In this document: positions 1 through 54,919 of the stretch, piece after piece
How positions within the stretch are numbered: the stretch's first letter is position 1
How the letters are laid out: the number at the start of each line of letters is the position of its first letter
NCBI GenBank assembly: GCA_025358305.1
Contig: JANYJZ010000026.1
Location: 1 to 54,919, forward strand
Origin: Ignavibacteriota bacterium
Lineage (GTDB): Bacteria > Bacteroidota > Ignavibacteria > UBA10030 > SZUA-254
Direction: 5' to 3'
DNA: 54,919 nt
The notes under the pieces: model-generated
Database searches by the model: none
What the model saw: only the letters and a program-made list of their open reading frames with translations
Told to the model about the DNA's origin: nothing
Program-made: the position numbers and the translations under genes

Positions 1-89
1 GGTTGCCTCGTTCGTGTCCGGTTGCGTTGGCATTGCTCTTGGTGATCCTTTGGGTTGTCCAAAAATCGTTGGATCACAAGATGCCTAAA

Positions 90-134
90 ACCTGACATTT
101 CTATCGAGTCCGATACCTGACATTTCTATCGAGT
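90..134 (+). repeat. IS-end-like paired 20-bp direct repeat (left edge)
   Basis: The same 20-base unit, beginning ACCTGACATTTCTATCGAGT, occurs at 90-109 and again at 115-134, a 25-bp period. The 14-bp core ACCTGACATTTCTA recurs twice near the other end of the window on the opposite strand (54820-54833 and 54794-54807, 26-bp period). Multiple short end repeats of this kind are typical of some transposase-encoding insertion sequences. I infer that an insertion sequence lies to the left of the window and that its end is here. No transposase is visible, so the family assignment is open. Confidence 0.55.
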
Positions 135-176
135 TCTAACAGCACGACGCAGAGGCGGTCGGAGGACTTGATTCCA

Positions 177-317
177 ATGTTGGAAAGTCTTACCTTGGAA
201 CCACGCAGAGCGACGATCGACGTGATCCATGTAATGAAGAGCATCCTGACACCGGAAGGGGCTCGACACTCCGTCCTAGCGGCGAACCCACTGCAACCAT
301 CAGAACCGACCGCGTAG
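177..317 (+). CDS. Possible 46-codon leader ORF or C-terminal gene remnant
   Basis: An open frame runs from an ATG at 177 to a TAG at 315-317, one base before the ATG of the response regulator. The frame stays open upstream through the IS-like repeat to a stop at 93-95. It could therefore be the tail of a gene cut by the insertion, or a short leader peptide. The predicted peptide (starting MLESLTLEPRRA) matches no family I know and I see no clear ribosome binding site. The opposite-strand frame here is also open, so this is weak. The rest of 135-318 holds nothing I can identify. Confidence 0.2.
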   Translation: MLESLTLEPRRATIDVIHVMKSILTPEGARHSVLAANPLQPSEPTA

Positions 318-318
318 C

Positions 319-726
319 ATGAACGAGCGAACAGTGAAGAAGAGAGCGAAACAGGTTCTCTTCGTTGACGACGAGGCGTTGTGGCTCAGTACGGTGAAGG
401 AGACGGTGCACGATCCGTCGGTGAAGATCATCACCGCCGAGAGCGGCGAGGCTGCCCTGCGGAAGCTCGAGCGTTCGACGCCGGACCTCATATTGAGCGA
501 CGTGCGGATGCCGGTGATGAACGGCTTCGACCTCTTCGAGAAGGTCAAGCGCAATCCGAAGTGGAAGGACGTCCCGTACGTGTTCATGTCCTCCATCGAT
601 GATTTCGACGCCCGCCACACGGCAAAAGTACTTGGGGCGGACGATTATGTGGAAAAACCGATCGACACCGACCAGGTGCGCTCGATCGTTCTCAGTCTTC
701 TCACGCGCTTCGGAACCAGCAAATAA
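319..726 (+). CDS. Single-domain response regulator (CheY-like receiver)
   Basis: A 135-residue protein consisting of one receiver domain and no output domain. The acidic pocket is D17-D18, the phospho-acceptor is D61 (in DLILSDVRMP), the switch Ser is S91 or S92, and the conserved Lys is K113 in EKP. Such proteins relay phosphate from a histidine kinase to a partner by protein contact rather than by DNA binding. No kinase gene is in the window. It lies 56 bp upstream of recA on the same strand with no terminator between, so the two may be co-transcribed. Which pathway it serves cannot be told from sequence. Confidence 0.9.
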   Translation: MNERTVKKRAKQVLFVDDEALWLSTVKETVHDPSVKIITAESGEAALRKLERSTPDLILSDVRMPVMNGFDLFEKVKRNPKWKDVPYVFMSSIDDFDARHTAKVLGADDYVEKPIDTDQVRSIVLSLLTRFGTSK

Positions 727-782
727 GGGTCATGTTGGGGAGGCGTATTTTGTTCCATCACGATGTTTGAAAGGAGTTATCC

Positions 783-1868
783 ATGGGTGAAGAGGTAAAC
801 AGGGAATCCCGGCTCGAGGCGCTCAGGATCGCCGTCGAGCAGATCGAAAAGCAGCACGGTAAGGGCGCCATCATGAAGCTCGACGGCGGCCCGATCGCGA
901 GGATCGAATCGATCTCCACCGGCTCGATCTCGCTCGATGCCGCCATCGGCATCGGCGGAGTGCCCCGGGGCCGCGTCGTCGAGATCTACGGCCCGGAATC
1001 CTCCGGCAAGACGACGATCTGCCTCCACATCATCGCGGAAGCACAGCGCAAGGGCGGGATCGCCGCGTTCATCGACACGGAACACGCCCTCGACATCACC
1101 TACGCGAAGAAGCTCGGCGTCGACGTGAACAATCTCATGCTCTCCCAGCCGGAGTACGGCGAGCAGGCGCTCGAGATCGTCGAGACCCTCGTCCGGAGCG
1201 GCGCGCTCGACGTCGTCATCATCGACTCGGTCGCGGCCCTCACCCCCCGAGCAGAGATCGAAGGCGAGATGGGCGATCCGACGATGGGCGTCCAGGCCCG
1301 GCTCATGTCGCAGGCCCTGCGGAAGCTCACCTCCGCGATCAGCAAGTCGAAGACGACCGTCATGTTCACCAACCAGCTGCGGCAGAAGATCGGCGTCATG
1401 TTCGGCAATCCGGAAACGACGACCGGCGGCAATGCCCTCAAATTCTACGCCTCGCTCCGGCTCGACGTCCGGCGCATCGAAGCGCTCAAGGACGGCCAGA
1501 ATGTCATCGGCAACCGGGTGAAGGTCAAGGTCGTGAAGAACAAGGTCGCCCCGCCCTTCCGGGAGGTGCAGTTCGACATCCTCTACAACGAGGGGATCTC
1601 TCGGATCGGCGACCTCATTGACACGGCCGTCGAACACAACATCATTGCCAAGAGCGGCTCATGGTTCTCGTACAACGGGGAACGCATCGGCCAGGGACGC
1701 GACTCCGTGAAGAAACACCTCCAGGAGAACGAGAAGATCGCGAAGGAGATCGACACCATCCTCCGGAAGAAGCTCGGACTCATCGACGACGACGTGAAGA
1801 CGAAGACCCCGGGGACCGACGGCGCCACCGCGAAGACCGAAACGCTGAAAAAGCCCGTCAAGGTCTAA
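783..1868 (+). CDS. recA: Recombinase A
   Basis: A 361-residue RecA, the normal length. RecA forms ATP-dependent filaments on single-stranded DNA, drives strand exchange, and triggers LexA self-cleavage. Visible hallmarks are the Walker A motif GPESSGKT at residues 70-77, the N-terminal [19 protein letters not shown] segment, the [10 protein letters not shown] Walker B strand and the [21 protein letters not shown] loop L2. The tail is Lys/Asp-rich, as usual. The ATG start is preceded by a good AAGGAG site. recX follows 30 bp downstream, the common recA-recX arrangement. I did not find a LexA box with confidence upstream. Confidence 0.98.
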
Positions 1869-1898
1869 ACGGGCCTCCTCGCCGGTGCGGACGGCCCC

Positions 1899-2582
1899 AT
1901 GATCGTCACACGGATCGAGCGCCAGAAACGCCACGCCCGGCGTGTCAACATCTATCTAGACGACGTTTTTGCGTTCGGGCTCGACGAGGAAGTGCTTGTC
2001 CGGTACGGCCTGCGCACGGGCGACGCCCTCGACGAGGGAACGCACCACGCCTTGCTCACCGCCGAGGAGCATGCGAGCGCACGCCAGGCCGCTCTTCGGT
2101 TCCTCAGCTACCGCTTGCGCTCGGAGCGCGAGATCCGCACCAAACTCGCGGAGAAGGAGTTCACGCCCGCGACGGTGGAGCGTGTCGTGGACCAGCTCCG
2201 CAGTGCAGGCATGCTCGACGACCGCCGGTTCGCCCTCGCGTTCGTCCACGACGCCCGCATGCGAAGGCCCACCGGGGAACGGCTGCTACGGCAGCAGCTC
2301 CTCCTGAAAGGGATCGCGCGTCCCCTCATCGACGAGGTCCTCGCCGATGAAAGCGCCGGCACCGAGGAGCGCGGCGCGGCCCTCCAGGCGGCGCGCGCCA
2401 TGCTCAAGAAGTACCGCACCTCCCGCAAGGGCTCCAACGCCGCGACACAGCGCTCCAGGCTCGCCCAGTTCCTCGCCCGTCGCGGGTTCGGCTGGAATGT
2501 CATCACACCTGTCCTTCGGTCGCTGTTCCCGGCCATTGAACAGATCGCAGAGGAGAACGAAGATGGCAGCAATCGTTTTTGA
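1899..2582 (+). CDS. recX: Regulatory protein RecX
   Basis: A 227-residue protein of the RecX family, which binds RecA filaments and limits RecA activity. The N-terminal VTRIERQKRHARRVNIYLDD strand segment and the helical repeats are typical: the AALRFLSYRLRSEREIRTKL segment, the GMLDDRRFA segment and the C-terminal FLARRGFGWNVI segment. Length is within the family range. Its position just after recA supports the call. The last 20 bp overlap the start of the next gene (ATG at 2563), suggesting coupled translation. Confidence 0.93.
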   Translation: MIVTRIERQKRHARRVNIYLDDVFAFGLDEEVLVRYGLRTGDALDEGTHHALLTAEEHASARQAALRFLSYRLRSEREIRTKLAEKEFTPATVERVVDQLRSAGMLDDRRFALAFVHDARMRRPTGERLLRQQLLLKGIARPLIDEVLADESAGTEERGAALQAARAMLKKYRTSRKGSNAATQRSRLAQFLARRGFGWNVITPVLRSLFPAIEQIAEENEDGSNRF

Positions 2583-3237
2583 CATCGAGACGCTCGGGCT
2601 TCCTGCCGAATCGCTCGACAGCGTCCAACGGGAGTACCTGACGAAGTTCGCGGAGACCGAGGAGGAAAAGGAGGCCGAACTCTCAAAGATGAGCCTCTAC
2701 CCCCTCACGGCCCAGGTCCTCGCGATCGGCATGCTCAACCCCGAAACGAAGGCGGGCAGGGTCCTGTATCAGTCCGATACGAAGGAGACCTACTCGTCCG
2801 AGGACGGGAAGATCGAGTACGTCTCGGGCGACGAAACGTTCGTCCTCCGGACATTCTGGGAGGATGTGAAACGGTACGACCGCATCGTCACGTTCAACGG
2901 CCGAACGTTCGACTGCCCGTTCCTCATGATACGCTCCGCCATCCTCTCGATCGCCCCGTCGCGCAACCTCGTCCCGTACCGCTACGACGCCGCCAAGCAC
3001 TGCGACCTCCTCGACCAGCTGACGTTCTACGGCGCATCGCGGAAGTTCAACCTCGATTTTTACTGCAAGGCGTTTGGCATCCGCAGCCCAAAGAGCGAAG
3101 GGATCACCGGCGCCGACCTCGGGCCGCTCTACCGCAACGGCGAGTTCCGGCGGATCGCGGAGTACTGCATCGGCGACGTCATCGCGACCGCGGAGCTCTA
3201 TCGCCGCTGGAGCCAGTATCTCAACATCAAGGACTGA
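2563..3237 (+). CDS. Predicted 3'-5' exonuclease, DnaQ fold (PolB-like)
   Basis: A 224-residue protein with the three exonuclease motifs of the DnaQ-like (DEDD) superfamily: ExoI FDIETLG with D7 and E9, ExoII FNGRTFD with N112 and D117, and ExoIII YCIGD with Y201 and D205. The Tyr in ExoIII makes it a DEDDy enzyme, most like the stand-alone PolB-like exonuclease family. It would trim 3' ends of single-stranded DNA or RNA. I chose the ATG at 2563, which has an AGGAGAACGA site inside the recX end. The frame is open further upstream, but that region overlaps recX heavily. The recA-recX context suggests a repair role; this is inference. Confidence 0.88.
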   Translation: MAAIVFDIETLGLPAESLDSVQREYLTKFAETEEEKEAELSKMSLYPLTAQVLAIGMLNPETKAGRVLYQSDTKETYSSEDGKIEYVSGDETFVLRTFWEDVKRYDRIVTFNGRTFDCPFLMIRSAILSIAPSRNLVPYRYDAAKHCDLLDQLTFYGASRKFNLDFYCKAFGIRSPKSEGITGADLGPLYRNGEFRRIAEYCIGDVIATAELYRRWSQYLNIKD

Positions 3238-3251
3238 GGCGGGCGGCTCCC

Positions 3252-4106
3252 ATGGGGAAGGCGAAGCCCGCGGACAAACAACAGCATCTTGACGAGACGG
3301 ACTTTCTCATCGTCGACGTGGAGACGACAGGGCTCTCGGCCGCCGGCGGGGACCGCGTCTGCGAGATCGGCGCCGTGAAACTCCGCGGCGGCGCCGTCGT
3401 CGACACCTTCGGGAGCCTCGTCGATCCCTGCCGGCCGGTTTCCTCCGGCGCGTACGCCGTGAACCGGATCTCCCCGCAGATGCTCTCGGGCGCACCGACG
3501 TTCTCCGGGATCGCCGAGCGTCTCTGGAGAATGATGGAGGGATCGGTCCTCGTCGCCTACAACGCCCCGTTCGACCTCTCCTTCCTCGAGATGGAATTTC
3601 GCCTCCTCTCCTATCCTCCGGTTCGGCATACGGTCGTCGACGCTTTGGCCGTCGCGCGCCAACTCCTTCCGGGCCTCGGGCGATATCCGCAGGCGAACGT
3701 CGCTCGCGTCCTCGGGATCGGCTCGCCGGTCACCCATCGCGCGCTCGAAGACAGCATGGTCACGGCGCAGATGTTCACGATGTTCCTCTCCATGCTCAAG
3801 GCGTACGACTGCACGTCGGCGGCCGACCTCCACCGGAAGGACCTTACCGGGGCGCTACAGTCGAAGCGCGCCGCCCTCATCGAGGAGGCCCTCGGAGCGA
3901 AGCGCCAGCTCTGGATCCGGTATCTCTCGCCCGTTGACGCGGAGATCACCCAGCAGATCGTTTCCCCGAAGGAATTCGTCCGGGGCCGCGTCCCGGTCGC
4001 CGGTCCCGGCACGCTCATCGCATATTGCCACTCCTCGAACGCCGATCGTCAGTTCCAGATCGACCGCATCCTCGACCTCAGAACGCTCAACACCCCCGCC
4101 TCCTAG
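3252..4106 (+). CDS. DnaQ-like exonuclease fused to a C-terminal WYL domain
   Basis: A 284-residue protein. Residues 17-180 are a DnaQ/PolC-epsilon-type 3'-5' exonuclease: D22 and E24 in VDVETTG, D108 in NAPFD, H162 and D167 in THRALEDS, so a complete DEDDh active site. Residues about 207-278 look like a WYL domain (KRQLWIRYLSP, then FVRGRV and RQFQIDRILDL). WYL domains sense nucleic acid or nucleotide ligands, often in DNA-damage or defence regulators. It lies 14 bp after another exonuclease gene in the recA cluster. I infer a nuclease whose activity or targeting is controlled by the WYL part. The exonuclease call is firm and the WYL call is fairly firm. Confidence 0.87.
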   Translation: MGKAKPADKQQHLDETDFLIVDVETTGLSAAGGDRVCEIGAVKLRGGAVVDTFGSLVDPCRPVSSGAYAVNRISPQMLSGAPTFSGIAERLWRMMEGSVLVAYNAPFDLSFLEMEFRLLSYPPVRHTVVDALAVARQLLPGLGRYPQANVARVLGIGSPVTHRALEDSMVTAQMFTMFLSMLKAYDCTSAADLHRKDLTGALQSKRAALIEEALGAKRQLWIRYLSPVDAEITQQIVSPKEFVRGRVPVAGPGTLIAYCHSSNADRQFQIDRILDLRTLNTPAS

Positions 4107-4114
4107 GAGAACGC

Positions 4115-4765
4115 ATGCCCACATCTTGCTGCAGCGATACGCGAGCCGGAACGAACACCTTCTTCTCGAAGAACGCGGAGACGTACCTCCGCCGGTTCCG
4201 CAAAAAGGGCCTCCGGAAGGAGCAGCGCTCGCTTGCCGCGGGGATCGCGGCCGTCGGGCTCGATGATCGGTCCGTGCTTGAGATCGGTTGCGGCGTCGGA
4301 GGGCTCCACTTGACGCTTCTCCAGCGGGGGGCGCGCAGCGCTGTGGGGGTCGATATCTCCGAAGGGATGATCCTCCGGGCGCGCTCGCTCGCCGCCGACC
4401 TCGGCTTCGGAGACCGGACAGAGTATCTCCTCGGCGACATCGTCGCCATGGACGCAGGCATTGCCCACTCGGACATCGTCGTGCTCGACAAGGTGGTCTG
4501 CTGCTATGACGACCTCGATTCCCTCCTCACTGTCTCCCTCGGAAAAGCGGGGCTCGTCTACGCCCTCTCCTTCCCCCGTCCTCACCCCTTCAACCGGTGG
4601 GGCATCGCCTGCATCTCGGCCGTCGGAGGGCTGCTCCGGTGGCCCTTTGTCCCGAAGTGGCACGACTGGGGAGCCATGCTCGAGCGTATCTGTACGAGCG
4701 GGTTCACCGAGCGATACGCCAGCCAATCTCTCTTCTGGTCCGTGCGCGTGTTCGCGCGCGCGTAA
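4115..4765 (+). CDS. Class I SAM-dependent methyltransferase
   Basis: A 216-residue Rossmann-fold methyltransferase. Motif I is VLEIGCGVGG near residue 55, followed by the acidic VGVDIS strand end and a GD at motif III. A Cys-Cys pair lies at residues 5-6. The family resembles small UbiE/BchM-like enzymes of unknown substrate. The ATG at 4115 has a TAGGAG site; an upstream ATG in frame would overlap the previous gene. It ends before the arsR promoter, so it belongs transcriptionally with the exonuclease genes rather than with the arsenic operon, although the Cys pair makes a thiol or metalloid link conceivable. Substrate unknown. Confidence 0.8.
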   Translation: MPTSCCSDTRAGTNTFFSKNAETYLRRFRKKGLRKEQRSLAAGIAAVGLDDRSVLEIGCGVGGLHLTLLQRGARSAVGVDISEGMILRARSLAADLGFGDRTEYLLGDIVAMDAGIAHSDIVVLDKVVCCYDDLDSLLTVSLGKAGLVYALSFPRPHPFNRWGIACISAVGGLLRWPFVPKWHDWGAMLERICTSGFTERYASQSLFWSVRVFARA

Positions 4766-4799
4766 TACTCCCCCTTCTCCGTTCCCCGCCCCCGAGGAC

Positions 4800-4830
4800 T
4801 TGACTTCGTGCAACTTTTTTAATATATTTG
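4800..4830 (+). promoter_or_regulatory. Promoter of the arsenic operon, TTG-N20-TATATTTG
   Basis: TTG at 4800-4802 is followed after exactly 20 bases by TATATTTG at 4823-4830, a full match to the Bacteroidota -33/-7 consensus. Predicted transcription start is near 4835, giving a leader of about 20 nt before the arsR ATG. Confidence 0.75.
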
Positions 4831-4845
4831 CGTAGACGAATATAT
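4822..4845. promoter_or_regulatory. ArsR operator (inverted repeat over the -7 box)
   Basis: The 24-bp stretch reads ATATATT-N10-AATATAT, with arms 4822-4828 and 4839-4845 exactly complementary and partial symmetry in the centre. Interrupted AT-rich palindromes of this size are typical sites for ArsR/SmtB repressors. It covers the -7 box and the start site of the arsR promoter, so ArsR bound here would block its own operon until arsenite releases it. Confidence 0.65.
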
Positions 4846-4853
4846 CAGGACCT

Positions 4854-5213
4854 ATGAACGACCTCAGCGATCTCTTTAAGGCACTTTCCGACGCGACGCG
4901 GCTTCGGGTCATGAACCTCCTCCTCGAAGCGGGCGAACTCTGCGTCTGCGACCTGGAATCCACACTCGGCTGTACCCAAACGAAGATCTCGCGCCATATG
5001 CGCTATCTCAAGCGCGCCGGACTTTCCGCCGACCGGAAGGTCGGCCGCTGGGTCTTCTATTCCGTCGCATCACCGAAGAGTGAGCTTCAGCGCCTTGCCC
5101 TCAAGAACCTCCGGGAGCTCGTGAAAGCTGAGCCGCGCGCCGCGCGCGACATCGCCGTCCTCAAACGGCGCATCGCCTCAGGGTGCTGCGTCGGCACGAA
5201 CCAACAACAATGA
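4854..5213 (+). CDS. arsR: ArsR-family metalloregulator
   Basis: A 119-residue winged-helix repressor. The metal-binding box ELCVCDL (C30 and C32) is the classic As(III)-sensing motif in helix alpha3, followed by the DNA-recognition segment TQTKISRHMRYLKRAGL and a beta-wing VGRWVFYSV. A further Cys-Cys pair at residues 111-112 near the C terminus could add arsenic ligands. It is the first gene after the promoter with the overlapping palindrome at 4822-4845, so it is expected to repress its own operon with arsM and the acetyltransferase gene. Inducer by family: arsenite. Confidence 0.92.
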   Translation: MNDLSDLFKALSDATRLRVMNLLLEAGELCVCDLESTLGCTQTKISRHMRYLKRAGLSADRKVGRWVFYSVASPKSELQRLALKNLRELVKAEPRAARDIAVLKRRIASGCCVGTNQQQ

Positions 5214-5236
5214 CATCGCACTTGAAAGGAGACTCC

Positions 5237-5980
5237 ATGACGACACATGATCTACCCCAGGAAGCAAAGAAGCACGTGAAAGAGCACTACGGCGCGATCG
5301 CCGTCAGCCCGAAGAAACGGTCCTGCTGCGGATCCGGCGCGAAGGACACGTCCTTCATGAGCGAGGACTACACCGGGCTCGGTACGCTTGAGATCGCGGA
5401 CCTCGGACTCGGCTGCGGCACGCCAGCCTCGTACGCAGGACTCGCAGAGGGCATGACCGTCCTCGACCTCGGTTCAGGCGCCGGCATCGACGCCTTCATC
5501 GCGGCCCGGGAGATCGGACCGGACGGGCGCGCGATCGGCGTCGACATGACCTCGCAGATGGTAGACCGGGCGCGTCAGAATGCAGAGACGCTCGGCATGA
5601 CGAACGTGGAGTTCCGGCTCGGCGAGATCGAGGCACTCCCCGTCGAGACCGGCAGCGTCGATCGGATCCTGAGCAACTGCGTCCTCAACCTCGTGCCCGA
5701 CAAGGCGCGCGCGTTCCAGGAGATGTTCCGGACGCTCAAGCCGGGGGGGTCGTTCGCCGTCTCGGACATCGTCACCACCGGCGACATGCCGGCGGAAATC
5801 CGTTCCGATGCGGCCCTCTACGCGGCCTGCGTTTCCGGCGCCGTCGACCGCGAGGCGTACCTCGCGATGCTCCGCGCCGCGGGCTTCTCGCACGTCACGG
5901 TGGCCCGGGAGAAACCGTACCCGGACTTCTGCACCGAGTCGTTCGGCCTCTACAGCATCACCGTCACGGGAACGAAGTGA
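5237..5980 (+). CDS. arsM: Arsenite S-adenosylmethionine methyltransferase
   Basis: A 247-residue ArsM, which methylates As(III) to mono-, di- and trimethyl species that can be volatile. The SAM motif is VLDLGSGAGIDAF at residues 75-87. Three cysteines, C60 (LGCGTP), C148 (SNCVLNL) and C198 (ACVSGA), match the conserved arsenite-binding triad of the family; C30-C31 (SCCGSG) form the usual N-terminal pair. I chose ATG 5237, preceded by GAAAGGAG, over an in-frame ATG 54 bp upstream. Its stop overlaps the start of the next gene by 4 bases (GTGA), indicating translational coupling. Confidence 0.94.
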   Translation: MTTHDLPQEAKKHVKEHYGAIAVSPKKRSCCGSGAKDTSFMSEDYTGLGTLEIADLGLGCGTPASYAGLAEGMTVLDLGSGAGIDAFIAAREIGPDGRAIGVDMTSQMVDRARQNAETLGMTNVEFRLGEIEALPVETGSVDRILSNCVLNLVPDKARAFQEMFRTLKPGGSFAVSDIVTTGDMPAEIRSDAALYAACVSGAVDREAYLAMLRAAGFSHVTVAREKPYPDFCTESFGLYSITVTGTK

Positions 5981-6426
5981 ATCGGACGCCGCACATCCGC
6001 GAGGCATCATCGGTCGATATGCGTGCCGTCAAGGGGCTTCTCGCCGAGACCGGGCTCTCTCCCCTCGGCACGGATGAATCGGCAGGGACGTTCTTCGTCG
6101 CGGAGGAGGAGGGTCGTGTGATCGGAACCATCGGATTGGAATGCTTCGGAAATTCGGGGCTCCTTCGCTCGGCGGCCGTCGCCATGTCGGCGCGCAGCCG
6201 CGGCGTGGGCCAGCTGCTCGTCGACGCCGTCATCTCACACTCACGCGCGGCGGGATTGTCGGAGATCGTCCTTCTTACCACGACGGCGGACGAATGGTTT
6301 CGGCGCTTCGGCTTTCTTGTTGCGAAGCGTTCTTCCCTCCAGGTCGGTCTCCTGCAGTCTTCTCAGCTCCAGGGTGGCTGCCCGTCAAGCACGGTGATCA
6401 TGCGGCTCCCCCTCTCGGCTGCGTGA
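5977..6426 (+). CDS. GNAT N-acetyltransferase, ArsN-like
   Basis: A 149-residue GCN5-related acetyltransferase starting with GTG inside the arsM stop. The acetyl-CoA loop is visible in the SRGVGQLLVDA segment near residue 75, and the FRRFGF segment is the usual beta5/alpha4 mark. ArsN1-type enzymes in ars operons acetylate the organoarsenical antibiotic arsinothricin or related compounds; position and size fit. An arsM-arsN pair would both make and neutralise methylated arsenicals. A general GNAT function cannot be excluded. Confidence 0.8.
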   Translation: MNRTPHIREASSVDMRAVKGLLAETGLSPLGTDESAGTFFVAEEEGRVIGTIGLECFGNSGLLRSAAVAMSARSRGVGQLLVDAVISHSRAAGLSEIVLLTTTADEWFRRFGFLVAKRSSLQVGLLQSSQLQGGCPSSTVIMRLPLSAA

Positions 6427-6495
6427 AGGGCGCAACGCCGGTACGGGGGCTTCTCTCTCCGTTCGGCGGGTGATGCTCCAGGTCGTAGAACGACA

Positions 6496-6531
6496 GTGGG
6501 CACGGCAGCCTGTAGCGGCTGCCGTGCCCAC
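6496..6531. terminator. Perfect 15-bp hairpin between convergent genes
   Basis: The stem 6496-6510 pairs without mismatch with 6517-6531 around a 6-base loop (TGTAGC). It lies between the arsenic operon and bioY, which converge, so it can act as a bidirectional terminator or an RNA-end protector. No T-run follows on either side. The rest of 6427-6556 shows nothing else. Confidence 0.6.
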
Positions 6532-6556
6532 GTCGGGCCGCGGTCCTTGAAGGGTG

Positions 6557-7129
6557 CTAGGCGCCCTGCGGCGAGAAGCGGCCCGCGGAAAGCCGGGTCA
6601 CGATCCCAGCGGCCGCAACGAGCTTTACGACATCCCACCAGGAAAAGATCAGAAACCCGTTCGTCAGCGACAGCGCCCAGTCATGGAAGTAGAGAAAATT
6701 GAGCTGAAGCGTGCCGAGGCTGAAAATGATCACGAGTCCGATGAACATCGAGACGAGCGTCCAGACGAAGTTGTTCTGGCGCCGTACGAGATACCCGACG
6801 ACGAACGCCGCGACGGGGAACGCGAGGAGGTACCCTCCCGTGGGGCCGAGGACACGGGCGAGCCCGAACCCCCATGAAGAGAACAACGGCATCCCCGCGG
6901 CGCCGAGCGCCACGTAGAGGATCTGGCTCAATGCCCCGTTCCGCTTTCCCAGGAGCGCGCCGGAGAGGAGGACGAAGAACGTTTGGAGCGTGTAAGGGAC
7001 CGGCTGATGGGGGATCTGGATCTGGGCTCCGACGGCCGTCATGAGCGCGAACCCGGTGATCCAGAGCGCCTGCATCACGATGGTGCGGCTCGGCAGTGCG
7101 TGTATCTCAGCGACGCGTGATTGTGACAT
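6557..7129 (-). CDS. bioY: Biotin transporter BioY (S component)
   Basis: A 190-residue membrane protein with about six hydrophobic segments. The family signature is clear: IQIPHQPVPYTLQTFFVLLSG, then GALLGKRNGA and the GLARVLGPTGGYLLAFP loop. BioY binds biotin in the inner membrane and works alone or with an ECF-type energizing module; no ecfA/T genes are here. I chose ATG 7129, preceded by TAGGAG; the longer frame from 7162 would overlap the upstream hydrolase gene. It lies 8 bp after that gene and is probably co-transcribed. No biotin synthesis genes are in the window, suggesting uptake, but this is a partial view. Confidence 0.92.
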   Translation of the reverse strand: MSQSRVAEIHALPSRTIVMQALWITGFALMTAVGAQIQIPHQPVPYTLQTFFVLLSGALLGKRNGALSQILYVALGAAGMPLFSSWGFGLARVLGPTGGYLLAFPVAAFVVGYLVRRQNNFVWTLVSMFIGLVIIFSLGTLQLNFLYFHDWALSLTNGFLIFSWWDVVKLVAAAGIVTRLSAGRFSPQGA

Positions 7130-7137
7130 ACATTCTC

Positions 7138-7992
7138 CTATGAAAGTGTCCTGTGAAGCCATTGAACCGATACCCCGATGATCGCATCGAGGGTCTGAAA
7201 ATTGTCTTCCGCGCGCGTCGCCGCGTTATAGAGATGCCCGACATGCTCAAGGACGCGCAGTTCGGTCACGGCCGGATCGGAGGCGCCGTAGAGTGATCTC
7301 GCCTCTCTCGCCGGGACCGTCACGTCTGCCTCGCCGTGGAGGATGAGCCACGGTTTTGCGAGGCGCGCCGCGGCGGCGCTGAGGTTGAGACGATCGCCGT
7401 GCGCCTCGATGTCCCGCAGGATCCCCGTGCCCAGGCGAAGCGGGCTCACCGTCGTGTTCCTCGCCAGGGGAAGAAATCCTGACGCTTCCCATGCATGCTT
7501 CTGGTGCGCCGTCCAGCGGTCGAACGTTGCGATCGCCGACCAGGTCACCAGCGCCTTTACCCGGGCGTCCTCCGACGCGCAGACGAGAGCTATCCCGCCC
7601 CCGCGCGAGTGCCCGAGGAGCACAAGGCGGCGGACGTCTCCGACCGTTTGCACGGTCGTATCTGAGGAGAGACCGTCCAAGAGTGCGCCGAGGTCATCCA
7701 GTTCCTGCGAAAACGTGTTCTTCTCAAACCGGGCGAGCTCGGTGATCCGATTGCCGTCGAGTGCGACGCCGTTGTGCGAAAAGTTGAATGTCACGCACAC
7801 GAAACCGGACTCGGCGAGCCGCTCCGCCGCGTGGGGGAAGAAGCCCCACTCCTTGAAGGCCATGAAACTGTGGCAGATGACGAGAACCGGACGAGACGTC
7901 GATCCTTCGGCGAACCGGACATCCGCGTGCATCATGTCACCCGAGCGATTCGGAAGGAGAAGCCTCTTTTTCACGACCGCCGGCGGTTTCAT
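7138..7992 (-). CDS. Alpha/beta hydrolase (dienelactone hydrolase/esterase-like)
   Basis: A 284-residue alpha/beta hydrolase. Nucleophile elbow GHSRGG has S129; the acid is likely D223 in GEADVTVP and the base H253 in HVGHLYN; the VICHSF strand near residue 38 supplies the oxyanion loop. It would hydrolyse an ester, thioester or peptide bond; substrate unknown. The frame extends to an ATG at 8022, but a promoter-like TATTTTGT lies inside that extension and ends 7 bp before ATG 7992. I therefore prefer 7992, which implies an almost leaderless mRNA. bioY follows 8 bp downstream. Confidence 0.82.
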   Translation of the reverse strand: MKPPAVVKKRLLLPNRSGDMMHADVRFAEGSTSRPVLVICHSFMAFKEWGFFPHAAERLAESGFVCVTFNFSHNGVALDGNRITELARFEKNTFSQELDDLGALLDGLSSDTTVQTVGDVRRLVLLGHSRGGGIALVCASEDARVKALVTWSAIATFDRWTAHQKHAWEASGFLPLARNTTVSPLRLGTGILRDIEAHGDRLNLSAAAARLAKPWLILHGEADVTVPAREARSLYGASDPAVTELRVLEHVGHLYNAATRAEDNFQTLDAIIGVSVQWLHRTLS

Positions 7993-7998
7993 GCGGAG

Positions 7999-8029
7999 AC
8001 AAAATACAAAATGATTGAACATCAGTCAA
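7999..8029 (-). promoter_or_regulatory. Promoter-like TTG-N20-TATTTTGT for hydrolase-bioY
   Basis: On the minus strand TTG (8029-8027) is followed after 20 bases by TATTTTGT (8006-7999). The expected start would be within a few bases of ATG 7992. The pattern matches other promoters in this window. Confidence 0.5.
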
Positions 8030-8132
8030 GACGAGCGCTCGGGACTCATAGACGCGCTCGGAGAGCCGAGCGAGGCGGATTTGAGCCGCTGCAGACTAAA
8101 ATCATCGAAATCCGTTTAAATTAAGAAAAGGC

Positions 8133-8163
8133 TTGAGATTATACCCGACATTCTCTATATTTC
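8133..8163 (+). promoter_or_regulatory. Promoter of the carboxypeptidase gene, TTG-N20-TATATTTC
   Basis: TTG at 8133-8135, a 20-base spacer and TATATTTC at 8156-8163, with a predicted leader of about 30 nt. It is divergent to the hydrolase promoter about 105 bp away. The surrounding 8030-8196 is AT-rich intergenic DNA. Confidence 0.65.
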
Positions 8164-8196
8164 ATACAGCCATCACCTTGAGATTTCTCACTACTT

Positions 8197-11100
8197 ATGC
8201 GCATCACAGCCCTGCTGAGTGCTATACTCATCACTGCCGCCATTGCTTGTTCCGGCGCGCCCCCGAAGTATGCTCAAATCAGACTCTTCATTCCTGATAA
8301 GGCCTCGCTCGACCGAGTCTGGGCTTCCGGCATCGACTTCGAAGGCTCCAGCGGAAGGATCGGGGGCTGGATGGAGTTCTTCGCCGGTCCCGAGGAACTG
8401 CGCTCGCTGTCCGAACGCAACGTCGCGTACTCGGTCGTCACGGACGACGCAGGACGCAGCGCGGCAGCGGGGTTGAGTCCCGTGCCGATGGATGCGCTCG
8501 GATTCGGCTACGGCTCTATGGGCGGCTACTATACGTTCGCAGAGGTACTCCAGCAGCTCGACTCGATGAGGCTCCTCTACCCGTCGCTCATCACGGCAAA
8601 GGCGCCGATCGGATACAGCAATGAAGGACGCGAGATCTGGAGCGTCAAGATCTCGGACAATGCCGACGCCGAAGAGGGCAGGCCGCAGGTGCTCTACACG
8701 GCGCTTCACCATGCGCGGGAACCGGGCGGCATGATGACGGTCCTCTACTACATGTGGTACCTCCTCGAACATTACGGCTCGGACCCGCAGGCCACCTATC
8801 TTGTGAACAACCGGGAGATGTGGTTCGTCCCGGTCGTCAATCCCGACGGCTACGTCTACAATCAGACGACGAACCCCGTCGGCGGCGGGTTCTGGAGAAA
8901 GAACCGGCGGAACAACGGCGACGGTACCTTCGGCATCGACCTCAACAGGAACTACGGGACGTTCACGATGTGGAACGCCCCCAATGGAGGTTCGAGCACG
9001 TCGACCGGCAGCGATACGTACCGGGGGCCTTCACCGTTCTCGGAACCGGAGACCCAGGCGATCGACGCCTTCATGCGCCTGCACGATATCCGCGCGTGCC
9101 TCAACTTCCATACGTACGGCCAGTATCTCATCTATCCGTGGGGGTTCCTCTCATCGGAGAGCCCGGACTCCCTCACATACCGGGAGTTCGCCTACGACAT
9201 GGTCCGCACCAACCGGCATGCGACCGGCACCGACCTCCAAACGGTGAACTACTCCACGCGCGGGAACTCCGACGACTACATGTTCGGCGATGTCACGAAG
9301 CCGGTGACGTTCGCGATGACGCCGGAGTGCGGGACCTCCTTCTGGCCCCCGTCCAATCAGATCCTCCCGATCGCGCTGGAAAATCTCGACATGAACTTCT
9401 ACGCGTCGTTCGTCGCGGGGCAATACTCCATGCTGCGGAGTTACACCGTCGCCGACGCGGGAGCGGACGGATACCTCCAGCCGGGTGAATCCTTCACGCT
9501 CACCGCCGACATACGGAACAAGGGCCTCGGCGATGCTCCGGTCCTCCATGTCGCGCTTTCGACGAACTCGCCTGACGTGCAGTTCCCTTCTCCCTCTTCC
9601 GCGATCGGCGATCTGGCCGAGCGGGGTGACACGTCGATCGCGTTCTCCGGCAACGTCTCGCCGGCGGCAGCTTCCGGATCGGCCGTGCAGGTCTACGTCG
9701 ACGTCACCGACACCTCGGGCTACGCGCACCGGGACTCGCTGACACTCTACATCGGCGAAGGCACGACGCTTCTTGCCGACGGCGCTGAATCGGGGACCGG
9801 CAACTGGTCCACCGGAGCGGGTTGGGGCACCTCCGCGGCCGCGCACACCGGCGCCGCGTCGTTCACCGACAGCCCCGCCGGGCCGTACGCTCCCAACTCG
9901 AGCAACGCCCTCCAGAGCGCGCAGGCCGTCGATCTGACGGGATACACGCATGCCGTCTTGCGGTTCTGGACGAAGTGGACGATCGAACCAACCTGGGACT
10001 TCGGACTCGTCGAGGTCTCGACCAACGGCGGCCTTGACTGGACGAGCCTGCGTACGCCCGTTTCCCACACGGCATCACTCAAGGGAGCTCAGCTCGCCGG
10101 ATTATGGGGCTACGACGGCTATACGCCGGGGCTCAACTGGATCTTTCAGGAGATCGACCTGACACAATACGTCGGATCGCACATGCTCCTGCGGTTTCGG
10201 GTCACCTCCGACGGCGGCGACCAGCGCGACGGAATGTACGTCGACGACATCAGCATCACCGGGTACCTCACCGTCGGCCAGCGTTCGTCGATCCACATCA
10301 CCGATCACGGTGCCCTGAGCGCGACCCTCGAATACGGCGAGTCGCCCGTTGCGACCGACGGGATAGACAGCCTCCTCGGTGAGTCGGCGCTTCCGGGAGT
10401 TGCGTCGCCCGGCTCGTTCGACGCGCGGTGGCAGGTTCCTCCAACGAACGGCACAACGAGGGACATCCGCGAATCGATCGGCAACCCTCATCCCACGAAC
10501 ACGTTCATCCTGGCGTTCCAGCCGGGACCGGGCGGCTATCCCTTCACCTTCGGCTGGTCGGGCGCTGCGCTGCCTGCTGGCGGGTGGAGGTTGCGCGACG
10601 GCAAGACGTCGGGCGGTCTGTTCAACCTCAACATGTGGCTCGACACCTCCGTAACGGTCGCCGATACCTCCGTCCACACGATCGAGATCGTCCACACGCA
10701 AACGGATTCCTTCTCATACTCCGTCTGGGACAGTTGGAACCTCGTCTCGATTCCCATGCGATTGGCCGACGCGGCAAAGACGTCGCTCTACCCCGGCGCG
10801 ATCTCAAACGCGTGGGGGTTCTGGGGCGGGAGCGGATACATTCAGGCCGACACGATCAGAACGGAACGAGCGTACTGGGTGAAGTTCCTTGGTGGCCAGA
10901 TGATCTCTATGACCGGAATACCGATCGTCAGGGATACGATCGTTGTTCCGTCAGGATGGGCAGTGATCGCCGCGTCCGGGGTCATCTGTCCTCAAGCAGC
11001 ATCTGATTTCGGGTGTCCGATATGTTCCCCGTTCTACGGATACAACAACGGCTACTCGACGTCGGCGACTCTCTCGCCAGGTCACGGCGCGTTCGTCAAA

Positions 11101-11862
11101 GGCCCGAGGACGATCATCTTCAGTTGCTTCGGATCTGGCGCAGCAGCGCCGAAGAATTCCGGGACATCCGAATTCTCCGGCCTCAACAGCCTTTCCATTG
11201 GCGACGCGAACGGTGGGCGAACATCACTCTACTTCGGACCAGCGCTCGCGGTCCAAGGATCGCCGGAACGCTATGAGCTGCCCCCTGTTCCTCCTGCCGG
11301 CCTCTTCGACGCACGATATACGACCGGGAGTTATGTCGAGGCATTTTCGAACGAGCGAGCGGACGCGGAGAAGCGCATCACGATCCAGTCCGCGCACTAT
11401 CCGATCTCTGTCTCGTGGACCGCATCCGGCGGCGACCACGCGTCGTACGAGCTCCAAAGCCTCCTCGGTGATCAACCGGTGGGGACGCAGTCGCTGGGTC
11501 CGGATGGTCGTGTCACGATCTCCGATCCCCGGATCACCTCGCTCCGGCTCCGCAAGGTGGCGTCGGGCGCAGCGCCTTCGAGCTTCCGGCTCTCGCAGAA
11601 CTATCCGAACCCGTTCAACCCCTCGACGACGATCTCGTACGACATCGCCGAGGACGCCGTTGTGACGCTCAAGATCTACAATACGCTCGGCGAGACCGTC
11701 TCGACGCTTGTCGACCGCGCGGAGCGCGCGACGGGCCGTTACTCTTCGCTTTTCGACGCGGGGGCTCTCAGCTCCGGCGTCTATTTCTATACGCTCTTTG
11801 CGACGCGCACATCGGGGGCCGGCAGCCTCCAATTTACGCAGAAAATGCTCGTGGTCAAATAA
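8197..11862 (+). CDS. Secreted M14 zinc carboxypeptidase with T9SS sorting domain
   Basis: A 1221-residue extracellular protein. An N-terminal signal sequence (hydrophobic 4-18, possible cleavage near AIAC) is followed by an M14 peptidase domain at about 105-410. Zinc ligands are H172 and E175 in HHAREP and H305 in NFHTYG; N250-R251 in DLNRNYG bind the substrate carboxylate; E377 in TPECG is the catalytic Glu. Residues about 425-520 look like a CARDB/Ig-like domain and 525-690 like a MAM/jelly-roll domain (LRFWTKW, ILLRFRV-type strands). Two FDAR modules (around 741 and 1035) flank a WNLVSIP/YWVKF segment. The end, from about 1129 (QNYPNPFNPSTTISYD), is a T9SS type A sorting domain. It would digest peptides outside the cell or on its surface. 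Confidence 0.93.
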   Translation: MRITALLSAILITAAIACSGAPPKYAQIRLFIPDKASLDRVWASGIDFEGSSGRIGGWMEFFAGPEELRSLSERNVAYSVVTDDAGRSAAAGLSPVPMDALGFGYGSMGGYYTFAEVLQQLDSMRLLYPSLITAKAPIGYSNEGREIWSVKISDNADAEEGRPQVLYTALHHAREPGGMMTVLYYMWYLLEHYGSDPQATYLVNNREMWFVPVVNPDGYVYNQTTNPVGGGFWRKNRRNNGDGTFGIDLNRNYGTFTMWNAPNGGSSTSTGSDTYRGPSPFSEPETQAIDAFMRLHDIRACLNFHTYGQYLIYPWGFLSSESPDSLTYREFAYDMVRTNRHATGTDLQTVNYSTRGNSDDYMFGDVTKPVTFAMTPECGTSFWPPSNQILPIALENLDMNFYASFVAGQYSMLRSYTVADAGADGYLQPGESFTLTADIRNKGLGDAPVLHVALSTNSPDVQFPSPSSAIGDLAERGDTSIAFSGNVSPAAASGSAVQVYVDVTDTSGYAHRDSLTLYIGEGTTLLADGAESGTGNWSTGAGWGTSAAAHTGAASFTDSPAGPYAPNSSNALQSAQAVDLTGYTHAVLRFWTKWTIEPTWDFGLVEVSTNGGLDWTSLRTPVSHTASLKGAQLAGLWGYDGYTPGLNWIFQEIDLTQYVGSHMLLRFRVTSDGGDQRDGMYVDDISITGYLTVGQRSSIHITDHGALSATLEYGESPVATDGIDSLLGESALPGVASPGSFDARWQVPPTNGTTRDIRESIGNPHPTNTFILAFQPGPGGYPFTFGWSGAALPAGGWRLRDGKTSGGLFNLNMWLDTSVTVADTSVHTIEIVHTQTDSFSYSVWDSWNLVSIPMRLADAAKTSLYPGAISNAWGFWGGSGYIQADTIRTERAYWVKFLGGQMISMTGIPIVRDTIVVPSGWAVIAASGVICPQAASDFGCPICSPFYGYNNGYSTSATLSPGHGAFVKGPRTIIFSCFGSGAAAPKNSGTSEFSGLNSLSIGDANGGRTSLYFGPALAVQGSPERYELPPVPPAGLFDARYTTGSYVEAFSNERADAEKRITIQSAHYPISVSWTASGGDHASYELQSLLGDQPVGTQSLGPDGRVTISDPRITSLRLRKVASGAAPSSFRLSQNYPNPFNPSTTISYDIAEDAVVTLKIYNTLGETVSTLVDRAERATGRYSSLFDAGALSSGVYFYTLFATRTSGAGSLQFTQKMLVVK

Positions 11863-11881
11863 TCATCAATCGGGGACACGC

Positions 11882-14800
11882 ATGAGACGAATCCTTCTTC
11901 TCGTTACCTTTCTCCTCTCCATCCAGGCCCTCGGCCTCGGACAGCAGACCTCCTGGCAGTGGGTGAATCCTCTTCCCCAGGGAAACATCTTGAACAGCGT
12001 CTGGGCAGTGAGCCAGGATACGATCTTTTCCGTCGGCGATTACGGCACCGTCATCAAGTCGACGAACGGCGGAACGACCTGGTATGTCCTCCCGACCGCG
12101 GGCGGCATGCTGGAGCCGCTCTATGCCACGAAATTCGTCTCGGGCACCTATGGTTGGGCCGCCGGCGCGAGCGGGCAGGTCATCGCGACGTCCGACGCCG
12201 GAACGCGCTGGTCGTTCCATCAGGTGCCGACCATCAGCGACCTGTTCGCCGTTGAGTTCGTTTCGCAGACCGTCGGATGGGTCGCCGGAAGCAAGGGGAC
12301 GATCTTCGGCACGACCGACGCGGGCATGACCTGGACAGCCGAGTCGACGGCGACGACGCAGAACATTTACGCGCTGGAATTCATCGACGCCTCCACTGGC
12401 TGGGCGGCGGGCGCCGGAGGCAAGATCCTGAAGACGACGAACGGCGGCACCACGTGGACGTCTCAGATCGGCAATACGACGCAGCCCCTCTACTCCATCA
12501 ATTTCGTTACCCCCACCGCAGGGTTCGCGGTCGGCGCATTCGGCACGGTCGTCAAGACGGTCAACGGAGGAGCCGTTTGGTCGCCGCAGATCAGCAGCAC
12601 GAATTACGGCCTCTATGCCGTGCAGTTCACCTCCATCCTCAACGGATGGGCGGCGGGAGCGTACGGCACGATCATCAAGACGACGAACGGCGGCATTTCG
12701 TGGGCGGAACAATCGAGCGGCAGCTACAACGACATTTACGGTACGCGGTTCGTCTCGGCCACCCTCGGCTGGGCGGTGGGCGATTTCGGGACGATCCTGA
12801 AGACGACGGACGGCGGGGCGACATGGCTTACCCAATCGAGCGGCGTGAAGAACACCCTCAACGCGATCCATTTCCCGACGACAACGTCCGGGTTCGCGGT
12901 CGGCGAGGAGGGGACGATCATTCGGAGCTCCGACGGCGGTCTCTCCTGGGGGAGCGTTCCGAGCGGCTTGTTCCAGACGCTCTACGGCGTCTACTTCATC
13001 AACAGCAATCTCGGCTGGGCCGTCGGCGACAGTGCGGTCATCCTGAGGACGACGAACGGCGGGTTCACATGGAACAACCAGAACAGCCGCTCTATCGAGA
13101 GCCTCTACTCGATCTATTTCGTGAGCACGACCCAAGGCTGGGCCGTGGGCGATTTCGGCACGGTCCTCTCGACGACGAACGGAGGCTCGACCTGGACGCC
13201 CAACACGACCCCGAGCTCGACGACGTTCCTCAGAGTGAAGTTCTTCAACGCGTCGATCGGCTGGGCCGTCGGCTACGGCGGCACCATCATCAAGACGACG
13301 GACGGCGGGGCGAATTGGCTGGAACTTTCCAGCGGTACGACGCAGACCCTCTACTCTCTCGAGGTCATCGACGCGAACACCGTCTATGTGGTGGGTGATT
13401 TTGGCACGGTCTTGAAGACGACCGATGGCGGCGCCAACTGGAATCCTACCGTCACGAACGCCGATGCAAGCCTGTACGGTGTGACATTCCTCTCGTCCTC
13501 CACAGGTTGGGCGGCGGGGGACGACGGAACGATCATCCGGACGACGAACGGGGGCGCGACATGGGGATTTCAGAACAGCGCCACGACGCAGACCTTGTGG
13601 GAGATCGAACTGGTGCGTTCGAGCTCCGGCGGAGTCCTCTTCGCGGCGGGAGCCGGCGGCACCATCGTCGCCTCCGGTGTCTCCCCTCTCCCGGTGAAGA
13701 CGTGGACCGGTTCATTCGACTCGAGCTGGACGAACCCGGGCAACTGGTCCCCCATCGGCATCCCGCAGAAGCTCGACAGCGTCATCATCCCGGCGACGGC
13801 GAACAAGCCCGTTCTCCGGACGCTCCTTCAGCAGGTGAACATCGCGTCGCTCCGGATAAGCGCCGGACAGAAGCTCACCGTCGGCACGGGGATCGCCGAG
13901 TTCTCCGTGAAAGGCAGCATCAATATCGACGGGACCCTCGAGGTCGACCCCCAAGCGAAGACGCACTTCGTCGTTGGCCAGAATTTCATCGCATCGTCCC
14001 CCTCGTCATTCGTGCCGGGAAACTCCACCGTCCTGTTTACGAACGGCGGCACGATGAAGGGGAACTTCTTCACTGTCGTCATCGCCGAGAGCGCGCAGGT
14101 GCAGACCCTCGGGAACGTGAAGATCAGCAACTACATCCTCATACTCGCCGACCTCACGCTCCGGTCGGTCGACACGCTCGCGATCCTGAACTCGAGTCCG
14201 TACGCGCTCCAGGGAAACGGCACGACGGGAGCGGGCACGATCTCGCGCGCCATCCTCCCCGGCTCGACGGATTCGTACCGCTTCGAAAGCCCCGCGACGT
14301 CGATCCAGTTCCACCCGGCGGGAACGCTTCCCGACACCGTGACAATGACAACGTATCCGAACACCGCCCCTTCGGGGCTGCCGGATTCCGTCTTCGCGCG
14401 GAGGTATTACTCCATCAGCGCGAAAGGCGGCAACAATTATCTCTGCCTCCTTTCGCTCCGGTTCGACACGTCGGAGACGAAGCATACGCTCGATGAACTC
14501 GCCCTGTTCCGCGACTCAAGCGACGTCGTCAAGAACATGGGGCAGAGCGATTTTCTCGACAGCGATTACGTCGCGATCATCGTCGACTCCGTGAGAGGGT
14601 TCTCAAAATGGTACATCGGCCAGATCGATTATATCCCCGTGCATAAGTTCGAGTTTCTCGACAGCCTTTATGTCACCGATAACGGCAGCCACAAAGATAC
14701 GCTCTTCTTCGGCGCGGTCCCCGGCGCAACGAACGGCATCGACGCCGCGTTCGGCGAAGTGCAGCTCGGCCCGAAGCCGGGGGCAGGCACCTTTGACGCG

Positions 14801-16234
14801 CGCTGGACGATCCCACTGACCCAGGGAACGATCAAGGATGTCAGGGATGTCGTCTCGTCAGGGCATACGCTCAACACGTACACCTTTAGCATGCAGCCCG
14901 GCGCTGGGGGCTATCCGTTCACGTTGCAATGGAATAGCGCGCTACTCCCCGGCGGCACATTCCTCCTGCGCGACGCCGCCACCCACGGCGGCCAGTTCTC
15001 GGTGAACATGAAGACCCAGTCGTCCTACGCGGTCACGATCCCGTCGATCACGTCGGTGGAGATCACACACAACGGTCCGCTCTACTACGCCGTCATCAAC
15101 GGATGGAACATCGTCTCGCTTCCCCTCACGCCGGCGATCGACGGTAAGAAGACGAGAAACTTCCCGACGGCGAGCTCCAATGCGTTCGGGTTCAGCGACG
15201 GATACACCTTCGCCGATACGCTGAAGAACGGCCGGGGCTACTGGTTGAAGTTTCCCTCGGCCCAAAGCGTGGGGATCGACGGATTCGCGCGAACGCTCGA
15301 CACCGTCACCGTCGCGCCAGGCTGGAACATGATCGGCGCCGTCTCGAACCCCGTCGGCGTGACGACGATCGGGCAGTTGCCTCCGGCGAACGTCGCGAGC
15401 AGTTATTTCCAGTTCTCGAACGGCTATATCGTGACCGATTCTCTCCGGCCCGCGAAGGGCTACTGGGTGAAGGTGAACGCGGCCGGCACGCTCATACTGT
15501 CCGCCGCAGGCGCGGCGTCCGGAAAGGACGCCCCATCCGCGAGTGACCGGAAGCTCCTCGACGGGCTCAACACGCTGACGGTCACCGACAACGAAGGCTA
15601 CGCTCAGACCCTCTACTTCTCCGCGCACCGCGTTGAGGATCTCGAACTCGACCAATACGAGCTGCCGCCGCTGCCGCCGGAAGGCGTCTTTGACGCACGC
15701 TTCGCCACAGGCCGCATGGCGGACGTCTGGAACGACGGGGGCGCGTTTGCGCCCGTGAGCGTCCGATCTCTCGCCTATCCGCTCACCGTCCGGTGGAGCA
15801 TCCGCCAGGAGAACGTCCGGGGCATCTCGCTTCGGGACGCCGCCACCGGCAAGCTCCTCGTTCGGGGGACGCTGGAACGCGACGGATCGGTGCGCATCCG
15901 ACAGCGTTCGGTCCGTCTCCTCTCGATCGGCGTGGAGGGGGCTCCCGATGTCCCGAAGGAGTTCTCGCTGAAACAGAACTATCCGAACCCCTTCAACCCG
16001 GCGACGACGATCGCGTTCGATCTTCCCGAGGACGCCCGCGTGACGCTCCGGATCTACAACATTCTGGGGCAGGAGATCGCTTCGCCTGTTATGCTCCAGG
16101 AGTATGGCGCCGGCAGCCACGCAGTGACGTTCGACGCATCGCAATTCGGGTCGGGGGTCTATTTCTACCAGCTCGTGGCCACCGGCGGATCGAGAGAGTA
16201 CCGCCAGGTGAAGAAAATGGCTTTGATCAAGTAG
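11882..16234 (+). CDS. Giant YCF48/BNR-repeat secreted protein with T9SS sorting domain
   Basis: A 1450-residue protein. The signal peptide is residues 1-20 (hydrophobic core LLLVTFLLSIQALGLG). Residues about 30-600 hold 13 complete repeats and one degenerate repeat of about 43 residues with the pattern GW-A-x-G-x-x-GTI-x-KTTNGG-x-TW. This is the YCF48/photosynthesis-assembly-like, sialidase-type beta-propeller motif, suggesting one or two propellers. A beta-rich region about 620-900 follows, then FDAR modules (around 970 and 1268) flanking WNIVSLP/GYWLKF and WNMIGAV/GYWVKV repeats. A T9SS type A sorting domain starts near 1359 (QNYPNPFNPATTI). It lies 19 bp after the carboxypeptidase gene, probably one transcript. 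Function unknown; cell-surface binding is plausible. I chose ATG 11882 because it begins the signal peptide. Confidence 0.92.
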   Translation: MRRILLLVTFLLSIQALGLGQQTSWQWVNPLPQGNILNSVWAVSQDTIFSVGDYGTVIKSTNGGTTWYVLPTAGGMLEPLYATKFVSGTYGWAAGASGQVIATSDAGTRWSFHQVPTISDLFAVEFVSQTVGWVAGSKGTIFGTTDAGMTWTAESTATTQNIYALEFIDASTGWAAGAGGKILKTTNGGTTWTSQIGNTTQPLYSINFVTPTAGFAVGAFGTVVKTVNGGAVWSPQISSTNYGLYAVQFTSILNGWAAGAYGTIIKTTNGGISWAEQSSGSYNDIYGTRFVSATLGWAVGDFGTILKTTDGGATWLTQSSGVKNTLNAIHFPTTTSGFAVGEEGTIIRSSDGGLSWGSVPSGLFQTLYGVYFINSNLGWAVGDSAVILRTTNGGFTWNNQNSRSIESLYSIYFVSTTQGWAVGDFGTVLSTTNGGSTWTPNTTPSSTTFLRVKFFNASIGWAVGYGGTIIKTTDGGANWLELSSGTTQTLYSLEVIDANTVYVVGDFGTVLKTTDGGANWNPTVTNADASLYGVTFLSSSTGWAAGDDGTIIRTTNGGATWGFQNSATTQTLWEIELVRSSSGGVLFAAGAGGTIVASGVSPLPVKTWTGSFDSSWTNPGNWSPIGIPQKLDSVIIPATANKPVLRTLLQQVNIASLRISAGQKLTVGTGIAEFSVKGSINIDGTLEVDPQAKTHFVVGQNFIASSPSSFVPGNSTVLFTNGGTMKGNFFTVVIAESAQVQTLGNVKISNYILILADLTLRSVDTLAILNSSPYALQGNGTTGAGTISRAILPGSTDSYRFESPATSIQFHPAGTLPDTVTMTTYPNTAPSGLPDSVFARRYYSISAKGGNNYLCLLSLRFDTSETKHTLDELALFRDSSDVVKNMGQSDFLDSDYVAIIVDSVRGFSKWYIGQIDYIPVHKFEFLDSLYVTDNGSHKDTLFFGAVPGATNGIDAAFGEVQLGPKPGAGTFDARWTIPLTQGTIKDVRDVVSSGHTLNTYTFSMQPGAGGYPFTLQWNSALLPGGTFLLRDAATHGGQFSVNMKTQSSYAVTIPSITSVEITHNGPLYYAVINGWNIVSLPLTPAIDGKKTRNFPTASSNAFGFSDGYTFADTLKNGRGYWLKFPSAQSVGIDGFARTLDTVTVAPGWNMIGAVSNPVGVTTIGQLPPANVASSYFQFSNGYIVTDSLRPAKGYWVKVNAAGTLILSAAGAASGKDAPSASDRKLLDGLNTLTVTDNEGYAQTLYFSAHRVEDLELDQYELPPLPPEGVFDARFATGRMADVWNDGGAFAPVSVRSLAYPLTVRWSIRQENVRGISLRDAATGKLLVRGTLERDGSVRIRQRSVRLLSIGVEGAPDVPKEFSLKQNYPNPFNPATTIAFDLPEDARVTLRIYNILGQEIASPVMLQEYGAGSHAVTFDASQFGSGVYFYQLVATGGSREYRQVKKMALIK
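12017..13680 (+). repeat. Tandem coding repeats of about 129 bp (YCF48 units)
   Basis: Within the YCF48 gene the unit encoding GW(A/V)xG..GTIxKTTNGGxTW recurs 13 times at close to 129-bp spacing, plus a final degenerate copy. Codons for the KTTNGG segment are nearly identical between copies, so recombination could change copy number. Confidence 0.85.
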
Positions 16235-16275
16235 TCGGTCCGCCGCATTCGGGGGCCGTTCGTTCCTTCGGTCGA

Positions 16276-16319
16276 TGGGGGAGTGTTCGAGGGTCAGATC
16301 CTCCTCGAGACTCCCCCAT
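16276..16319 (+). terminator. Hairpin after the T9SS cargo genes
   Basis: TGGGGGAGT at 16276-16284 pairs with ACTCCCCCA ending at 16318, extended by an imperfect inner stem. No direct T-run follows, but the position, 40 bp after the stop of the repeat protein gene and just before the prs promoter, suits a terminator. Confidence 0.6.
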
Positions 16320-16336
16320 TCTCGTTGAAAAAACCC

Positions 16337-16367
16337 TTGCAAGATCTGGGTATTTTCGTTATATTGA
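16337..16367 (+). promoter_or_regulatory. Promoter of prs-rplY-pth, TTG-N20-TATATTGA
   Basis: TTG at 16337-16339, a 20-base spacer, then TATATTGA at 16360-16367. The predicted leader is about 80 nt to ATG 16453. Confidence 0.65.
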
Positions 16368-16452
16368 ATACCCAAATTCTTCTGAAACCGCCTTTTTGTG
16401 CGTTTTTCAGCGCGTTCTGTTCACGTTCTTCTGCCCTTGACGTCATCCACGA

Positions 16453-17400
16453 ATGCCTGAACTGAAACTTTTTGCCGGACGCTCCAATTCCCGGCTCGCC
16501 GAAAGAATCGGGCAGCACATTGGCGTCCCGATGGGCAAATGCACCATCAAGAATTTCAGCGACGGCGAACTTTGGGTCAAGTACACTGAGAATGTGAGAG
16601 GGTCGGACGTTTTTATCGTGCAGTCGACGAATCCTCCTGCCGATAATCTCATGGAGCTCCTCATCATGGTCGACGCGGCGAAAAGAGCCTCCGCGCGGCG
16701 TGTCACGGCGATCATCCCCTATTTCGGGTACGCCCGCCAGGACCGCAAGGACCAGCCCCGGGTGTCGATCACGGCGAAGCTCGTTTCGAACCTGATCACG
16801 AAGTCGGGGGTGGACCGCGTCATCACGATGGACCTGCACGCACCGCAGATCCAGGGATTCTTTGATATACCTGTCGACCATCTCTACTCGTCGGCGGTCT
16901 ACATTTCGTTCTTCGCCGATCGAAAGATACCGAACCTTGCCGTCGTGTCGCCGGATGTCGGCGGGATCAAGATGGCGAGAGCGTTCGCAAAGCGCCTCGA
17001 TGCGGACCTCATCCTCATCGACAAGCGCAGGCCGGTGCAGAACCAGGCCGAGGTCATGAACATCATCGGCAAGGTCGACGGAAGGAACATCCTCATCGTC
17101 GACGACCTCATCGATACCGGCGGGACGTTCGTGGCTGCGGCGCAGGCTCTGAAGGACGCGGGTGCACTGAACATTTACGGCGCGTGCACGCACGCGATCC
17201 TCTCCGGCACAGCGGTCAAGCGGATCGAGGACTCGGCAGTGTCGAAGCTTTATGTCACCGACACGATCCATCTTGACGCAAAGGTGCTGCAGTCGAAGAA
17301 GATCGAGGTGCTCTCCGTGGCCGAGATCTTCGGAGAAGCGATCCAGCGGGGATTCAATAATCAGTCCATTAGTTCATTGTTTGATGTTGATAAGGGATAA
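16453..17400 (+). CDS. prs: Ribose-phosphate pyrophosphokinase
   Basis: A 315-residue PRPP synthetase, normal length. It makes 5-phosphoribosyl 1-diphosphate from ribose 5-phosphate and ATP for nucleotide, His and Trp synthesis. Visible marks are FSDGELWVKYTENVRGSDVF near the N terminus, YFGYARQDRKDQPR (ATP loop), DLHAPQIQGFFDIP, VVSPDVGG and the PRPP-binding loop DDLIDTGGT. rplY starts 14 bp downstream, and prs-rplY(ctc)-pth is a widely conserved order. Confidence 0.97.
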   Translation: MPELKLFAGRSNSRLAERIGQHIGVPMGKCTIKNFSDGELWVKYTENVRGSDVFIVQSTNPPADNLMELLIMVDAAKRASARRVTAIIPYFGYARQDRKDQPRVSITAKLVSNLITKSGVDRVITMDLHAPQIQGFFDIPVDHLYSSAVYISFFADRKIPNLAVVSPDVGGIKMARAFAKRLDADLILIDKRRPVQNQAEVMNIIGKVDGRNILIVDDLIDTGGTFVAAAQALKDAGALNIYGACTHAILSGTAVKRIEDSAVSKLYVTDTIHLDAKVLQSKKIEVLSVAEIFGEAIQRGFNNQSISSLFDVDKG

Positions 17401-17414
17401 GAAAAGGAAACTCT

Positions 17415-18146
17415 ATGCGTGAAATAACGTTGCAAGCTGAAGTGCGGACTCCCGCCCAGATGGGCAAGCGGTCCAAGGCCATCCGTCGTGCGGGCAAGGT
17501 TCCCGGCGTCTATTACGTACACGGCGAAGCGAACATCCCGGTCACGGTCGAAGAGAAGAGCCTGAAGCCGCTGATCTACACGTCGGAGACGCACATCATC
17601 AACCTGAAGCTCAATGACGGCGCTGACAAGAGCTGCATCCTCCGGGACATCCAGTTCGACCCGATCACCGACCGCCCCGTCCACATCGACCTCCAGGGCC
17701 TGCTCGAAGATGAAGAAATCACCGTAGAGATCCCGATCGTCGTGACCGGCGGCATCCCCGCTGGCGTCCGCGACGGCGGCATTCTCCAGCAAATCATCCG
17801 CAGGCTGAAGATCTCCTGCCTGCCGAAGCATATTCCCGACCACGTTGAGGTCAACGCCGGGGAGATGAAGATCAACCAGTTCATCCACGTCCGGGATCTT
17901 TCGATCCCGAACATCACGATCCTCGAGACCCCCGACAATACGATCCTCGGCATCATCCCGCCGACGGTCGAGAAGGAAGAAACGCCGGCAGCGGACGCGG
18001 CAGTGGCGGCGGAACCCGAGGTCATCGCGAAGGGCAAGAAGCCTGAGGAAGGCGCTGAACCGGCAGCTGGCGGTGAGAAGAAGGCCGCGGCTCCAGGCGA
18101 CAAGAAGGCTGACGCGGCTCCCGCGAAGGACGAGAAGAAGAAGTAA
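17415..18146 (+). CDS. rplY: 50S ribosomal protein L25/general stress protein Ctc
   Basis: A 243-residue long-form L25, which binds 5S rRNA. The N-terminal domain has GKRSKAIRRAGKVPGVYYVHGE and the 5S-binding segment; the C-terminal TL5/CTC domain runs to about residue 190 (GILQQIIRRLKISCLP). The last 55 residues are a low-complexity Lys/Ala/Glu/Pro tail, common in this lineage. It is preceded by AAAGGAAAC. It sits between prs and pth as in many bacteria. Confidence 0.95.
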   Translation: MREITLQAEVRTPAQMGKRSKAIRRAGKVPGVYYVHGEANIPVTVEEKSLKPLIYTSETHIINLKLNDGADKSCILRDIQFDPITDRPVHIDLQGLLEDEEITVEIPIVVTGGIPAGVRDGGILQQIIRRLKISCLPKHIPDHVEVNAGEMKINQFIHVRDLSIPNITILETPDNTILGIIPPTVEKEETPAADAAVAAEPEVIAKGKKPEEGAEPAAGGEKKAAAPGDKKADAAPAKDEKKK

Positions 18147-18173
18147 TACCCCTTACAAAGGATACGCTGACGC

Positions 18174-18749
18174 GTGCGACTCATCGTTGGTCTGGGGAAC
18201 CCCGGGTCGGAGTACGCAGGGACGCGGCACAACATCGGGTTTGACATCGTCGATGCTGCTGCGGTCCAGTTCAGCAACAAGTTTCGGAAAGGCCCGGGCG
18301 AGTACCTCCTCGCGGAAGGCTCGCACGACGGTGAGGGTTTTTACCTCCTGAAGCCGATGACATACATGAACAATTCCGGGACCGCGGTTCGCGGCGCACT
18401 CGACCGCTACGGAATCGCGCCGGAGGATCTCGTGGTCATCTCGGATGACTTCCACCTTCCCCTGGGGCGTCTGCGGCTCAGGCTCGAAGGAAGCTCCGGA
18501 GGGCACAACGGACTCGGCTCGATCATCGAAGAGCTCGGGTCGAACAGGTTCCCCCGGCTCCGCTGCGGCATTGGCGGGACATCGATGCCGGCGAACAAGC
18601 ACGATCTCAAGGAATATGTCCTCGGCCGGTTCGGCAACGGCGAGGAGAGCGTCGTCAAGATCATGATCTCTCACGCAACGGAGTATCTGACACGCATCCT
18701 TACGGAAGGGTCGGAAAAGGCACAGCACAGATTTCACAATACATTGTAA
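18174..18749 (+). CDS. pth: Peptidyl-tRNA hydrolase
   Basis: A 191-residue Pth, which cleaves peptidyl-tRNA released from stalled ribosomes. The start is GTG; the protein opens with LIVGLGNPGSEYAGTRHNIGF, including the conserved Asn and catalytic His21-type residue. PMTYMNNSG and the DDFHLPLGRLRLR segment with SGGHNGLGS complete the active site. It is 27 bp after rplY and probably in the same operon. Confidence 0.97.
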   Translation: MRLIVGLGNPGSEYAGTRHNIGFDIVDAAAVQFSNKFRKGPGEYLLAEGSHDGEGFYLLKPMTYMNNSGTAVRGALDRYGIAPEDLVVISDDFHLPLGRLRLRLEGSSGGHNGLGSIIEELGSNRFPRLRCGIGGTSMPANKHDLKEYVLGRFGNGEESVVKIMISHATEYLTRILTEGSEKAQHRFHNTL

Positions 18750-18834
18750 TTCACCCTATTCCGGAATTTACGCCGGCGGCTCGGCCCCCAGCGTAATTAT
18801 TCCGGGATCAATCATAAACGTCCAAAGGGATAGC

Positions 18835-19335
18835 ATGAATATTTCAAAGAACAACTACGAAACGACCTTCATCATCAACGCCTCGCTGGAAGACGGTCAG
18901 ATAGAATCGACCATCTCCCACGTTCAGGAGGTCATTACCCGCAACGGCGGCGAGATCACCGCGCTCAACAAGTGGGGCAGAAAACGCCTCGCATACCCCA
19001 TCCAGAAGAAGAACAACGGATTTTACGTCAACATGGAGTTCGTCGCCCCTGCGACGGCCATGGCGCTCCTCGAACGCGTCTACCAGCTTGACGAGAATAC
19101 CCTTCGGTTCCTGACGCTCCACGTCGACGACAAGGTCCTGAAGGCCCGGACCGCGCTCCAGGCCGCTGCCGCTCTTTCTGCGGCCGCTACGCTACTCACA
19201 CCCGTAGCCGTTCCTGCCGCCGTTCCTGCTGTTGCTCCCGTTGCTGAAGCCGCCGCCGCCGTTGCTGTCCCCCCCGAGAAGAAGGAACCCCTCTTCAAGG
19301 ACGACGCTTCTGCGAAAACGCCGAGAACGGCGTAG
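18835..19335 (+). CDS. rpsF: 30S ribosomal protein S6
   Basis: A 166-residue S6, longer than the usual 95-135. The conserved core is residues 1-105 (YETTFIINASLED, then NKWGRKRLAYPIQKKNNGFYVNMEF). The extra tail from about residue 110 is almost all Ala/Val/Pro and ends in charged residues. S6 pairs with S18 on the 30S platform. It is the first gene of the conserved rpsF-ssb-rpsR-rplI operon. I could not find a promoter of the window's standard form in the 85-bp gap upstream. Confidence 0.95.
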   Translation: MNISKNNYETTFIINASLEDGQIESTISHVQEVITRNGGEITALNKWGRKRLAYPIQKKNNGFYVNMEFVAPATAMALLERVYQLDENTLRFLTLHVDDKVLKARTALQAAAALSAAATLLTPVAVPAAVPAVAPVAEAAAAVAVPPEKKEPLFKDDASAKTPRTA

Positions 19336-19365
19336 CATACGGTCGAACGCGAAAGGCATGACGCA

Positions 19366-19869
19366 ATGGCCGATCTGAAGCTCCCCGAACTGAACTGCGT
19401 GATCATCGCAGGCAATCTGACGAAGGACCCTGTCTTCCGTCAGACGACGAACGGGACGCCCGTCGTGAACTTCTCCATCGCATCGAACCGCAAGTACCGC
19501 GACGCGAACAACCAGTGGCAGGAAGAGGTCTGCTACGTGGGTGTCGTGGCCTGGAACAAGCTGGCGGACAGCTGCATGAACCGCCTCCATAAAGGGCATG
19601 CGGTCCTCATCGATGGAGAGCTCCAGAGTCATATGTTCAAGAATGACGACGGATTCAGCCGGAACATCGTCGAGATCAAGGCGCGCCGGATCCAGTTTCT
19701 CAACAAGAAGTGCGGACAGCCGGACGGCACCACCGTCTGCGCTCCGAGCAGCCATCAGCATGAGGATGAACCTTCCATCGTCGAAGACGACTCGTTCGAC
19801 AAATTCCTGACGAGCGAAGAATCCCAGCTGCTCAAAGACCATTCCCATTCACCGACACAACGTTCATAA
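19366..19869 (+). CDS. ssb: Single-stranded DNA-binding protein
   Basis: A 167-residue OB-fold SSB that coats single-stranded DNA. Marks are LNCVIIAGNLTKDPVFR, VNFSIASNRKYRD and the GVVAWNKLADSC strand, ending near residue 115. The acidic C-terminal tail that normally recruits repair partners is not canonical here: the protein ends in HSHSPTQRS instead of DDDIPF. This tail change, plus its place inside the ribosomal operon between rpsF and rpsR, suggests that a second SSB with the canonical tail may exist elsewhere. Confidence 0.93.
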   Translation: MADLKLPELNCVIIAGNLTKDPVFRQTTNGTPVVNFSIASNRKYRDANNQWQEEVCYVGVVAWNKLADSCMNRLHKGHAVLIDGELQSHMFKNDDGFSRNIVEIKARRIQFLNKKCGQPDGTTVCAPSSHQHEDEPSIVEDDSFDKFLTSEESQLLKDHSHSPTQRS

Positions 19870-19878
19870 GGAACTTCC

Positions 19879-20118
19879 ATGGCAAAACCAGACCAGCAAA
19901 TTCGTAAACGCCGGACCTGCCGCTTCTGCGAGCACAAAGAGGTCTACATCGATTACAAGGATGAGAAGCGTCTCACCCGGTTCGTTTCAGAGCAGGGCAA
20001 GATCATCCCCAAACGGATCACGGGCACCTGCGCGGGTCATCAGCGGATGCTCGTCCAGGCGATCAAGCGCGCGCGTCACCTCGCCCTCATTCCGTATGTT
20101 TCTGAAACTATCCGATAA
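19879..20118 (+). CDS. rpsR: 30S ribosomal protein S18
   Basis: A 79-residue S18, normal length. It opens with a basic segment and [11 protein letters not shown], then [20 protein letters not shown] and the invariant [30 protein letters not shown] block. C19 and C22 and the later Cys fit the zinc-capable form. It lies 9 bp after ssb. Confidence 0.98.
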
Positions 20119-20130
20119 GAAAGGTCACCC

Positions 20131-20574
20131 ATGAAAATCATACTGCGCCAGGATCACACCACGCTCGGCAAGATCGGCGATGTCGTTGAAGTGAAGGACG
20201 GCTACGCCCGAAACTACCTCCTTCCGCGCCGGATCGCGTATCTCGCAACGAAAGGAAGCCTCAACGCGCTCGAGGAGGAGAAACGCCAGCTCGGCCTCCA
20301 CTCCCAGAAAGAGCTTCATCAGGCTGAGAAGCTCGCCGCGGACATCGAGAAGCTCTCCATCACCCTCAAGGTGAAGGTCGGCGAGGACGAAAAGCTCTTC
20401 GGCTCCGTCACGTCCCAGATGATCGCGGACGCGTTGAAGGAGAAGGGCATCTCGATGGACAAGCGGATCATCGAGCTCGACGAGCCGATCAAGGCCCTTG
20501 GCATCTACACCGTGAACGTGAAGCTCCACGCAAACGTGTCCGGCAAGGTCAAGGTGTGGGTCGTGCGGGAATAA
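20131..20574 (+). CDS. rplI: 50S ribosomal protein L9
   Basis: A 147-residue L9 with the N-terminal signature GKIGDVVEVKDGYARNYLLPR, a long connecting helix about 42-75, and the C-terminal domain (KLFGSVTSQMIADALKEKG). It lies 12 bp after rpsR and ends the operon, before a hairpin at 20594-20628. Confidence 0.98.
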   Translation: MKIILRQDHTTLGKIGDVVEVKDGYARNYLLPRRIAYLATKGSLNALEEEKRQLGLHSQKELHQAEKLAADIEKLSITLKVKVGEDEKLFGSVTSQMIADALKEKGISMDKRIIELDEPIKALGIYTVNVKLHANVSGKVKVWVVRE

Positions 20575-20593
20575 TCTTCCGCGCGAAGCGAAC

Positions 20594-20628
20594 TCCGGCG
20601 GCGGGCCACAGGTTGTTTCTCCGCCGGA
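20594..20628 (+). terminator. Hairpin after rplI
   Basis: TCCGGCGG (20594-20601) pairs with CCGCCGGA (20621-20628), with a 19-base loop containing TTG. A short A-run follows rather than a T-run, so termination strength is uncertain. The downstream promoter element TTG lies inside the loop. Confidence 0.45.
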
Positions 20629-20643
20629 AAAGTGGTACGTTAT
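20613..20643 (+). promoter_or_regulatory. Promoter-like TTG-N20-TACGTTAT for ccdA
   Basis: TTG at 20613-20615, a 20-base spacer and TACGTTAT at 20636-20643, with about 30 nt to the GTG start of ccdA. It overlaps the hairpin after rplI. Confidence 0.45.
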
Positions 20644-20677
20644 AAAGGATGAACACGCCAATGATGAGGAAGTCGTA

Positions 20678-21412
20678 GTGGAAAACGTAGGGCTCTTGAC
20701 AGCGTTCCTGTTTGGACTGTTATCCTTCGTGTCTCCCTGCGTCCTTCCCATCGTCCCGGGCTACCTGTCGTTCATTTCGGGCGTCTCGTTCGACGACATG
20801 AAGACCGCGGCGAACCGCTCCGCGGTTCGGAAGCGCGTCCTCATCACCTCCCTCATGTTCATCCTCGGCTTTTCCGTCGTCTTCATCTCCCTCGGCGCCT
20901 CCGCGACGATCGTCGGACAGACGCTCCGGGAACAGCTCGGCATCATCACGAAGATCGCCGGCGGCATCATCATCGTCTTCGGCCTCCACATGATCGGCGT
21001 CTTCAAGATCCCGTTCCTGAACTACGAAAAGCGGTTCCACTCCTCGAGCAAGCCGCTGGGACTCCTCGGCGCCTTCCTCGTGGGTCTCGCGTTCGCGTTC
21101 GGGTGGACGCCGTGCATCGGCCCCATTCTCGCCGCTATCTTGGCGATCGCGAGCCAGCAGAGCACCGTCTGGAAGGGCATCCTCCTCCTCACGGCCTACT
21201 CCGCCGGGCTCGGCATCCCTTTTCTCCTCGCCGGATTGAGCATGTCGGTGTTCTTCGGAGCCTTCAATAAGCTCAAAGTGCACCTTCACAAGATCGAGAT
21301 CGTCAGCGGCGTGCTCCTCGTCATCGTCGGCGTCCTCATCCTGACGAACTCTCTCACGATCATCTCGGCGTACCTCTCAAAGTGGTTCCCATTTCTCAGT
21401 GAACTTGGCTAA
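20678..21412 (+). CDS. ccdA: Cytochrome c biogenesis membrane protein CcdA (DsbD-like)
   Basis: A 244-residue inner-membrane protein with about six transmembrane helices. The two redox cysteines are in SPCVLPIVPGYLSF near residue 13 and FGWTPCIGPIL near residue 148. CcdA carries electrons from cytoplasmic thioredoxin to extracytoplasmic thiol proteins that keep apocytochrome c or other partners reduced. GTG start with a GAGGAAG site. It has its own promoter-like element and no thioredoxin-like partner gene next to it. Confidence 0.93.
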   Translation: MENVGLLTAFLFGLLSFVSPCVLPIVPGYLSFISGVSFDDMKTAANRSAVRKRVLITSLMFILGFSVVFISLGASATIVGQTLREQLGIITKIAGGIIIVFGLHMIGVFKIPFLNYEKRFHSSSKPLGLLGAFLVGLAFAFGWTPCIGPILAAILAIASQQSTVWKGILLLTAYSAGLGIPFLLAGLSMSVFFGAFNKLKVHLHKIEIVSGVLLVIVGVLILTNSLTIISAYLSKWFPFLSELG

Positions 21413-21440
21413 TAACGCATAATCGCACAACCGGACACGT

Positions 21441-23294
21441 ATGACAAAAGAACTCAAAAATCTCGATGACGTAACGATTCGATTCGCCGGAGACTCCGGC
21501 GACGGCATGCAGCTCACGGGCATGCAGTTCACCAGCACGACCGCGCTCCTCGGCAACGACCTGAGCACGCTCCCGGATTATCCTGCGGAGATCCGCGCCC
21601 CGGCCGGAACGCTCTTCGGCGTCAGCGGCTTCCAGATCCACTTCGGCAGCACGGAGATCAACACCCCCGGCGACATCTGCGACGTCCTCGTCGCGATGAA
21701 CCCCGCGGCGCTCAAGGTGAACCTGCGGAGCCTTTCCGACGGCGGCATCATCATCGCGAACCGCGACGGGTTCAACGACAAGAACCTGAAGCTCGCCGGA
21801 TACGCATCCAACCCCCTTGACGACGAGTCGCTTTCGAAGTACCATCTCCACAGCGTGGACATCACCAAGCTGACGCAGAACGCCCTCTCGGACATGGGTC
21901 TTTCCAACAAGCTGGTCGACCGGTGCAAGAACTTCTTCGCGCTCGGGATGATGTACTGGATGTACACTCGGCCCCTCGAACCGACCATCAAATGGTTCCA
22001 GGAGAAGTTCGCGAAGAACCCGGAACTCATCGACGCGAATACTCGGGTTCTCAAGGCGGGCTACGCCTTCGGCGAGACGACGGAGATCTTCGCGGCACGC
22101 TACGAGGTGAAGCCCGCGTCGCTGAAACCCGGAAGATACCGCAGCATCACCGGCAACGAGGCCGCCGCCTGGGGGCTCATCGCCGGATCCGTGAAGTCGG
22201 GGCTCGACCTCTTCCTCGGGACATATCCGATCACCCCCGCGAGCGACATTCTCCATGAACTCTCGAAACACAAGAACTTCCGCGTGAAGACGTTCCAAGC
22301 GGAGGACGAGATCGCCGGCATCACTTCTTCCATCGGCGCCTCCTATGGCGGCGCCATCGGCGTCACGACCACGAGCGGCCCCGGTATGGCCTTGAAGAGC
22401 GAAGCGATGGGGCTTGCCGTCATCCTGGAGGTTCCCCTGGTCATCGTCAACGTCCAGCGCGGCGGCCCGAGCACCGGCCTCCCGACGAAGACGGAACAGG
22501 CCGACCTCTCCCAAGCGATCTTCGGGCGCAACGGAGAGTCCCCCATCCCCGTCGTCGCCGCCACGACCCCGGCGGACTGCTTCTTCGGGGCGTTCGAGGC
22601 GATGCGCATCGCCATCAAGTACATGACACCGGTGATCTTCCTCTCCGACGGCTACCTGGCGAACGGCGCAGAGCCGTGGCTCATCCCGCCGGTGAGCTCG
22701 CTCCCTGATATCGCCCCGAAGTTCGCCACCGATCCGAACGAGTTCTTCCCCTACTCGCGGGACGAAAAGACGCTCGCGCGGCCTTGGGCGATCCCCGGCA
22801 TCCCGGGCCTCGAACATCGCATCGGCGGGCTGGAGAAGGAGCACATCACGGGCAACGTGAGCTACGATCCAGAGAACCACGAATTCATGGTGAGGATGCG
22901 CCAGGCGAAGGTCGATCGTATCGCGGACGACATCCCGCCCGCCGAGGTCGACGGCGACCCGAACGGCGACGTCCTCGTCGTGGGTTGGGGCGGCACGTAC
23001 GGCGCGATCCGCTCGGCGGTCGAGGCGAAGCGGCGCGAGGGAAAATCCGTCTCGCATCTCCAGATCAAGTATCTCAACCCCCTCCAGAAGAATCTCGGAG
23101 CCATCCTTGCGAATTACCGGCATGTCCTGGTTCCGGAACTCAACCTAGGACAGCTGTCCCGGATCCTCCGGTCGGAGTATCTCATTCCGACCATCCAGCT
23201 CAACAAGATCCAAGGGCTGCCGTTCAAATCGAGCGAGATCGAAGAAAAAATTGACGAAATCTTATCACGGGAGTACGCACATGAACTTAGTTGA
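21441..23294 (+). CDS. korA: 2-oxoacid:ferredoxin oxidoreductase, fused gamma-alpha subunit
   Basis: A 617-residue KorA-type protein. The gamma domain (residues about 8-190, IRFAGDSGDGMQLTG) precedes the alpha domain (GNEAAAWGLIAGSVKSGLDLFLGTYPITPASDILHE, then the GPGMALKSEAMGLAVILEVPLV segment). With KorB it oxidatively decarboxylates 2-oxoglutarate or a related 2-oxoacid to the acyl-CoA with ferredoxin as acceptor, or runs in reverse. The gamma-alpha fusion is common in Bacteroidota and Actinobacteria. The stop lies 14 bp inside korB. Substrate choice between 2-oxoglutarate and pyruvate is by family resemblance. Confidence 0.93.
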   Translation: MTKELKNLDDVTIRFAGDSGDGMQLTGMQFTSTTALLGNDLSTLPDYPAEIRAPAGTLFGVSGFQIHFGSTEINTPGDICDVLVAMNPAALKVNLRSLSDGGIIIANRDGFNDKNLKLAGYASNPLDDESLSKYHLHSVDITKLTQNALSDMGLSNKLVDRCKNFFALGMMYWMYTRPLEPTIKWFQEKFAKNPELIDANTRVLKAGYAFGETTEIFAARYEVKPASLKPGRYRSITGNEAAAWGLIAGSVKSGLDLFLGTYPITPASDILHELSKHKNFRVKTFQAEDEIAGITSSIGASYGGAIGVTTTSGPGMALKSEAMGLAVILEVPLVIVNVQRGGPSTGLPTKTEQADLSQAIFGRNGESPIPVVAATTPADCFFGAFEAMRIAIKYMTPVIFLSDGYLANGAEPWLIPPVSSLPDIAPKFATDPNEFFPYSRDEKTLARPWAIPGIPGLEHRIGGLEKEHITGNVSYDPENHEFMVRMRQAKVDRIADDIPPAEVDGDPNGDVLVVGWGGTYGAIRSAVEAKRREGKSVSHLQIKYLNPLQKNLGAILANYRHVLVPELNLGQLSRILRSEYLIPTIQLNKIQGLPFKSSEIEEKIDEILSREYAHELS

Positions 23295-24330
23295 AGATGC
23301 CCTCAAGGCCATCGCAGAACAGCCGCCGGTAAAGTACAGCGCGAAGGATTTTCAGTCCGACCAGGATGTCCGTTGGTGTCCGGGCTGCGGCGATTATTCG
23401 ATCCTGGCGCAGGTCCAGCGCGTCATGCCGGAGCTCGGCATCCCGAGGCACAAGATGGTCTTCGTGTCGGGGATCGGTTGTTCCAGCAGATTTCCCTACT
23501 ACATGAACACCTACGGCTTCCATTCCATCCATGGCCGTGCCCCCGCGATCGCCACCGGCGTGAAGATCGCCCGGCCCGACCTCATGGTCTGGGTCGCCAC
23601 GGGCGACGGCGACGGCCTCTCGATCGGCGGCAACCATCTCATTCACGCCTGCCGCCGCAACATCGACCTGAACATCCTCCTGTTCAACAATCAGATCTAC
23701 GGCCTCACAAAAGGCCAGTACTCTCCGACCTCCGAGTTTGGGAAGGTCACGAAATCTACGCCGTACGGCTCCGTGGACCATCCGTTCAATCCGCTGCTCG
23801 TTTCGCTGGGCGCGGAGGCCTCGTTCGTCGCGCGGACCCTTGACCGCGACCCGAAGCACATGCAATTCGTCATCAAGCGCGCCGCGGAGCACCGGGGAAC
23901 CTCCTTCGTGGAGATCTACCAGAATTGCAACGTCTTCAACGACGGCGCCTTCTTTACCTACACGGAGAAGGAGTCGAAGGACGACCACGTGGTCTTCATC
24001 GAGCACGGAAAGCCCATGGTGTTCGGGAAGAACAAGGACAAGGGCCTGAAGCTCGACGGCTTCACGCCGAAGGTGGTCTCCCTCACCGACGGCACCGCAT
24101 CGGTGAACGACCTCATCGTCCATAACGAGAAGGATACGATGCTCTCGTTCATCCTGGCGAGAATGTCAAGCCTGCCGGAGCTTCCACGTCCGGTCGGCGT
24201 CGTGTACGCGGTCGACCGGCCCCGCTATGAGGTGGAGGTCTCGAACCAGATCCTTTCGGCCATCCAGAAGAAGGGCGAGGGGAATCTCGAGAAGCTCCTC
24301 AACCACGGCGAAACATGGACGATCCAGTAG
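23281..24330 (+). CDS. korB: 2-oxoacid:ferredoxin oxidoreductase beta subunit
   Basis: A 349-residue beta subunit with the thiamine diphosphate site GDGDGLSIGGNHLIHACRRN...NNQIYGLTKGQ and an N-terminal WCPGCGDYSIL whose cysteines likely help bind a 4Fe-4S cluster. I chose ATG 23281, which overlaps korA by 14 bp and starts in MNLVEDALKAI; an ATG 30 bp upstream is also in frame. Works as a complex with the preceding subunit. Confidence 0.94.
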   Translation: MNLVEDALKAIAEQPPVKYSAKDFQSDQDVRWCPGCGDYSILAQVQRVMPELGIPRHKMVFVSGIGCSSRFPYYMNTYGFHSIHGRAPAIATGVKIARPDLMVWVATGDGDGLSIGGNHLIHACRRNIDLNILLFNNQIYGLTKGQYSPTSEFGKVTKSTPYGSVDHPFNPLLVSLGAEASFVARTLDRDPKHMQFVIKRAAEHRGTSFVEIYQNCNVFNDGAFFTYTEKESKDDHVVFIEHGKPMVFGKNKDKGLKLDGFTPKVVSLTDGTASVNDLIVHNEKDTMLSFILARMSSLPELPRPVGVVYAVDRPRYEVEVSNQILSAIQKKGEGNLEKLLNHGETWTIQ

Positions 24331-24368
24331 CCGGCGCACCCGAGTGCAGACAAACGAAGGCATACGCG

Positions 24369-24396
24369 AACAGGCGAGAAGACATTCTCGCCTGTT
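24369..24396 (+). terminator. Terminator hairpin after korB
   Basis: AACAGGCGAGA (24369-24379) pairs perfectly with TCTCGCCTGTT (24386-24396), an 11-bp stem with a 6-base loop ending in TTTCG. Only a short T tract. Confidence 0.7.
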
Positions 24397-24426
24397 TCGT
24401 CATGATCCGCACGACATCATGCTGAC

Positions 24427-25428
24427 ATGATGAACGCTTCCGTCGAACAGATACGCCGGACCCTCGATGCGCATTCCACGTTCGTCCTGACGACGCATGT
24501 CAACCCAGACGGCGACGGGCTGGGGTCGGAACTCGCGCTCGCGAGGTTCCTCGAGAAATGCGGCAAGCGCGTCTCCGTCATCAACCACAGCGCCACCCCC
24601 GAGAACTACCGTTGGCTCGATCCCGCAGGGAGCATCATCCGGTTCGTGCCGGAGCGGGACCGCGACGCGCTCCTCGACGCCGACTGCATCGTCGTTCTCG
24701 ATACGAACCATCCGGAGCGTCTGCGGAGCCTGCAGCCGTTCGTCGCACAGAGCAAGGCAGCGAAGATCGTCATCGACCACCATCTTGACCCTCATCCGTT
24801 CGCCGACGAGTACCTCATCGACGCTTCCGCGACGTCCACGGGGGAGATCGTCTACGGGCTCCTGGCGTCGATCAATCCGTCACTCCTCGACAAGCAGATC
24901 GCGCAATCGCTCTATACCGCGATCATGACGGATACCGGGTCGTTCCGGTACCCTCGGACCCGGCCGGAGACGCACGAGATCGCGGCGCGGCTCCTGTCCT
25001 ACGGCGTCGACCCAACGGCCGTCTACGTGAACGTGTATGAGAACTGGACCCCGGGAAGAATGCGGCTCCTGGGCGAGGTCCTAGACTCGATGAAGACCGC
25101 CTACGGCGGCGTCCTCGCATACGTCGTCTGCACCCAGCACATGTTCCGTGAAACGGGCACGAGCGAGATCGAAACCGACAACTTCACGACTTATCCGATG
25201 AGCATCCAGGGCGTCCGCGTCGGCATCTTGTTCAACGAGCTCAAGGACGGCGTCAAGATCTCCTTCCGGTCCAAAGGCTCGATCCCCATCAACCTCCTGG
25301 CGAAGGAGTTCGGGGGCAACGGCCATCTCAATGCGGCCGGCGCGCGCCTCTTCAACGCCGTGCTCGATGATACGGTCAGGGCCGTCATCGAAAAGGCGGA
25401 GCAATTTCTGCATGAGCCAACACCCTGA
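24427..25428 (+). CDS. nrnA: DHH-family phosphoesterase, NrnA-like (oligoribonuclease/pAp phosphatase)
   Basis: A 333-residue DHH-DHHA1 protein. Metal-binding motifs are THVNPDGDGLGS (H24, D28, D30), VVLDTNHPERL and the DHH triad IVIDHHLDPHP near residue 118; the C-terminal DHHA1 part has a GGNGHLNAAGARL loop. NrnA degrades short oligoribonucleotides and dephosphorylates 3'-phosphoadenosine 5'-phosphate. Either ATG at 24427 or 24430 could be the start. It opens a new group after the korAB terminator, with pepA following. Confidence 0.92.
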   Translation: MMNASVEQIRRTLDAHSTFVLTTHVNPDGDGLGSELALARFLEKCGKRVSVINHSATPENYRWLDPAGSIIRFVPERDRDALLDADCIVVLDTNHPERLRSLQPFVAQSKAAKIVIDHHLDPHPFADEYLIDASATSTGEIVYGLLASINPSLLDKQIAQSLYTAIMTDTGSFRYPRTRPETHEIAARLLSYGVDPTAVYVNVYENWTPGRMRLLGEVLDSMKTAYGGVLAYVVCTQHMFRETGTSEIETDNFTTYPMSIQGVRVGILFNELKDGVKISFRSKGSIPINLLAKEFGGNGHLNAAGARLFNAVLDDTVRAVIEKAEQFLHEPTP

Positions 25429-25477
25429 CCGTTCCGATGCGCCAGGGACTCCTCCACACATTGTTGAGAATACGATC

Positions 25478-26992
25478 ATGAAACTCTCCTACGCAACCTC
25501 CCCCGTCCGATCGGCAAAGACCGACGCTCTCGTCATGTTCATCCCTCAGACAGCGGACGCACTCCGGAAGCAGCTCGCCCCCCTGCGCAAAGTCTTCGGC
25601 AAGCGGCTTGACACCTCGATCGCGCTGGAACGGTTCGAGGGAAAAGCGGCGCAGATCTTCACGCTCCACACGGAGAAGAAACTCGCATCGCCAAGGCTCT
25701 GCCTCGCAGGCCTCGGCAAGCCGTCGGCGATCACGCTTGAATCATACCGGCGCGCAGCAGCAGCAACTGCGAAACATGCCCGGTCACTCAAGCTCCGGCA
25801 CCTTACCTTCTGCCTCCCGGCAGGCGACGTCTCCCCCGAGGCCGTGTTCAGCGCTGGACAGCTCGTTGCGGCGATCGCTGAGGGTGCGGCGCTTGCGCTC
25901 TACAAGTACGATGCCTACATGACGGAGACCGAAGGCAAGAACTTCCGGCTGGGTGAGATCGTCCTCCTCGGCTCAAAAGGCGCACAGGAAAAGGCCTGCA
26001 AGGAGGCGCTTCGCCGGACACGCATCGTCTGCGAAGCGGTCTGCCTCGCCCGGGACCTTCAGAACGCGCCGGGCAACGCCATGTACCCCGAAACGCTCGC
26101 CGATTCGGCACGCGCGTCAGCGGCGAAGCACGGCTACCGGGCGTCCATCTGGGATAAGAAGCGCATCGAACAATCGGGCTTCGGCGGCCTTACGGCGGTG
26201 AGCGCCGGCAGCGCGCGACCCCCGCGGTTCATCATCCTTGAGCATAACGGCGCCCGCAAGGACCTGGACACGATCGTCCTCGTCGGGAAGGGCGTGACAT
26301 TCGATAGCGGCGGGATCTCCATCAAACCGGCTGCGGGCATGGCCGAGATGAAGATGGATATGTCCGGCGCCGCGGCCGTCATCGCGACGATGGAAGCGGC
26401 TGCACGTCTCGCCATTCCTGTTCACCTCGTCGGGCTCATCCCCTCGACCGAGAACATGCCGGGCTGCTCCGCGATGCGGCCGGGCGACATCATCACCCAC
26501 TACGGCGGGAAGACCTCCGAGGTCGATAACACGGACGCCGAAGGGCGTCTCATCCTCGCCGACACCCTCGCCTACGCGAAACAATTCAAACCCGATGCGG
26601 TGATCGATCTTGCCACGCTCACGGGTGCCTGCGTCGTCGCGCTCGGGGCACATGCGACCGGTATGATGGGAAACGATGAAGGACTCATGCGCCGGTTGAC
26701 CGATGCAGGTCTGGAGACATACGAACGCGTCTGGGAACTGCCGCTCTTCGAAGAATACGAGAAGCAGATCAAGAGCGACGTCGCCGACGTGAAGAACGTC
26801 GGGGGGCGCTGGGCAGGCGCGATCACCGCGGCCCTCTTCCTGAAGAAGTTCGTCGACAACTACAAATGGGTGCACCTTGACATTGCTGGGACCGCCATCC
26901 TCGAAGAGTCCCTCCCCTACGCGCCGAAGGGCGGATCGGGAGTGGGCGTACGCCTCCTTCTGCGGTTCCTCGAACAGTGGAAAACGGCCTAG
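25478..26992 (+). CDS. pepA: Cytosolic leucyl aminopeptidase (M17)
   Basis: A 504-residue M17 aminopeptidase. The C-terminal catalytic domain carries VGKGVTFDSGGISIKPA, MKMDMSGAAAV and the family signature NTDAEGRLILAD, which supply the two-zinc ligands; the N-terminal part has the usual macro-like fold sequence. It removes N-terminal residues in peptide turnover and may bind DNA as in E. coli. I chose ATG 25478 because the family begins there; an in-frame ATG at 25412 overlaps the previous gene. Neither has a clear ribosome site. Confidence 0.94.
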   Translation: MKLSYATSPVRSAKTDALVMFIPQTADALRKQLAPLRKVFGKRLDTSIALERFEGKAAQIFTLHTEKKLASPRLCLAGLGKPSAITLESYRRAAAATAKHARSLKLRHLTFCLPAGDVSPEAVFSAGQLVAAIAEGAALALYKYDAYMTETEGKNFRLGEIVLLGSKGAQEKACKEALRRTRIVCEAVCLARDLQNAPGNAMYPETLADSARASAAKHGYRASIWDKKRIEQSGFGGLTAVSAGSARPPRFIILEHNGARKDLDTIVLVGKGVTFDSGGISIKPAAGMAEMKMDMSGAAAVIATMEAAARLAIPVHLVGLIPSTENMPGCSAMRPGDIITHYGGKTSEVDNTDAEGRLILADTLAYAKQFKPDAVIDLATLTGACVVALGAHATGMMGNDEGLMRRLTDAGLETYERVWELPLFEEYEKQIKSDVADVKNVGGRWAGAITAALFLKKFVDNYKWVHLDIAGTAILEESLPYAPKGGSGVGVRLLLRFLEQWKTA

Positions 26993-27008
26993 CCATCTTT
27001 CGGTCCCC

Positions 27009-28376
27009 ATGAGGAATCCCTTCCGCATATGGCTGCCGGCGATCGCCGGCCGGGTAGCGCTCCTCGTGCTTCTCCTCGCGCCGGCATTGGTGCTCGGCCA
27101 GGGAAGGAGGAGCGAGGAGCTTCTCTACGACGCGGAAGCACCTTTTCGCTGCGAGGCCTGGAACGCCCCATCGACCGATACGGCAATGAGCCGGCTCGAC
27201 GTCCACCTCTGGGTCCAGCCTGGTCTCCTCATTTTCGTGCGGGTTCCCGGGGACACATCTGCGACGCCGTTCATCGGCAAGGCCGACATCTCCATTGAGG
27301 TCTTTGACAGCACGCATACTGCGCGCGCGCGGAAGTTCATCGAAAGCCGCATCTCTTCCTCGTCCACGGACAACCTCGCCGGGCATGCCAAAACGCTCGA
27401 GGAAAGTGCATCGTTCGATCTTCCGCCGGGAACGTACACGGTGACCGCGGAAGTGACCGACGTGGAGTCGCAGCGGCGAACCTCCAGGGAACAGCGCGTC
27501 ACGCTGCGATCGTACCGTCCGGGTCCGCTCCAGGCCTCCTCCCTCTTCTGGTGCGCCGACTCGGCCAGGACCGGACCGACCGACGGAGCCGTGCGCTTCC
27601 TCGGGAGCGTCCTTCCGCTTGGCCAGACAGCCCGGGGTTACGTTGCAAGCTCGGGCGTCGTGCCTGGCGAATCCCTCCACGTCGTTCTGCGCATCCTACG
27701 ATCGATCAAGGACGTCAAGACGGTCGTTCTGCAGGACTCCTTCTGGACGCGCGGGGCGGCGGGCGTGGTCCCGTCAGCGGACACCGTCGCGGGGTGCCGG
27801 TACTATCCGGCCGGCCGGCTGAACGCCGGCATCGTGACGATCGCCGTCCCCTTCGCGGCCGACACATTGCCGCAGGGACCCTACAGCGCAGAGCTCGTCG
27901 TCGTCGAGGGGGGCAGGTCCGCCACGGTACGCCAGGACTTCGCTGTCCAGTGGGCCGGCATGCCCCGGACGCTCGCATCCCTCCCTCGCGCCGTTCAGGC
28001 GCTCCAGTACCTCCTGTCGAAGGAAGAGTACGCGACCTTACACGGCCAGGATGCGGCCGCCCAGCGCCGTTCGTTCGAGGCATTTTGGCGGAAGAAGAAT
28101 CCGACGCCGAAGAGCGCGTTCAATCCCTACATGGAGGAGTATTACCGCCGCGCCGACATCGCTGCGCAGGACTTCGCCACGATCCGAAATCCTAACGGCA
28201 TCACGACGGACCGCGGGAAGGTCCTCATCCTCTACGGCCAGCCCGCATCGAAAGAGCGGGTGCTCGCGACGTCGTCCGCGCCGCGCGAGGTATGGAACTA
28301 TCCCGCGCTCAACCGTTCGCTCATCTTCGTCGATGAGAAACGGACCGGCGACTACACTCTTCTCACGGAACAATAA
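27009..28376 (+). CDS. Secreted GWxTD domain protein
   Basis: A 455-residue protein with a signal peptide (hydrophobic 8-28, VALLVLLLAPALVLGQG). The C-terminal third from about residue 340 (EYATLHGQDAAAQRRSFEAFW, YYRRADIAAQDF, then DRGKVLILYGQPA) is the GWxTD domain, found almost only in FCB-group and related bacteria. The central part is beta-rich. Role unknown; often near outer-membrane or secretion genes. Here the pdxA start is 3 bp after its stop. Confidence 0.85.
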   Translation: MRNPFRIWLPAIAGRVALLVLLLAPALVLGQGRRSEELLYDAEAPFRCEAWNAPSTDTAMSRLDVHLWVQPGLLIFVRVPGDTSATPFIGKADISIEVFDSTHTARARKFIESRISSSSTDNLAGHAKTLEESASFDLPPGTYTVTAEVTDVESQRRTSREQRVTLRSYRPGPLQASSLFWCADSARTGPTDGAVRFLGSVLPLGQTARGYVASSGVVPGESLHVVLRILRSIKDVKTVVLQDSFWTRGAAGVVPSADTVAGCRYYPAGRLNAGIVTIAVPFAADTLPQGPYSAELVVVEGGRSATVRQDFAVQWAGMPRTLASLPRAVQALQYLLSKEEYATLHGQDAAAQRRSFEAFWRKKNPTPKSAFNPYMEEYYRRADIAAQDFATIRNPNGITTDRGKVLILYGQPASKERVLATSSAPREVWNYPALNRSLIFVDEKRTGDYTLLTEQ

Positions 28377-28379
28377 CCG

Positions 28380-29420
28380 ATGGCATCCAAGCGACCACTC
28401 CGACGCAAGCCGGTCATCGCCATCACGATGGGCGATTTCAACGGCACAGGGCCGGAGATCATACTGAAAAGCCTTCGATCCCCATCGGTGCACTCCGTCT
28501 GTACGCCGTTCGTCGTGGGATCCATCGATGTGTTCGATCATTATGCCCGCAAACTCGGAGTGAAGCTGACGCTCCGGGAATCCGCCGGGCTGCCTGCCGT
28601 GCCCGGCACGCATGTCACCGTCGTGCCCATCGAGCCGTTCCGGTCGCCGCGGATCAACCCCGGCCGGCTCTCACAAGAATCAGGGCGGTACAGCGTGCTC
28701 GCCATCGAGGAGGCGGTTCGGCTCTGGCGCGCGGGGTTCGCCGACGCCGTCGTCACGGCACCCGTCTCGAAGGAGGCGATGCACCTCGCCGGGTTCAAGG
28801 TCCCGGGACAGACCGAGATGCTGCTGGCCCTCTCCGGAGGAACGAGGGTGGCGATGATGCTCGTCGCCGGAACGTTCCGGGTCGGGCTCGCGACCGTCCA
28901 CTATCCGCTGAAGGATGTCTCTCGCCGCCTCACTGAGAACGTGCTCCTTGAGAAACTCGCCATCGTGGACAGCGCACTGCGGACGGACTTCGCGATCCCC
29001 AGCCCAAGGATCGCGGTGCTGGGACTCAATCCCCATGCGGGCGAACACGGCATCCTCGGGAAGGAAGAACAGCGAGTCATCATCCCCGCATTGAAACGCG
29101 CCCGATCCCGGCGGATGCGCGTCGAGGGGCCATTTCCGGCGGACGCCTTCTTCGGGATGCAGCTCTTCCGGCAGTACGACGCCGTACTGGCGATGTACCA
29201 CGACCAAGGCCTCATCCCGCTGAAGATGCAGGGATTTCATATTGGCGTCAACGTCTCGGCGGGCCTCCCGATCGTCCGGACATCGCCGGACCATGGCACT
29301 GCATTCGACATCGCCGGCGCAGGGAGCGCCGATCCGTCAAGCATGATCGAGGCGATCAAGCTCGCCTCGTCGATCGTCCTCCACCGCAGAGCGGCCGGGG
29401 CGAAGAACGCTCATCGTTGA
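28380..29420 (+). CDS. pdxA: 4-hydroxythreonine-4-phosphate dehydrogenase
   Basis: A 346-residue PdxA, which oxidises 4-phosphohydroxy-L-threonine with NAD in the DXP-dependent pyridoxal phosphate pathway. Visible marks: ITMGDFNGTGPEI at the N terminus, TAPVSKEAMHLAGF, GHTE-like PGQTEMLL, GLNPHAGEHGILGKEE and MYHDQGLIPLKMQGF, which carry the metal-binding histidines, and TSPDHGTAFDIAG. The usual GHTE is changed to GQTE (one position), leaving other metal ligands intact; worth noting. ftsE follows 15 bp later. Confidence 0.94.
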   Translation: MASKRPLRRKPVIAITMGDFNGTGPEIILKSLRSPSVHSVCTPFVVGSIDVFDHYARKLGVKLTLRESAGLPAVPGTHVTVVPIEPFRSPRINPGRLSQESGRYSVLAIEEAVRLWRAGFADAVVTAPVSKEAMHLAGFKVPGQTEMLLALSGGTRVAMMLVAGTFRVGLATVHYPLKDVSRRLTENVLLEKLAIVDSALRTDFAIPSPRIAVLGLNPHAGEHGILGKEEQRVIIPALKRARSRRMRVEGPFPADAFFGMQLFRQYDAVLAMYHDQGLIPLKMQGFHIGVNVSAGLPIVRTSPDHGTAFDIAGAGSADPSSMIEAIKLASSIVLHRRAAGAKNAHR

Positions 29421-29435
29421 ATTGACACCTGACCC

Positions 29436-30104
29436 ATGATCAACTTCTCGCACGTCAGCGTCTCCTTCCGAGGACAGCCCGTCCTGGCGGACGTCTCGTT
29501 CCACGTGAACCCTGGCGAATTTGTCTCGCTCGTGGGGGAAACCGCGGCCGGAAAGACGACCATATTGCGTCTCATGTACTTCGACCTCAGGCCCGATCAG
29601 GGCGAGGTCAGCGTCGGGACCTATACCTCCTCCCTCTTCCGCAAGAAGGACGTCCATCTCCTTCGCCGGACCCTCGGCATCGTCTTTCAGGATTTCAGGC
29701 TCCTGGAGGACCGCACCGTCTACGAGAATGTGGCGTTCGCCCTCGAGGTGACCGGCGCCCCACCGTCGGAGATCGGACAGCGCGTCCTCCGGGTCATCTC
29801 CGATGTCGGATTGAGCCATAAGCGGAACAATATGCCGAATGAACTCTCCGGCGGCGAGCTCCAGCGCGTCGTCATCGCCCGCGCACTCGTGAACAGTCCA
29901 AAGGTCCTCTTGGCCGACGAGCCGACGGGCAATCTCGATCCCGCCACATCCATGGAGATCCTTCAGCTCCTGAAGGCCATCAACGGCAGCGGCACGGCGA
30001 TCGTGCTGGCGTCACATAATTATGATCTCGTGAGAAGGTCGGAAAGCCGGATCTTGAAGCTGGCGGACGGATCGATCGCGGAGATCGACCCGCAGCAGCT
30101 GTAG
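29436..30104 (+). CDS. ftsE: Cell-division ABC transporter ATPase FtsE
   Basis: A 222-residue ABC ATPase. Walker A is GETAAGKT (residues 34-41), the Q-loop IVFQDFRLLEDRTVYENVAFAL is typical of FtsE, the signature is LSGGELQRV and Walker B is VLLADEPTGNLDP. FtsE with the membrane protein FtsX controls peptidoglycan hydrolases during division. FtsX is not adjacent: the next gene converges from the other strand 8 bp away. Either ftsX is elsewhere or this is an FtsE-like ATPase with another partner. Confidence 0.85.
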   Translation: MINFSHVSVSFRGQPVLADVSFHVNPGEFVSLVGETAAGKTTILRLMYFDLRPDQGEVSVGTYTSSLFRKKDVHLLRRTLGIVFQDFRLLEDRTVYENVAFALEVTGAPPSEIGQRVLRVISDVGLSHKRNNMPNELSGGELQRVVIARALVNSPKVLLADEPTGNLDPATSMEILQLLKAINGSGTAIVLASHNYDLVRRSESRILKLADGSIAEIDPQQL

Positions 30105-30112
30105 TCGGAAGG

Positions 30113-30367
30113 TTACTTCGAGGAGACCGATTCGACGCGCCGGACTTCTGGCGCGGCCTTGAGGATGGCGCGTTCCAGTCCTGCCCGAAGCGTCATCCGC
30201 GACATCGGACACACCACGCACGTTCCCTGGAACATGAGTTCGACGATCCCGTCGTCGGTCACGCGCAAGAGTTCCACGTCACCTCCGTCCGCCTGCAGAT
30301 AGGGCCTGCATGATGCAAGGGCGCGTTCAACGCGGTCCCGGACGGTCGTTTTTTGCGTATCGGTCAT
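30113..30367 (-). CDS. NifU-like C-terminal domain protein (Fe-S scaffold)
   Basis: An 84-residue protein that is only a NifU C-terminal domain. The cluster-binding CxxC is in FQGTCVVCPMS, preceded by RPYLQADGGDVELL. It would carry or pass on Fe-S clusters. I chose ATG 30367 with a GAGGA site; another in-frame ATG at 30379 overlaps the apbC stop (ATGA). It follows apbC/mrp on the same strand, an Fe-S protein that also carries clusters, so the pair makes sense. Confidence 0.9.
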   Translation of the reverse strand: MTDTQKTTVRDRVERALASCRPYLQADGGDVELLRVTDDGIVELMFQGTCVVCPMSRMTLRAGLERAILKAAPEVRRVESVSSK

Positions 30368-30375
30368 GTCGATCC

Positions 30376-31467
30376 TCATCCGTGCAGATTGATCTCAATG
30401 GCAGGCTTGCCGCCGGCGTACTGCCGGATGCTCACTTGCGCCGCCATGTTGCGCGCGATCTGGCGGATCGTCGCCGACTGCGCCGCCGCGGGCTCCATGA
30501 CGACGATCGGCATTCCCTTATCCCCGCCGATCCGTATCGGCGTGTAGATGGGGATGCCGCCGAGATACGGTGTCCCGAGCGTCGCAGCTTCTCTCTCTCC
30601 CCCGCCTGTGGCGAAGATATCCTCCCGGTGGCCGCAGTTGCCACAGATATGGTAGCTCATGTTCTCGATGATGCCGAGGATGGGCACGTTCACCTTCTCG
30701 AACATCCGGTAGGCCTTCCGCGCGTCCGCGAGCGAGATATCCTGCGGCGTCGTCACGATGACCGCGCCGGTGAGCGGGATGCTCTGGACAAGCGTGAGGT
30801 GGATGTCCCCCGTGCCCGGCGGGAGGTCGAAAATGAGGTAATCAAGCTCGTCCCAGGCCACGTCCGACATGAACTGTTTGATCGCGCCGCTCGCCATGGG
30901 TCCGCGCCAGATCACCGCCTGATTCGGGTCCACGAGGAAGCCGATCGACATGACCCTGACGCCGTGCGCAAGGAGCGGGATGATCTTCTGGTTCTGCATC
31001 TGCGGGCGCTCATTGATCCCCATCATGAGGGGGATGCTTGGACCGTAGATGTCCGCATCGATAAGGCCCACCTTCGCCCCGTCAAGGGCGAGCGACACGG
31101 CGAGATTGACCGCCACGGTCGATTTGCCGACCCCTCCCTTGCCGCTGGCGACCGCGATGGTATTTTTCACTCCGGGGAGGAGCACCGCAGGCTGCGCCTT
31201 CGGGGTCTCGCGGACGTTGGCGGTCATGGAGACCTCCACGTCGGTGACGCCGTCGATGGAGTTCCGGACAGCGTCCGCCGCGGCCTGCTTCAGTTCGTCC
31301 TTCACGGGACACGACGGGGTCGTGAGTTCCACCGTGAAGCTCACGGCGCCTTTTGCGATGACGAGGTTCTTCACAAAGTTCAGCGAGACGATGTCGCGGT
31401 GGAGGTCCGGGTCCTTGACGGCGCGGAGCGCTTCGAGCACATTGGCTTCGTTCAGGGGCTTCTTCAT
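30376..31467 (-). CDS. apbC: Fe-S cluster carrier ATPase ApbC/Mrp
   Basis: A 363-residue Mrp/NBP35-family P-loop protein. An N-terminal MIP18 domain (ALRAVKDPDLHRDIVSLNFV, TPSCPVKDEL) is followed by the deviant Walker A VASGKGGVGKSTV, the DADIYGPSIP loop, DYLIFDLPPGTGD and the cluster-binding CGNCG pair. It loads 4Fe-4S clusters on target enzymes. The frame stays open upstream, but ATG 31467 starts the MIP18 domain and clears kbl. It is followed by the NifU-like gene. Confidence 0.94.
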   Translation of the reverse strand: MKKPLNEANVLEALRAVKDPDLHRDIVSLNFVKNLVIAKGAVSFTVELTTPSCPVKDELKQAAADAVRNSIDGVTDVEVSMTANVRETPKAQPAVLLPGVKNTIAVASGKGGVGKSTVAVNLAVSLALDGAKVGLIDADIYGPSIPLMMGINERPQMQNQKIIPLLAHGVRVMSIGFLVDPNQAVIWRGPMASGAIKQFMSDVAWDELDYLIFDLPPGTGDIHLTLVQSIPLTGAVIVTTPQDISLADARKAYRMFEKVNVPILGIIENMSYHICGNCGHREDIFATGGGEREAATLGTPYLGGIPIYTPIRIGGDKGMPIVVMEPAAAQSATIRQIARNMAAQVSIRQYAGGKPAIEINLHG

Positions 31468-31535
31468 GGAGCGGCGTATTCTCTGTATTGTGGGACGAAT
31501 GAGTTGCGACGGCACGTACGGGCCGCCGGTCGAAG

Positions 31536-32756
31536 CTAGATCACCTTCATCTTCTTCCCGACGCGCGCGAACGCGTCGAGCGCGCGGTCCAGGTCCTTCC
31601 TCGTATGCGCCGCGGAGACCTGCGCGCGGAGCCGAGCCTCGCCTTTTGGAACGACCGGGAACCAGAGGCCTTTGACGTACACGCCGGCCTTCAGGAGCCG
31701 GGCGCTCATAGCCTGCGCGGTCGCCGCCTCTCCGAGCATGACGGGAACGATCGGGTGCTCGCCTTCGAGGATCGTGAAACCGAGCGCCTTGATCTCCCGG
31801 CGGAAGTAGGCGGTATTGTCGTGGAGTCTCGTGACAATCGTGCGATCCTTCATGAGGATGTCGAACGCCGCAGAGGCGCCGAAGACGATCGACGGTGGAA
31901 GCGAGTTCGAGAACGTGTACGGCCGGGACTTCTGCCGCAGGTATGCGATGAGGTCCTTCTTGCCGCTGATGTAGCCGCCCGCGGCTCCGCCGATCGCCTT
32001 GCCGAGCGTCCCGGTGAGAATGTCGATCTTGCCGAGCGTTCCGGTCGCCTCCGGCGTGCCGCGTCCAGAGCGACCACACACGCCGATGGCGTGCGAGTCG
32101 TCAGCGAACACGAGGGCGCCATAGCGCCGGGCGAGCGCCACGATGGCTTCGAGGGGGGCAAGGTCGCCTTCCATGCTGAAGACACCGTCGGTGACGATGA
32201 TGCGGAACCTGTACCCTTTTCCCTTGTCTTCCTCCAGCTGGCGCTCGAGATCGTTCATGTCGGCGTGCTGGTAGATCTTCTTGTCGACCGCATCGGCCTT
32301 GCAGAGGCGCTGGCCGTCGATGATGCTCGCATGGTTGAGCCTGTCGCTGTAGAGAACGTCCTTGTACTGCTCCATCCCGAACTTCTCGTTCACCAGGGAG
32401 GCGAAGAAGCCCTCGTTCGCCGCGAAGCAGGAGGAAAAGAGAATGGTATCCTCGCACCCGACGAACTTCGAGATCTTCTTCTCGAGCTCCAGATGGATGT
32501 CCTGCGTCCCGCAGAGGAATCTCACCGAGGCGACCCCGTAGCCGTACCGCCGTATCCCATCGATCGCGGCCTTCTTGATCGCACTATGGTTGGAGAGCCC
32601 GAGGTAATTGTTCGAGGCGAGCATGACGACGTCCTTCCCGCCGACCGTCACGACGCCCCCCTGCGGCCCTTCGACCGCGGTCTCATACTTAAACGTCTGT
32701 GATTCCTTCAAACGGGCGAGTTCACGCCCGACGAGTTCCAGCATCATGTCAGCCAT
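31536..32756 (-). CDS. kbl: Glycine C-acetyltransferase (2-amino-3-ketobutyrate CoA ligase)
   Basis: A 406-residue PLP enzyme of the alpha-oxoamine synthase family. The PLP Lys lies in [15 protein letters not shown], preceded by [15 protein letters not shown] and [11 protein letters not shown]. It splits 2-amino-3-oxobutyrate with CoA into glycine and acetyl-CoA. BioF and related enzymes share these motifs, but the threonine dehydrogenase-like gene 35 bp upstream fixes the kbl reading. Confidence 0.92.
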
Positions 32757-32791
32757 GGTGGTGCTCCTGTGTGCTCATTGTGTGGTCGGCC

Positions 32792-34021
32792 TTACGGACG
32801 TAAGAGGACCTTCAGCGCATCGCCGTTGGCGATGGCCTGGAATCCCTTTTCGAACTCCTGCAGCGGGAACTCGTGCGTCACGAACCCCGACCGGACGAAG
32901 CGCTTCGCCAGACCGCCTTTGAGGAGCGCCGTCATCATATCCCACGTGGACCACATCCGGCGTCCGATGACGCCGTGGATCGTCACGCCGGGGAAAATGA
33001 TGTTCTTCGAGAAGTCGATGGGCATCGTGCCGCTGGTGAGTCCGAGGAGCGCAAGCTCTCCGCCCATGCGGAGGACCTTGAATGCGTCCTCGTATGCATA
33101 ATAGCTTCCCGACATCTCCAGGACGGCGTCGACGCCCGCCCCGTGGTTGAGCTTCTTGGCTGTGCGGTAGAACTCCTCTTTCTCCTGTGCAACTGAGACG
33201 TCGAAGCACTCATTCGCCCCGAGGAGCCGTGCCATGCGGAACCGGCGCTGCTCGAGCTTTTCGTGCGTGTTCTCGCCGTGCGAGGCGTCCGTCACGAGGA
33301 TCGTCTTTGCGCCGGCGCTCTTTGCGATGGCGACCGCCATCAGTCCGATGACGCCCGCGCCGAGGACCGCGACATGCTTGCCGCGGATCGTGGAGAGCGA
33401 CTGGACCGTGTGCGTCGCATTCCCGATCGCATCCATGAACGCGACGATTTCCTCAGGGATCTCGCCGTTGGCGAAGAGGAGGACATTGTCCGACGGCAGC
33501 ACGACATATTCCGCGAACGCTCCGTCCCCGTGGAGACCGCGGATGACCGTGTTCGTACAGACGTGGTATTCGCCGAGTTTGCACTGCGCGCAGGTGTGGC
33601 AGACGATGTGCATCTCCGCTGTGGCGATGCAGCGCTCTTCGATGAACCGGAGGAGCCCCTTGTCCCGGGCGATCGCAGCGGGCGTGCGGTGTCCGACGAA
33701 CTTCCGGATGGCGGGAAACTCCTTCGCCTTACCATCGAGGAGCGTGGCGAGCCGGAGCTTGGCCTTCGGCCCGGCGTCAACGATCCGGCCGCAGAACTCG
33801 TGGCCGATCGTGACGTTGGAGGCGCGGAGCGAGGCCATGTTCTGCTTCAGTGAGTCCTTGGACTGATAGATCCCGACGTCCGTGCCGCAGATGCCGCCGG
33901 CGACGACCCTGATGAGGACGTCTCCCGGCGACCGGAGCTCCGGTTGCGGTTTCTCGAGTAACTGGAGGCCCTTGGGCCATGCCTTATATGATTCAGGTTT
34001 GGATTTTGTGATCGCGTTCAT
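32792..34021 (-). CDS. tdh: L-threonine 3-dehydrogenase-like zinc alcohol dehydrogenase
   Basis: A 409-residue medium-chain dehydrogenase; E. coli Tdh has 341. Catalytic zinc ligands C45 (GGICGTDV), H74 and E75 (IGHEF) are present; the structural zinc set is C141, C144, C147 and C155. A segment of about 40 residues (89-130) between them is an insertion relative to E. coli Tdh. The NAD fold has LGAGVIGLMAVAIAKSAGAK. It oxidises threonine to 2-amino-3-oxobutyrate, which the next gene, kbl, cleaves. The pairing supports the substrate; the insertion is unexplained. Confidence 0.85.
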   Translation of the reverse strand: MNAITKSKPESYKAWPKGLQLLEKPQPELRSPGDVLIRVVAGGICGTDVGIYQSKDSLKQNMASLRASNVTIGHEFCGRIVDAGPKAKLRLATLLDGKAKEFPAIRKFVGHRTPAAIARDKGLLRFIEERCIATAEMHIVCHTCAQCKLGEYHVCTNTVIRGLHGDGAFAEYVVLPSDNVLLFANGEIPEEIVAFMDAIGNATHTVQSLSTIRGKHVAVLGAGVIGLMAVAIAKSAGAKTILVTDASHGENTHEKLEQRRFRMARLLGANECFDVSVAQEKEEFYRTAKKLNHGAGVDAVLEMSGSYYAYEDAFKVLRMGGELALLGLTSGTMPIDFSKNIIFPGVTIHGVIGRRMWSTWDMMTALLKGGLAKRFVRSGFVTHEFPLQEFEKGFQAIANGDALKVLLRP

Positions 34022-34046
34022 GGGGATGGTCGTCGTTGTGTAGGGG

Positions 34047-35417
34047 CTACGCTTTCGCTTTCACAAGGCGGACCGCGAACGACCCGTCGATGTGGTGAAG
34101 ATGGGGGAAGGTCTCGATCCATCCTTCCTTCGTGACGACGGCGTGGTTCACGAACTGCGACGCGTCGTCGATGGTGAACTCCGGGTGGTCGGCGAGGAAC
34201 GCCCGGATGATCGAGACATTCTCTTCCGGCTCCGTCGTGCAGGTGCTGTACACCAGGACGCCCCCCGGCTTGAGGAGCCGGGCGCCGTTCTCCAGAATCG
34301 AGCGCTGAGCGCGGTTGAGGCGCGTGATGTCCTCCGGTTCGCGCTTCCATCGGATGTCGGGCTTCTTCCTGAGGACGCCGAGGCCGGAACAGGGCGCATC
34401 GACGAGGATCTTGTCGGCGGGCTCGGTCTCGAGGACGCTCGAATCGGCGATGAGCCGCTCGACGTTCTTGATGCCGAGGCGGCCGCAGCTCGTTTCGATC
34501 ATCTTCAGCTTGCTTTCGTACTTGTCGACGGCAAGGATCTGCCCCTTGTTGTTCATGAGCTCCGCGATGAATGTAGTCTTTCCGCCCGGGGCGGCGCACA
34601 TGTCGATGACCCGGTCGTTCTCCGTGGGTGCCAGGAGGATCACGGGGAGCGCGGCGCTCTCGTCCTGGATCGAGAAGAACCCGCTCTGGAAGATGTTCAT
34701 CTGGGCGATCCCGCTCAGGCTTCGCACTTTCACGAAGTAGTCGATGAACGTGGAGCCCTGGTATCCGATCTGGCTCTTGTCGAGGATGGCGAGGAACTCG
34801 CCGGGAGAGATCTTGAGCTTGTTGATACGGAGCGTCAGTCCGGGGATCTCGTTGTTCGCGATGAGGATGCGCTCGGTCTCTTCCGAGCCGAACCGTTCGA
34901 TCCAGCGCTTCACCATCCACTGGGGATGCGAGTAATAGACCGCGAGGTACTGCAAGGAGTCGTCCTCACGCTTGGGGTAGTGGATGTCGTTGATGCTGCG
35001 GATGATGTTCCGCAGGACCGCGTTGACGAGATTGCCGGACTTGTCGCCGCGGATGCGCTTGACGAACATGACCGCCTCGTTGACGGCGGCGTACTGCGGG
35101 ACGTGCGTCAGAAAGAGGATCTGGTAGAGGCCAACGCGCAGCGCATTTTTGATGTTGATCTCGGACTTGGAGAAATTGCCGTGGGTGAAGCCGTTGAGGA
35201 CCCAGTCGAGCCGCCCCTGCCAGCGCATGACGCCGTGGACGATCTCCGCGAGGAGGCCCTTGTCGATGTCCGCGATGTCCGGGGATTTGAGTTCGCTGTC
35301 GAGGAGCTTGTCGAGGTAGGAATCAGTCCGTTCCACCCTGTTGAGGATCTTCACGGCGGTCCCGCGCGGACCGCTGTAGACAGTGGTGGTGGCGATGACG
35401 GTGTCCGGCGCTGCCAC
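34047..35417 (-). CDS. rsmB: 16S rRNA m5C967 methyltransferase RsmB
   Basis: A 456-residue RsmB/Sun. Residues about 18-145 form the NusB-like RNA-binding domain (AVKILNRVERTDSYLDKLLDS); the methyltransferase domain has VIDMCAAPGGKTTFIAEL (SAM site), VDAPCSGLGVLRKKPDIRW and LVYSTCTTEPEEN with the two catalytic cysteines. GTG start one base after the stop of the upstream gene, so translation is coupled. Confidence 0.95.
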   Translation of the reverse strand: MAAPDTVIATTTVYSGPRGTAVKILNRVERTDSYLDKLLDSELKSPDIADIDKGLLAEIVHGVMRWQGRLDWVLNGFTHGNFSKSEINIKNALRVGLYQILFLTHVPQYAAVNEAVMFVKRIRGDKSGNLVNAVLRNIIRSINDIHYPKREDDSLQYLAVYYSHPQWMVKRWIERFGSEETERILIANNEIPGLTLRINKLKISPGEFLAILDKSQIGYQGSTFIDYFVKVRSLSGIAQMNIFQSGFFSIQDESAALPVILLAPTENDRVIDMCAAPGGKTTFIAELMNNKGQILAVDKYESKLKMIETSCGRLGIKNVERLIADSSVLETEPADKILVDAPCSGLGVLRKKPDIRWKREPEDITRLNRAQRSILENGARLLKPGGVLVYSTCTTEPEENVSIIRAFLADHPEFTIDDASQFVNHAVVTKEGWIETFPHLHHIDGSFAVRLVKAKA

Positions 35418-35418
35418 G

Positions 35419-36669
35419 TCAGCGCGACCCGGAGGCGGTGGCGTGGAGCTCCCGAAGGAGCGATTCGTAGGTTGCGCTCATGACGACATTGCGCCTCCCC
35501 ATGACGCGGCGCGCCGTCTCGAGGCATTTCTCGAGTTCGTAGGGGACGAAGGACCCCCGCTCTCCCCACGTGAACGACGGAACGAACTTCGGCGGCAGGT
35601 TCGCGCCGTAGATATTGCAGGAGACGCCGACGACGGTCCCGGTGTCGAACATGACGTTGATGCCGGTCTTCGAGTGATCGCCCATGGTCAGTCCGACGAA
35701 CATCTCGCCCGAATCGACCTCCGCGCCGTCGATCTCGACCTTCACCGTGCCATACGTGTTCTTCAGGTCGCTCGTGTTCGTGTCGGCGCCGAGATTCACC
35801 CAGCTGCCGAGGTACGAGTGTCCGAGGAACCCGTCATGCTGCTTGTTGGCATACGATTGGAGGATGGAAGCCTCTACCTCACCCCCCACCTTGCACTGCC
35901 TGCCGATCGACGTGCCGTGGTAGATCTTTGCACCGATCTTGATGGTCGAACCGTCGCCGATCGACGCCGGGCCTTGAATGACCGCATTCGGCATGATCGT
36001 CACGTTCTTGCCGATGATGATCGGACCGGCTTCCGCGTCGAGCACGACGCCGGGCTTCACGACCGAACCGGCGCCGATGAAAATGTTTTTGCGCCCGATG
36101 AGGGAGGCGCCGGGGTAGATCTTGCCGGCGATCTTCTTCGCCGTCTTCTTCGCGAGCAGCGCGGCGCTGCGTTCGATCTCTTCGGAGGTGAACCGGACGA
36201 GATCCCACGGATACCGTGCGATCCGGCAGGTTATTTGCGTTGCGGGGAGACGATGTGCCGCGCTCTCATTGAGGAGGCCGCCGGCGAACAGGTCCGGCAT
36301 CTCGGCGAGCGTCTCCCGGTCGAGGACCATCGCGGCGATCGTTCCGCTCTCTACAAAGACCATCGGCGAAGAAGGGCTCCGTCGAATGGACCCGGCGAAC
36401 CGTTCGTCAGCGACCACCCGTGCATTGACAAAGAGCGACGGCCCGGACGGCAGGGTGTTCACGTCGACGCCGGGGTGGTCTTCCATGGTAAGAGGGGCGA
36501 TCCCGGACCGGACGAAGAGCGAAACATCGGCGCTTTTCATGATCCGGCGGGTGGTGTCCATCAGGGTGCCCGTTCCGCACGAAAGATCGGACACGGGGCG
36601 CAGAGAGACGAGCGGGAAAAAATTCTTGTAGAGCGAGTCTTCGAAGATACAAAGGTGCATAGGTCTCAT
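35419..36669 (-). CDS. GlmU-like sugar nucleotidyltransferase/acyltransferase (Bacteroidota type)
   Basis: A 416-residue protein of the alternative bacterial GlmU family. The N-terminal region is a degenerate nucleotidyltransferase fold; from about residue 190 there is a left-handed beta-helix of hexapeptide repeats (GKNVTIMPNAVIQGPASIGDGSTI), then HSYLGSWVNLGADTNTSDLKNTYG and GLTMGDHSKTGINVMFDTGTVVG, as in the acetyltransferase part of GlmU. It probably contributes UDP-GlcNAc or a related sugar nucleotide. A later in-frame ATG at 36660 could be used. Confidence 0.83.
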   Translation of the reverse strand: MRPMHLCIFEDSLYKNFFPLVSLRPVSDLSCGTGTLMDTTRRIMKSADVSLFVRSGIAPLTMEDHPGVDVNTLPSGPSLFVNARVVADERFAGSIRRSPSSPMVFVESGTIAAMVLDRETLAEMPDLFAGGLLNESAAHRLPATQITCRIARYPWDLVRFTSEEIERSAALLAKKTAKKIAGKIYPGASLIGRKNIFIGAGSVVKPGVVLDAEAGPIIIGKNVTIMPNAVIQGPASIGDGSTIKIGAKIYHGTSIGRQCKVGGEVEASILQSYANKQHDGFLGHSYLGSWVNLGADTNTSDLKNTYGTVKVEIDGAEVDSGEMFVGLTMGDHSKTGINVMFDTGTVVGVSCNIYGANLPPKFVPSFTWGERGSFVPYELEKCLETARRVMGRRNVVMSATYESLLRELHATASGSR

Positions 36670-36675
36670 GGTAGC

Positions 36676-36711
36676 AAAAAACGGAATCCCGAGAGTTCAG
36701 AATTCCGTTTT
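36676..36711 (-). terminator. Intrinsic terminator of rpmE
   Basis: Read on the minus strand, AAAACGGAATT pairs with ATTCCGTTTTTT around a 13-base loop, ending in six T. It lies 24 bp after the rpmE stop and just before the GlmU-like gene. This is the best intrinsic terminator in the window. Confidence 0.85.
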
Positions 36712-36734
36712 CGTGCGATAGAAAAATGAATAGG

Positions 36735-36962
36735 CTACGCCGTTGTTTTCACTTCTTCCTGGGGCTTCTTTGCGTACTTCTTGTTGAACCGTTCCACGCG
36801 GCCGGCGGAATCAACAAGCTTCTGTTTCCCGGTGAAGAACGGATGGCACTGGGAACAGATTTCGACCTTTATATTGCCCCCGGTTGAGCGTGTCTCAAAC
36901 GTGGTGCCGCAGATACAGGTGACTGTAGTCCGCTTATATGCAGGATGGATGCCTTCTTTCAT
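36735..36962 (-). CDS. rpmE: 50S ribosomal protein L31 (zinc-binding form)
   Basis: A 75-residue L31. C16, C18, C36 and C39 (TCICG and ICSQCHPF) form the zinc site of the C+ type; [10 protein letters not shown] is the usual start. I chose ATG 36962 (site CTGGAG) because a longer frame reaching 37001 would run into the promoter. It stands alone with its own promoter and terminator. Confidence 0.96.
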
Positions 36963-37000
36963 CGTAAATCTCCAGTTTCTCGAGGGGGGAATAAGTTTCA

Positions 37001-37031
37001 ATAATATACGAAGAATCCTTCAAATTCGCAA
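37001..37031 (-). promoter_or_regulatory. rpmE promoter, TTG-N20-TATATTAT
   Basis: Minus strand: TTG (37031-37029), 20-base spacer, TATATTAT (37008-37001). Predicted leader about 34 nt to ATG 36962. Confidence 0.7.
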
Positions 37032-37080
37032 GAAGCAAGAGTGCCCGATACCGGATGCCCGATACCGGAGTGGCCGAGGT

Positions 37081-37626
37081 TCAGTTCGCCCGCCCGATCC
37101 AGTAGCCGTTTTCGAACGCCTGCTTCCATTTCTCTGCCTTCTCGGCCGCCTCTCCGGGTGCTTCATAGCCCCCGAAGGCAACCCGGTGCCACCCCCCGGC
37201 GTCAGAGACGAACGACGTGAAACCGGCCGCGACCCAACGGGAGACCTCTTCCTCCGCGTCCTGGCGCACCCTGTACGAACTGATGTAGACCGCATATCGG
37301 TGCACCTCGGGCTGAGCGCCTCCGGGTCCTTCCGGCCCTTTTCTCGCAGATGTATCGGGAGCCGCCGCCACCGCAGGGGGCGTCTTCCACGGATCGGCAA
37401 GACCGGTTGTCGGCGCGCTCTCCGCCGGCGCCTTGCCGGAGAACATTCCCGGCCGAATGATGTGGTACTTGAAAAGGAGGAATACCCCGGACGCGAGGAT
37501 CGCCACCAGGAGGATCAAAAGGGTCGTATTGGTGAAGATGGGCCCTTTCCCCTCAGGCGAGTGCTTGATCGGAGTGGTCCCCTGTTCCCCTTGATCCGGA
37601 TCTTCGTTATTGATATTGAGCCGCAT
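37081..37626 (-). CDS. SPOR-domain membrane protein
   Basis: A 181-residue protein. A short cytoplasmic N terminus is followed by one transmembrane helix (about 32-53, TLLILLVAILASGVFLLF), a Pro/Ala-rich linker, and a SPOR domain from about 108 (RYAVYISSYRVRQDAEEEVSRW, then WHRVAFGGY). SPOR domains bind denuded glycan strands of peptidoglycan at the division site. It has a consensus promoter and is transcribed alone. Confidence 0.87.
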   Translation of the reverse strand: MRLNINNEDPDQGEQGTTPIKHSPEGKGPIFTNTTLLILLVAILASGVFLLFKYHIIRPGMFSGKAPAESAPTTGLADPWKTPPAVAAAPDTSARKGPEGPGGAQPEVHRYAVYISSYRVRQDAEEEVSRWVAAGFTSFVSDAGGWHRVAFGGYEAPGEAAEKAEKWKQAFENGYWIGRAN

Positions 37627-37653
37627 TGTACCTTTTCTTCATTTCTGTCGGAC

Positions 37654-37684
37654 CAAATGTACAATATCAATGATACAGTGTCAA
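37654..37684 (-). promoter_or_regulatory. SPOR gene promoter, TTG-N20-TACATTTG
   Basis: Minus strand: TTG (37684-37682), 20-base spacer, TACATTTG (37661-37654), a perfect TAnnTTTG. Predicted leader about 23 nt. Confidence 0.75.
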
Positions 37685-37701
37685 GAAAATTATATCAGCG
37701 G

Positions 37702-38508
37702 TCACACAAACGCCGTTGAAGCGAGGAACGCCAGGATCGCCCCTGCGAGGTTGCAAAAGAGGTTCACCAGGTCGTTCGTGAGCCAACGAGCACCATGGTC
37801 ATAGCGTGCCTTTTTCGCGCAGTGAAGCGTCCGCTCCGTCATCGATCCGCAGGACGCACAACGGTACTGCACTTGCCACATCGCGCCGAGGAAACTGTCG
37901 GCGAAGCTCCCGGCGATCCCGGCGCCCGTTATGACGAGCAATGTCCGTACCACCGCCCCGTCGAACCAGAACGAGCCGCAGAGTGCGACGAGGGCCGCCC
38001 CGACCGCCCCTCCCGCAACGCCGCCAAAGGAGACGGCGCCGGAAACCCCTGCTTCAACGCGCTCAAGCGTCGTCACCAGGACCGGACGCCCCTGTGAGAG
38101 CATACCGAGTTCCGTTCCCCAGGTATCGGCTGTCGCGGCCGCAAGCGAGCCGAGATATGCGGCATACCATCCGGTTCCCGGTTGCCAATGCCAGAAAAGG
38201 ATCAGCACGCCGCCCACGCCGCCGTTCGCAAGGACCTGCAGTGCGTCGCGTTCGCTCCCTTTTTCAAATGCGCTGCGGGACGAAGGCCGGACGCGGTCCT
38301 TGATGCGCGACAGGATGCTGGAGGAGAGGAAGAAGAAAAGGATCGGCGTGAGCCACTGCCATCCTCCGAACCCGAAGAGGAAAACGGCCAGGAGACCTGC
38401 GGCAGCGGAGCCGCCCGACGAGAGAAAACGGAGCGACCGGGAAAGAATGGCGGCAAAAAGGCCGAGGACGAGCGCGGGGATCAATCGAGGGCCCAGGGAC
38501 GGATCCAT
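37702..38508 (-). CDS. DUF92 membrane protein (VTE6/phytyl-phosphate kinase-like)
   Basis: A 268-residue integral membrane protein with about seven hydrophobic segments. DUF92 signatures are RKGSERDALQVLANGGV-like FEKGSERDALQVLANGGVGG, ATADTWGTELG and SFADSFLGAMWQ, which resemble CDP-type kinase motifs. Plant relatives phosphorylate phytyl phosphate; bacterial substrate is unknown, perhaps a prenyl phosphate. It follows the anti-sigma gene by 9 bp, at the end of the long minus-strand run. Confidence 0.85.
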   Translation of the reverse strand: MDPSLGPRLIPALVLGLFAAILSRSLRFLSSGGSAAAGLLAVFLFGFGGWQWLTPILFFFLSSSILSRIKDRVRPSSRSAFEKGSERDALQVLANGGVGGVLILFWHWQPGTGWYAAYLGSLAAATADTWGTELGMLSQGRPVLVTTLERVEAGVSGAVSFGGVAGGAVGAALVALCGSFWFDGAVVRTLLVITGAGIAGSFADSFLGAMWQVQYRCASCGSMTERTLHCAKKARYDHGARWLTNDLVNLFCNLAGAILAFLASTAFV

Positions 38509-38517
38509 CCAGATCTC

Positions 38518-39312
38518 TTACTCGATCGGCCGTTTCTTCTTCTGGAGCCGTTCGTTCACCCGGCGCTGTTCTTGCGACCGAAGGGAATCGCGCGCAAGAC
38601 TGTCGACCCGTGCGGCGCTGTCCGTGATCATCGTGACCGAGGACTCGAAAGCGTTCGGGAGAGGCGCGACTGCCGATTTCAGCATGGGGGCCGATGACGG
38701 GAGGACGCTGCGCAAGGGGGTTTGGGCGGGATGGATCGGCGCGCTCTCGTTCATTTGCTCCCTCACCTCGTTTTGCGGTGCGGCGACCGCAGGGGCGGCG
38801 ATCTTATCGTCGCGCGTCGCTGCGGGTGTCTGCCCTTCATTCGCGGGAGAGGCCTGGTCCAGGGAGCGGCCGCTCTGCACGGGACCAGGGGCGGCATTCT
38901 GGGGAGGGGACTCCTTCACAGCGCCTCCCGAGGGGACCGGGGAAGCGACCTCCGGGGCGGCCTTCTTGCGAGCAGCGGGTGATCCCTCGACGCCCGGCGG
39001 GTGTGTCGAAGGGCTGCCACTGGAGGGTGCATTGCGTTCGGGCGTCAGCGTACTCTCCCTGATGACGGGCGTTCCGGCGATCCGGAAGAACACGATGTAG
39101 GAGACGATCGTGACGACAAAAAGAGCGAGGACAGGATACGCCAGGGCGGGAAGACCGAACCGTCGCGGCGATGCGGGGGACGGCTTTTCCTTTTGAAGGC
39201 TGCGCTGCAGACGCAATTCAAAATCAGGCGCGGCCTCCACCTTGGGAAGGTCCTTGAGGATCTTCCGAATGTGGGGGTGTTCGTCGGGTTCGTGCTTTCC
39301 GGTGTCGCTCAT
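38518..39312 (-). CDS. Putative membrane anti-sigma factor
   Basis: A 264-residue protein 9 bp downstream of an ECF sigma gene. A cytoplasmic N-terminal part (HPHIRKILKDLPKVEAAPDFELRLQRSLQ) precedes one transmembrane helix at about 53-72 and a long Ala/Pro/Ser-rich extracytoplasmic part. The zinc anti-sigma motif HxxxCxxC is absent, so the sigma-binding domain is of another kind. Role inferred mainly from gene order and topology. Confidence 0.65.
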   Translation of the reverse strand: MSDTGKHEPDEHPHIRKILKDLPKVEAAPDFELRLQRSLQKEKPSPASPRRFGLPALAYPVLALFVVTIVSYIVFFRIAGTPVIRESTLTPERNAPSSGSPSTHPPGVEGSPAARKKAAPEVASPVPSGGAVKESPPQNAAPGPVQSGRSLDQASPANEGQTPAATRDDKIAAPAVAAPQNEVREQMNESAPIHPAQTPLRSVLPSSAPMLKSAVAPLPNAFESSVTMITDSAARVDSLARDSLRSQEQRRVNERLQKKKRPIE

Positions 39313-39321
39313 ATATGCCGC

Positions 39322-39909
39322 CTATTCATGGACCAGATCCTTCAAAAGCTCCTGGAGCTGTGATCGCCCCCGGTTAAGACGGGATTTCAGCGTCCCCATG
39401 TTCATTCCGGTAATGGCACAGATCTCATCATACGAGAGCTCCTGTATGTCACTGAGTATCACCGCTTCCCTGAATTGTTCCGGCAAGGCGCTCAAGGCCC
39501 GCTGAATGATGTCATGGTTGAGGGCGGCCTCCGCGAGGCGGTCCGCCGGATAACGGTCATCGCGGATCTCATACTCCCTTTGCGATTCATCCTGCTTGCC
39601 GCGGTTGAGAGAAAAGATGGTCTGTTTGCTCCTGTTCCGGAGCTGCGTCTTGGCAAGGTTCGTGGCGATCGTGTAGATCCAGGTAGAGAACTTTGCGATC
39701 GGCCGGTATAACTGCTTCTTCTGGTAGAGCCGAATGAACGTCTCCTGGACCACATCATCGGCCTGGTCATAGTCCCCGAGATACCGAAATACGAAGTTGA
39801 TCAGGGGGTGCTTATACCGTCCGACCAGGACATTGAACGCCTCGATCCGGCCTTCCTGGAAAGCCTTGATCAGTTCCTCGTCCGATGGAGTGTGCGTCGA
39901 TTGTGCCAT
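39322..39909 (-). CDS. ECF RNA polymerase sigma factor (RpoE-like)
   Basis: A 195-residue ECF sigma. Region 2 is at about 20-90 (RYKHPLINFVFRYLGDYDQADDVVQETFIRLY), and region 4 at about 133-185 (ALSALPEQFREAVILSDIQELSYDEICAITGMNMGTLKSRLNRGR). It would direct polymerase to a stress regulon released by its anti-sigma partner, encoded next. I chose ATG 39909 because sigma region homology starts there; the frame is open to 39969. Confidence 0.93.
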   Translation of the reverse strand: MAQSTHTPSDEELIKAFQEGRIEAFNVLVGRYKHPLINFVFRYLGDYDQADDVVQETFIRLYQKKQLYRPIAKFSTWIYTIATNLAKTQLRNRSKQTIFSLNRGKQDESQREYEIRDDRYPADRLAEAALNHDIIQRALSALPEQFREAVILSDIQELSYDEICAITGMNMGTLKSRLNRGRSQLQELLKDLVHE

Positions 39910-40015
39910 CAGGCTATTGATTGTACTCGCGTAAAGGAAGTATTGTTCCCGTCGCACCGGAGGTGCCAACGCGCCTCAAAACAGGCCCATTCGACGCTGA
40001 GGAATGCGTTACGTA

Positions 40016-41053
40016 TCACAGGGCCGCCTGCGGGGACGCTGCAGCCGTGATCGCATAGAGAAGCGACGTCATGAGGGCGCTTGGGTCGGGCGACGAGGTC
40101 TTCATACTCAGGTCCGCGTCGCGCAAGAGTCCAAAGCAGCGCTCCACGTCCGCCGGAGTGAAGCGCACCGAAGCCGTCCGGTACTCATTGAGGAAGAACT
40201 TAGGGGCGCCGAGAGCGCCGGCGAGCTCCTCTTCCGATCGGTAGCGTGAGGCGAGTTCCGGCAGAAGCCAGAGTTTCTGAAAATACTTGGTGAGGGCGAC
40301 GATCGCGTAGATGGGGCTCTCCCCCGCCTCCATCATTCGCTGTCCGATCTCGAGGCTTCGGGCGGTGTCGCGCAGTCCGACCGTGCGCTGAAGTTCGTAG
40401 ACATTCCAGAGCTTCGACATGCCCACGACCTGGTTCACGTCGTCGACGGTGATCTCGCTTTTCTCCCCGACGTAGATGAAGAGCTTGTCGATCTCGTTCT
40501 GGATCTCCCGCAAGGACCGGCTCACATACCCCTGCATGGCCTGGCACGCCTCCGGCGACGCCCGTTTGCCGAGTTTTCGGATCCGCTGAGCGATCCAGGG
40601 CGCGATCTGGTTGTCGTAGAGCGGGGCGCAATTGACGACGACGGCCTGGGAGCGAAGCGTTTTATTCACCTTCAGCCGGAAATCGAGCTTCGCCGCGCAG
40701 CAGAGCGCAAGGATCGTGCTTTCCACAGGACGCTCGAAGACGCCGGTGAGAAGTTCCTTGTTGGGTAGCTTGTCGAAGCTTCTGACGATGACCACCCTCC
40801 GGTCCCCCATCATCGGATACGCAAGGACAAGGGAGGCGATCGCCTTCGCATCGAGCTCCGTCCCGGAGACGACATCCAGGTTAAAGCCCCGGGTGGACGT
40901 CTCCACGGCTTGCGCGACGAGGAGGTCAGAGAGCTCGTCGATGAGAAAGTCTTCCTCGCCGTAGAAGAGGTAGATCTTGGCGAACTTCCTCTCCTTCAGC
41001 GACTCGGCGGCCGCTTCGACCGATATGCCGGAATCTTCAGATTTTCGTGCCAC
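40016..41053 (-). CDS. holA: DNA polymerase III delta subunit
   Basis: A 345-residue HolA, part of the clamp loader. It opens KIYLFYGEEDFLIDELSDLL near residue 25, then an AAA+ fold lacking Walker A, with IVRSFDKLPNKELL and the three-helix C-terminal part (NEYRTASVRFTPADVERCFGLLRDADLSMK). I chose GTG 41053 since the frame upstream to 41125 encodes non-family residues. Confidence 0.92.
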   Translation of the reverse strand: MARKSEDSGISVEAAAESLKERKFAKIYLFYGEEDFLIDELSDLLVAQAVETSTRGFNLDVVSGTELDAKAIASLVLAYPMMGDRRVVIVRSFDKLPNKELLTGVFERPVESTILALCCAAKLDFRLKVNKTLRSQAVVVNCAPLYDNQIAPWIAQRIRKLGKRASPEACQAMQGYVSRSLREIQNEIDKLFIYVGEKSEITVDDVNQVVGMSKLWNVYELQRTVGLRDTARSLEIGQRMMEAGESPIYAIVALTKYFQKLWLLPELASRYRSEEELAGALGAPKFFLNEYRTASVRFTPADVERCFGLLRDADLSMKTSSPDPSALMTSLLYAITAAASPQAAL

Positions 41054-41148
41054 GATCCGTATGCCTTTAAAGAAGGGACACACGGGGACGGCGGGCCGCT
41101 CGAGCCGATGGCCCGCCTCGCCCACGTGTCGTGTTCAGTTCCATCCGC

Positions 41149-41169
41149 GCGCCCCCATGTCTGGGGCGC
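41149..41169 (-). terminator. GC hairpin after the cyclophilin gene
   Basis: A 7-bp all-GC stem (GCGCCCC with GGGGCGC) and 7-base loop lies 3 bp beyond the cyclophilin stop. No T-run; it may be a weak terminator or an RNA stabiliser between that gene and holA. A second larger GC hairpin lies in 41070-41130. Confidence 0.4.
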
Positions 41170-41172
41170 CCG

Positions 41173-41844
41173 TTATTTGTGATCTGCCGCCTTCGGAGGT
41201 GCCGGCGCCGTCTTCTCGCCCTTGACGTAGACCTTCTTCATGACAACATCCGTCGCCGGCTTGTCTCCCGGCTTCTTCGTTGCGACCTTCCCGATGGCCT
41301 TCACCACATCCATGCCGCCGACGACCTCGCCAAAGATGGTATGCTTGCCGTTGAGCCATGACGTCGGAACGAGGGTGATGAAGAACTGGCTGCCATTCGT
41401 TCCATGGCCGTCCGCCGTCTTGCCGGCGTTCGCCATCGCGAGGATTCCCGCTTTGTCGAACTTCAGGTTCTCGCTGATCTCGTCGTCGAACTTCGCGCCG
41501 TAGATGCTCTCTCCCGCCATGCCGGTGCCGGTCGGATCGCCGCCCTGGATCATGAAGTTCTCGATGACGCGATGGAAGATGAGACCGTTGTAGTATCCCT
41601 TCTTCGCGTGTTGCACAAAGTTCTCGACGGTCCTGGGTGCTTCTTTGCGGTACATCTCGAGTTCGATCGTCCCCATGGATGTCTCCATGACCACGATCTC
41701 CTTGCCTTTCGTTTCGCTCATTGCTGGTTTCTCCGTGGTGGATTTGTCACTTGTTTTCTTTGCTTCCTTCTCCTGCGCCATGGCCGTGCAGACAAGCAGC
41801 ATGAGGACGACGACGTAGGAGAGGTGTTGCGTGAGCTGTTTCAT
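41173..41844 (-). CDS. Exported peptidyl-prolyl cis-trans isomerase (cyclophilin)
   Basis: A 223-residue cyclophilin with an N-terminal signal peptide ([15 protein letters not shown]). The core has [30 protein letters not shown] with the catalytic Arg, then [27 protein letters not shown]. It speeds prolyl isomerisation in proteins of the cell envelope. ATG 41844 follows GAGGAG; a GTG 6 bp upstream is also in frame. Confidence 0.93.
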
Positions 41845-41917
41845 AGACACTCCTCTGATGATGATTGTGATTGTGAATGATGATGATGAACAAATACCGA
41901 TGTACGTACCGCTCGGC

Positions 41918-42946
41918 CTACTCGCCGGCGGTCCCCTTGACGGGATCCTGCCGCATCACCTCCGACATATGGAGGCGGTCGCGCAGGAAGTAAAAGATGC
42001 CTACGAGCGTGACGCTGATGAAGCCGACCGCGTGCGTCACCGTCGCATAGCTCTTCGCCAATTCATCGTCAACGCCATAGAGCTTCGTCAGCGTCTGGAT
42101 CGTGAAATAATGGTACGGCCCGGTCCCGCCAGGCGTCGGGATGACGATCCCGATGCTCGAGATGGCCTGCACGACCATGGCGGCGCCCATGCCGAGGGAA
42201 TACCTCTCCGTCAGCCCGAACGCGTAGAACGGAAGATACATCATCACGATGTAGAGCCCCCATACGATGACGCTCAGGATGCCGATCGTGAAGTAGTTCT
42301 TCGGCTCCTTGAGGAACAGAAATCCATCGAGGAACGAGTGCGCGATATGTTCGACGAGCTGCGCCTTCCGCGCGGAAAGGCGGCGCGTGACGGACCCGAG
42401 GATCTTCATGACGATATCTCGGCGCACCATGAGGAACGCGAAGCCCGCCAGGAACACCAACGTAACGCCGGTGATCCAGAGGCCGGCTTCCTCGAGCCAG
42501 GGGAACGCCTGGGTGAGCGGTCCGGTGTAGACAAGCGGGATGAGCGCAATGACGAACATGAACGAGACAATGTCAAAGATCCGCTCCACGAACACGGTAC
42601 CGAACGCCGTGCCGCGGGGAACCCCTTCGAGCTTGTTGATCGCGTAGGGCCGGACCAGCTCCCCCGCCCGGGCCGGCAGGATGTTATTCATCATGTATCC
42701 GACCATGAGGGCGGAGAAGAGATTCCGGAACCGGAGATCCTGCTTCACCGGCCGCAGGAGGTACTCCCAGCGCCAGGCGCGGAAGAGGTGCGAGAGCATG
42801 AGCGGCGGCAGCATCGCCAGGACCCACCAGTAATTAGCACTGCGCAGGGTGACCCAAAGCTGGACGAAGTCCGTGCCCTTGAACGCGAAATAGAGGAACA
42901 AGAGCGTCAGGAACACGCTCAGGACGTACTTGGCGGTATTCTTCAT
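41918..42946 (-). CDS. Lysylphosphatidylglycerol synthase-like membrane protein (UPF0104, flippase-like)
   Basis: A 342-residue polytopic membrane protein with about eight helices. The family marks are [14 protein letters not shown] and the [21 protein letters not shown] segment, then [11 protein letters not shown] and [13 protein letters not shown]. The family includes the flippase part of MprF and proteins thought to move lipid-linked molecules. No aminoacyltransferase domain is present. I chose ATG 42946; a GTG at 42958 is also possible. It follows lolA by 46 bp. Confidence 0.85.
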
Positions 42947-42992
42947 CGTCTGGTTCACGCAATGCGTATCGGACGCTGGGCCTGAGGTCGTC

Positions 42993-43643
42993 TCACCGGA
43001 GATCGATGACCTCTGCTTTCGGCGGAGGAACGAACTCAAACCGGGAGTCGGCCACCCCTGAGTTCAAGAGGACCTCGTCGAGTTCGTACGTCACCGTATT
43101 TTCGCTCGCGTCGAATACCTGGATCTTCCGCATGAGCGCGCCGTCATCGTCCACCCAAATCTTCATCCACCGGACGGCGTTTCGTTTCGTCTTCGGCGTC
43201 AACTTCAGGATGGTCGTGTCGTGCTTTCGGTACAGCTCTTTCCCGACGATCGCCGCGATATAGTTCTCCGGAACATTCACCAGGACCTTGTCGGGGGAGA
43301 ACACCTTCGGATCTTCATGAGACACGTTGATGATGACCTGGTTGTTCGGACGGGAGTACGACCAGAGACTCTTCCCATCGGTGACGACGGTCTGATCCTC
43401 GAGTTCGATGCGGTACTTATTCCCCTTCTTCATGATGAACGTGCCCTTGAACGCACTTTCCGACTGCGTGACGCCGAAGACCACATGCTGGGAGAAGGTC
43501 ACCGTCGCGTCGACGACGGATCGGTACCGGTCCTGAAGGCGCGCCAGGAGGTCCTGCGCGTCGTCCCCGGCGACGGCCGGGAGATGAAGAAACACAAGGC
43601 AGGCGCAGAAGATCGCCAAGACGACCGTACGGGAGGCGTTCAT
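42993..43643 (-). CDS. lolA: Outer-membrane lipoprotein carrier LolA-like protein
   Basis: A 216-residue periplasmic protein with a signal peptide (VVLAIFCACLVFLHLPAVAG). The LolA fold is suggested by LLARLQDRYRSVVDATVTFSQHV, FKGTFIMKKGNKYRIEL, VVTDGKSLWSYSRPNNQVI and VWVDDDG-like KIWVDDDGALMRKIQ. It would ferry lipoproteins across the periplasm. Start overlaps the ftsK stop (ATGA), so the two are coupled, an order also seen in other bacteria. Confidence 0.88.
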   Translation of the reverse strand: MNASRTVVLAIFCACLVFLHLPAVAGDDAQDLLARLQDRYRSVVDATVTFSQHVVFGVTQSESAFKGTFIMKKGNKYRIELEDQTVVTDGKSLWSYSRPNNQVIINVSHEDPKVFSPDKVLVNVPENYIAAIVGKELYRKHDTTILKLTPKTKRNAVRWMKIWVDDDGALMRKIQVFDASENTVTYELDEVLLNSGVADSRFEFVPPPKAEVIDLR

Positions 43644-46063
43644 CCCTCGAGCGCTCCGAGGATGCGGTCAAGCTGGTCGTCGCTGTCGACGAGGACCAAT
43701 CGGGCCTTGCTGCCGTCGAACGGTCCGACGATGCCGGCGGATTCCAGCTCGTCGACGAGCCGGGCAGCCCGAGAATAGCCGACCTTCAGCCTCCGCTGGA
43801 GGAGGGAGACCGAGCCCTGCTGGTGCCGCACGATGAGCCGGGCGGCCTCCTCGAAGAACTCGTCCCGTTCGTTCGCCGCGCCCCGCATGCCGGCGCGCTT
43901 CTTTTCGAGGATGGACGGAAGCTGGAACGGGCGGCTGTATCCCTTCTGTTTGGCGATGTGTTCCGTGAGGCGTTCGACCTCGTCGGTGGAGATGAACGCG
44001 TTCTGGATCCGGGATGGCTTCGGGCTGCCCGACGGAAGGAAGAGCATGTCGCCATTCCCGAGGAGCTGGTCGGCGCCGTTCATGTCGAGGATCGTCCTCG
44101 AATCGGTCTTGGAGGCGACCTGGTAGGCGATCCTCGCGGGGAAGTTCGCCTTGATGACGCCAGTGATGACGTCCACCGAGGGGCGCTGGGTCGCGAGAAT
44201 GAGATGGATGCCGACGGCACGGGCAAGCTGTGCGAGCCGGGCGATGGGCTCCTCCACCTCCCGGGCGGCGGTCATCATGAGATCTGCGAGCTCGTCGATC
44301 ACGACCACGAGATACGGCATCTTCCTGTGCACGATGGTCTCAGAGTTCTTCAGTCGTCCAGAGATTAAACGCTCATTATAGTCCTGAATGTTCCGCACCC
44401 CCGCGGCCGCAAGCCGGTCGTAGCGCTTTTCCATCTCCAATTCGACGCTCTTGAGTATGGAAACGGCGTTTTCGGGGGTCGTGATGATCTCCTCGTCGAG
44501 ATCGGGCGACACCGCCAGAAAATGGTACTTCAATTTCGCATAGGGCGTCAGTTCGATCTTCTTCGGGTCGATGATGATGAACTTGACGTCTGACGGATGG
44601 AGGCGGTAGAGAAGCCCAGCGAGAAGAGTATTGATGCCGACGCTCTTGCCCGAACCCGTGGCCCCCGCGATGAGGAGATGCGGCATCTTCGTCAGGTCGT
44701 CGATGAGCGCCTCTCCGGAAATGGTCTTGCCGAGTGCGACGGGCAGGAATGATTTCGACTCCCGGAATTTCGCCGAATTGAGAATGCTCCGGATGTAGAC
44801 CATCGACGGGTTCTTGTTGGGGATCTCCACGCCGACGGCGCTCTTCCCGGGAATGGGGGCGATGATCCGGATGCCTCTCGCCGCCAGGGCGAGGGCGAGG
44901 TCGTCTGCGAGCGCGACGATCCTGCTGATCTTCACGCCGGAAGCGGGAACGAGCTCGTAGAGCGTGATGACGGGCCCGGGCATGACGCTGACGCTCTCGA
45001 TCTCGACGCCGAAGCGTGCGAGCTTCGTCCGGACGAGTTCGGCGTTCGCCTTGAGTTCCGCGTCGTCGACCGTGTCGGTCTGCCGGGGCGGATCAAGAAG
45101 CTCAACGGACGGGAACACGTAATCGATCTCTTCGACCTCCGCCTCGGCCGATTCCACCGGTTCGGTCGGGGGGCGGTCTGGGAGGGGCGCAGAGGCCTTG
45201 CGCGCAGGGGTGAACGCCGGCATCGGTCGGTCGTCCCCTTCACCTTGCTCCTCTTCCAGCGGGTCGATCCCGTCCTCCAAGGGGCGTACGATCACGTCGG
45301 GCCGCCGCACGGGTTCTTCCTCTTCCGACTCCTCTTCTTCCTGTGCGTCGCGGACATCCACCCCGTCCTCATCCTCCGGCGTGGAGATCGTGACGCGTTC
45401 CTGGCGGCGCGCATACCATTCCATGAGCTGCGCCCAGAGATGGCTTGCGCGCTCGAGCGACTTATGGATGTCGAGATCGATCGCAAGAATAACGGTGATG
45501 AAGAGCGAGGCGAGGACGACGATGGATGCTCCCACCGAGCCGAGGAGCCTGGTCATGACGTCTGCACAGAACGCACCGACGCTGCCGCTCCACTCTTTGT
45601 CGATGTCCCCGACGACCCGGTTCGCGACGCCGAACGCTGTCGACAGGAGGAGACCCACGATGATGGAATAATTCGTGAACGTGAGGGGCTTCCGGACCTC
45701 CTTCTTCGTCAGGATGATCCATCCCCACATGAGCATGAGACACGGGAACAGGATCGAGGCGTAGCCGATCGTATCATTGACGAACACGTCCGAGATGAGG
45801 GCGCCGAGGAGGCCGAACCGGTTATGGATCTCTCCCGTGATCGCCTTGACATGGGCGTCGAAGGGAAGGCGGAAGACGTCCAGGAATGTGACCTTGTCGA
45901 GGACCGGTTCGTCGGCTCGCGCGTAGGCCAAGATCCCGAGGAGGATGAGGAATCCCGAGACCATCATGACGATCGTGGCGATCTGCTTGCGTCGGTCGCT
46001 CGTCCTGCGGGACTGCGCCTTCTTCGAAGGCGCGTTCGGTGTATTCTTTATTTTTTCGGCCAT
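43640..46063 (-). CDS. ftsK: DNA translocase FtsK/SpoIIIE
   Basis: An 807-residue FtsK. Four transmembrane helices lie in residues 29-196; an acidic linker (about 228-330, with EEEESEEEE) follows; then the alpha/beta motor with Walker A GATGSGKS (467-474) and VVVIDELADLMM Walker B. The C-terminal gamma winged helix (YSRAARLVDELESAGIVGP) reads the KOPS polarity sites. It pumps chromosomal DNA through the septum and activates XerCD at dif. Confidence 0.96.
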   Translation of the reverse strand: MAEKIKNTPNAPSKKAQSRRTSDRRKQIATIVMMVSGFLILLGILAYARADEPVLDKVTFLDVFRLPFDAHVKAITGEIHNRFGLLGALISDVFVNDTIGYASILFPCLMLMWGWIILTKKEVRKPLTFTNYSIIVGLLLSTAFGVANRVVGDIDKEWSGSVGAFCADVMTRLLGSVGASIVVLASLFITVILAIDLDIHKSLERASHLWAQLMEWYARRQERVTISTPEDEDGVDVRDAQEEEESEEEEPVRRPDVIVRPLEDGIDPLEEEQGEGDDRPMPAFTPARKASAPLPDRPPTEPVESAEAEVEEIDYVFPSVELLDPPRQTDTVDDAELKANAELVRTKLARFGVEIESVSVMPGPVITLYELVPASGVKISRIVALADDLALALAARGIRIIAPIPGKSAVGVEIPNKNPSMVYIRSILNSAKFRESKSFLPVALGKTISGEALIDDLTKMPHLLIAGATGSGKSVGINTLLAGLLYRLHPSDVKFIIIDPKKIELTPYAKLKYHFLAVSPDLDEEIITTPENAVSILKSVELEMEKRYDRLAAAGVRNIQDYNERLISGRLKNSETIVHRKMPYLVVVIDELADLMMTAAREVEEPIARLAQLARAVGIHLILATQRPSVDVITGVIKANFPARIAYQVASKTDSRTILDMNGADQLLGNGDMLFLPSGSPKPSRIQNAFISTDEVERLTEHIAKQKGYSRPFQLPSILEKKRAGMRGAANERDEFFEEAARLIVRHQQGSVSLLQRRLKVGYSRAARLVDELESAGIVGPFDGSKARLVLVDSDDQLDRILGALEG

Positions 46064-46081
46064 GCGGGAGAAAACGACCCG

Positions 46082-46840
46082 TTAAAGTTTCGGATTCTCT
46101 TTGGACGCACGAATGACGTTGCCGGAAAGGAGAGGAAGAACGGGGATCGAGTCGACCGCGGCGCAGGTCTTGAGGTCGTCTCCGAGCCCGATCTCGGTCA
46201 GAAATTTCCCGTGTGCGGACTGCCGGAGCATCTTCAGGACGGCCTTGCCGACCGACTTTTCCAGCGCCATGGCGGCCAGCGCGGAATCGTCCGGCAGGAC
46301 CTCCATCTTGGTGGCATGTTCGAACGCCGCGATGATCTTCCCGGCGCAGACTGCGTCTTCGATGCAGAACTTGTTGTCCTGGCCCGCACAGATGAGAGTG
46401 AAATCGCTCTCGAGCCTCACGAGCATGTCGACCACGCTCGTCAGGTTCACGAATCCGGCGATGAGGAGGTTCTTGGCGTAGCGGCCCTTCACCATCGCCG
46501 CCGAGCCGTTCGTCGTGAGGAAGATGATGGATTTGCCGTCGACCGCCTCGCGGACGTATTCCGCGGGGGAATTGCCGAGGTTGAACCCCTCGATCATCTT
46601 GCCGTTGCGTTCCCCTCCGCGCAGGGTGACGTCGCCGTAGAGACTGCTCGAGATCTTCACGGCGCTCTCGATGTTGCTCACGGGGATGATCTCTTTAGCG
46701 CCGTTCTGGAGCGCCATCGCGATCGTCGTGGATGCCCGGAGGACGTCGATGACGACGACGGTCTTATCGTTGAGTGACATCTCCTCGATCTGCCACGGAG
46801 CGAAATTGACGCTTACTTGTATCGGTGACTTCTTGTCCAT
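46082..46840 (-). CDS. comB: 2-phosphosulfolactate phosphatase-like protein (ComB)
   Basis: A 252-residue ComB-family protein. Marks: TVVVIDVLRASTTIAMAL near residue 30, GGERNGKMIEGFNLGNSP, IFLTTNGSAAM and the CAGQDNKFCIEDAVCAG segment. In archaea ComB removes phosphate from 2-phosphosulfolactate in coenzyme M synthesis; many bacteria without coenzyme M carry it, where the true substrate is uncertain. It is 18 bp from ftsK and 3 bp from gcvT. Confidence 0.88.
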   Translation of the reverse strand: MDKKSPIQVSVNFAPWQIEEMSLNDKTVVVIDVLRASTTIAMALQNGAKEIIPVSNIESAVKISSSLYGDVTLRGGERNGKMIEGFNLGNSPAEYVREAVDGKSIIFLTTNGSAAMVKGRYAKNLLIAGFVNLTSVVDMLVRLESDFTLICAGQDNKFCIEDAVCAGKIIAAFEHATKMEVLPDDSALAAMALEKSVGKAVLKMLRQSAHGKFLTEIGLGDDLKTCAAVDSIPVLPLLSGNVIRASKENPKL

Positions 46841-46843
46841 GGT

Positions 46844-47932
46844 TCAGCGTTCGAGAAATGGGAGTTTGACGACATGTGCCGGGGCGTCCGACTGCCGGAT
46901 GCGGATGTGGACCGGTGTTCCGAGCGCGGACGCGGAGAACTCGACATATCCCATCCCGATCCCCTTCTCTAGCATCGGGGAGATCGTGCCGCTGGTGACG
47001 GCGCCGATCGCACGGCCGTCGGAACGGATCTCGTACCCGTGCCGGGGGAACGCCTTCGGTTCGTCGAGCGTGAATCCGACAAGTTTGCGCGTGAGCCCGT
47101 CCGCCTTGGCCTTGAGGAGCGCTCCGCGGCCAACGAAATCCCCCTTGTCGAGCTTCGTGATCCAGCCGAGGCCGGCTTCCAAGGGGTTCGTCGTCTGATC
47201 GATGTCGTTCCCGTAGAGGCAGAATCCCATCTCGAGCCGAAGCGTGTCGCGGGCACCGAGACCGACGGGCTTCACGCCGAATTCCTTCCCCGCCTCCATG
47301 ACGGCGTTCCAGACGGACGCGCCGACGGATGCGGAAGAATCGAAATAGAGCTCAAAACCGAGTTCGCCGGTGTACCCCGTCCGCGACAAAAGCATCGGCG
47401 TGCCGGCAAGCGTGGCGCGGATCGACGTGTAGTACGGCATCGAGGCGAGGTCGCTACTTGTAAGTTTCTTGAGAGTGGCGAGGGACTTCGGCCCCTGGAC
47501 GGCGAGGAGCGACGTGCGGTCGCTCGCGTCAGTGATCTGGACGTCGAGCCCCGCGGTGTTGGCGCGCATCCAGGCGATGTCCTTCTCCATGTTCGAGGCA
47601 TTGACGACGGTGAGATAATGGTCGCCGCAATGGTAGACGAGGAGGTCGTCGACGATGCCTCCGGCTTCGAACGTCATGGAGGAATACTGCACCTTCCCGT
47701 CGGCAAGCTTCGCGACGTCGTTCGTCGTCACCCGCTGGAGGAATGCGAGGGCATCGTGGCCGCGGATCTCGAACTCTCCCATATGGGAGACGTCGAAGAT
47801 CCCCACGCCCTGCCGCACCGCTTTGTGCTCTTCGATAATGCTCGTGTAGAGGACCGGCATTTCGTAGCCGCCGAACTCCACGAGCTTCGCGCCGAGCTGC
47901 TGGTGCAGGGGGTAGAACGCTGTGCGCTTCAT
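46844..47932 (-). CDS. gcvT: Glycine cleavage system T protein (aminomethyltransferase)
   Basis: A 362-residue GcvT, which transfers the methylene group from the aminomethyl-lipoyl H protein to tetrahydrofolate. Marks: FGGYEMPVLYTSIIEEHKAVR, GIFDVSHMGEFEIRG with the catalytic Asp region, and RTGYTGELGFELYFD. gcvH and gcvP are not nearby. It could use glycine made by the Tdh-Kbl pair encoded elsewhere in the window. It follows fsa by 4 bp. Confidence 0.95.
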   Translation of the reverse strand: MKRTAFYPLHQQLGAKLVEFGGYEMPVLYTSIIEEHKAVRQGVGIFDVSHMGEFEIRGHDALAFLQRVTTNDVAKLADGKVQYSSMTFEAGGIVDDLLVYHCGDHYLTVVNASNMEKDIAWMRANTAGLDVQITDASDRTSLLAVQGPKSLATLKKLTSSDLASMPYYTSIRATLAGTPMLLSRTGYTGELGFELYFDSSASVGASVWNAVMEAGKEFGVKPVGLGARDTLRLEMGFCLYGNDIDQTTNPLEAGLGWITKLDKGDFVGRGALLKAKADGLTRKLVGFTLDEPKAFPRHGYEIRSDGRAIGAVTSGTISPMLEKGIGMGYVEFSASALGTPVHIRIRQSDAPAHVVKLPFLER

Positions 47933-47936
47933 CTGT

Positions 47937-48581
47937 TCACTTCTGCGATTTCTTCCAGTCGGAGAGGAATCGTTCGAGTCCGAGATCGGTCAGCGGATGC
48001 TTGATGAGTTGGGTGATGACGCTGAACGGCATGGTGCCGATGTGGGCTCCCATCATCGCCGAATCGACGACGTGCATCGGATGGCGGATGCTCGCGACGA
48101 GGACCTGCGTGTCGAACTCGTAATTGTCGTAGATCGTGAGGATCTGCTGAATGAGCCCCATGCCGTCGGAACTGATGTCGTCGAGCCGGCCGACGAACGG
48201 GCTGATGATATACGCCCCCGCCTTCGCGGCCAAGAGCGCTTGGGTCGGCGAGAAGCACAACGTGACGTTCGTCCGGATGCCTTCGGCCGCGAATGTCCGG
48301 ACCGCCTTGAGTCCGTCTTTCGTCAAGGGGACCTTGACGACGATCTTCGCGTCGATCTTTGCGAGGTCCCTTCCTTCCCGGAGCATCCCTTCGGTGTCTG
48401 TCGCGACCACCTCGGCGCTGATGTCGCCGTCGACGAGTTTGCAGATCTCCTTCAGGAGGGGCTTGAACTCCAGACCCTCCTTAGCCACCAGGCTGGGATT
48501 CGTCGTGACGCCGTCGAGCAAGCCCATGCTGGCCGCTTCCTTGATTTCCGCGAGGTTGGCGGTATCGATAAAGATCTTCAT
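47937..48581 (-). CDS. fsa: Transaldolase/fructose-6-phosphate aldolase-like protein
   Basis: A 214-residue short transaldolase of the FSA/TalC group. The Schiff-base Lys is K83 in IVVKVPLT; the N-terminal [16 protein letters not shown] and [12 protein letters not shown] are typical, as is the C-terminal ATIRHP-like [10 protein letters not shown]. Transaldolase and aldolase activities cannot be separated by these motifs. It lies between rng and gcvT. Confidence 0.92.
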
Positions 48582-48603
48582 GTTCGGTCCTTCAGTATGT
48601 GCG

Positions 48604-50289
48604 TTACGAGATGTACTGCTGCGTGATGTCCTTGTCCTGCTTCACGGAGTAGAAATGGAACTCCGAGGCGGTAAGCTTCGGGTCCTCGATCATCTTGATG
48701 AAGACGCGCGACCGGAACTGGATCTTCACCAGGCGGCTGATGCTCCCCTCCTTGAGATAGACAGCGACGCTCGGATGGAGCGTCAGGGTGAGGCGCAGCT
48801 CCCCGGATTCCGACTTGAACCGGCGGATCCAACGTTCGATCTGGTTCACGATGCTCGATTTGGACTGGACGAGACCGCCGCCGCCGCAGACCGGGCAGGG
48901 CTCGCTGAAGCTGTGGAGGATGTTCTGCCGAATGCGCTGTCGGGTGATCTGGACGAGTCCGATCTCCGTCATCGGGAGAATCGTCACCTTCGCGCGGTCC
49001 CGCCGGAACTCCTTCCGAAGCTCGTCGTAGACCTTCTTGCGGTTCCGCTCGTCGTCGAGGTCGATGAAGTCGATGACGATGATGCCGCCGAGGTCGCGCA
49101 GCCGGATCTGCCGGGACACCTCGCGCGCCGCCTCGAGGTTCGTCCGGAGGGAATTGAGCTCTTGCTCGCGCTTCGCGGCGTACCGGCCGCTGTTGACGTC
49201 GATGACGGCCATCGCTTCGGTCTGCTCTATGATGACGTACCCGCCGCTCTTCATCCAGACCTTGCGGCTGAGGCAGGTGGCGATCTCCTTTTCGATGCCG
49301 TATGCATCGAAGACCGGCTCACGGTCCTTGTAGAGTTCGATCTTGTCGAGAAGCTGGGGCGTGTTCATATTGACGTATGCCCGGATCTCCTTGAAGAGCT
49401 TCTTTGAATCGACGACGACGCGTTCTACCGCGTCCGTGAACAGGTCGCGGATGACGCTCGACGTCGTCGCCATGTCCTTGTAGAGAACGGTGGGCGGCGC
49501 TTCCGTCTTCAGGCTCTTCTCGATCTCGCGCCACGTCGCGATGAGGCCCTCGAGATCGGCCTTGATCGCCGATTCCTCTTTCTCCTGGGCTACCGTCCGG
49601 ACGATGACACCGAATCCTTGGGGGAGGATGCTGCGGACGATGCGGCGCAATCGGCGCTTCTCCTTGAAGTTCGTCATCTTCTTCGAGATGCCGATCTTGC
49701 CGTCGAACGGCAGCAGGACGAGGAAACGGCCCGGGAGGGAGACCTCGGAGGTCACGCGGACCCCCTTCTTGCCCACGGGCTCCTTCGTGATCTGAACGAT
49801 GATCTCCTGGCCGCGCTTGAGGTCGGGGAGGGAATCGCGCCACTTGCTGTCGCGCGTATTGCGGGACGGTGCGGCGGGTGCGGCCGCCGGAGCGGACTGC
49901 GCTGGCGCCTGAACGGGGGGTGCTGCGACGGTCGTGGCGGAACCGTGTCGGGAAGCGGCTGCTTCTGAGGATTCGCCCGAAGACGATGATTCTTCGTCAT
50001 CCCCGTCCTCGGTGTCGACGTCGGAATCCTCGTCGCCGATCAAGGAGGAGTACTCGCCGAGGGTGCTGCCGATATCGGAGAAATGGAGGAAAGCGTCCTG
50101 CTTCAATCCCAGGTCGATGAACGCCGCCCGGATGCCGGGCATGACCTTTGCAACTTTCCCCAGGTAAATATCGCCGACCATGCGCTCTTTTTCGGGGGTT
50201 TCGACATAGAGCTCGGCCAACCGCTTGTCTTCAGTGATCGCAATCCGAATTTCGTTTGCGGTCTCGTTGATGATAATTTCTTTTCTCAT
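48604..50289 (-). CDS. rng: Ribonuclease E/G
   Basis: A 561-residue RNase G-type endonuclease that cuts AU-rich single-stranded RNA in rRNA maturation and mRNA decay. It opens [18 protein letters not shown] with an S1 domain at about 38-215; this is interrupted at about 84-148 by a Ser/Asp/Glu-rich then Ala/Pro-rich insert. The catalytic part has [14 protein letters not shown] with the Mg-binding Asp residues, and the Zn-link CPVCGGGG follows. I chose ATG 50289 at the family start; the frame is open to 50391 within the leader. Confidence 0.95.
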
Positions 50290-50563
50290 AGCTACTACTT
50301 CGTTCCTTTGAACCCTCCATGGATAGATGCACGCTGGGTGGTCTGGATCCGGGGTTCTGATGGTGGGATGCGAGGCTGCAACGCCGCCCAAGGCTCAAAG
50401 CCGGGGCGAAGTCAGGGAACGAAGTGGGCAAATTTCCTCGGTGAGGAGAAAACACTTGAGCGCATACTGCACCCAGCATCGTTAACCACAGACCTGTTGC
50501 GAAATGAATTAACATGAAAAACACTCTCGTTTATCGACTTTTCATCGAAATTAAAGCACTTTC
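50290..50563 (-). promoter_or_regulatory. Long 5' leader of rng
   Basis: About 270 nt separate the predicted start (near 50563) from ATG 50289. No conserved protein is encoded: an open 97-codon frame (50231-50524) overlaps the rng start and looks spurious. The leader has several GC-rich inverted segments. E. coli rne mRNA is autoregulated through its long leader, so a similar role is likely but unproven. Confidence 0.45.
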
Positions 50564-50567
50564 GCTT

Positions 50568-50598
50568 GAATTATAATGAATTTTCTCATGTGTTGCAA
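50568..50598 (-). promoter_or_regulatory. rng promoter, TTG-N20-TATAATTC
   Basis: Minus strand: TTG (50598-50596), 20-base spacer, TATAATTC (50575-50568). It departs from TAnnTT at one base but has the exact spacing. Confidence 0.55.
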
Positions 50599-50663
50599 GG
50601 GGTACCGCCCTTTTGGGGAGAACGCGAACGGAGGGCCGTGACGGGAGGAGACGCAGAAATAAA

Positions 50664-50765
50664 GGGGCCAAGCACGACCGTGTCACACGAACAAAATTTC
50701 CTACCGTTGCTTCCTTCCGGACCTGGCGGGGTTCGGAGATCGTTCGTTGCACGGGACTTGGCCCC
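50664..50765 (-). ncRNA. ffs: Signal recognition particle RNA, small bacterial type
   Basis: The minus strand carries the invariant SRP domain IV core AGGTCCGGAAGGAAGCA, with the GGAA tetraloop and internal loops that bind Ffh. The ends GGGGCCAAG and CTTGGCCCC are perfectly complementary (50765-50757 with 50672-50664), closing a 102-nt rod like 4.5S RNA. With Ffh it targets nascent membrane proteins. A TTTATTT stretch follows the closing helix and can act as terminator. Confidence 0.95.
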
Positions 50766-50769
50766 AAAG

Positions 50770-50800
50770 TCAAGATACCGACTCGGCACCGAAAAAACAA
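50770..50800 (-). promoter_or_regulatory. SRP RNA promoter, TTG-N20-TATCTTGA
   Basis: Minus strand: TTG (50800-50798), 20-base spacer, TATCTTGA (50777-50770). The RNA's first G is 4 bases further on, the spacing expected for +1. Because the RNA end is fixed by its helix, this gives an independent check on the promoter model. Confidence 0.75.
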
Positions 50801-50817
50801 GTCCTCCCCCCCGAGCA

Positions 50818-51186
50818 TCACATCGCGATCACCCGTTCAATGGCGGCAAGAAGCACATTGAGGTCGTACGGCTTTGTCAAATAGTCGTTTGCGCCGAGCT
50901 TCACCGATTCGATGGCCACCGACAGGTCGTCCACAGCGGTGAGCATGATCACCCGCGAGGTGAGGTTCTCCGCGCGGACGAATTTCAGCACCTCCATGCC
51001 GTTCACCCGAGGCATGCGCACGTCCAAGAGGATAATGGCGAATTTCCTGTTCTTCAAGAGGTTGATCGCGGTATCCCCGTCGTCCGCAGTCTCCACTTCG
51101 TACCCTTCGGACACGAGTTGGTTCTTCACGAGCGTGCGGAGCGCGGCCTCATCATCGACATACAGAATGGTTACCGGTGATGCCAT
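50818..51186 (-). CDS. Single-domain response regulator in the glycan operon
   Basis: A 122-residue receiver domain without output domain. D11-D12 form the acidic pocket, D55 (LLDVRMP) accepts phosphate, T83 is the switch residue and K105 (TKP) is conserved. It lies 44 bp downstream of the NfrB-like glycosyltransferase on the same strand, the last gene of that operon. I infer that it regulates the synthase or its export by contact when phosphorylated; a cognate kinase is not in the window. Confidence 0.9.
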   Translation of the reverse strand: MASPVTILYVDDEAALRTLVKNQLVSEGYEVETADDGDTAINLLKNRKFAIILLDVRMPRVNGMEVLKFVRAENLTSRVIMLTAVDDLSVAIESVKLGANDYLTKPYDLNVLLAAIERVIAM

Positions 51187-51230
51187 GCGTCAGTCTCTCC
51201 TTTGAATCGGGTTGAGGATGATGCGCGCCG

Positions 51231-52640
51231 TCATTTGTGGAGGTGCTCCGTTGACGTCGGGAACGTGTGCGGGGTCTTTTCCCACAGGAGCTCCTTGTTC
51301 TTGATCGCCGCGCGCGTGAATTGGAACAGCGCCCGTCCCGTGGCGCTGAAATTGATGACATTCGAGATCGGCAGCCGGAACATGCTGAGGAACGCCGCCC
51401 ACCAGCCGTACACCCGGCGCACGGAGATGACCCGGTGGAGGATGCGCCAGAGCATGAGCACGCTGTCGATGACGACGAGGTCCCACAGAATGGTCCCCCT
51501 CGAGACGATCGGCGGGAGCTGCTGGTACGCCGCAAAACCGTACCGAACCGCCTCGTACGCCATGAGGTACGAGATGACGATGTAGGCGAAGAAGTTGATC
51601 GTGTTCGCGATGATCGCTTTCCGGTCGCGGTAGAGGATGAAGCGGAACCGGCCGTCCCCCTTCCACCCGACGGTCTTCCAGGACTGAAGGCAGATCCCGG
51701 TGATCCAACGGCTCTTCTGGCGGATGGAGGATCTCATCGTGTGCGGGAAGTACCCTTTCGTCCCGCAGTCGATGCCAAAGGGCTTGTACGCGAACAGGAG
51801 GTTCGCCTTACCGAGCGCGAGACGGAGCGCAAGGTCGTAGTCCTCCGTCAGCGAATTCGCCCGGAAGATGTTTTTGGCGTACGACGTGCCGATGAACTCG
51901 ATGAGCCACCGGTTGAACCCCGTCCCGACCCCGGCGGACGGGACGAATCCGCTGAAGTATTGCCGGACAAGGACGTCCTTCGTGTGGTTCTCGGCGAACT
52001 CGTCGGAGTACGTCCAGTGGACGAGCTGCGTGTGACTCGTGTGGAGCGGATAGACGGGCATCTGCACCATGTCGTATTCGGGGATGAACACGTTGTGGAG
52101 CTTCAGCGACATGGGATGGATCACGTCCTCGGAATCGTGCATGAGAATGATGTCGTACCGGACGCCGGTGCGGTTCTCCCACCGGAGCATCCCCTCGTGG
52201 ATCTGGTTGAGGTTGTCGGCCTTCGTCGTGGGGCCGGGGTTCATCGAGACCACGGCATGGACGTTCGGGAACTGGCGGCTCACCTCCTCCACCTTCAAGA
52301 TGGTGTCCGGATCATTCGGATAGACGCCAACGAAGATATCGTAGTTCTTGTACTGGATGGTGCGGACGGAATTGTAGAGCATCTTGTCGATGACGTCGAA
52401 CTCCTGCCACGCAGGGATATAGATCGCGATCGGCTTCTCCGGGATCTGGTGGATCCTCTCCGGGGAATCGTACCGGAACTTGTTGAACTTCTTGCGCGCG
52501 AAGAGGTGGTGGAACCAGTAGTACATGTCGACAAACACGTCGTCGAGCCCGCTCAGAAAGAGAAAGGTCGCAACGACAAAGGTCGCGACGTAGAGGAACG
52601 CATACGATGAGCGGAAGAGCTCTATGATCCACTGTACCAT
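51231..52640 (-). CDS. NfrB-like family 2 processive glycosyltransferase
   Basis: A 469-residue inner-membrane GT2 enzyme resembling E. coli NfrB along its first two thirds: FLSGLDDVFVDMYYW at 28-42, IFVGVYPNDPDT at 102-113, GPTTKADNLN at 136-145, MHDSEDVIHPM at 167-177, SLTEDYD at 263-269 and the processive QxxRW motif as Q308-R311-W312. Helices lie at about 10-30 and in the C-terminal part (about 330-430). It ends at WEKTPHTFPT, where NfrB continues with an MshEN/GspE-N domain that binds cyclic di-GMP; that domain is missing. It would polymerise an amino-sugar-like glycan and thread it to the periplasm. Confidence 0.85.
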   Translation of the reverse strand: MVQWIIELFRSSYAFLYVATFVVATFLFLSGLDDVFVDMYYWFHHLFARKKFNKFRYDSPERIHQIPEKPIAIYIPAWQEFDVIDKMLYNSVRTIQYKNYDIFVGVYPNDPDTILKVEEVSRQFPNVHAVVSMNPGPTTKADNLNQIHEGMLRWENRTGVRYDIILMHDSEDVIHPMSLKLHNVFIPEYDMVQMPVYPLHTSHTQLVHWTYSDEFAENHTKDVLVRQYFSGFVPSAGVGTGFNRWLIEFIGTSYAKNIFRANSLTEDYDLALRLALGKANLLFAYKPFGIDCGTKGYFPHTMRSSIRQKSRWITGICLQSWKTVGWKGDGRFRFILYRDRKAIIANTINFFAYIVISYLMAYEAVRYGFAAYQQLPPIVSRGTILWDLVVIDSVLMLWRILHRVISVRRVYGWWAAFLSMFRLPISNVINFSATGRALFQFTRAAIKNKELLWEKTPHTFPTSTEHLHK

Positions 52641-52643
52641 GGC

Positions 52644-53816
52644 CTAGAACAACCTGTCAAAGACAACGAACAGCCGGACGCTATTGTATGCGGCGCCGTA
52701 GAGGAGCGCGCGCTCCTGCGTAGCGGTGGTTGAGACGTCCGAGTAGTATCCGCGGTGGTATTCGCCGATAAGATAGAGCCCCCAGTCGACGTTCGGCGTG
52801 ATGCGGACGCCGCCGCCGATCTCCACCAGGTTATTGTAGAAGAGCCCTTCGGTGTCGCCAACGAGATCGAGCCGCGCGTAGACGTCGACGGAGGTCCGGG
52901 AGACCTCGGCCGCGTGGAGCCCCGCGCGCCCTTGTGCGTAACAGATTGCGTTGCGGTACCGAGAATAGTAGCCCACCGAGGCATAGATATCCGCGAACGG
53001 CGCCATCGGAAAGGTGAGGTTGTCATGATGGGAGAACGGGGCGTAGATCCCGGCGCCGTAGACGGCGACCGCTCGGAAATCCCCCCGCGTGATCCTGCCG
53101 GCGCCCTTGTCAAGGAGGTCGAAGGCGAGCCCTTCCTGCACGTCGATCATGAGGCCTGTGAACGGCTTCACTCGGACACCGAATGCCAACAGGAACGAAT
53201 TGTCAGAGATGACCAGAGGCGCAAGTCCGACGCCCCGGGACTTGTTGTCTCCGGAAACGGACGCGATCCCGTAGAGACTCCAGCGGTGGTCGGTACTGAG
53301 ATCGTATCCGTGCTGGAAGTGACCCTGATAAAAGAGCGTCTTCCAGCGCGTATCGTAGTACGTGGCGCCGTAGAGATGCGTCCACCGCCGCGGCGGTTCG
53401 GGAATCGAGGCGAGCGAGTCGAGCCCTGCGCCAGCCTTCTCGCGGATGCCCGGCGTCGACGAAATGGCGACCTCCCGGAAGAGCGATCGGGCCTCTTCCG
53501 CCTTGCCGAGCGAGACGAGGATATAAGCGCGTTGGAGCGTCGACGTATCGGAAGGTGAGATGCGGTCGGCCTGGGTGAACTGTTCCAGCGCATCTTCCGA
53601 CTCGCCGCGGGAGAGCAGGAGATAGCCGAGCTGACGGTGGAGTAGGACGTTCTTGGGGTCTCCCGCCAAGGCCTGGCGGAAGAGCCGCGACGCTTCAGCC
53701 GGATTCGAGCCCATGAGAGCGTAGGCGCTGTCCGCGACCGACCGACCCTGGCAGAAGAGAAGCACCGAGGAAAGCGACATGAGCGCGGCGAGCACACCCA
53801 GACGCCGTATGTGCAT
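52644..53816 (-). CDS. TPR plus outer-membrane barrel protein, NfrA/PgaA-like (reduced)
   Basis: A 390-residue protein with a signal peptide (LGVLAALMSLSSVLLF). Residues about 30-135 contain two to three TPR helices (AEASRLFRQALAGDPKNVLLHRQLGYLLLSRGES). From about 150 the sequence alternates aromatic and polar residues in short strands (GATYYDTRW, ASVGYYSRYR, GLYLIGEYHRGYYS) and ends in Phe, as do outer-membrane barrels. E. coli NfrA is about 990 residues, so this is a small version. It ends 3 bp before the NfrB-like gene. I prefer ATG 53816 over 53891, which would lie at the transcription start. Confidence 0.72.
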   Translation of the reverse strand: MHIRRLGVLAALMSLSSVLLFCQGRSVADSAYALMGSNPAEASRLFRQALAGDPKNVLLHRQLGYLLLSRGESEDALEQFTQADRISPSDTSTLQRAYILVSLGKAEEARSLFREVAISSTPGIREKAGAGLDSLASIPEPPRRWTHLYGATYYDTRWKTLFYQGHFQHGYDLSTDHRWSLYGIASVSGDNKSRGVGLAPLVISDNSFLLAFGVRVKPFTGLMIDVQEGLAFDLLDKGAGRITRGDFRAVAVYGAGIYAPFSHHDNLTFPMAPFADIYASVGYYSRYRNAICYAQGRAGLHAAEVSRTSVDVYARLDLVGDTEGLFYNNLVEIGGGVRITPNVDWGLYLIGEYHRGYYSDVSTTATQERALLYGAAYNSVRLFVVFDRLF

Positions 53817-53901
53817 GGTAAGGGTCACGGTAGCAAGAAGGAACAGGTCATGAAACGGAAATACAAGGCACTTTTCGAGGGATTTGGCCACCTTTGGATA
53901 C

Positions 53902-53932
53902 CAAAAGTATGAAAATTATGCTTACCAAACAA
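53902..53932 (-). promoter_or_regulatory. Promoter of the NfrA/NfrB-like operon, TTG-N20-TACTTTTG
   Basis: Minus strand: TTG (53932-53930), 20-base spacer, TACTTTTG (53909-53902), a perfect TAnnTTTG. Leader about 80 nt. The intergenic 53817-54121 otherwise shows only this and the divergent promoter at 54066. Confidence 0.75.
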
Positions 53933-54065
53933 GGGTTTTTCCAGCACCGAACCATCAAGGAAGATAGGGAATAACCGCGAGAATGTCGGTGATATCCGTC
54001 AAGGGAAGAGCCTGAGAGGCGATTTCAGAGCTGGAGACGGCATTCCTCCTGGGTAGTGTCTTAAT

Positions 54066-54096
54066 TTGATATTTCTTTGAATCCTACATACCTTTC
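54066..54096 (+). promoter_or_regulatory. Promoter of the 102-codon gene, TTG-N20-TACCTTTC
   Basis: TTG at 54066-54068, 20-base spacer, TACCTTTC at 54089-54096; leader about 20 nt to ATG 54122. Confidence 0.6.
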
Positions 54097-54121
54097 TGGC
54101 TCACAAATACAGGAGAATGGT

Positions 54122-54430
54122 ATGGCGGGATTGGACGAACAATTGAAGGAAATGGAAGCAGAATTGAAGCTACTTCAAGATGCTTTTGACTACAAAATTG
54201 ATGGAACAAGGGAGCAATACAATTTCATCTTAGAAAGTAAAGCCCATCAATTTGCAATCACCAATCTAATATGTAGCATCCTTGCCAAGCAAAACAATAC
54301 AACTCTGCTCGACGAAAGACAGCGTTATCAGGTGTTTAAAAGTGGCAAAATGATTAGCGTTCTAAAGACCTGGCTTGAGAAATACGGATCTGCCTCCGGG
54401 TCTCCGCCTCCTCGACCTTCATCGAACTGA
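54122..54430 (+). CDS. Small coiled-coil protein of unknown function
   Basis: A 102-residue protein with a strong ribosome site (AGGAG, 7 bp before ATG 54122) and a consensus promoter, so it is very likely real. Residues 4-35 (LDEQLKEMEAELKLLQDAFD) form a heptad-like coiled coil; the rest is helical and the last 12 residues are Ser/Pro-rich. I recognise no family. Its base composition is clearly AT-richer than the rest of the window, suggesting transfer. Its 3' end overlaps the next gene on the other strand by 77 bp. Confidence 0.75.
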   Translation: MAGLDEQLKEMEAELKLLQDAFDYKIDGTREQYNFILESKAHQFAITNLICSILAKQNNTTLLDERQRYQVFKSGKMISVLKTWLEKYGSASGSPPPRPSSN

Positions 54431-54539
54431 TAAGTTCACCAACAACCTCTCTCATATTGACTTCTGGGGGAGGTTCTTTTTCTATCTTGAGCGAGAACAT
54501 TGGACTTTTCTTCTTGCTGATCGTCAACGTAATGACCAT
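54354..54539 (-). CDS. Small acidic/basic protein of unknown function, convergent overlap
   Basis: A 61-residue protein whose ATG (54539) follows a strong AAAGGAG site 8 bp upstream, the main evidence that it is real. It begins VITLTISKKKSPMFSLKIE, likely two beta strands, then a Pro turn and a helix (MREVVGELISSMKVEEAETRRQIR). It is unlike anything I recognise. It converges on and overlaps the 102-codon gene by 77 bp, so their mRNAs would be antisense to each other at the 3' ends. Confidence 0.55.
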   Translation of the reverse strand: MVITLTISKKKSPMFSLKIEKEPPPEVNMREVVGELISSMKVEEAETRRQIRISQARSLER

Positions 54540-54672
54540 TGTGGTACTCCTTTAACGTGAATGTCGGTGTTTGAATATAGGGGAATTGTGTAAATTACTG
54601 CCGAGAAACTTCCAAAGCCAATCTGATAAAATCTAGCCACTTTTGTCAGGTCCCATCTGCTGACTGCCGTGA

Positions 54673-54705
54673 ATTTGTCACCCATTTGTAACCTATTTGT
54701 AACCC
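54673..54705 (+). repeat. Three tandem 11-bp direct repeats (iteron-like)
   Basis: ATTTGTCACCC, ATTTGTAACCT and ATTTGTAACCC follow each other without gaps. The 11-bp period puts each copy on the same face of the helix, as in protein-binding arrays. An 8-bp inverted pair (ATCTGCTG near 54655, CAGCAGAT near 54740) brackets them. Otherwise 54540-54793 holds no gene I can support. Confidence 0.6.
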
Positions 54706-54793
54706 AACGTGACACAAAATTCGAACTCTGAGTCACATCCAGCAGATTGGACTAGTCGCTACAATTAGGTATAGCACCTCTGTTACAACTTAA

Positions 54794-54833
54794 TAGAAAT
54801 GTCAGGTCTTAGAACTTAGTAGAAATGTCAGGT
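54794..54833 (-). repeat. IS-end-like paired repeat (right edge, inverted)
   Basis: On the minus strand ACCTGACATTTCTA occurs at 54833-54820 and 54807-54794, a 26-bp period. Read inward from the window edge the arrangement and flanking bases (AGTT.TAACAG) match the pair at 90-140. This is probably the end of a related insertion sequence lying to the right. The final 54834-54919 has no gene visible and is probably inside that element. Confidence 0.55.
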
Positions 54834-54919
54834 AGGTGAGGTTAAGATACATACGATTTACGGTGTTTGTCAAGGGTTTTGGTGTGTTGCTTTTGGAGTA
54901 GAGTTTTGGGTCCTTTGCT

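Follow-up and report, generated by a model that had tools for sequence, protein, structure and literature searches.

The three genes at 50818-53816 of the window (the whole 54,919-nt stretch of DNA analysed, which is one complete contig of a 3.2 Mb genome) appear to encode a compact NfrA/NfrB-type synthase-dependent exopolysaccharide system that would be free of c-di-GMP and switched on by a phosphorylated response regulator, a reading to which we give somewhat better than even chances. The operon claimed in the initial annotation was confirmed in its gene content: all three genes are present and point the same way, the barrel and GT2 genes lying 3 nt apart and the GT2 and regulator genes 44 nt apart; no additional gene for a YbcH-type periplasmic subunit was found within this interval. 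The features of the locus are as follows:

53902..53929, minus strand: possible Bacteroidota-type promoter TTTG-N16-TACTTTTG 5' of the operon, the sole match of its kind in the window on either strand
52644..53816, minus strand: TPR and outer-membrane beta-barrel protein, 390 aa, putative glycan exporter (TPR_16/TPR_19, E 1e-8; 12-strand barrel prediction; ATG start)
53412..53738, minus strand: TPR part of the exporter, residues 27-135 (Pfam TPR matches; VIA-align Z about 17 to TPR proteins over residues 25-135)
52647..53411, minus strand: predicted beta-barrel part of the exporter, residues 136-390, 12 predicted strands (structure prediction; Foldseek matches are assorted outer-membrane barrels)
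51231..52640, minus strand: NfrB-family processive GT2 synthase, 469 aa, without MshEN domain (NCBIfam NF012033, NF011305, NF008411; 38% identity to E. coli NfrB)
52125..52139, minus strand: synthase HDSED (DxD) motif, residues 168-172, invariant in alignment A1 and aligned to NfrB D169
51840..51848, minus strand: synthase TED motif, residues 265-267, invariant in alignment A1 and aligned to NfrB D267
51705..51719, minus strand: synthase QKSRW (QxxRW) motif, residues 308-312, with Q308, R311 and W312 invariant in alignment A1; aligned to NfrB W330
50818..51186, minus strand: receiver-only response regulator, 122 aa (Pfam Response_reg; adjoins the GT2 gene in 16/16 same-order genomes with downstream DNA)
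51022..51024, minus strand: codon of the regulator Asp55, phospho-acceptor (D55, T83 and K105 invariant in 13 cassette regulators)

An alternative upstream start of the exporter gene, GTG at 53891, is possible. The candidate promoter lies about 90-113 nt upstream of the exporter ATG and is not kept in that form in relatives. The single consensus promoter proposed in the initial annotation did not hold up: the sigma-70 site agrees with the consensus at only 9 of 12 positions, which is chance level for a region expected to yield 1.6 +/- 1.3 such matches, and it was judged no better. A small SRP RNA gene is located at 50663-50763 on the minus strand, 54 nt 3' of the regulator gene, and an SRP RNA gene also lies behind the cassette in loci L002, L003, L004, L006, L007 and L008.

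The GT2 protein belongs to the NfrB family, as had been proposed. Searches against the NfrB/PRK14716 models of NCBIfam gave E-values from 1e-122 to 6e-130; the protein exceeds the curated cut-off of NF011305 (425.9 vs 409 bits), a model of 486 positions that is too short for the MshEN domain, and scores 410.6 against a cut-off of 1170 with NF008411, the equivalog model of the c-di-GMP-activated NfrB. A BLASTP comparison with K-12 NfrB indicated 38% identity across residues 2-464, with the HDSED, TED and QKSRW motifs all kept. DxD, TED and QxxRW are common to all processive GT2 enzymes and would be compatible with a PgaC- or BcsA-like enzyme whose likeness to NfrB is superficial, but the matches to the NfrB/PRK14716 models, with E below 1e-120, cover the entire core, and models of PgaC or BcsA did not appear at E up to 1; the NCBIfam search already contradicts such an identity, which we regard as extremely improbable. 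A PDB sequence search with the GT2 revealed no real match. The synthase ends at WEKTPHTFP, a motif conserved as W(D/E)KTxHxFP and aligned with NfrB at about residue 481, and the MshEN domain of NfrB occupies residues 542-628, beyond this end, in agreement with the earlier observation that the synthase stops where that domain would begin. The 22 cassette-specific positions of the synthase are spread over the length of the protein and were not taken as evidence for a docking patch.

The E. coli NfrB-NfrA-YbcH system, which makes the NGR glycan serving as the phage N4 receptor (PMC8669469, PMC8669472), shares with this locus the GT2 core with all catalytic motifs, a TPR and beta-barrel partner in the same operon and a linkage to an epimerase gene (wecB), seen here in class relatives. 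The present operon differs in having no MshEN domain and no YbcH gene, an added receiver protein, the barrel gene in first place and an exporter of 390 vs 990 aa with a short TPR arm. A lack of MshEN is in itself nothing new, since MshEN-less NfrB homologues have already been reported in Proteobacteria; the domain is present in 1,705 of 1,841 reported NfrB homologues (PMC8669469). Among the MshEN-less homologues (NF011305/PRK14716), the NfrB relatives of the Comamonadaceae plasmid CP099603 and of Sphingomonas NZ_CP155751 gave no Pfam MshEN match and likewise consist of the synthase core only, with no match to a c-di-GMP domain, but no adjacent receiver gene is annotated in these two plasmid records, the two in which a regulator beside the synthase was looked for outside the class.

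A c-di-GMP input to the synthase is unlikely, because neither MshEN nor PilZ was matched anywhere in the genome (100% complete by estimate) and its single GGDEF match has a degenerate motif, DFNRF. The protein carrying this match (G000:C19:24329-24793; L066, L079) is 680 aa long, with a GAF-GAF-GGDEF-like architecture in which the GAF domains were read by eye; it has orthologues across the order, whose motif is degenerate too where it was extracted, and is possibly a non-catalytic receptor. Some genomes of the order contain a second GGDEF gene, and eight genomes of families f14 and f16 gave no GGDEF match at all; the scarcity of c-di-GMP machinery holds equally for class relatives without the regulator.

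The exporter contains three or so TPRs, followed by a barrel with 12 long predicted strands, which, modelled alone, has a pLDDT of 86.9 and a pTM of 0.80. The TPR-barrel architecture suggested earlier is supported by the TPR matches and by this prediction, but the protein is not small in its barrel, described as less than half the usual size: with about 255 residues, it is similar in length to the C-terminal barrel region of NfrA, and the part that shrank is the TPR arm of about 110 aa (NfrA has 990 aa in all). Foldseek and VIA searches with the full model were dominated by the TPR part, BcsC being the top Foldseek match with low TM-scores; the barrel alone matched assorted outer-membrane barrels of no single family, the best VIA match being a Bordetella autotransporter barrel (Z 12.2, rmsd 5.8 over 200 residues). 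The exporter resembles BcsC and PgaA in having periplasmic TPRs ahead of an outer-membrane barrel at the C-terminus and differs from them in the very short TPR part and in the 12 predicted strands; the BcsC and PgaA barrels have 16. TIGR04390, the model of the YaiO/NfrA barrel family, was silent on the exporter. Comparison with NfrA by hhalign gave 97% with the TPRs included, a value that may be TPR-driven; profile comparison with the barrels of class relatives also gave 97%. Because the barrel alone links to the NfrA barrel weakly (hhalign, 54%), the putative role of the protein in carrying the glycan out is drawn from its architecture and operon and not from barrel homology to NfrA. The same exporter gene precedes the GT2 gene in all same-order relatives with upstream DNA.

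The regulator matches Pfam Response_reg (E 1e-30) over residues 7-117 of 122 and has no output domain, which agrees with its first description as receiver-only; D12, D55, T83 and K105 are invariant in the 13 aligned cassette regulators, and D11 is nearly so. A receiver-only gene lies directly behind the synthase gene in all 16 same-order genomes with a synthase and readable downstream DNA, a count that leaves aside two f3 contigs ending too early for downstream reading. The order barrel-GT2-regulator is kept in ten genomes of f1, four of f51, one of f4 and one of f2 (loci L002-L007, which probably come from genomes also carrying G-handles, were counted once). Since other genomes of the order show the three genes in the same arrangement, it is more than chance, and the regulator genuinely belongs to the system, kept with the pair across the order. 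Of the refuting conditions named in the initial annotation, neither the one on the alignment of the synthase nor the one on the conservation of the regulator holds. In f1 and f51, the synthase and the cassette-type regulator occur together in 14 genomes and are both absent from five (G255, G579, G597, G600 and G573), these 19 genomes being related and not 19 independent events. Cassette regulators scored 158-207 bits against their own profile, the lowest being that of G612, which was outside the alignment; other receivers of the window's genome reached about 151 bits at most, and those of f57, a family with no synthase match, up to 163. Adjacency is a stronger argument than these scores because the profile was built mostly from the cassette regulators themselves. 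The regulator tree contains three label changes, only one of which is forced by the starred branches, consistent with a single origin of the cassette regulators.

In the tree of synthase cores, the proteins of the order form one supported clade, sister to the f14 and f16 synthases. These class relatives have neither MshEN nor the regulator; hence, MshEN loss did not require regulator gain, and the enzyme family can work without the regulator. The simplest reading is that an MshEN-less synthase was present in the class ancestor and that the regulator joined later in this order, with loss elsewhere as another possibility. The initial annotation supposed that control had moved to the regulator; this wording was too strong, given that f14 and f16 lack both alike.

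In the f16 and f14 loci that were read, the gene after the synthase usually encodes a UDP-GlcNAc 2-epimerase, confirmed for three of them (PF02350, E 1e-62 to 1e-67). The window's genome contains two strong PF02350 genes unlinked to the cassette; these genes (G000:C2:22940-23965 and G000:C35:10503-11528) are near-equal, with about 401 bits each, and both lie near a similar flippase-like membrane protein, in an apparent duplicated cluster. A ManNAc polymer has been argued for NfrB (PMC8669469, PMC8669472), and, judging by that work (PMC8669472) and by the epimerase linkage in relatives, ManNAc is probably the substrate here as well, a suggestion weakened by G533, a synthase-bearing genome (96% complete) in which a PF02350 match is absent at E 1e-60.

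In six f14 genomes, the NfrB-type synthase is split into two ORFs (L050:5995-8881, L051:5995-8876, L053:5995-9258, L054:3568-6714, L056:5323-8714 and L057:5986-9343), and its occurrence in six genomes makes a sequencing error unlikely. The first ORF comprises the TM and DxD half and has a SPOR-like domain at its end (in L057, PF05036 with E 2e-8). The second ORF starts with a long N-terminal extension and continues with the TED/QxxRW/TM half; the extension is similar to the transposase domain DUF772 (PF05598), with E 5e-5 in L057:7451-9343, narrowly passing the cut-off, and E 1e-3 in L056:5323-7176, below the cut-off. The f14 locus L055 has a single ORF, in which about 35 extra residues are inserted where the others are broken. 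The resemblance to DUF772 suggests that the f14 synthase gene may have been interrupted by an insertion element that was then retained.

In the mechanism favoured here, the inner-membrane GT2 would build a glycan polymer from a nucleotide sugar, probably UDP-ManNAc, and extrude it, and the TPR-barrel protein would take the glycan across the outer membrane. The synthase would work without c-di-GMP; a histidine kinase encoded elsewhere would phosphorylate the regulator on Asp55, and the phosphorylated regulator would bind the synthase on its cytoplasmic side and turn it on post-translationally, like EpsW~P acting on EpsZ. In Myxococcus xanthus, the phosphorylated single-domain regulator EpsW activates EpsZ, an enzyme without a structural element of its relatives (PMC12802240). 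The two cases are alike in coupling a single-domain regulator to a polysaccharide enzyme that misses a structural element of its relatives, and post-translational activation by phosphorylation is the logic proposed here; they differ in that EpsZ, a phosphoglycosyl transferase, carries out the initiating step of a Wzx/Wzy pathway, whereas the partner here would be a processive GT2 synthase, and in that the present regulator is encoded beside its presumed enzyme (PMC12802240, PMC4671073). The conservation of the regulator and the EpsW/EpsZ precedent (PMC12802240) make an action of the regulator on the synthase plausible, but adjacency and co-inheritance do not amount to physical contact. The more specific proposal, in which the phosphorylated receiver would control a processive GT2 synthase directly, as an allosteric switch, and the order would possess a phosphorelay-gated, c-di-GMP-free NfrB branch, is tentative, and we place it a little short of even.

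Perhaps the polysaccharide system is the same and the receiver, merely encoded in the operon, makes no contact with the synthase, being a phosphorelay intermediate or a phosphate sink for expression, motility or another surface process. Single-domain receivers often serve as relay parts, the genome contains 56 receiver-domain matches, and the sampled flanks show no evident kinase or other target of the regulator, all of which suits such a role; the strict adjacency and co-occurrence with the synthase, and not with a kinase, in 16/16 genomes speak against it, and we consider it unlikely, if the most serious of the competing explanations. A constitutive system, or one controlled by substrate supply only, in which the receiver is kept as a neighbour through regional conservation between the synthase gene and the SRP RNA and rng genes, is improbable. 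It would fit the f1 loci, where the SRP RNA follows the cassette (L002-L004, L006-L008) and conservation extends to rng and the genes after it, but in f51 the synthase keeps its regulator although the downstream neighbours differ and neither L040 nor L041 gave an SRP RNA; f1 and f51 genomes without the synthase are also without the cassette-type regulator.

Synthase-dependent glycans, including cellulose, PNAG and NGR, are known mostly as products of c-di-GMP signalling. If the system switched by the phosphorylated regulator is real, this conserved branch, with a response regulator attached and hardly any c-di-GMP machinery, would represent the same enzyme rewired to another signal, and, if the switch is direct, the EpsW/EpsZ principle would be extended from initiating phosphoglycosyl transferases to synthase-dependent pathways. 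The synthase-regulator pair would also lend itself to a simple activation test with two proteins. NfrAB-type systems, for which most reports concern Proteobacteria and few concern Gram-positives (PMC8669469), would extend to an Ignavibacteria-related class.
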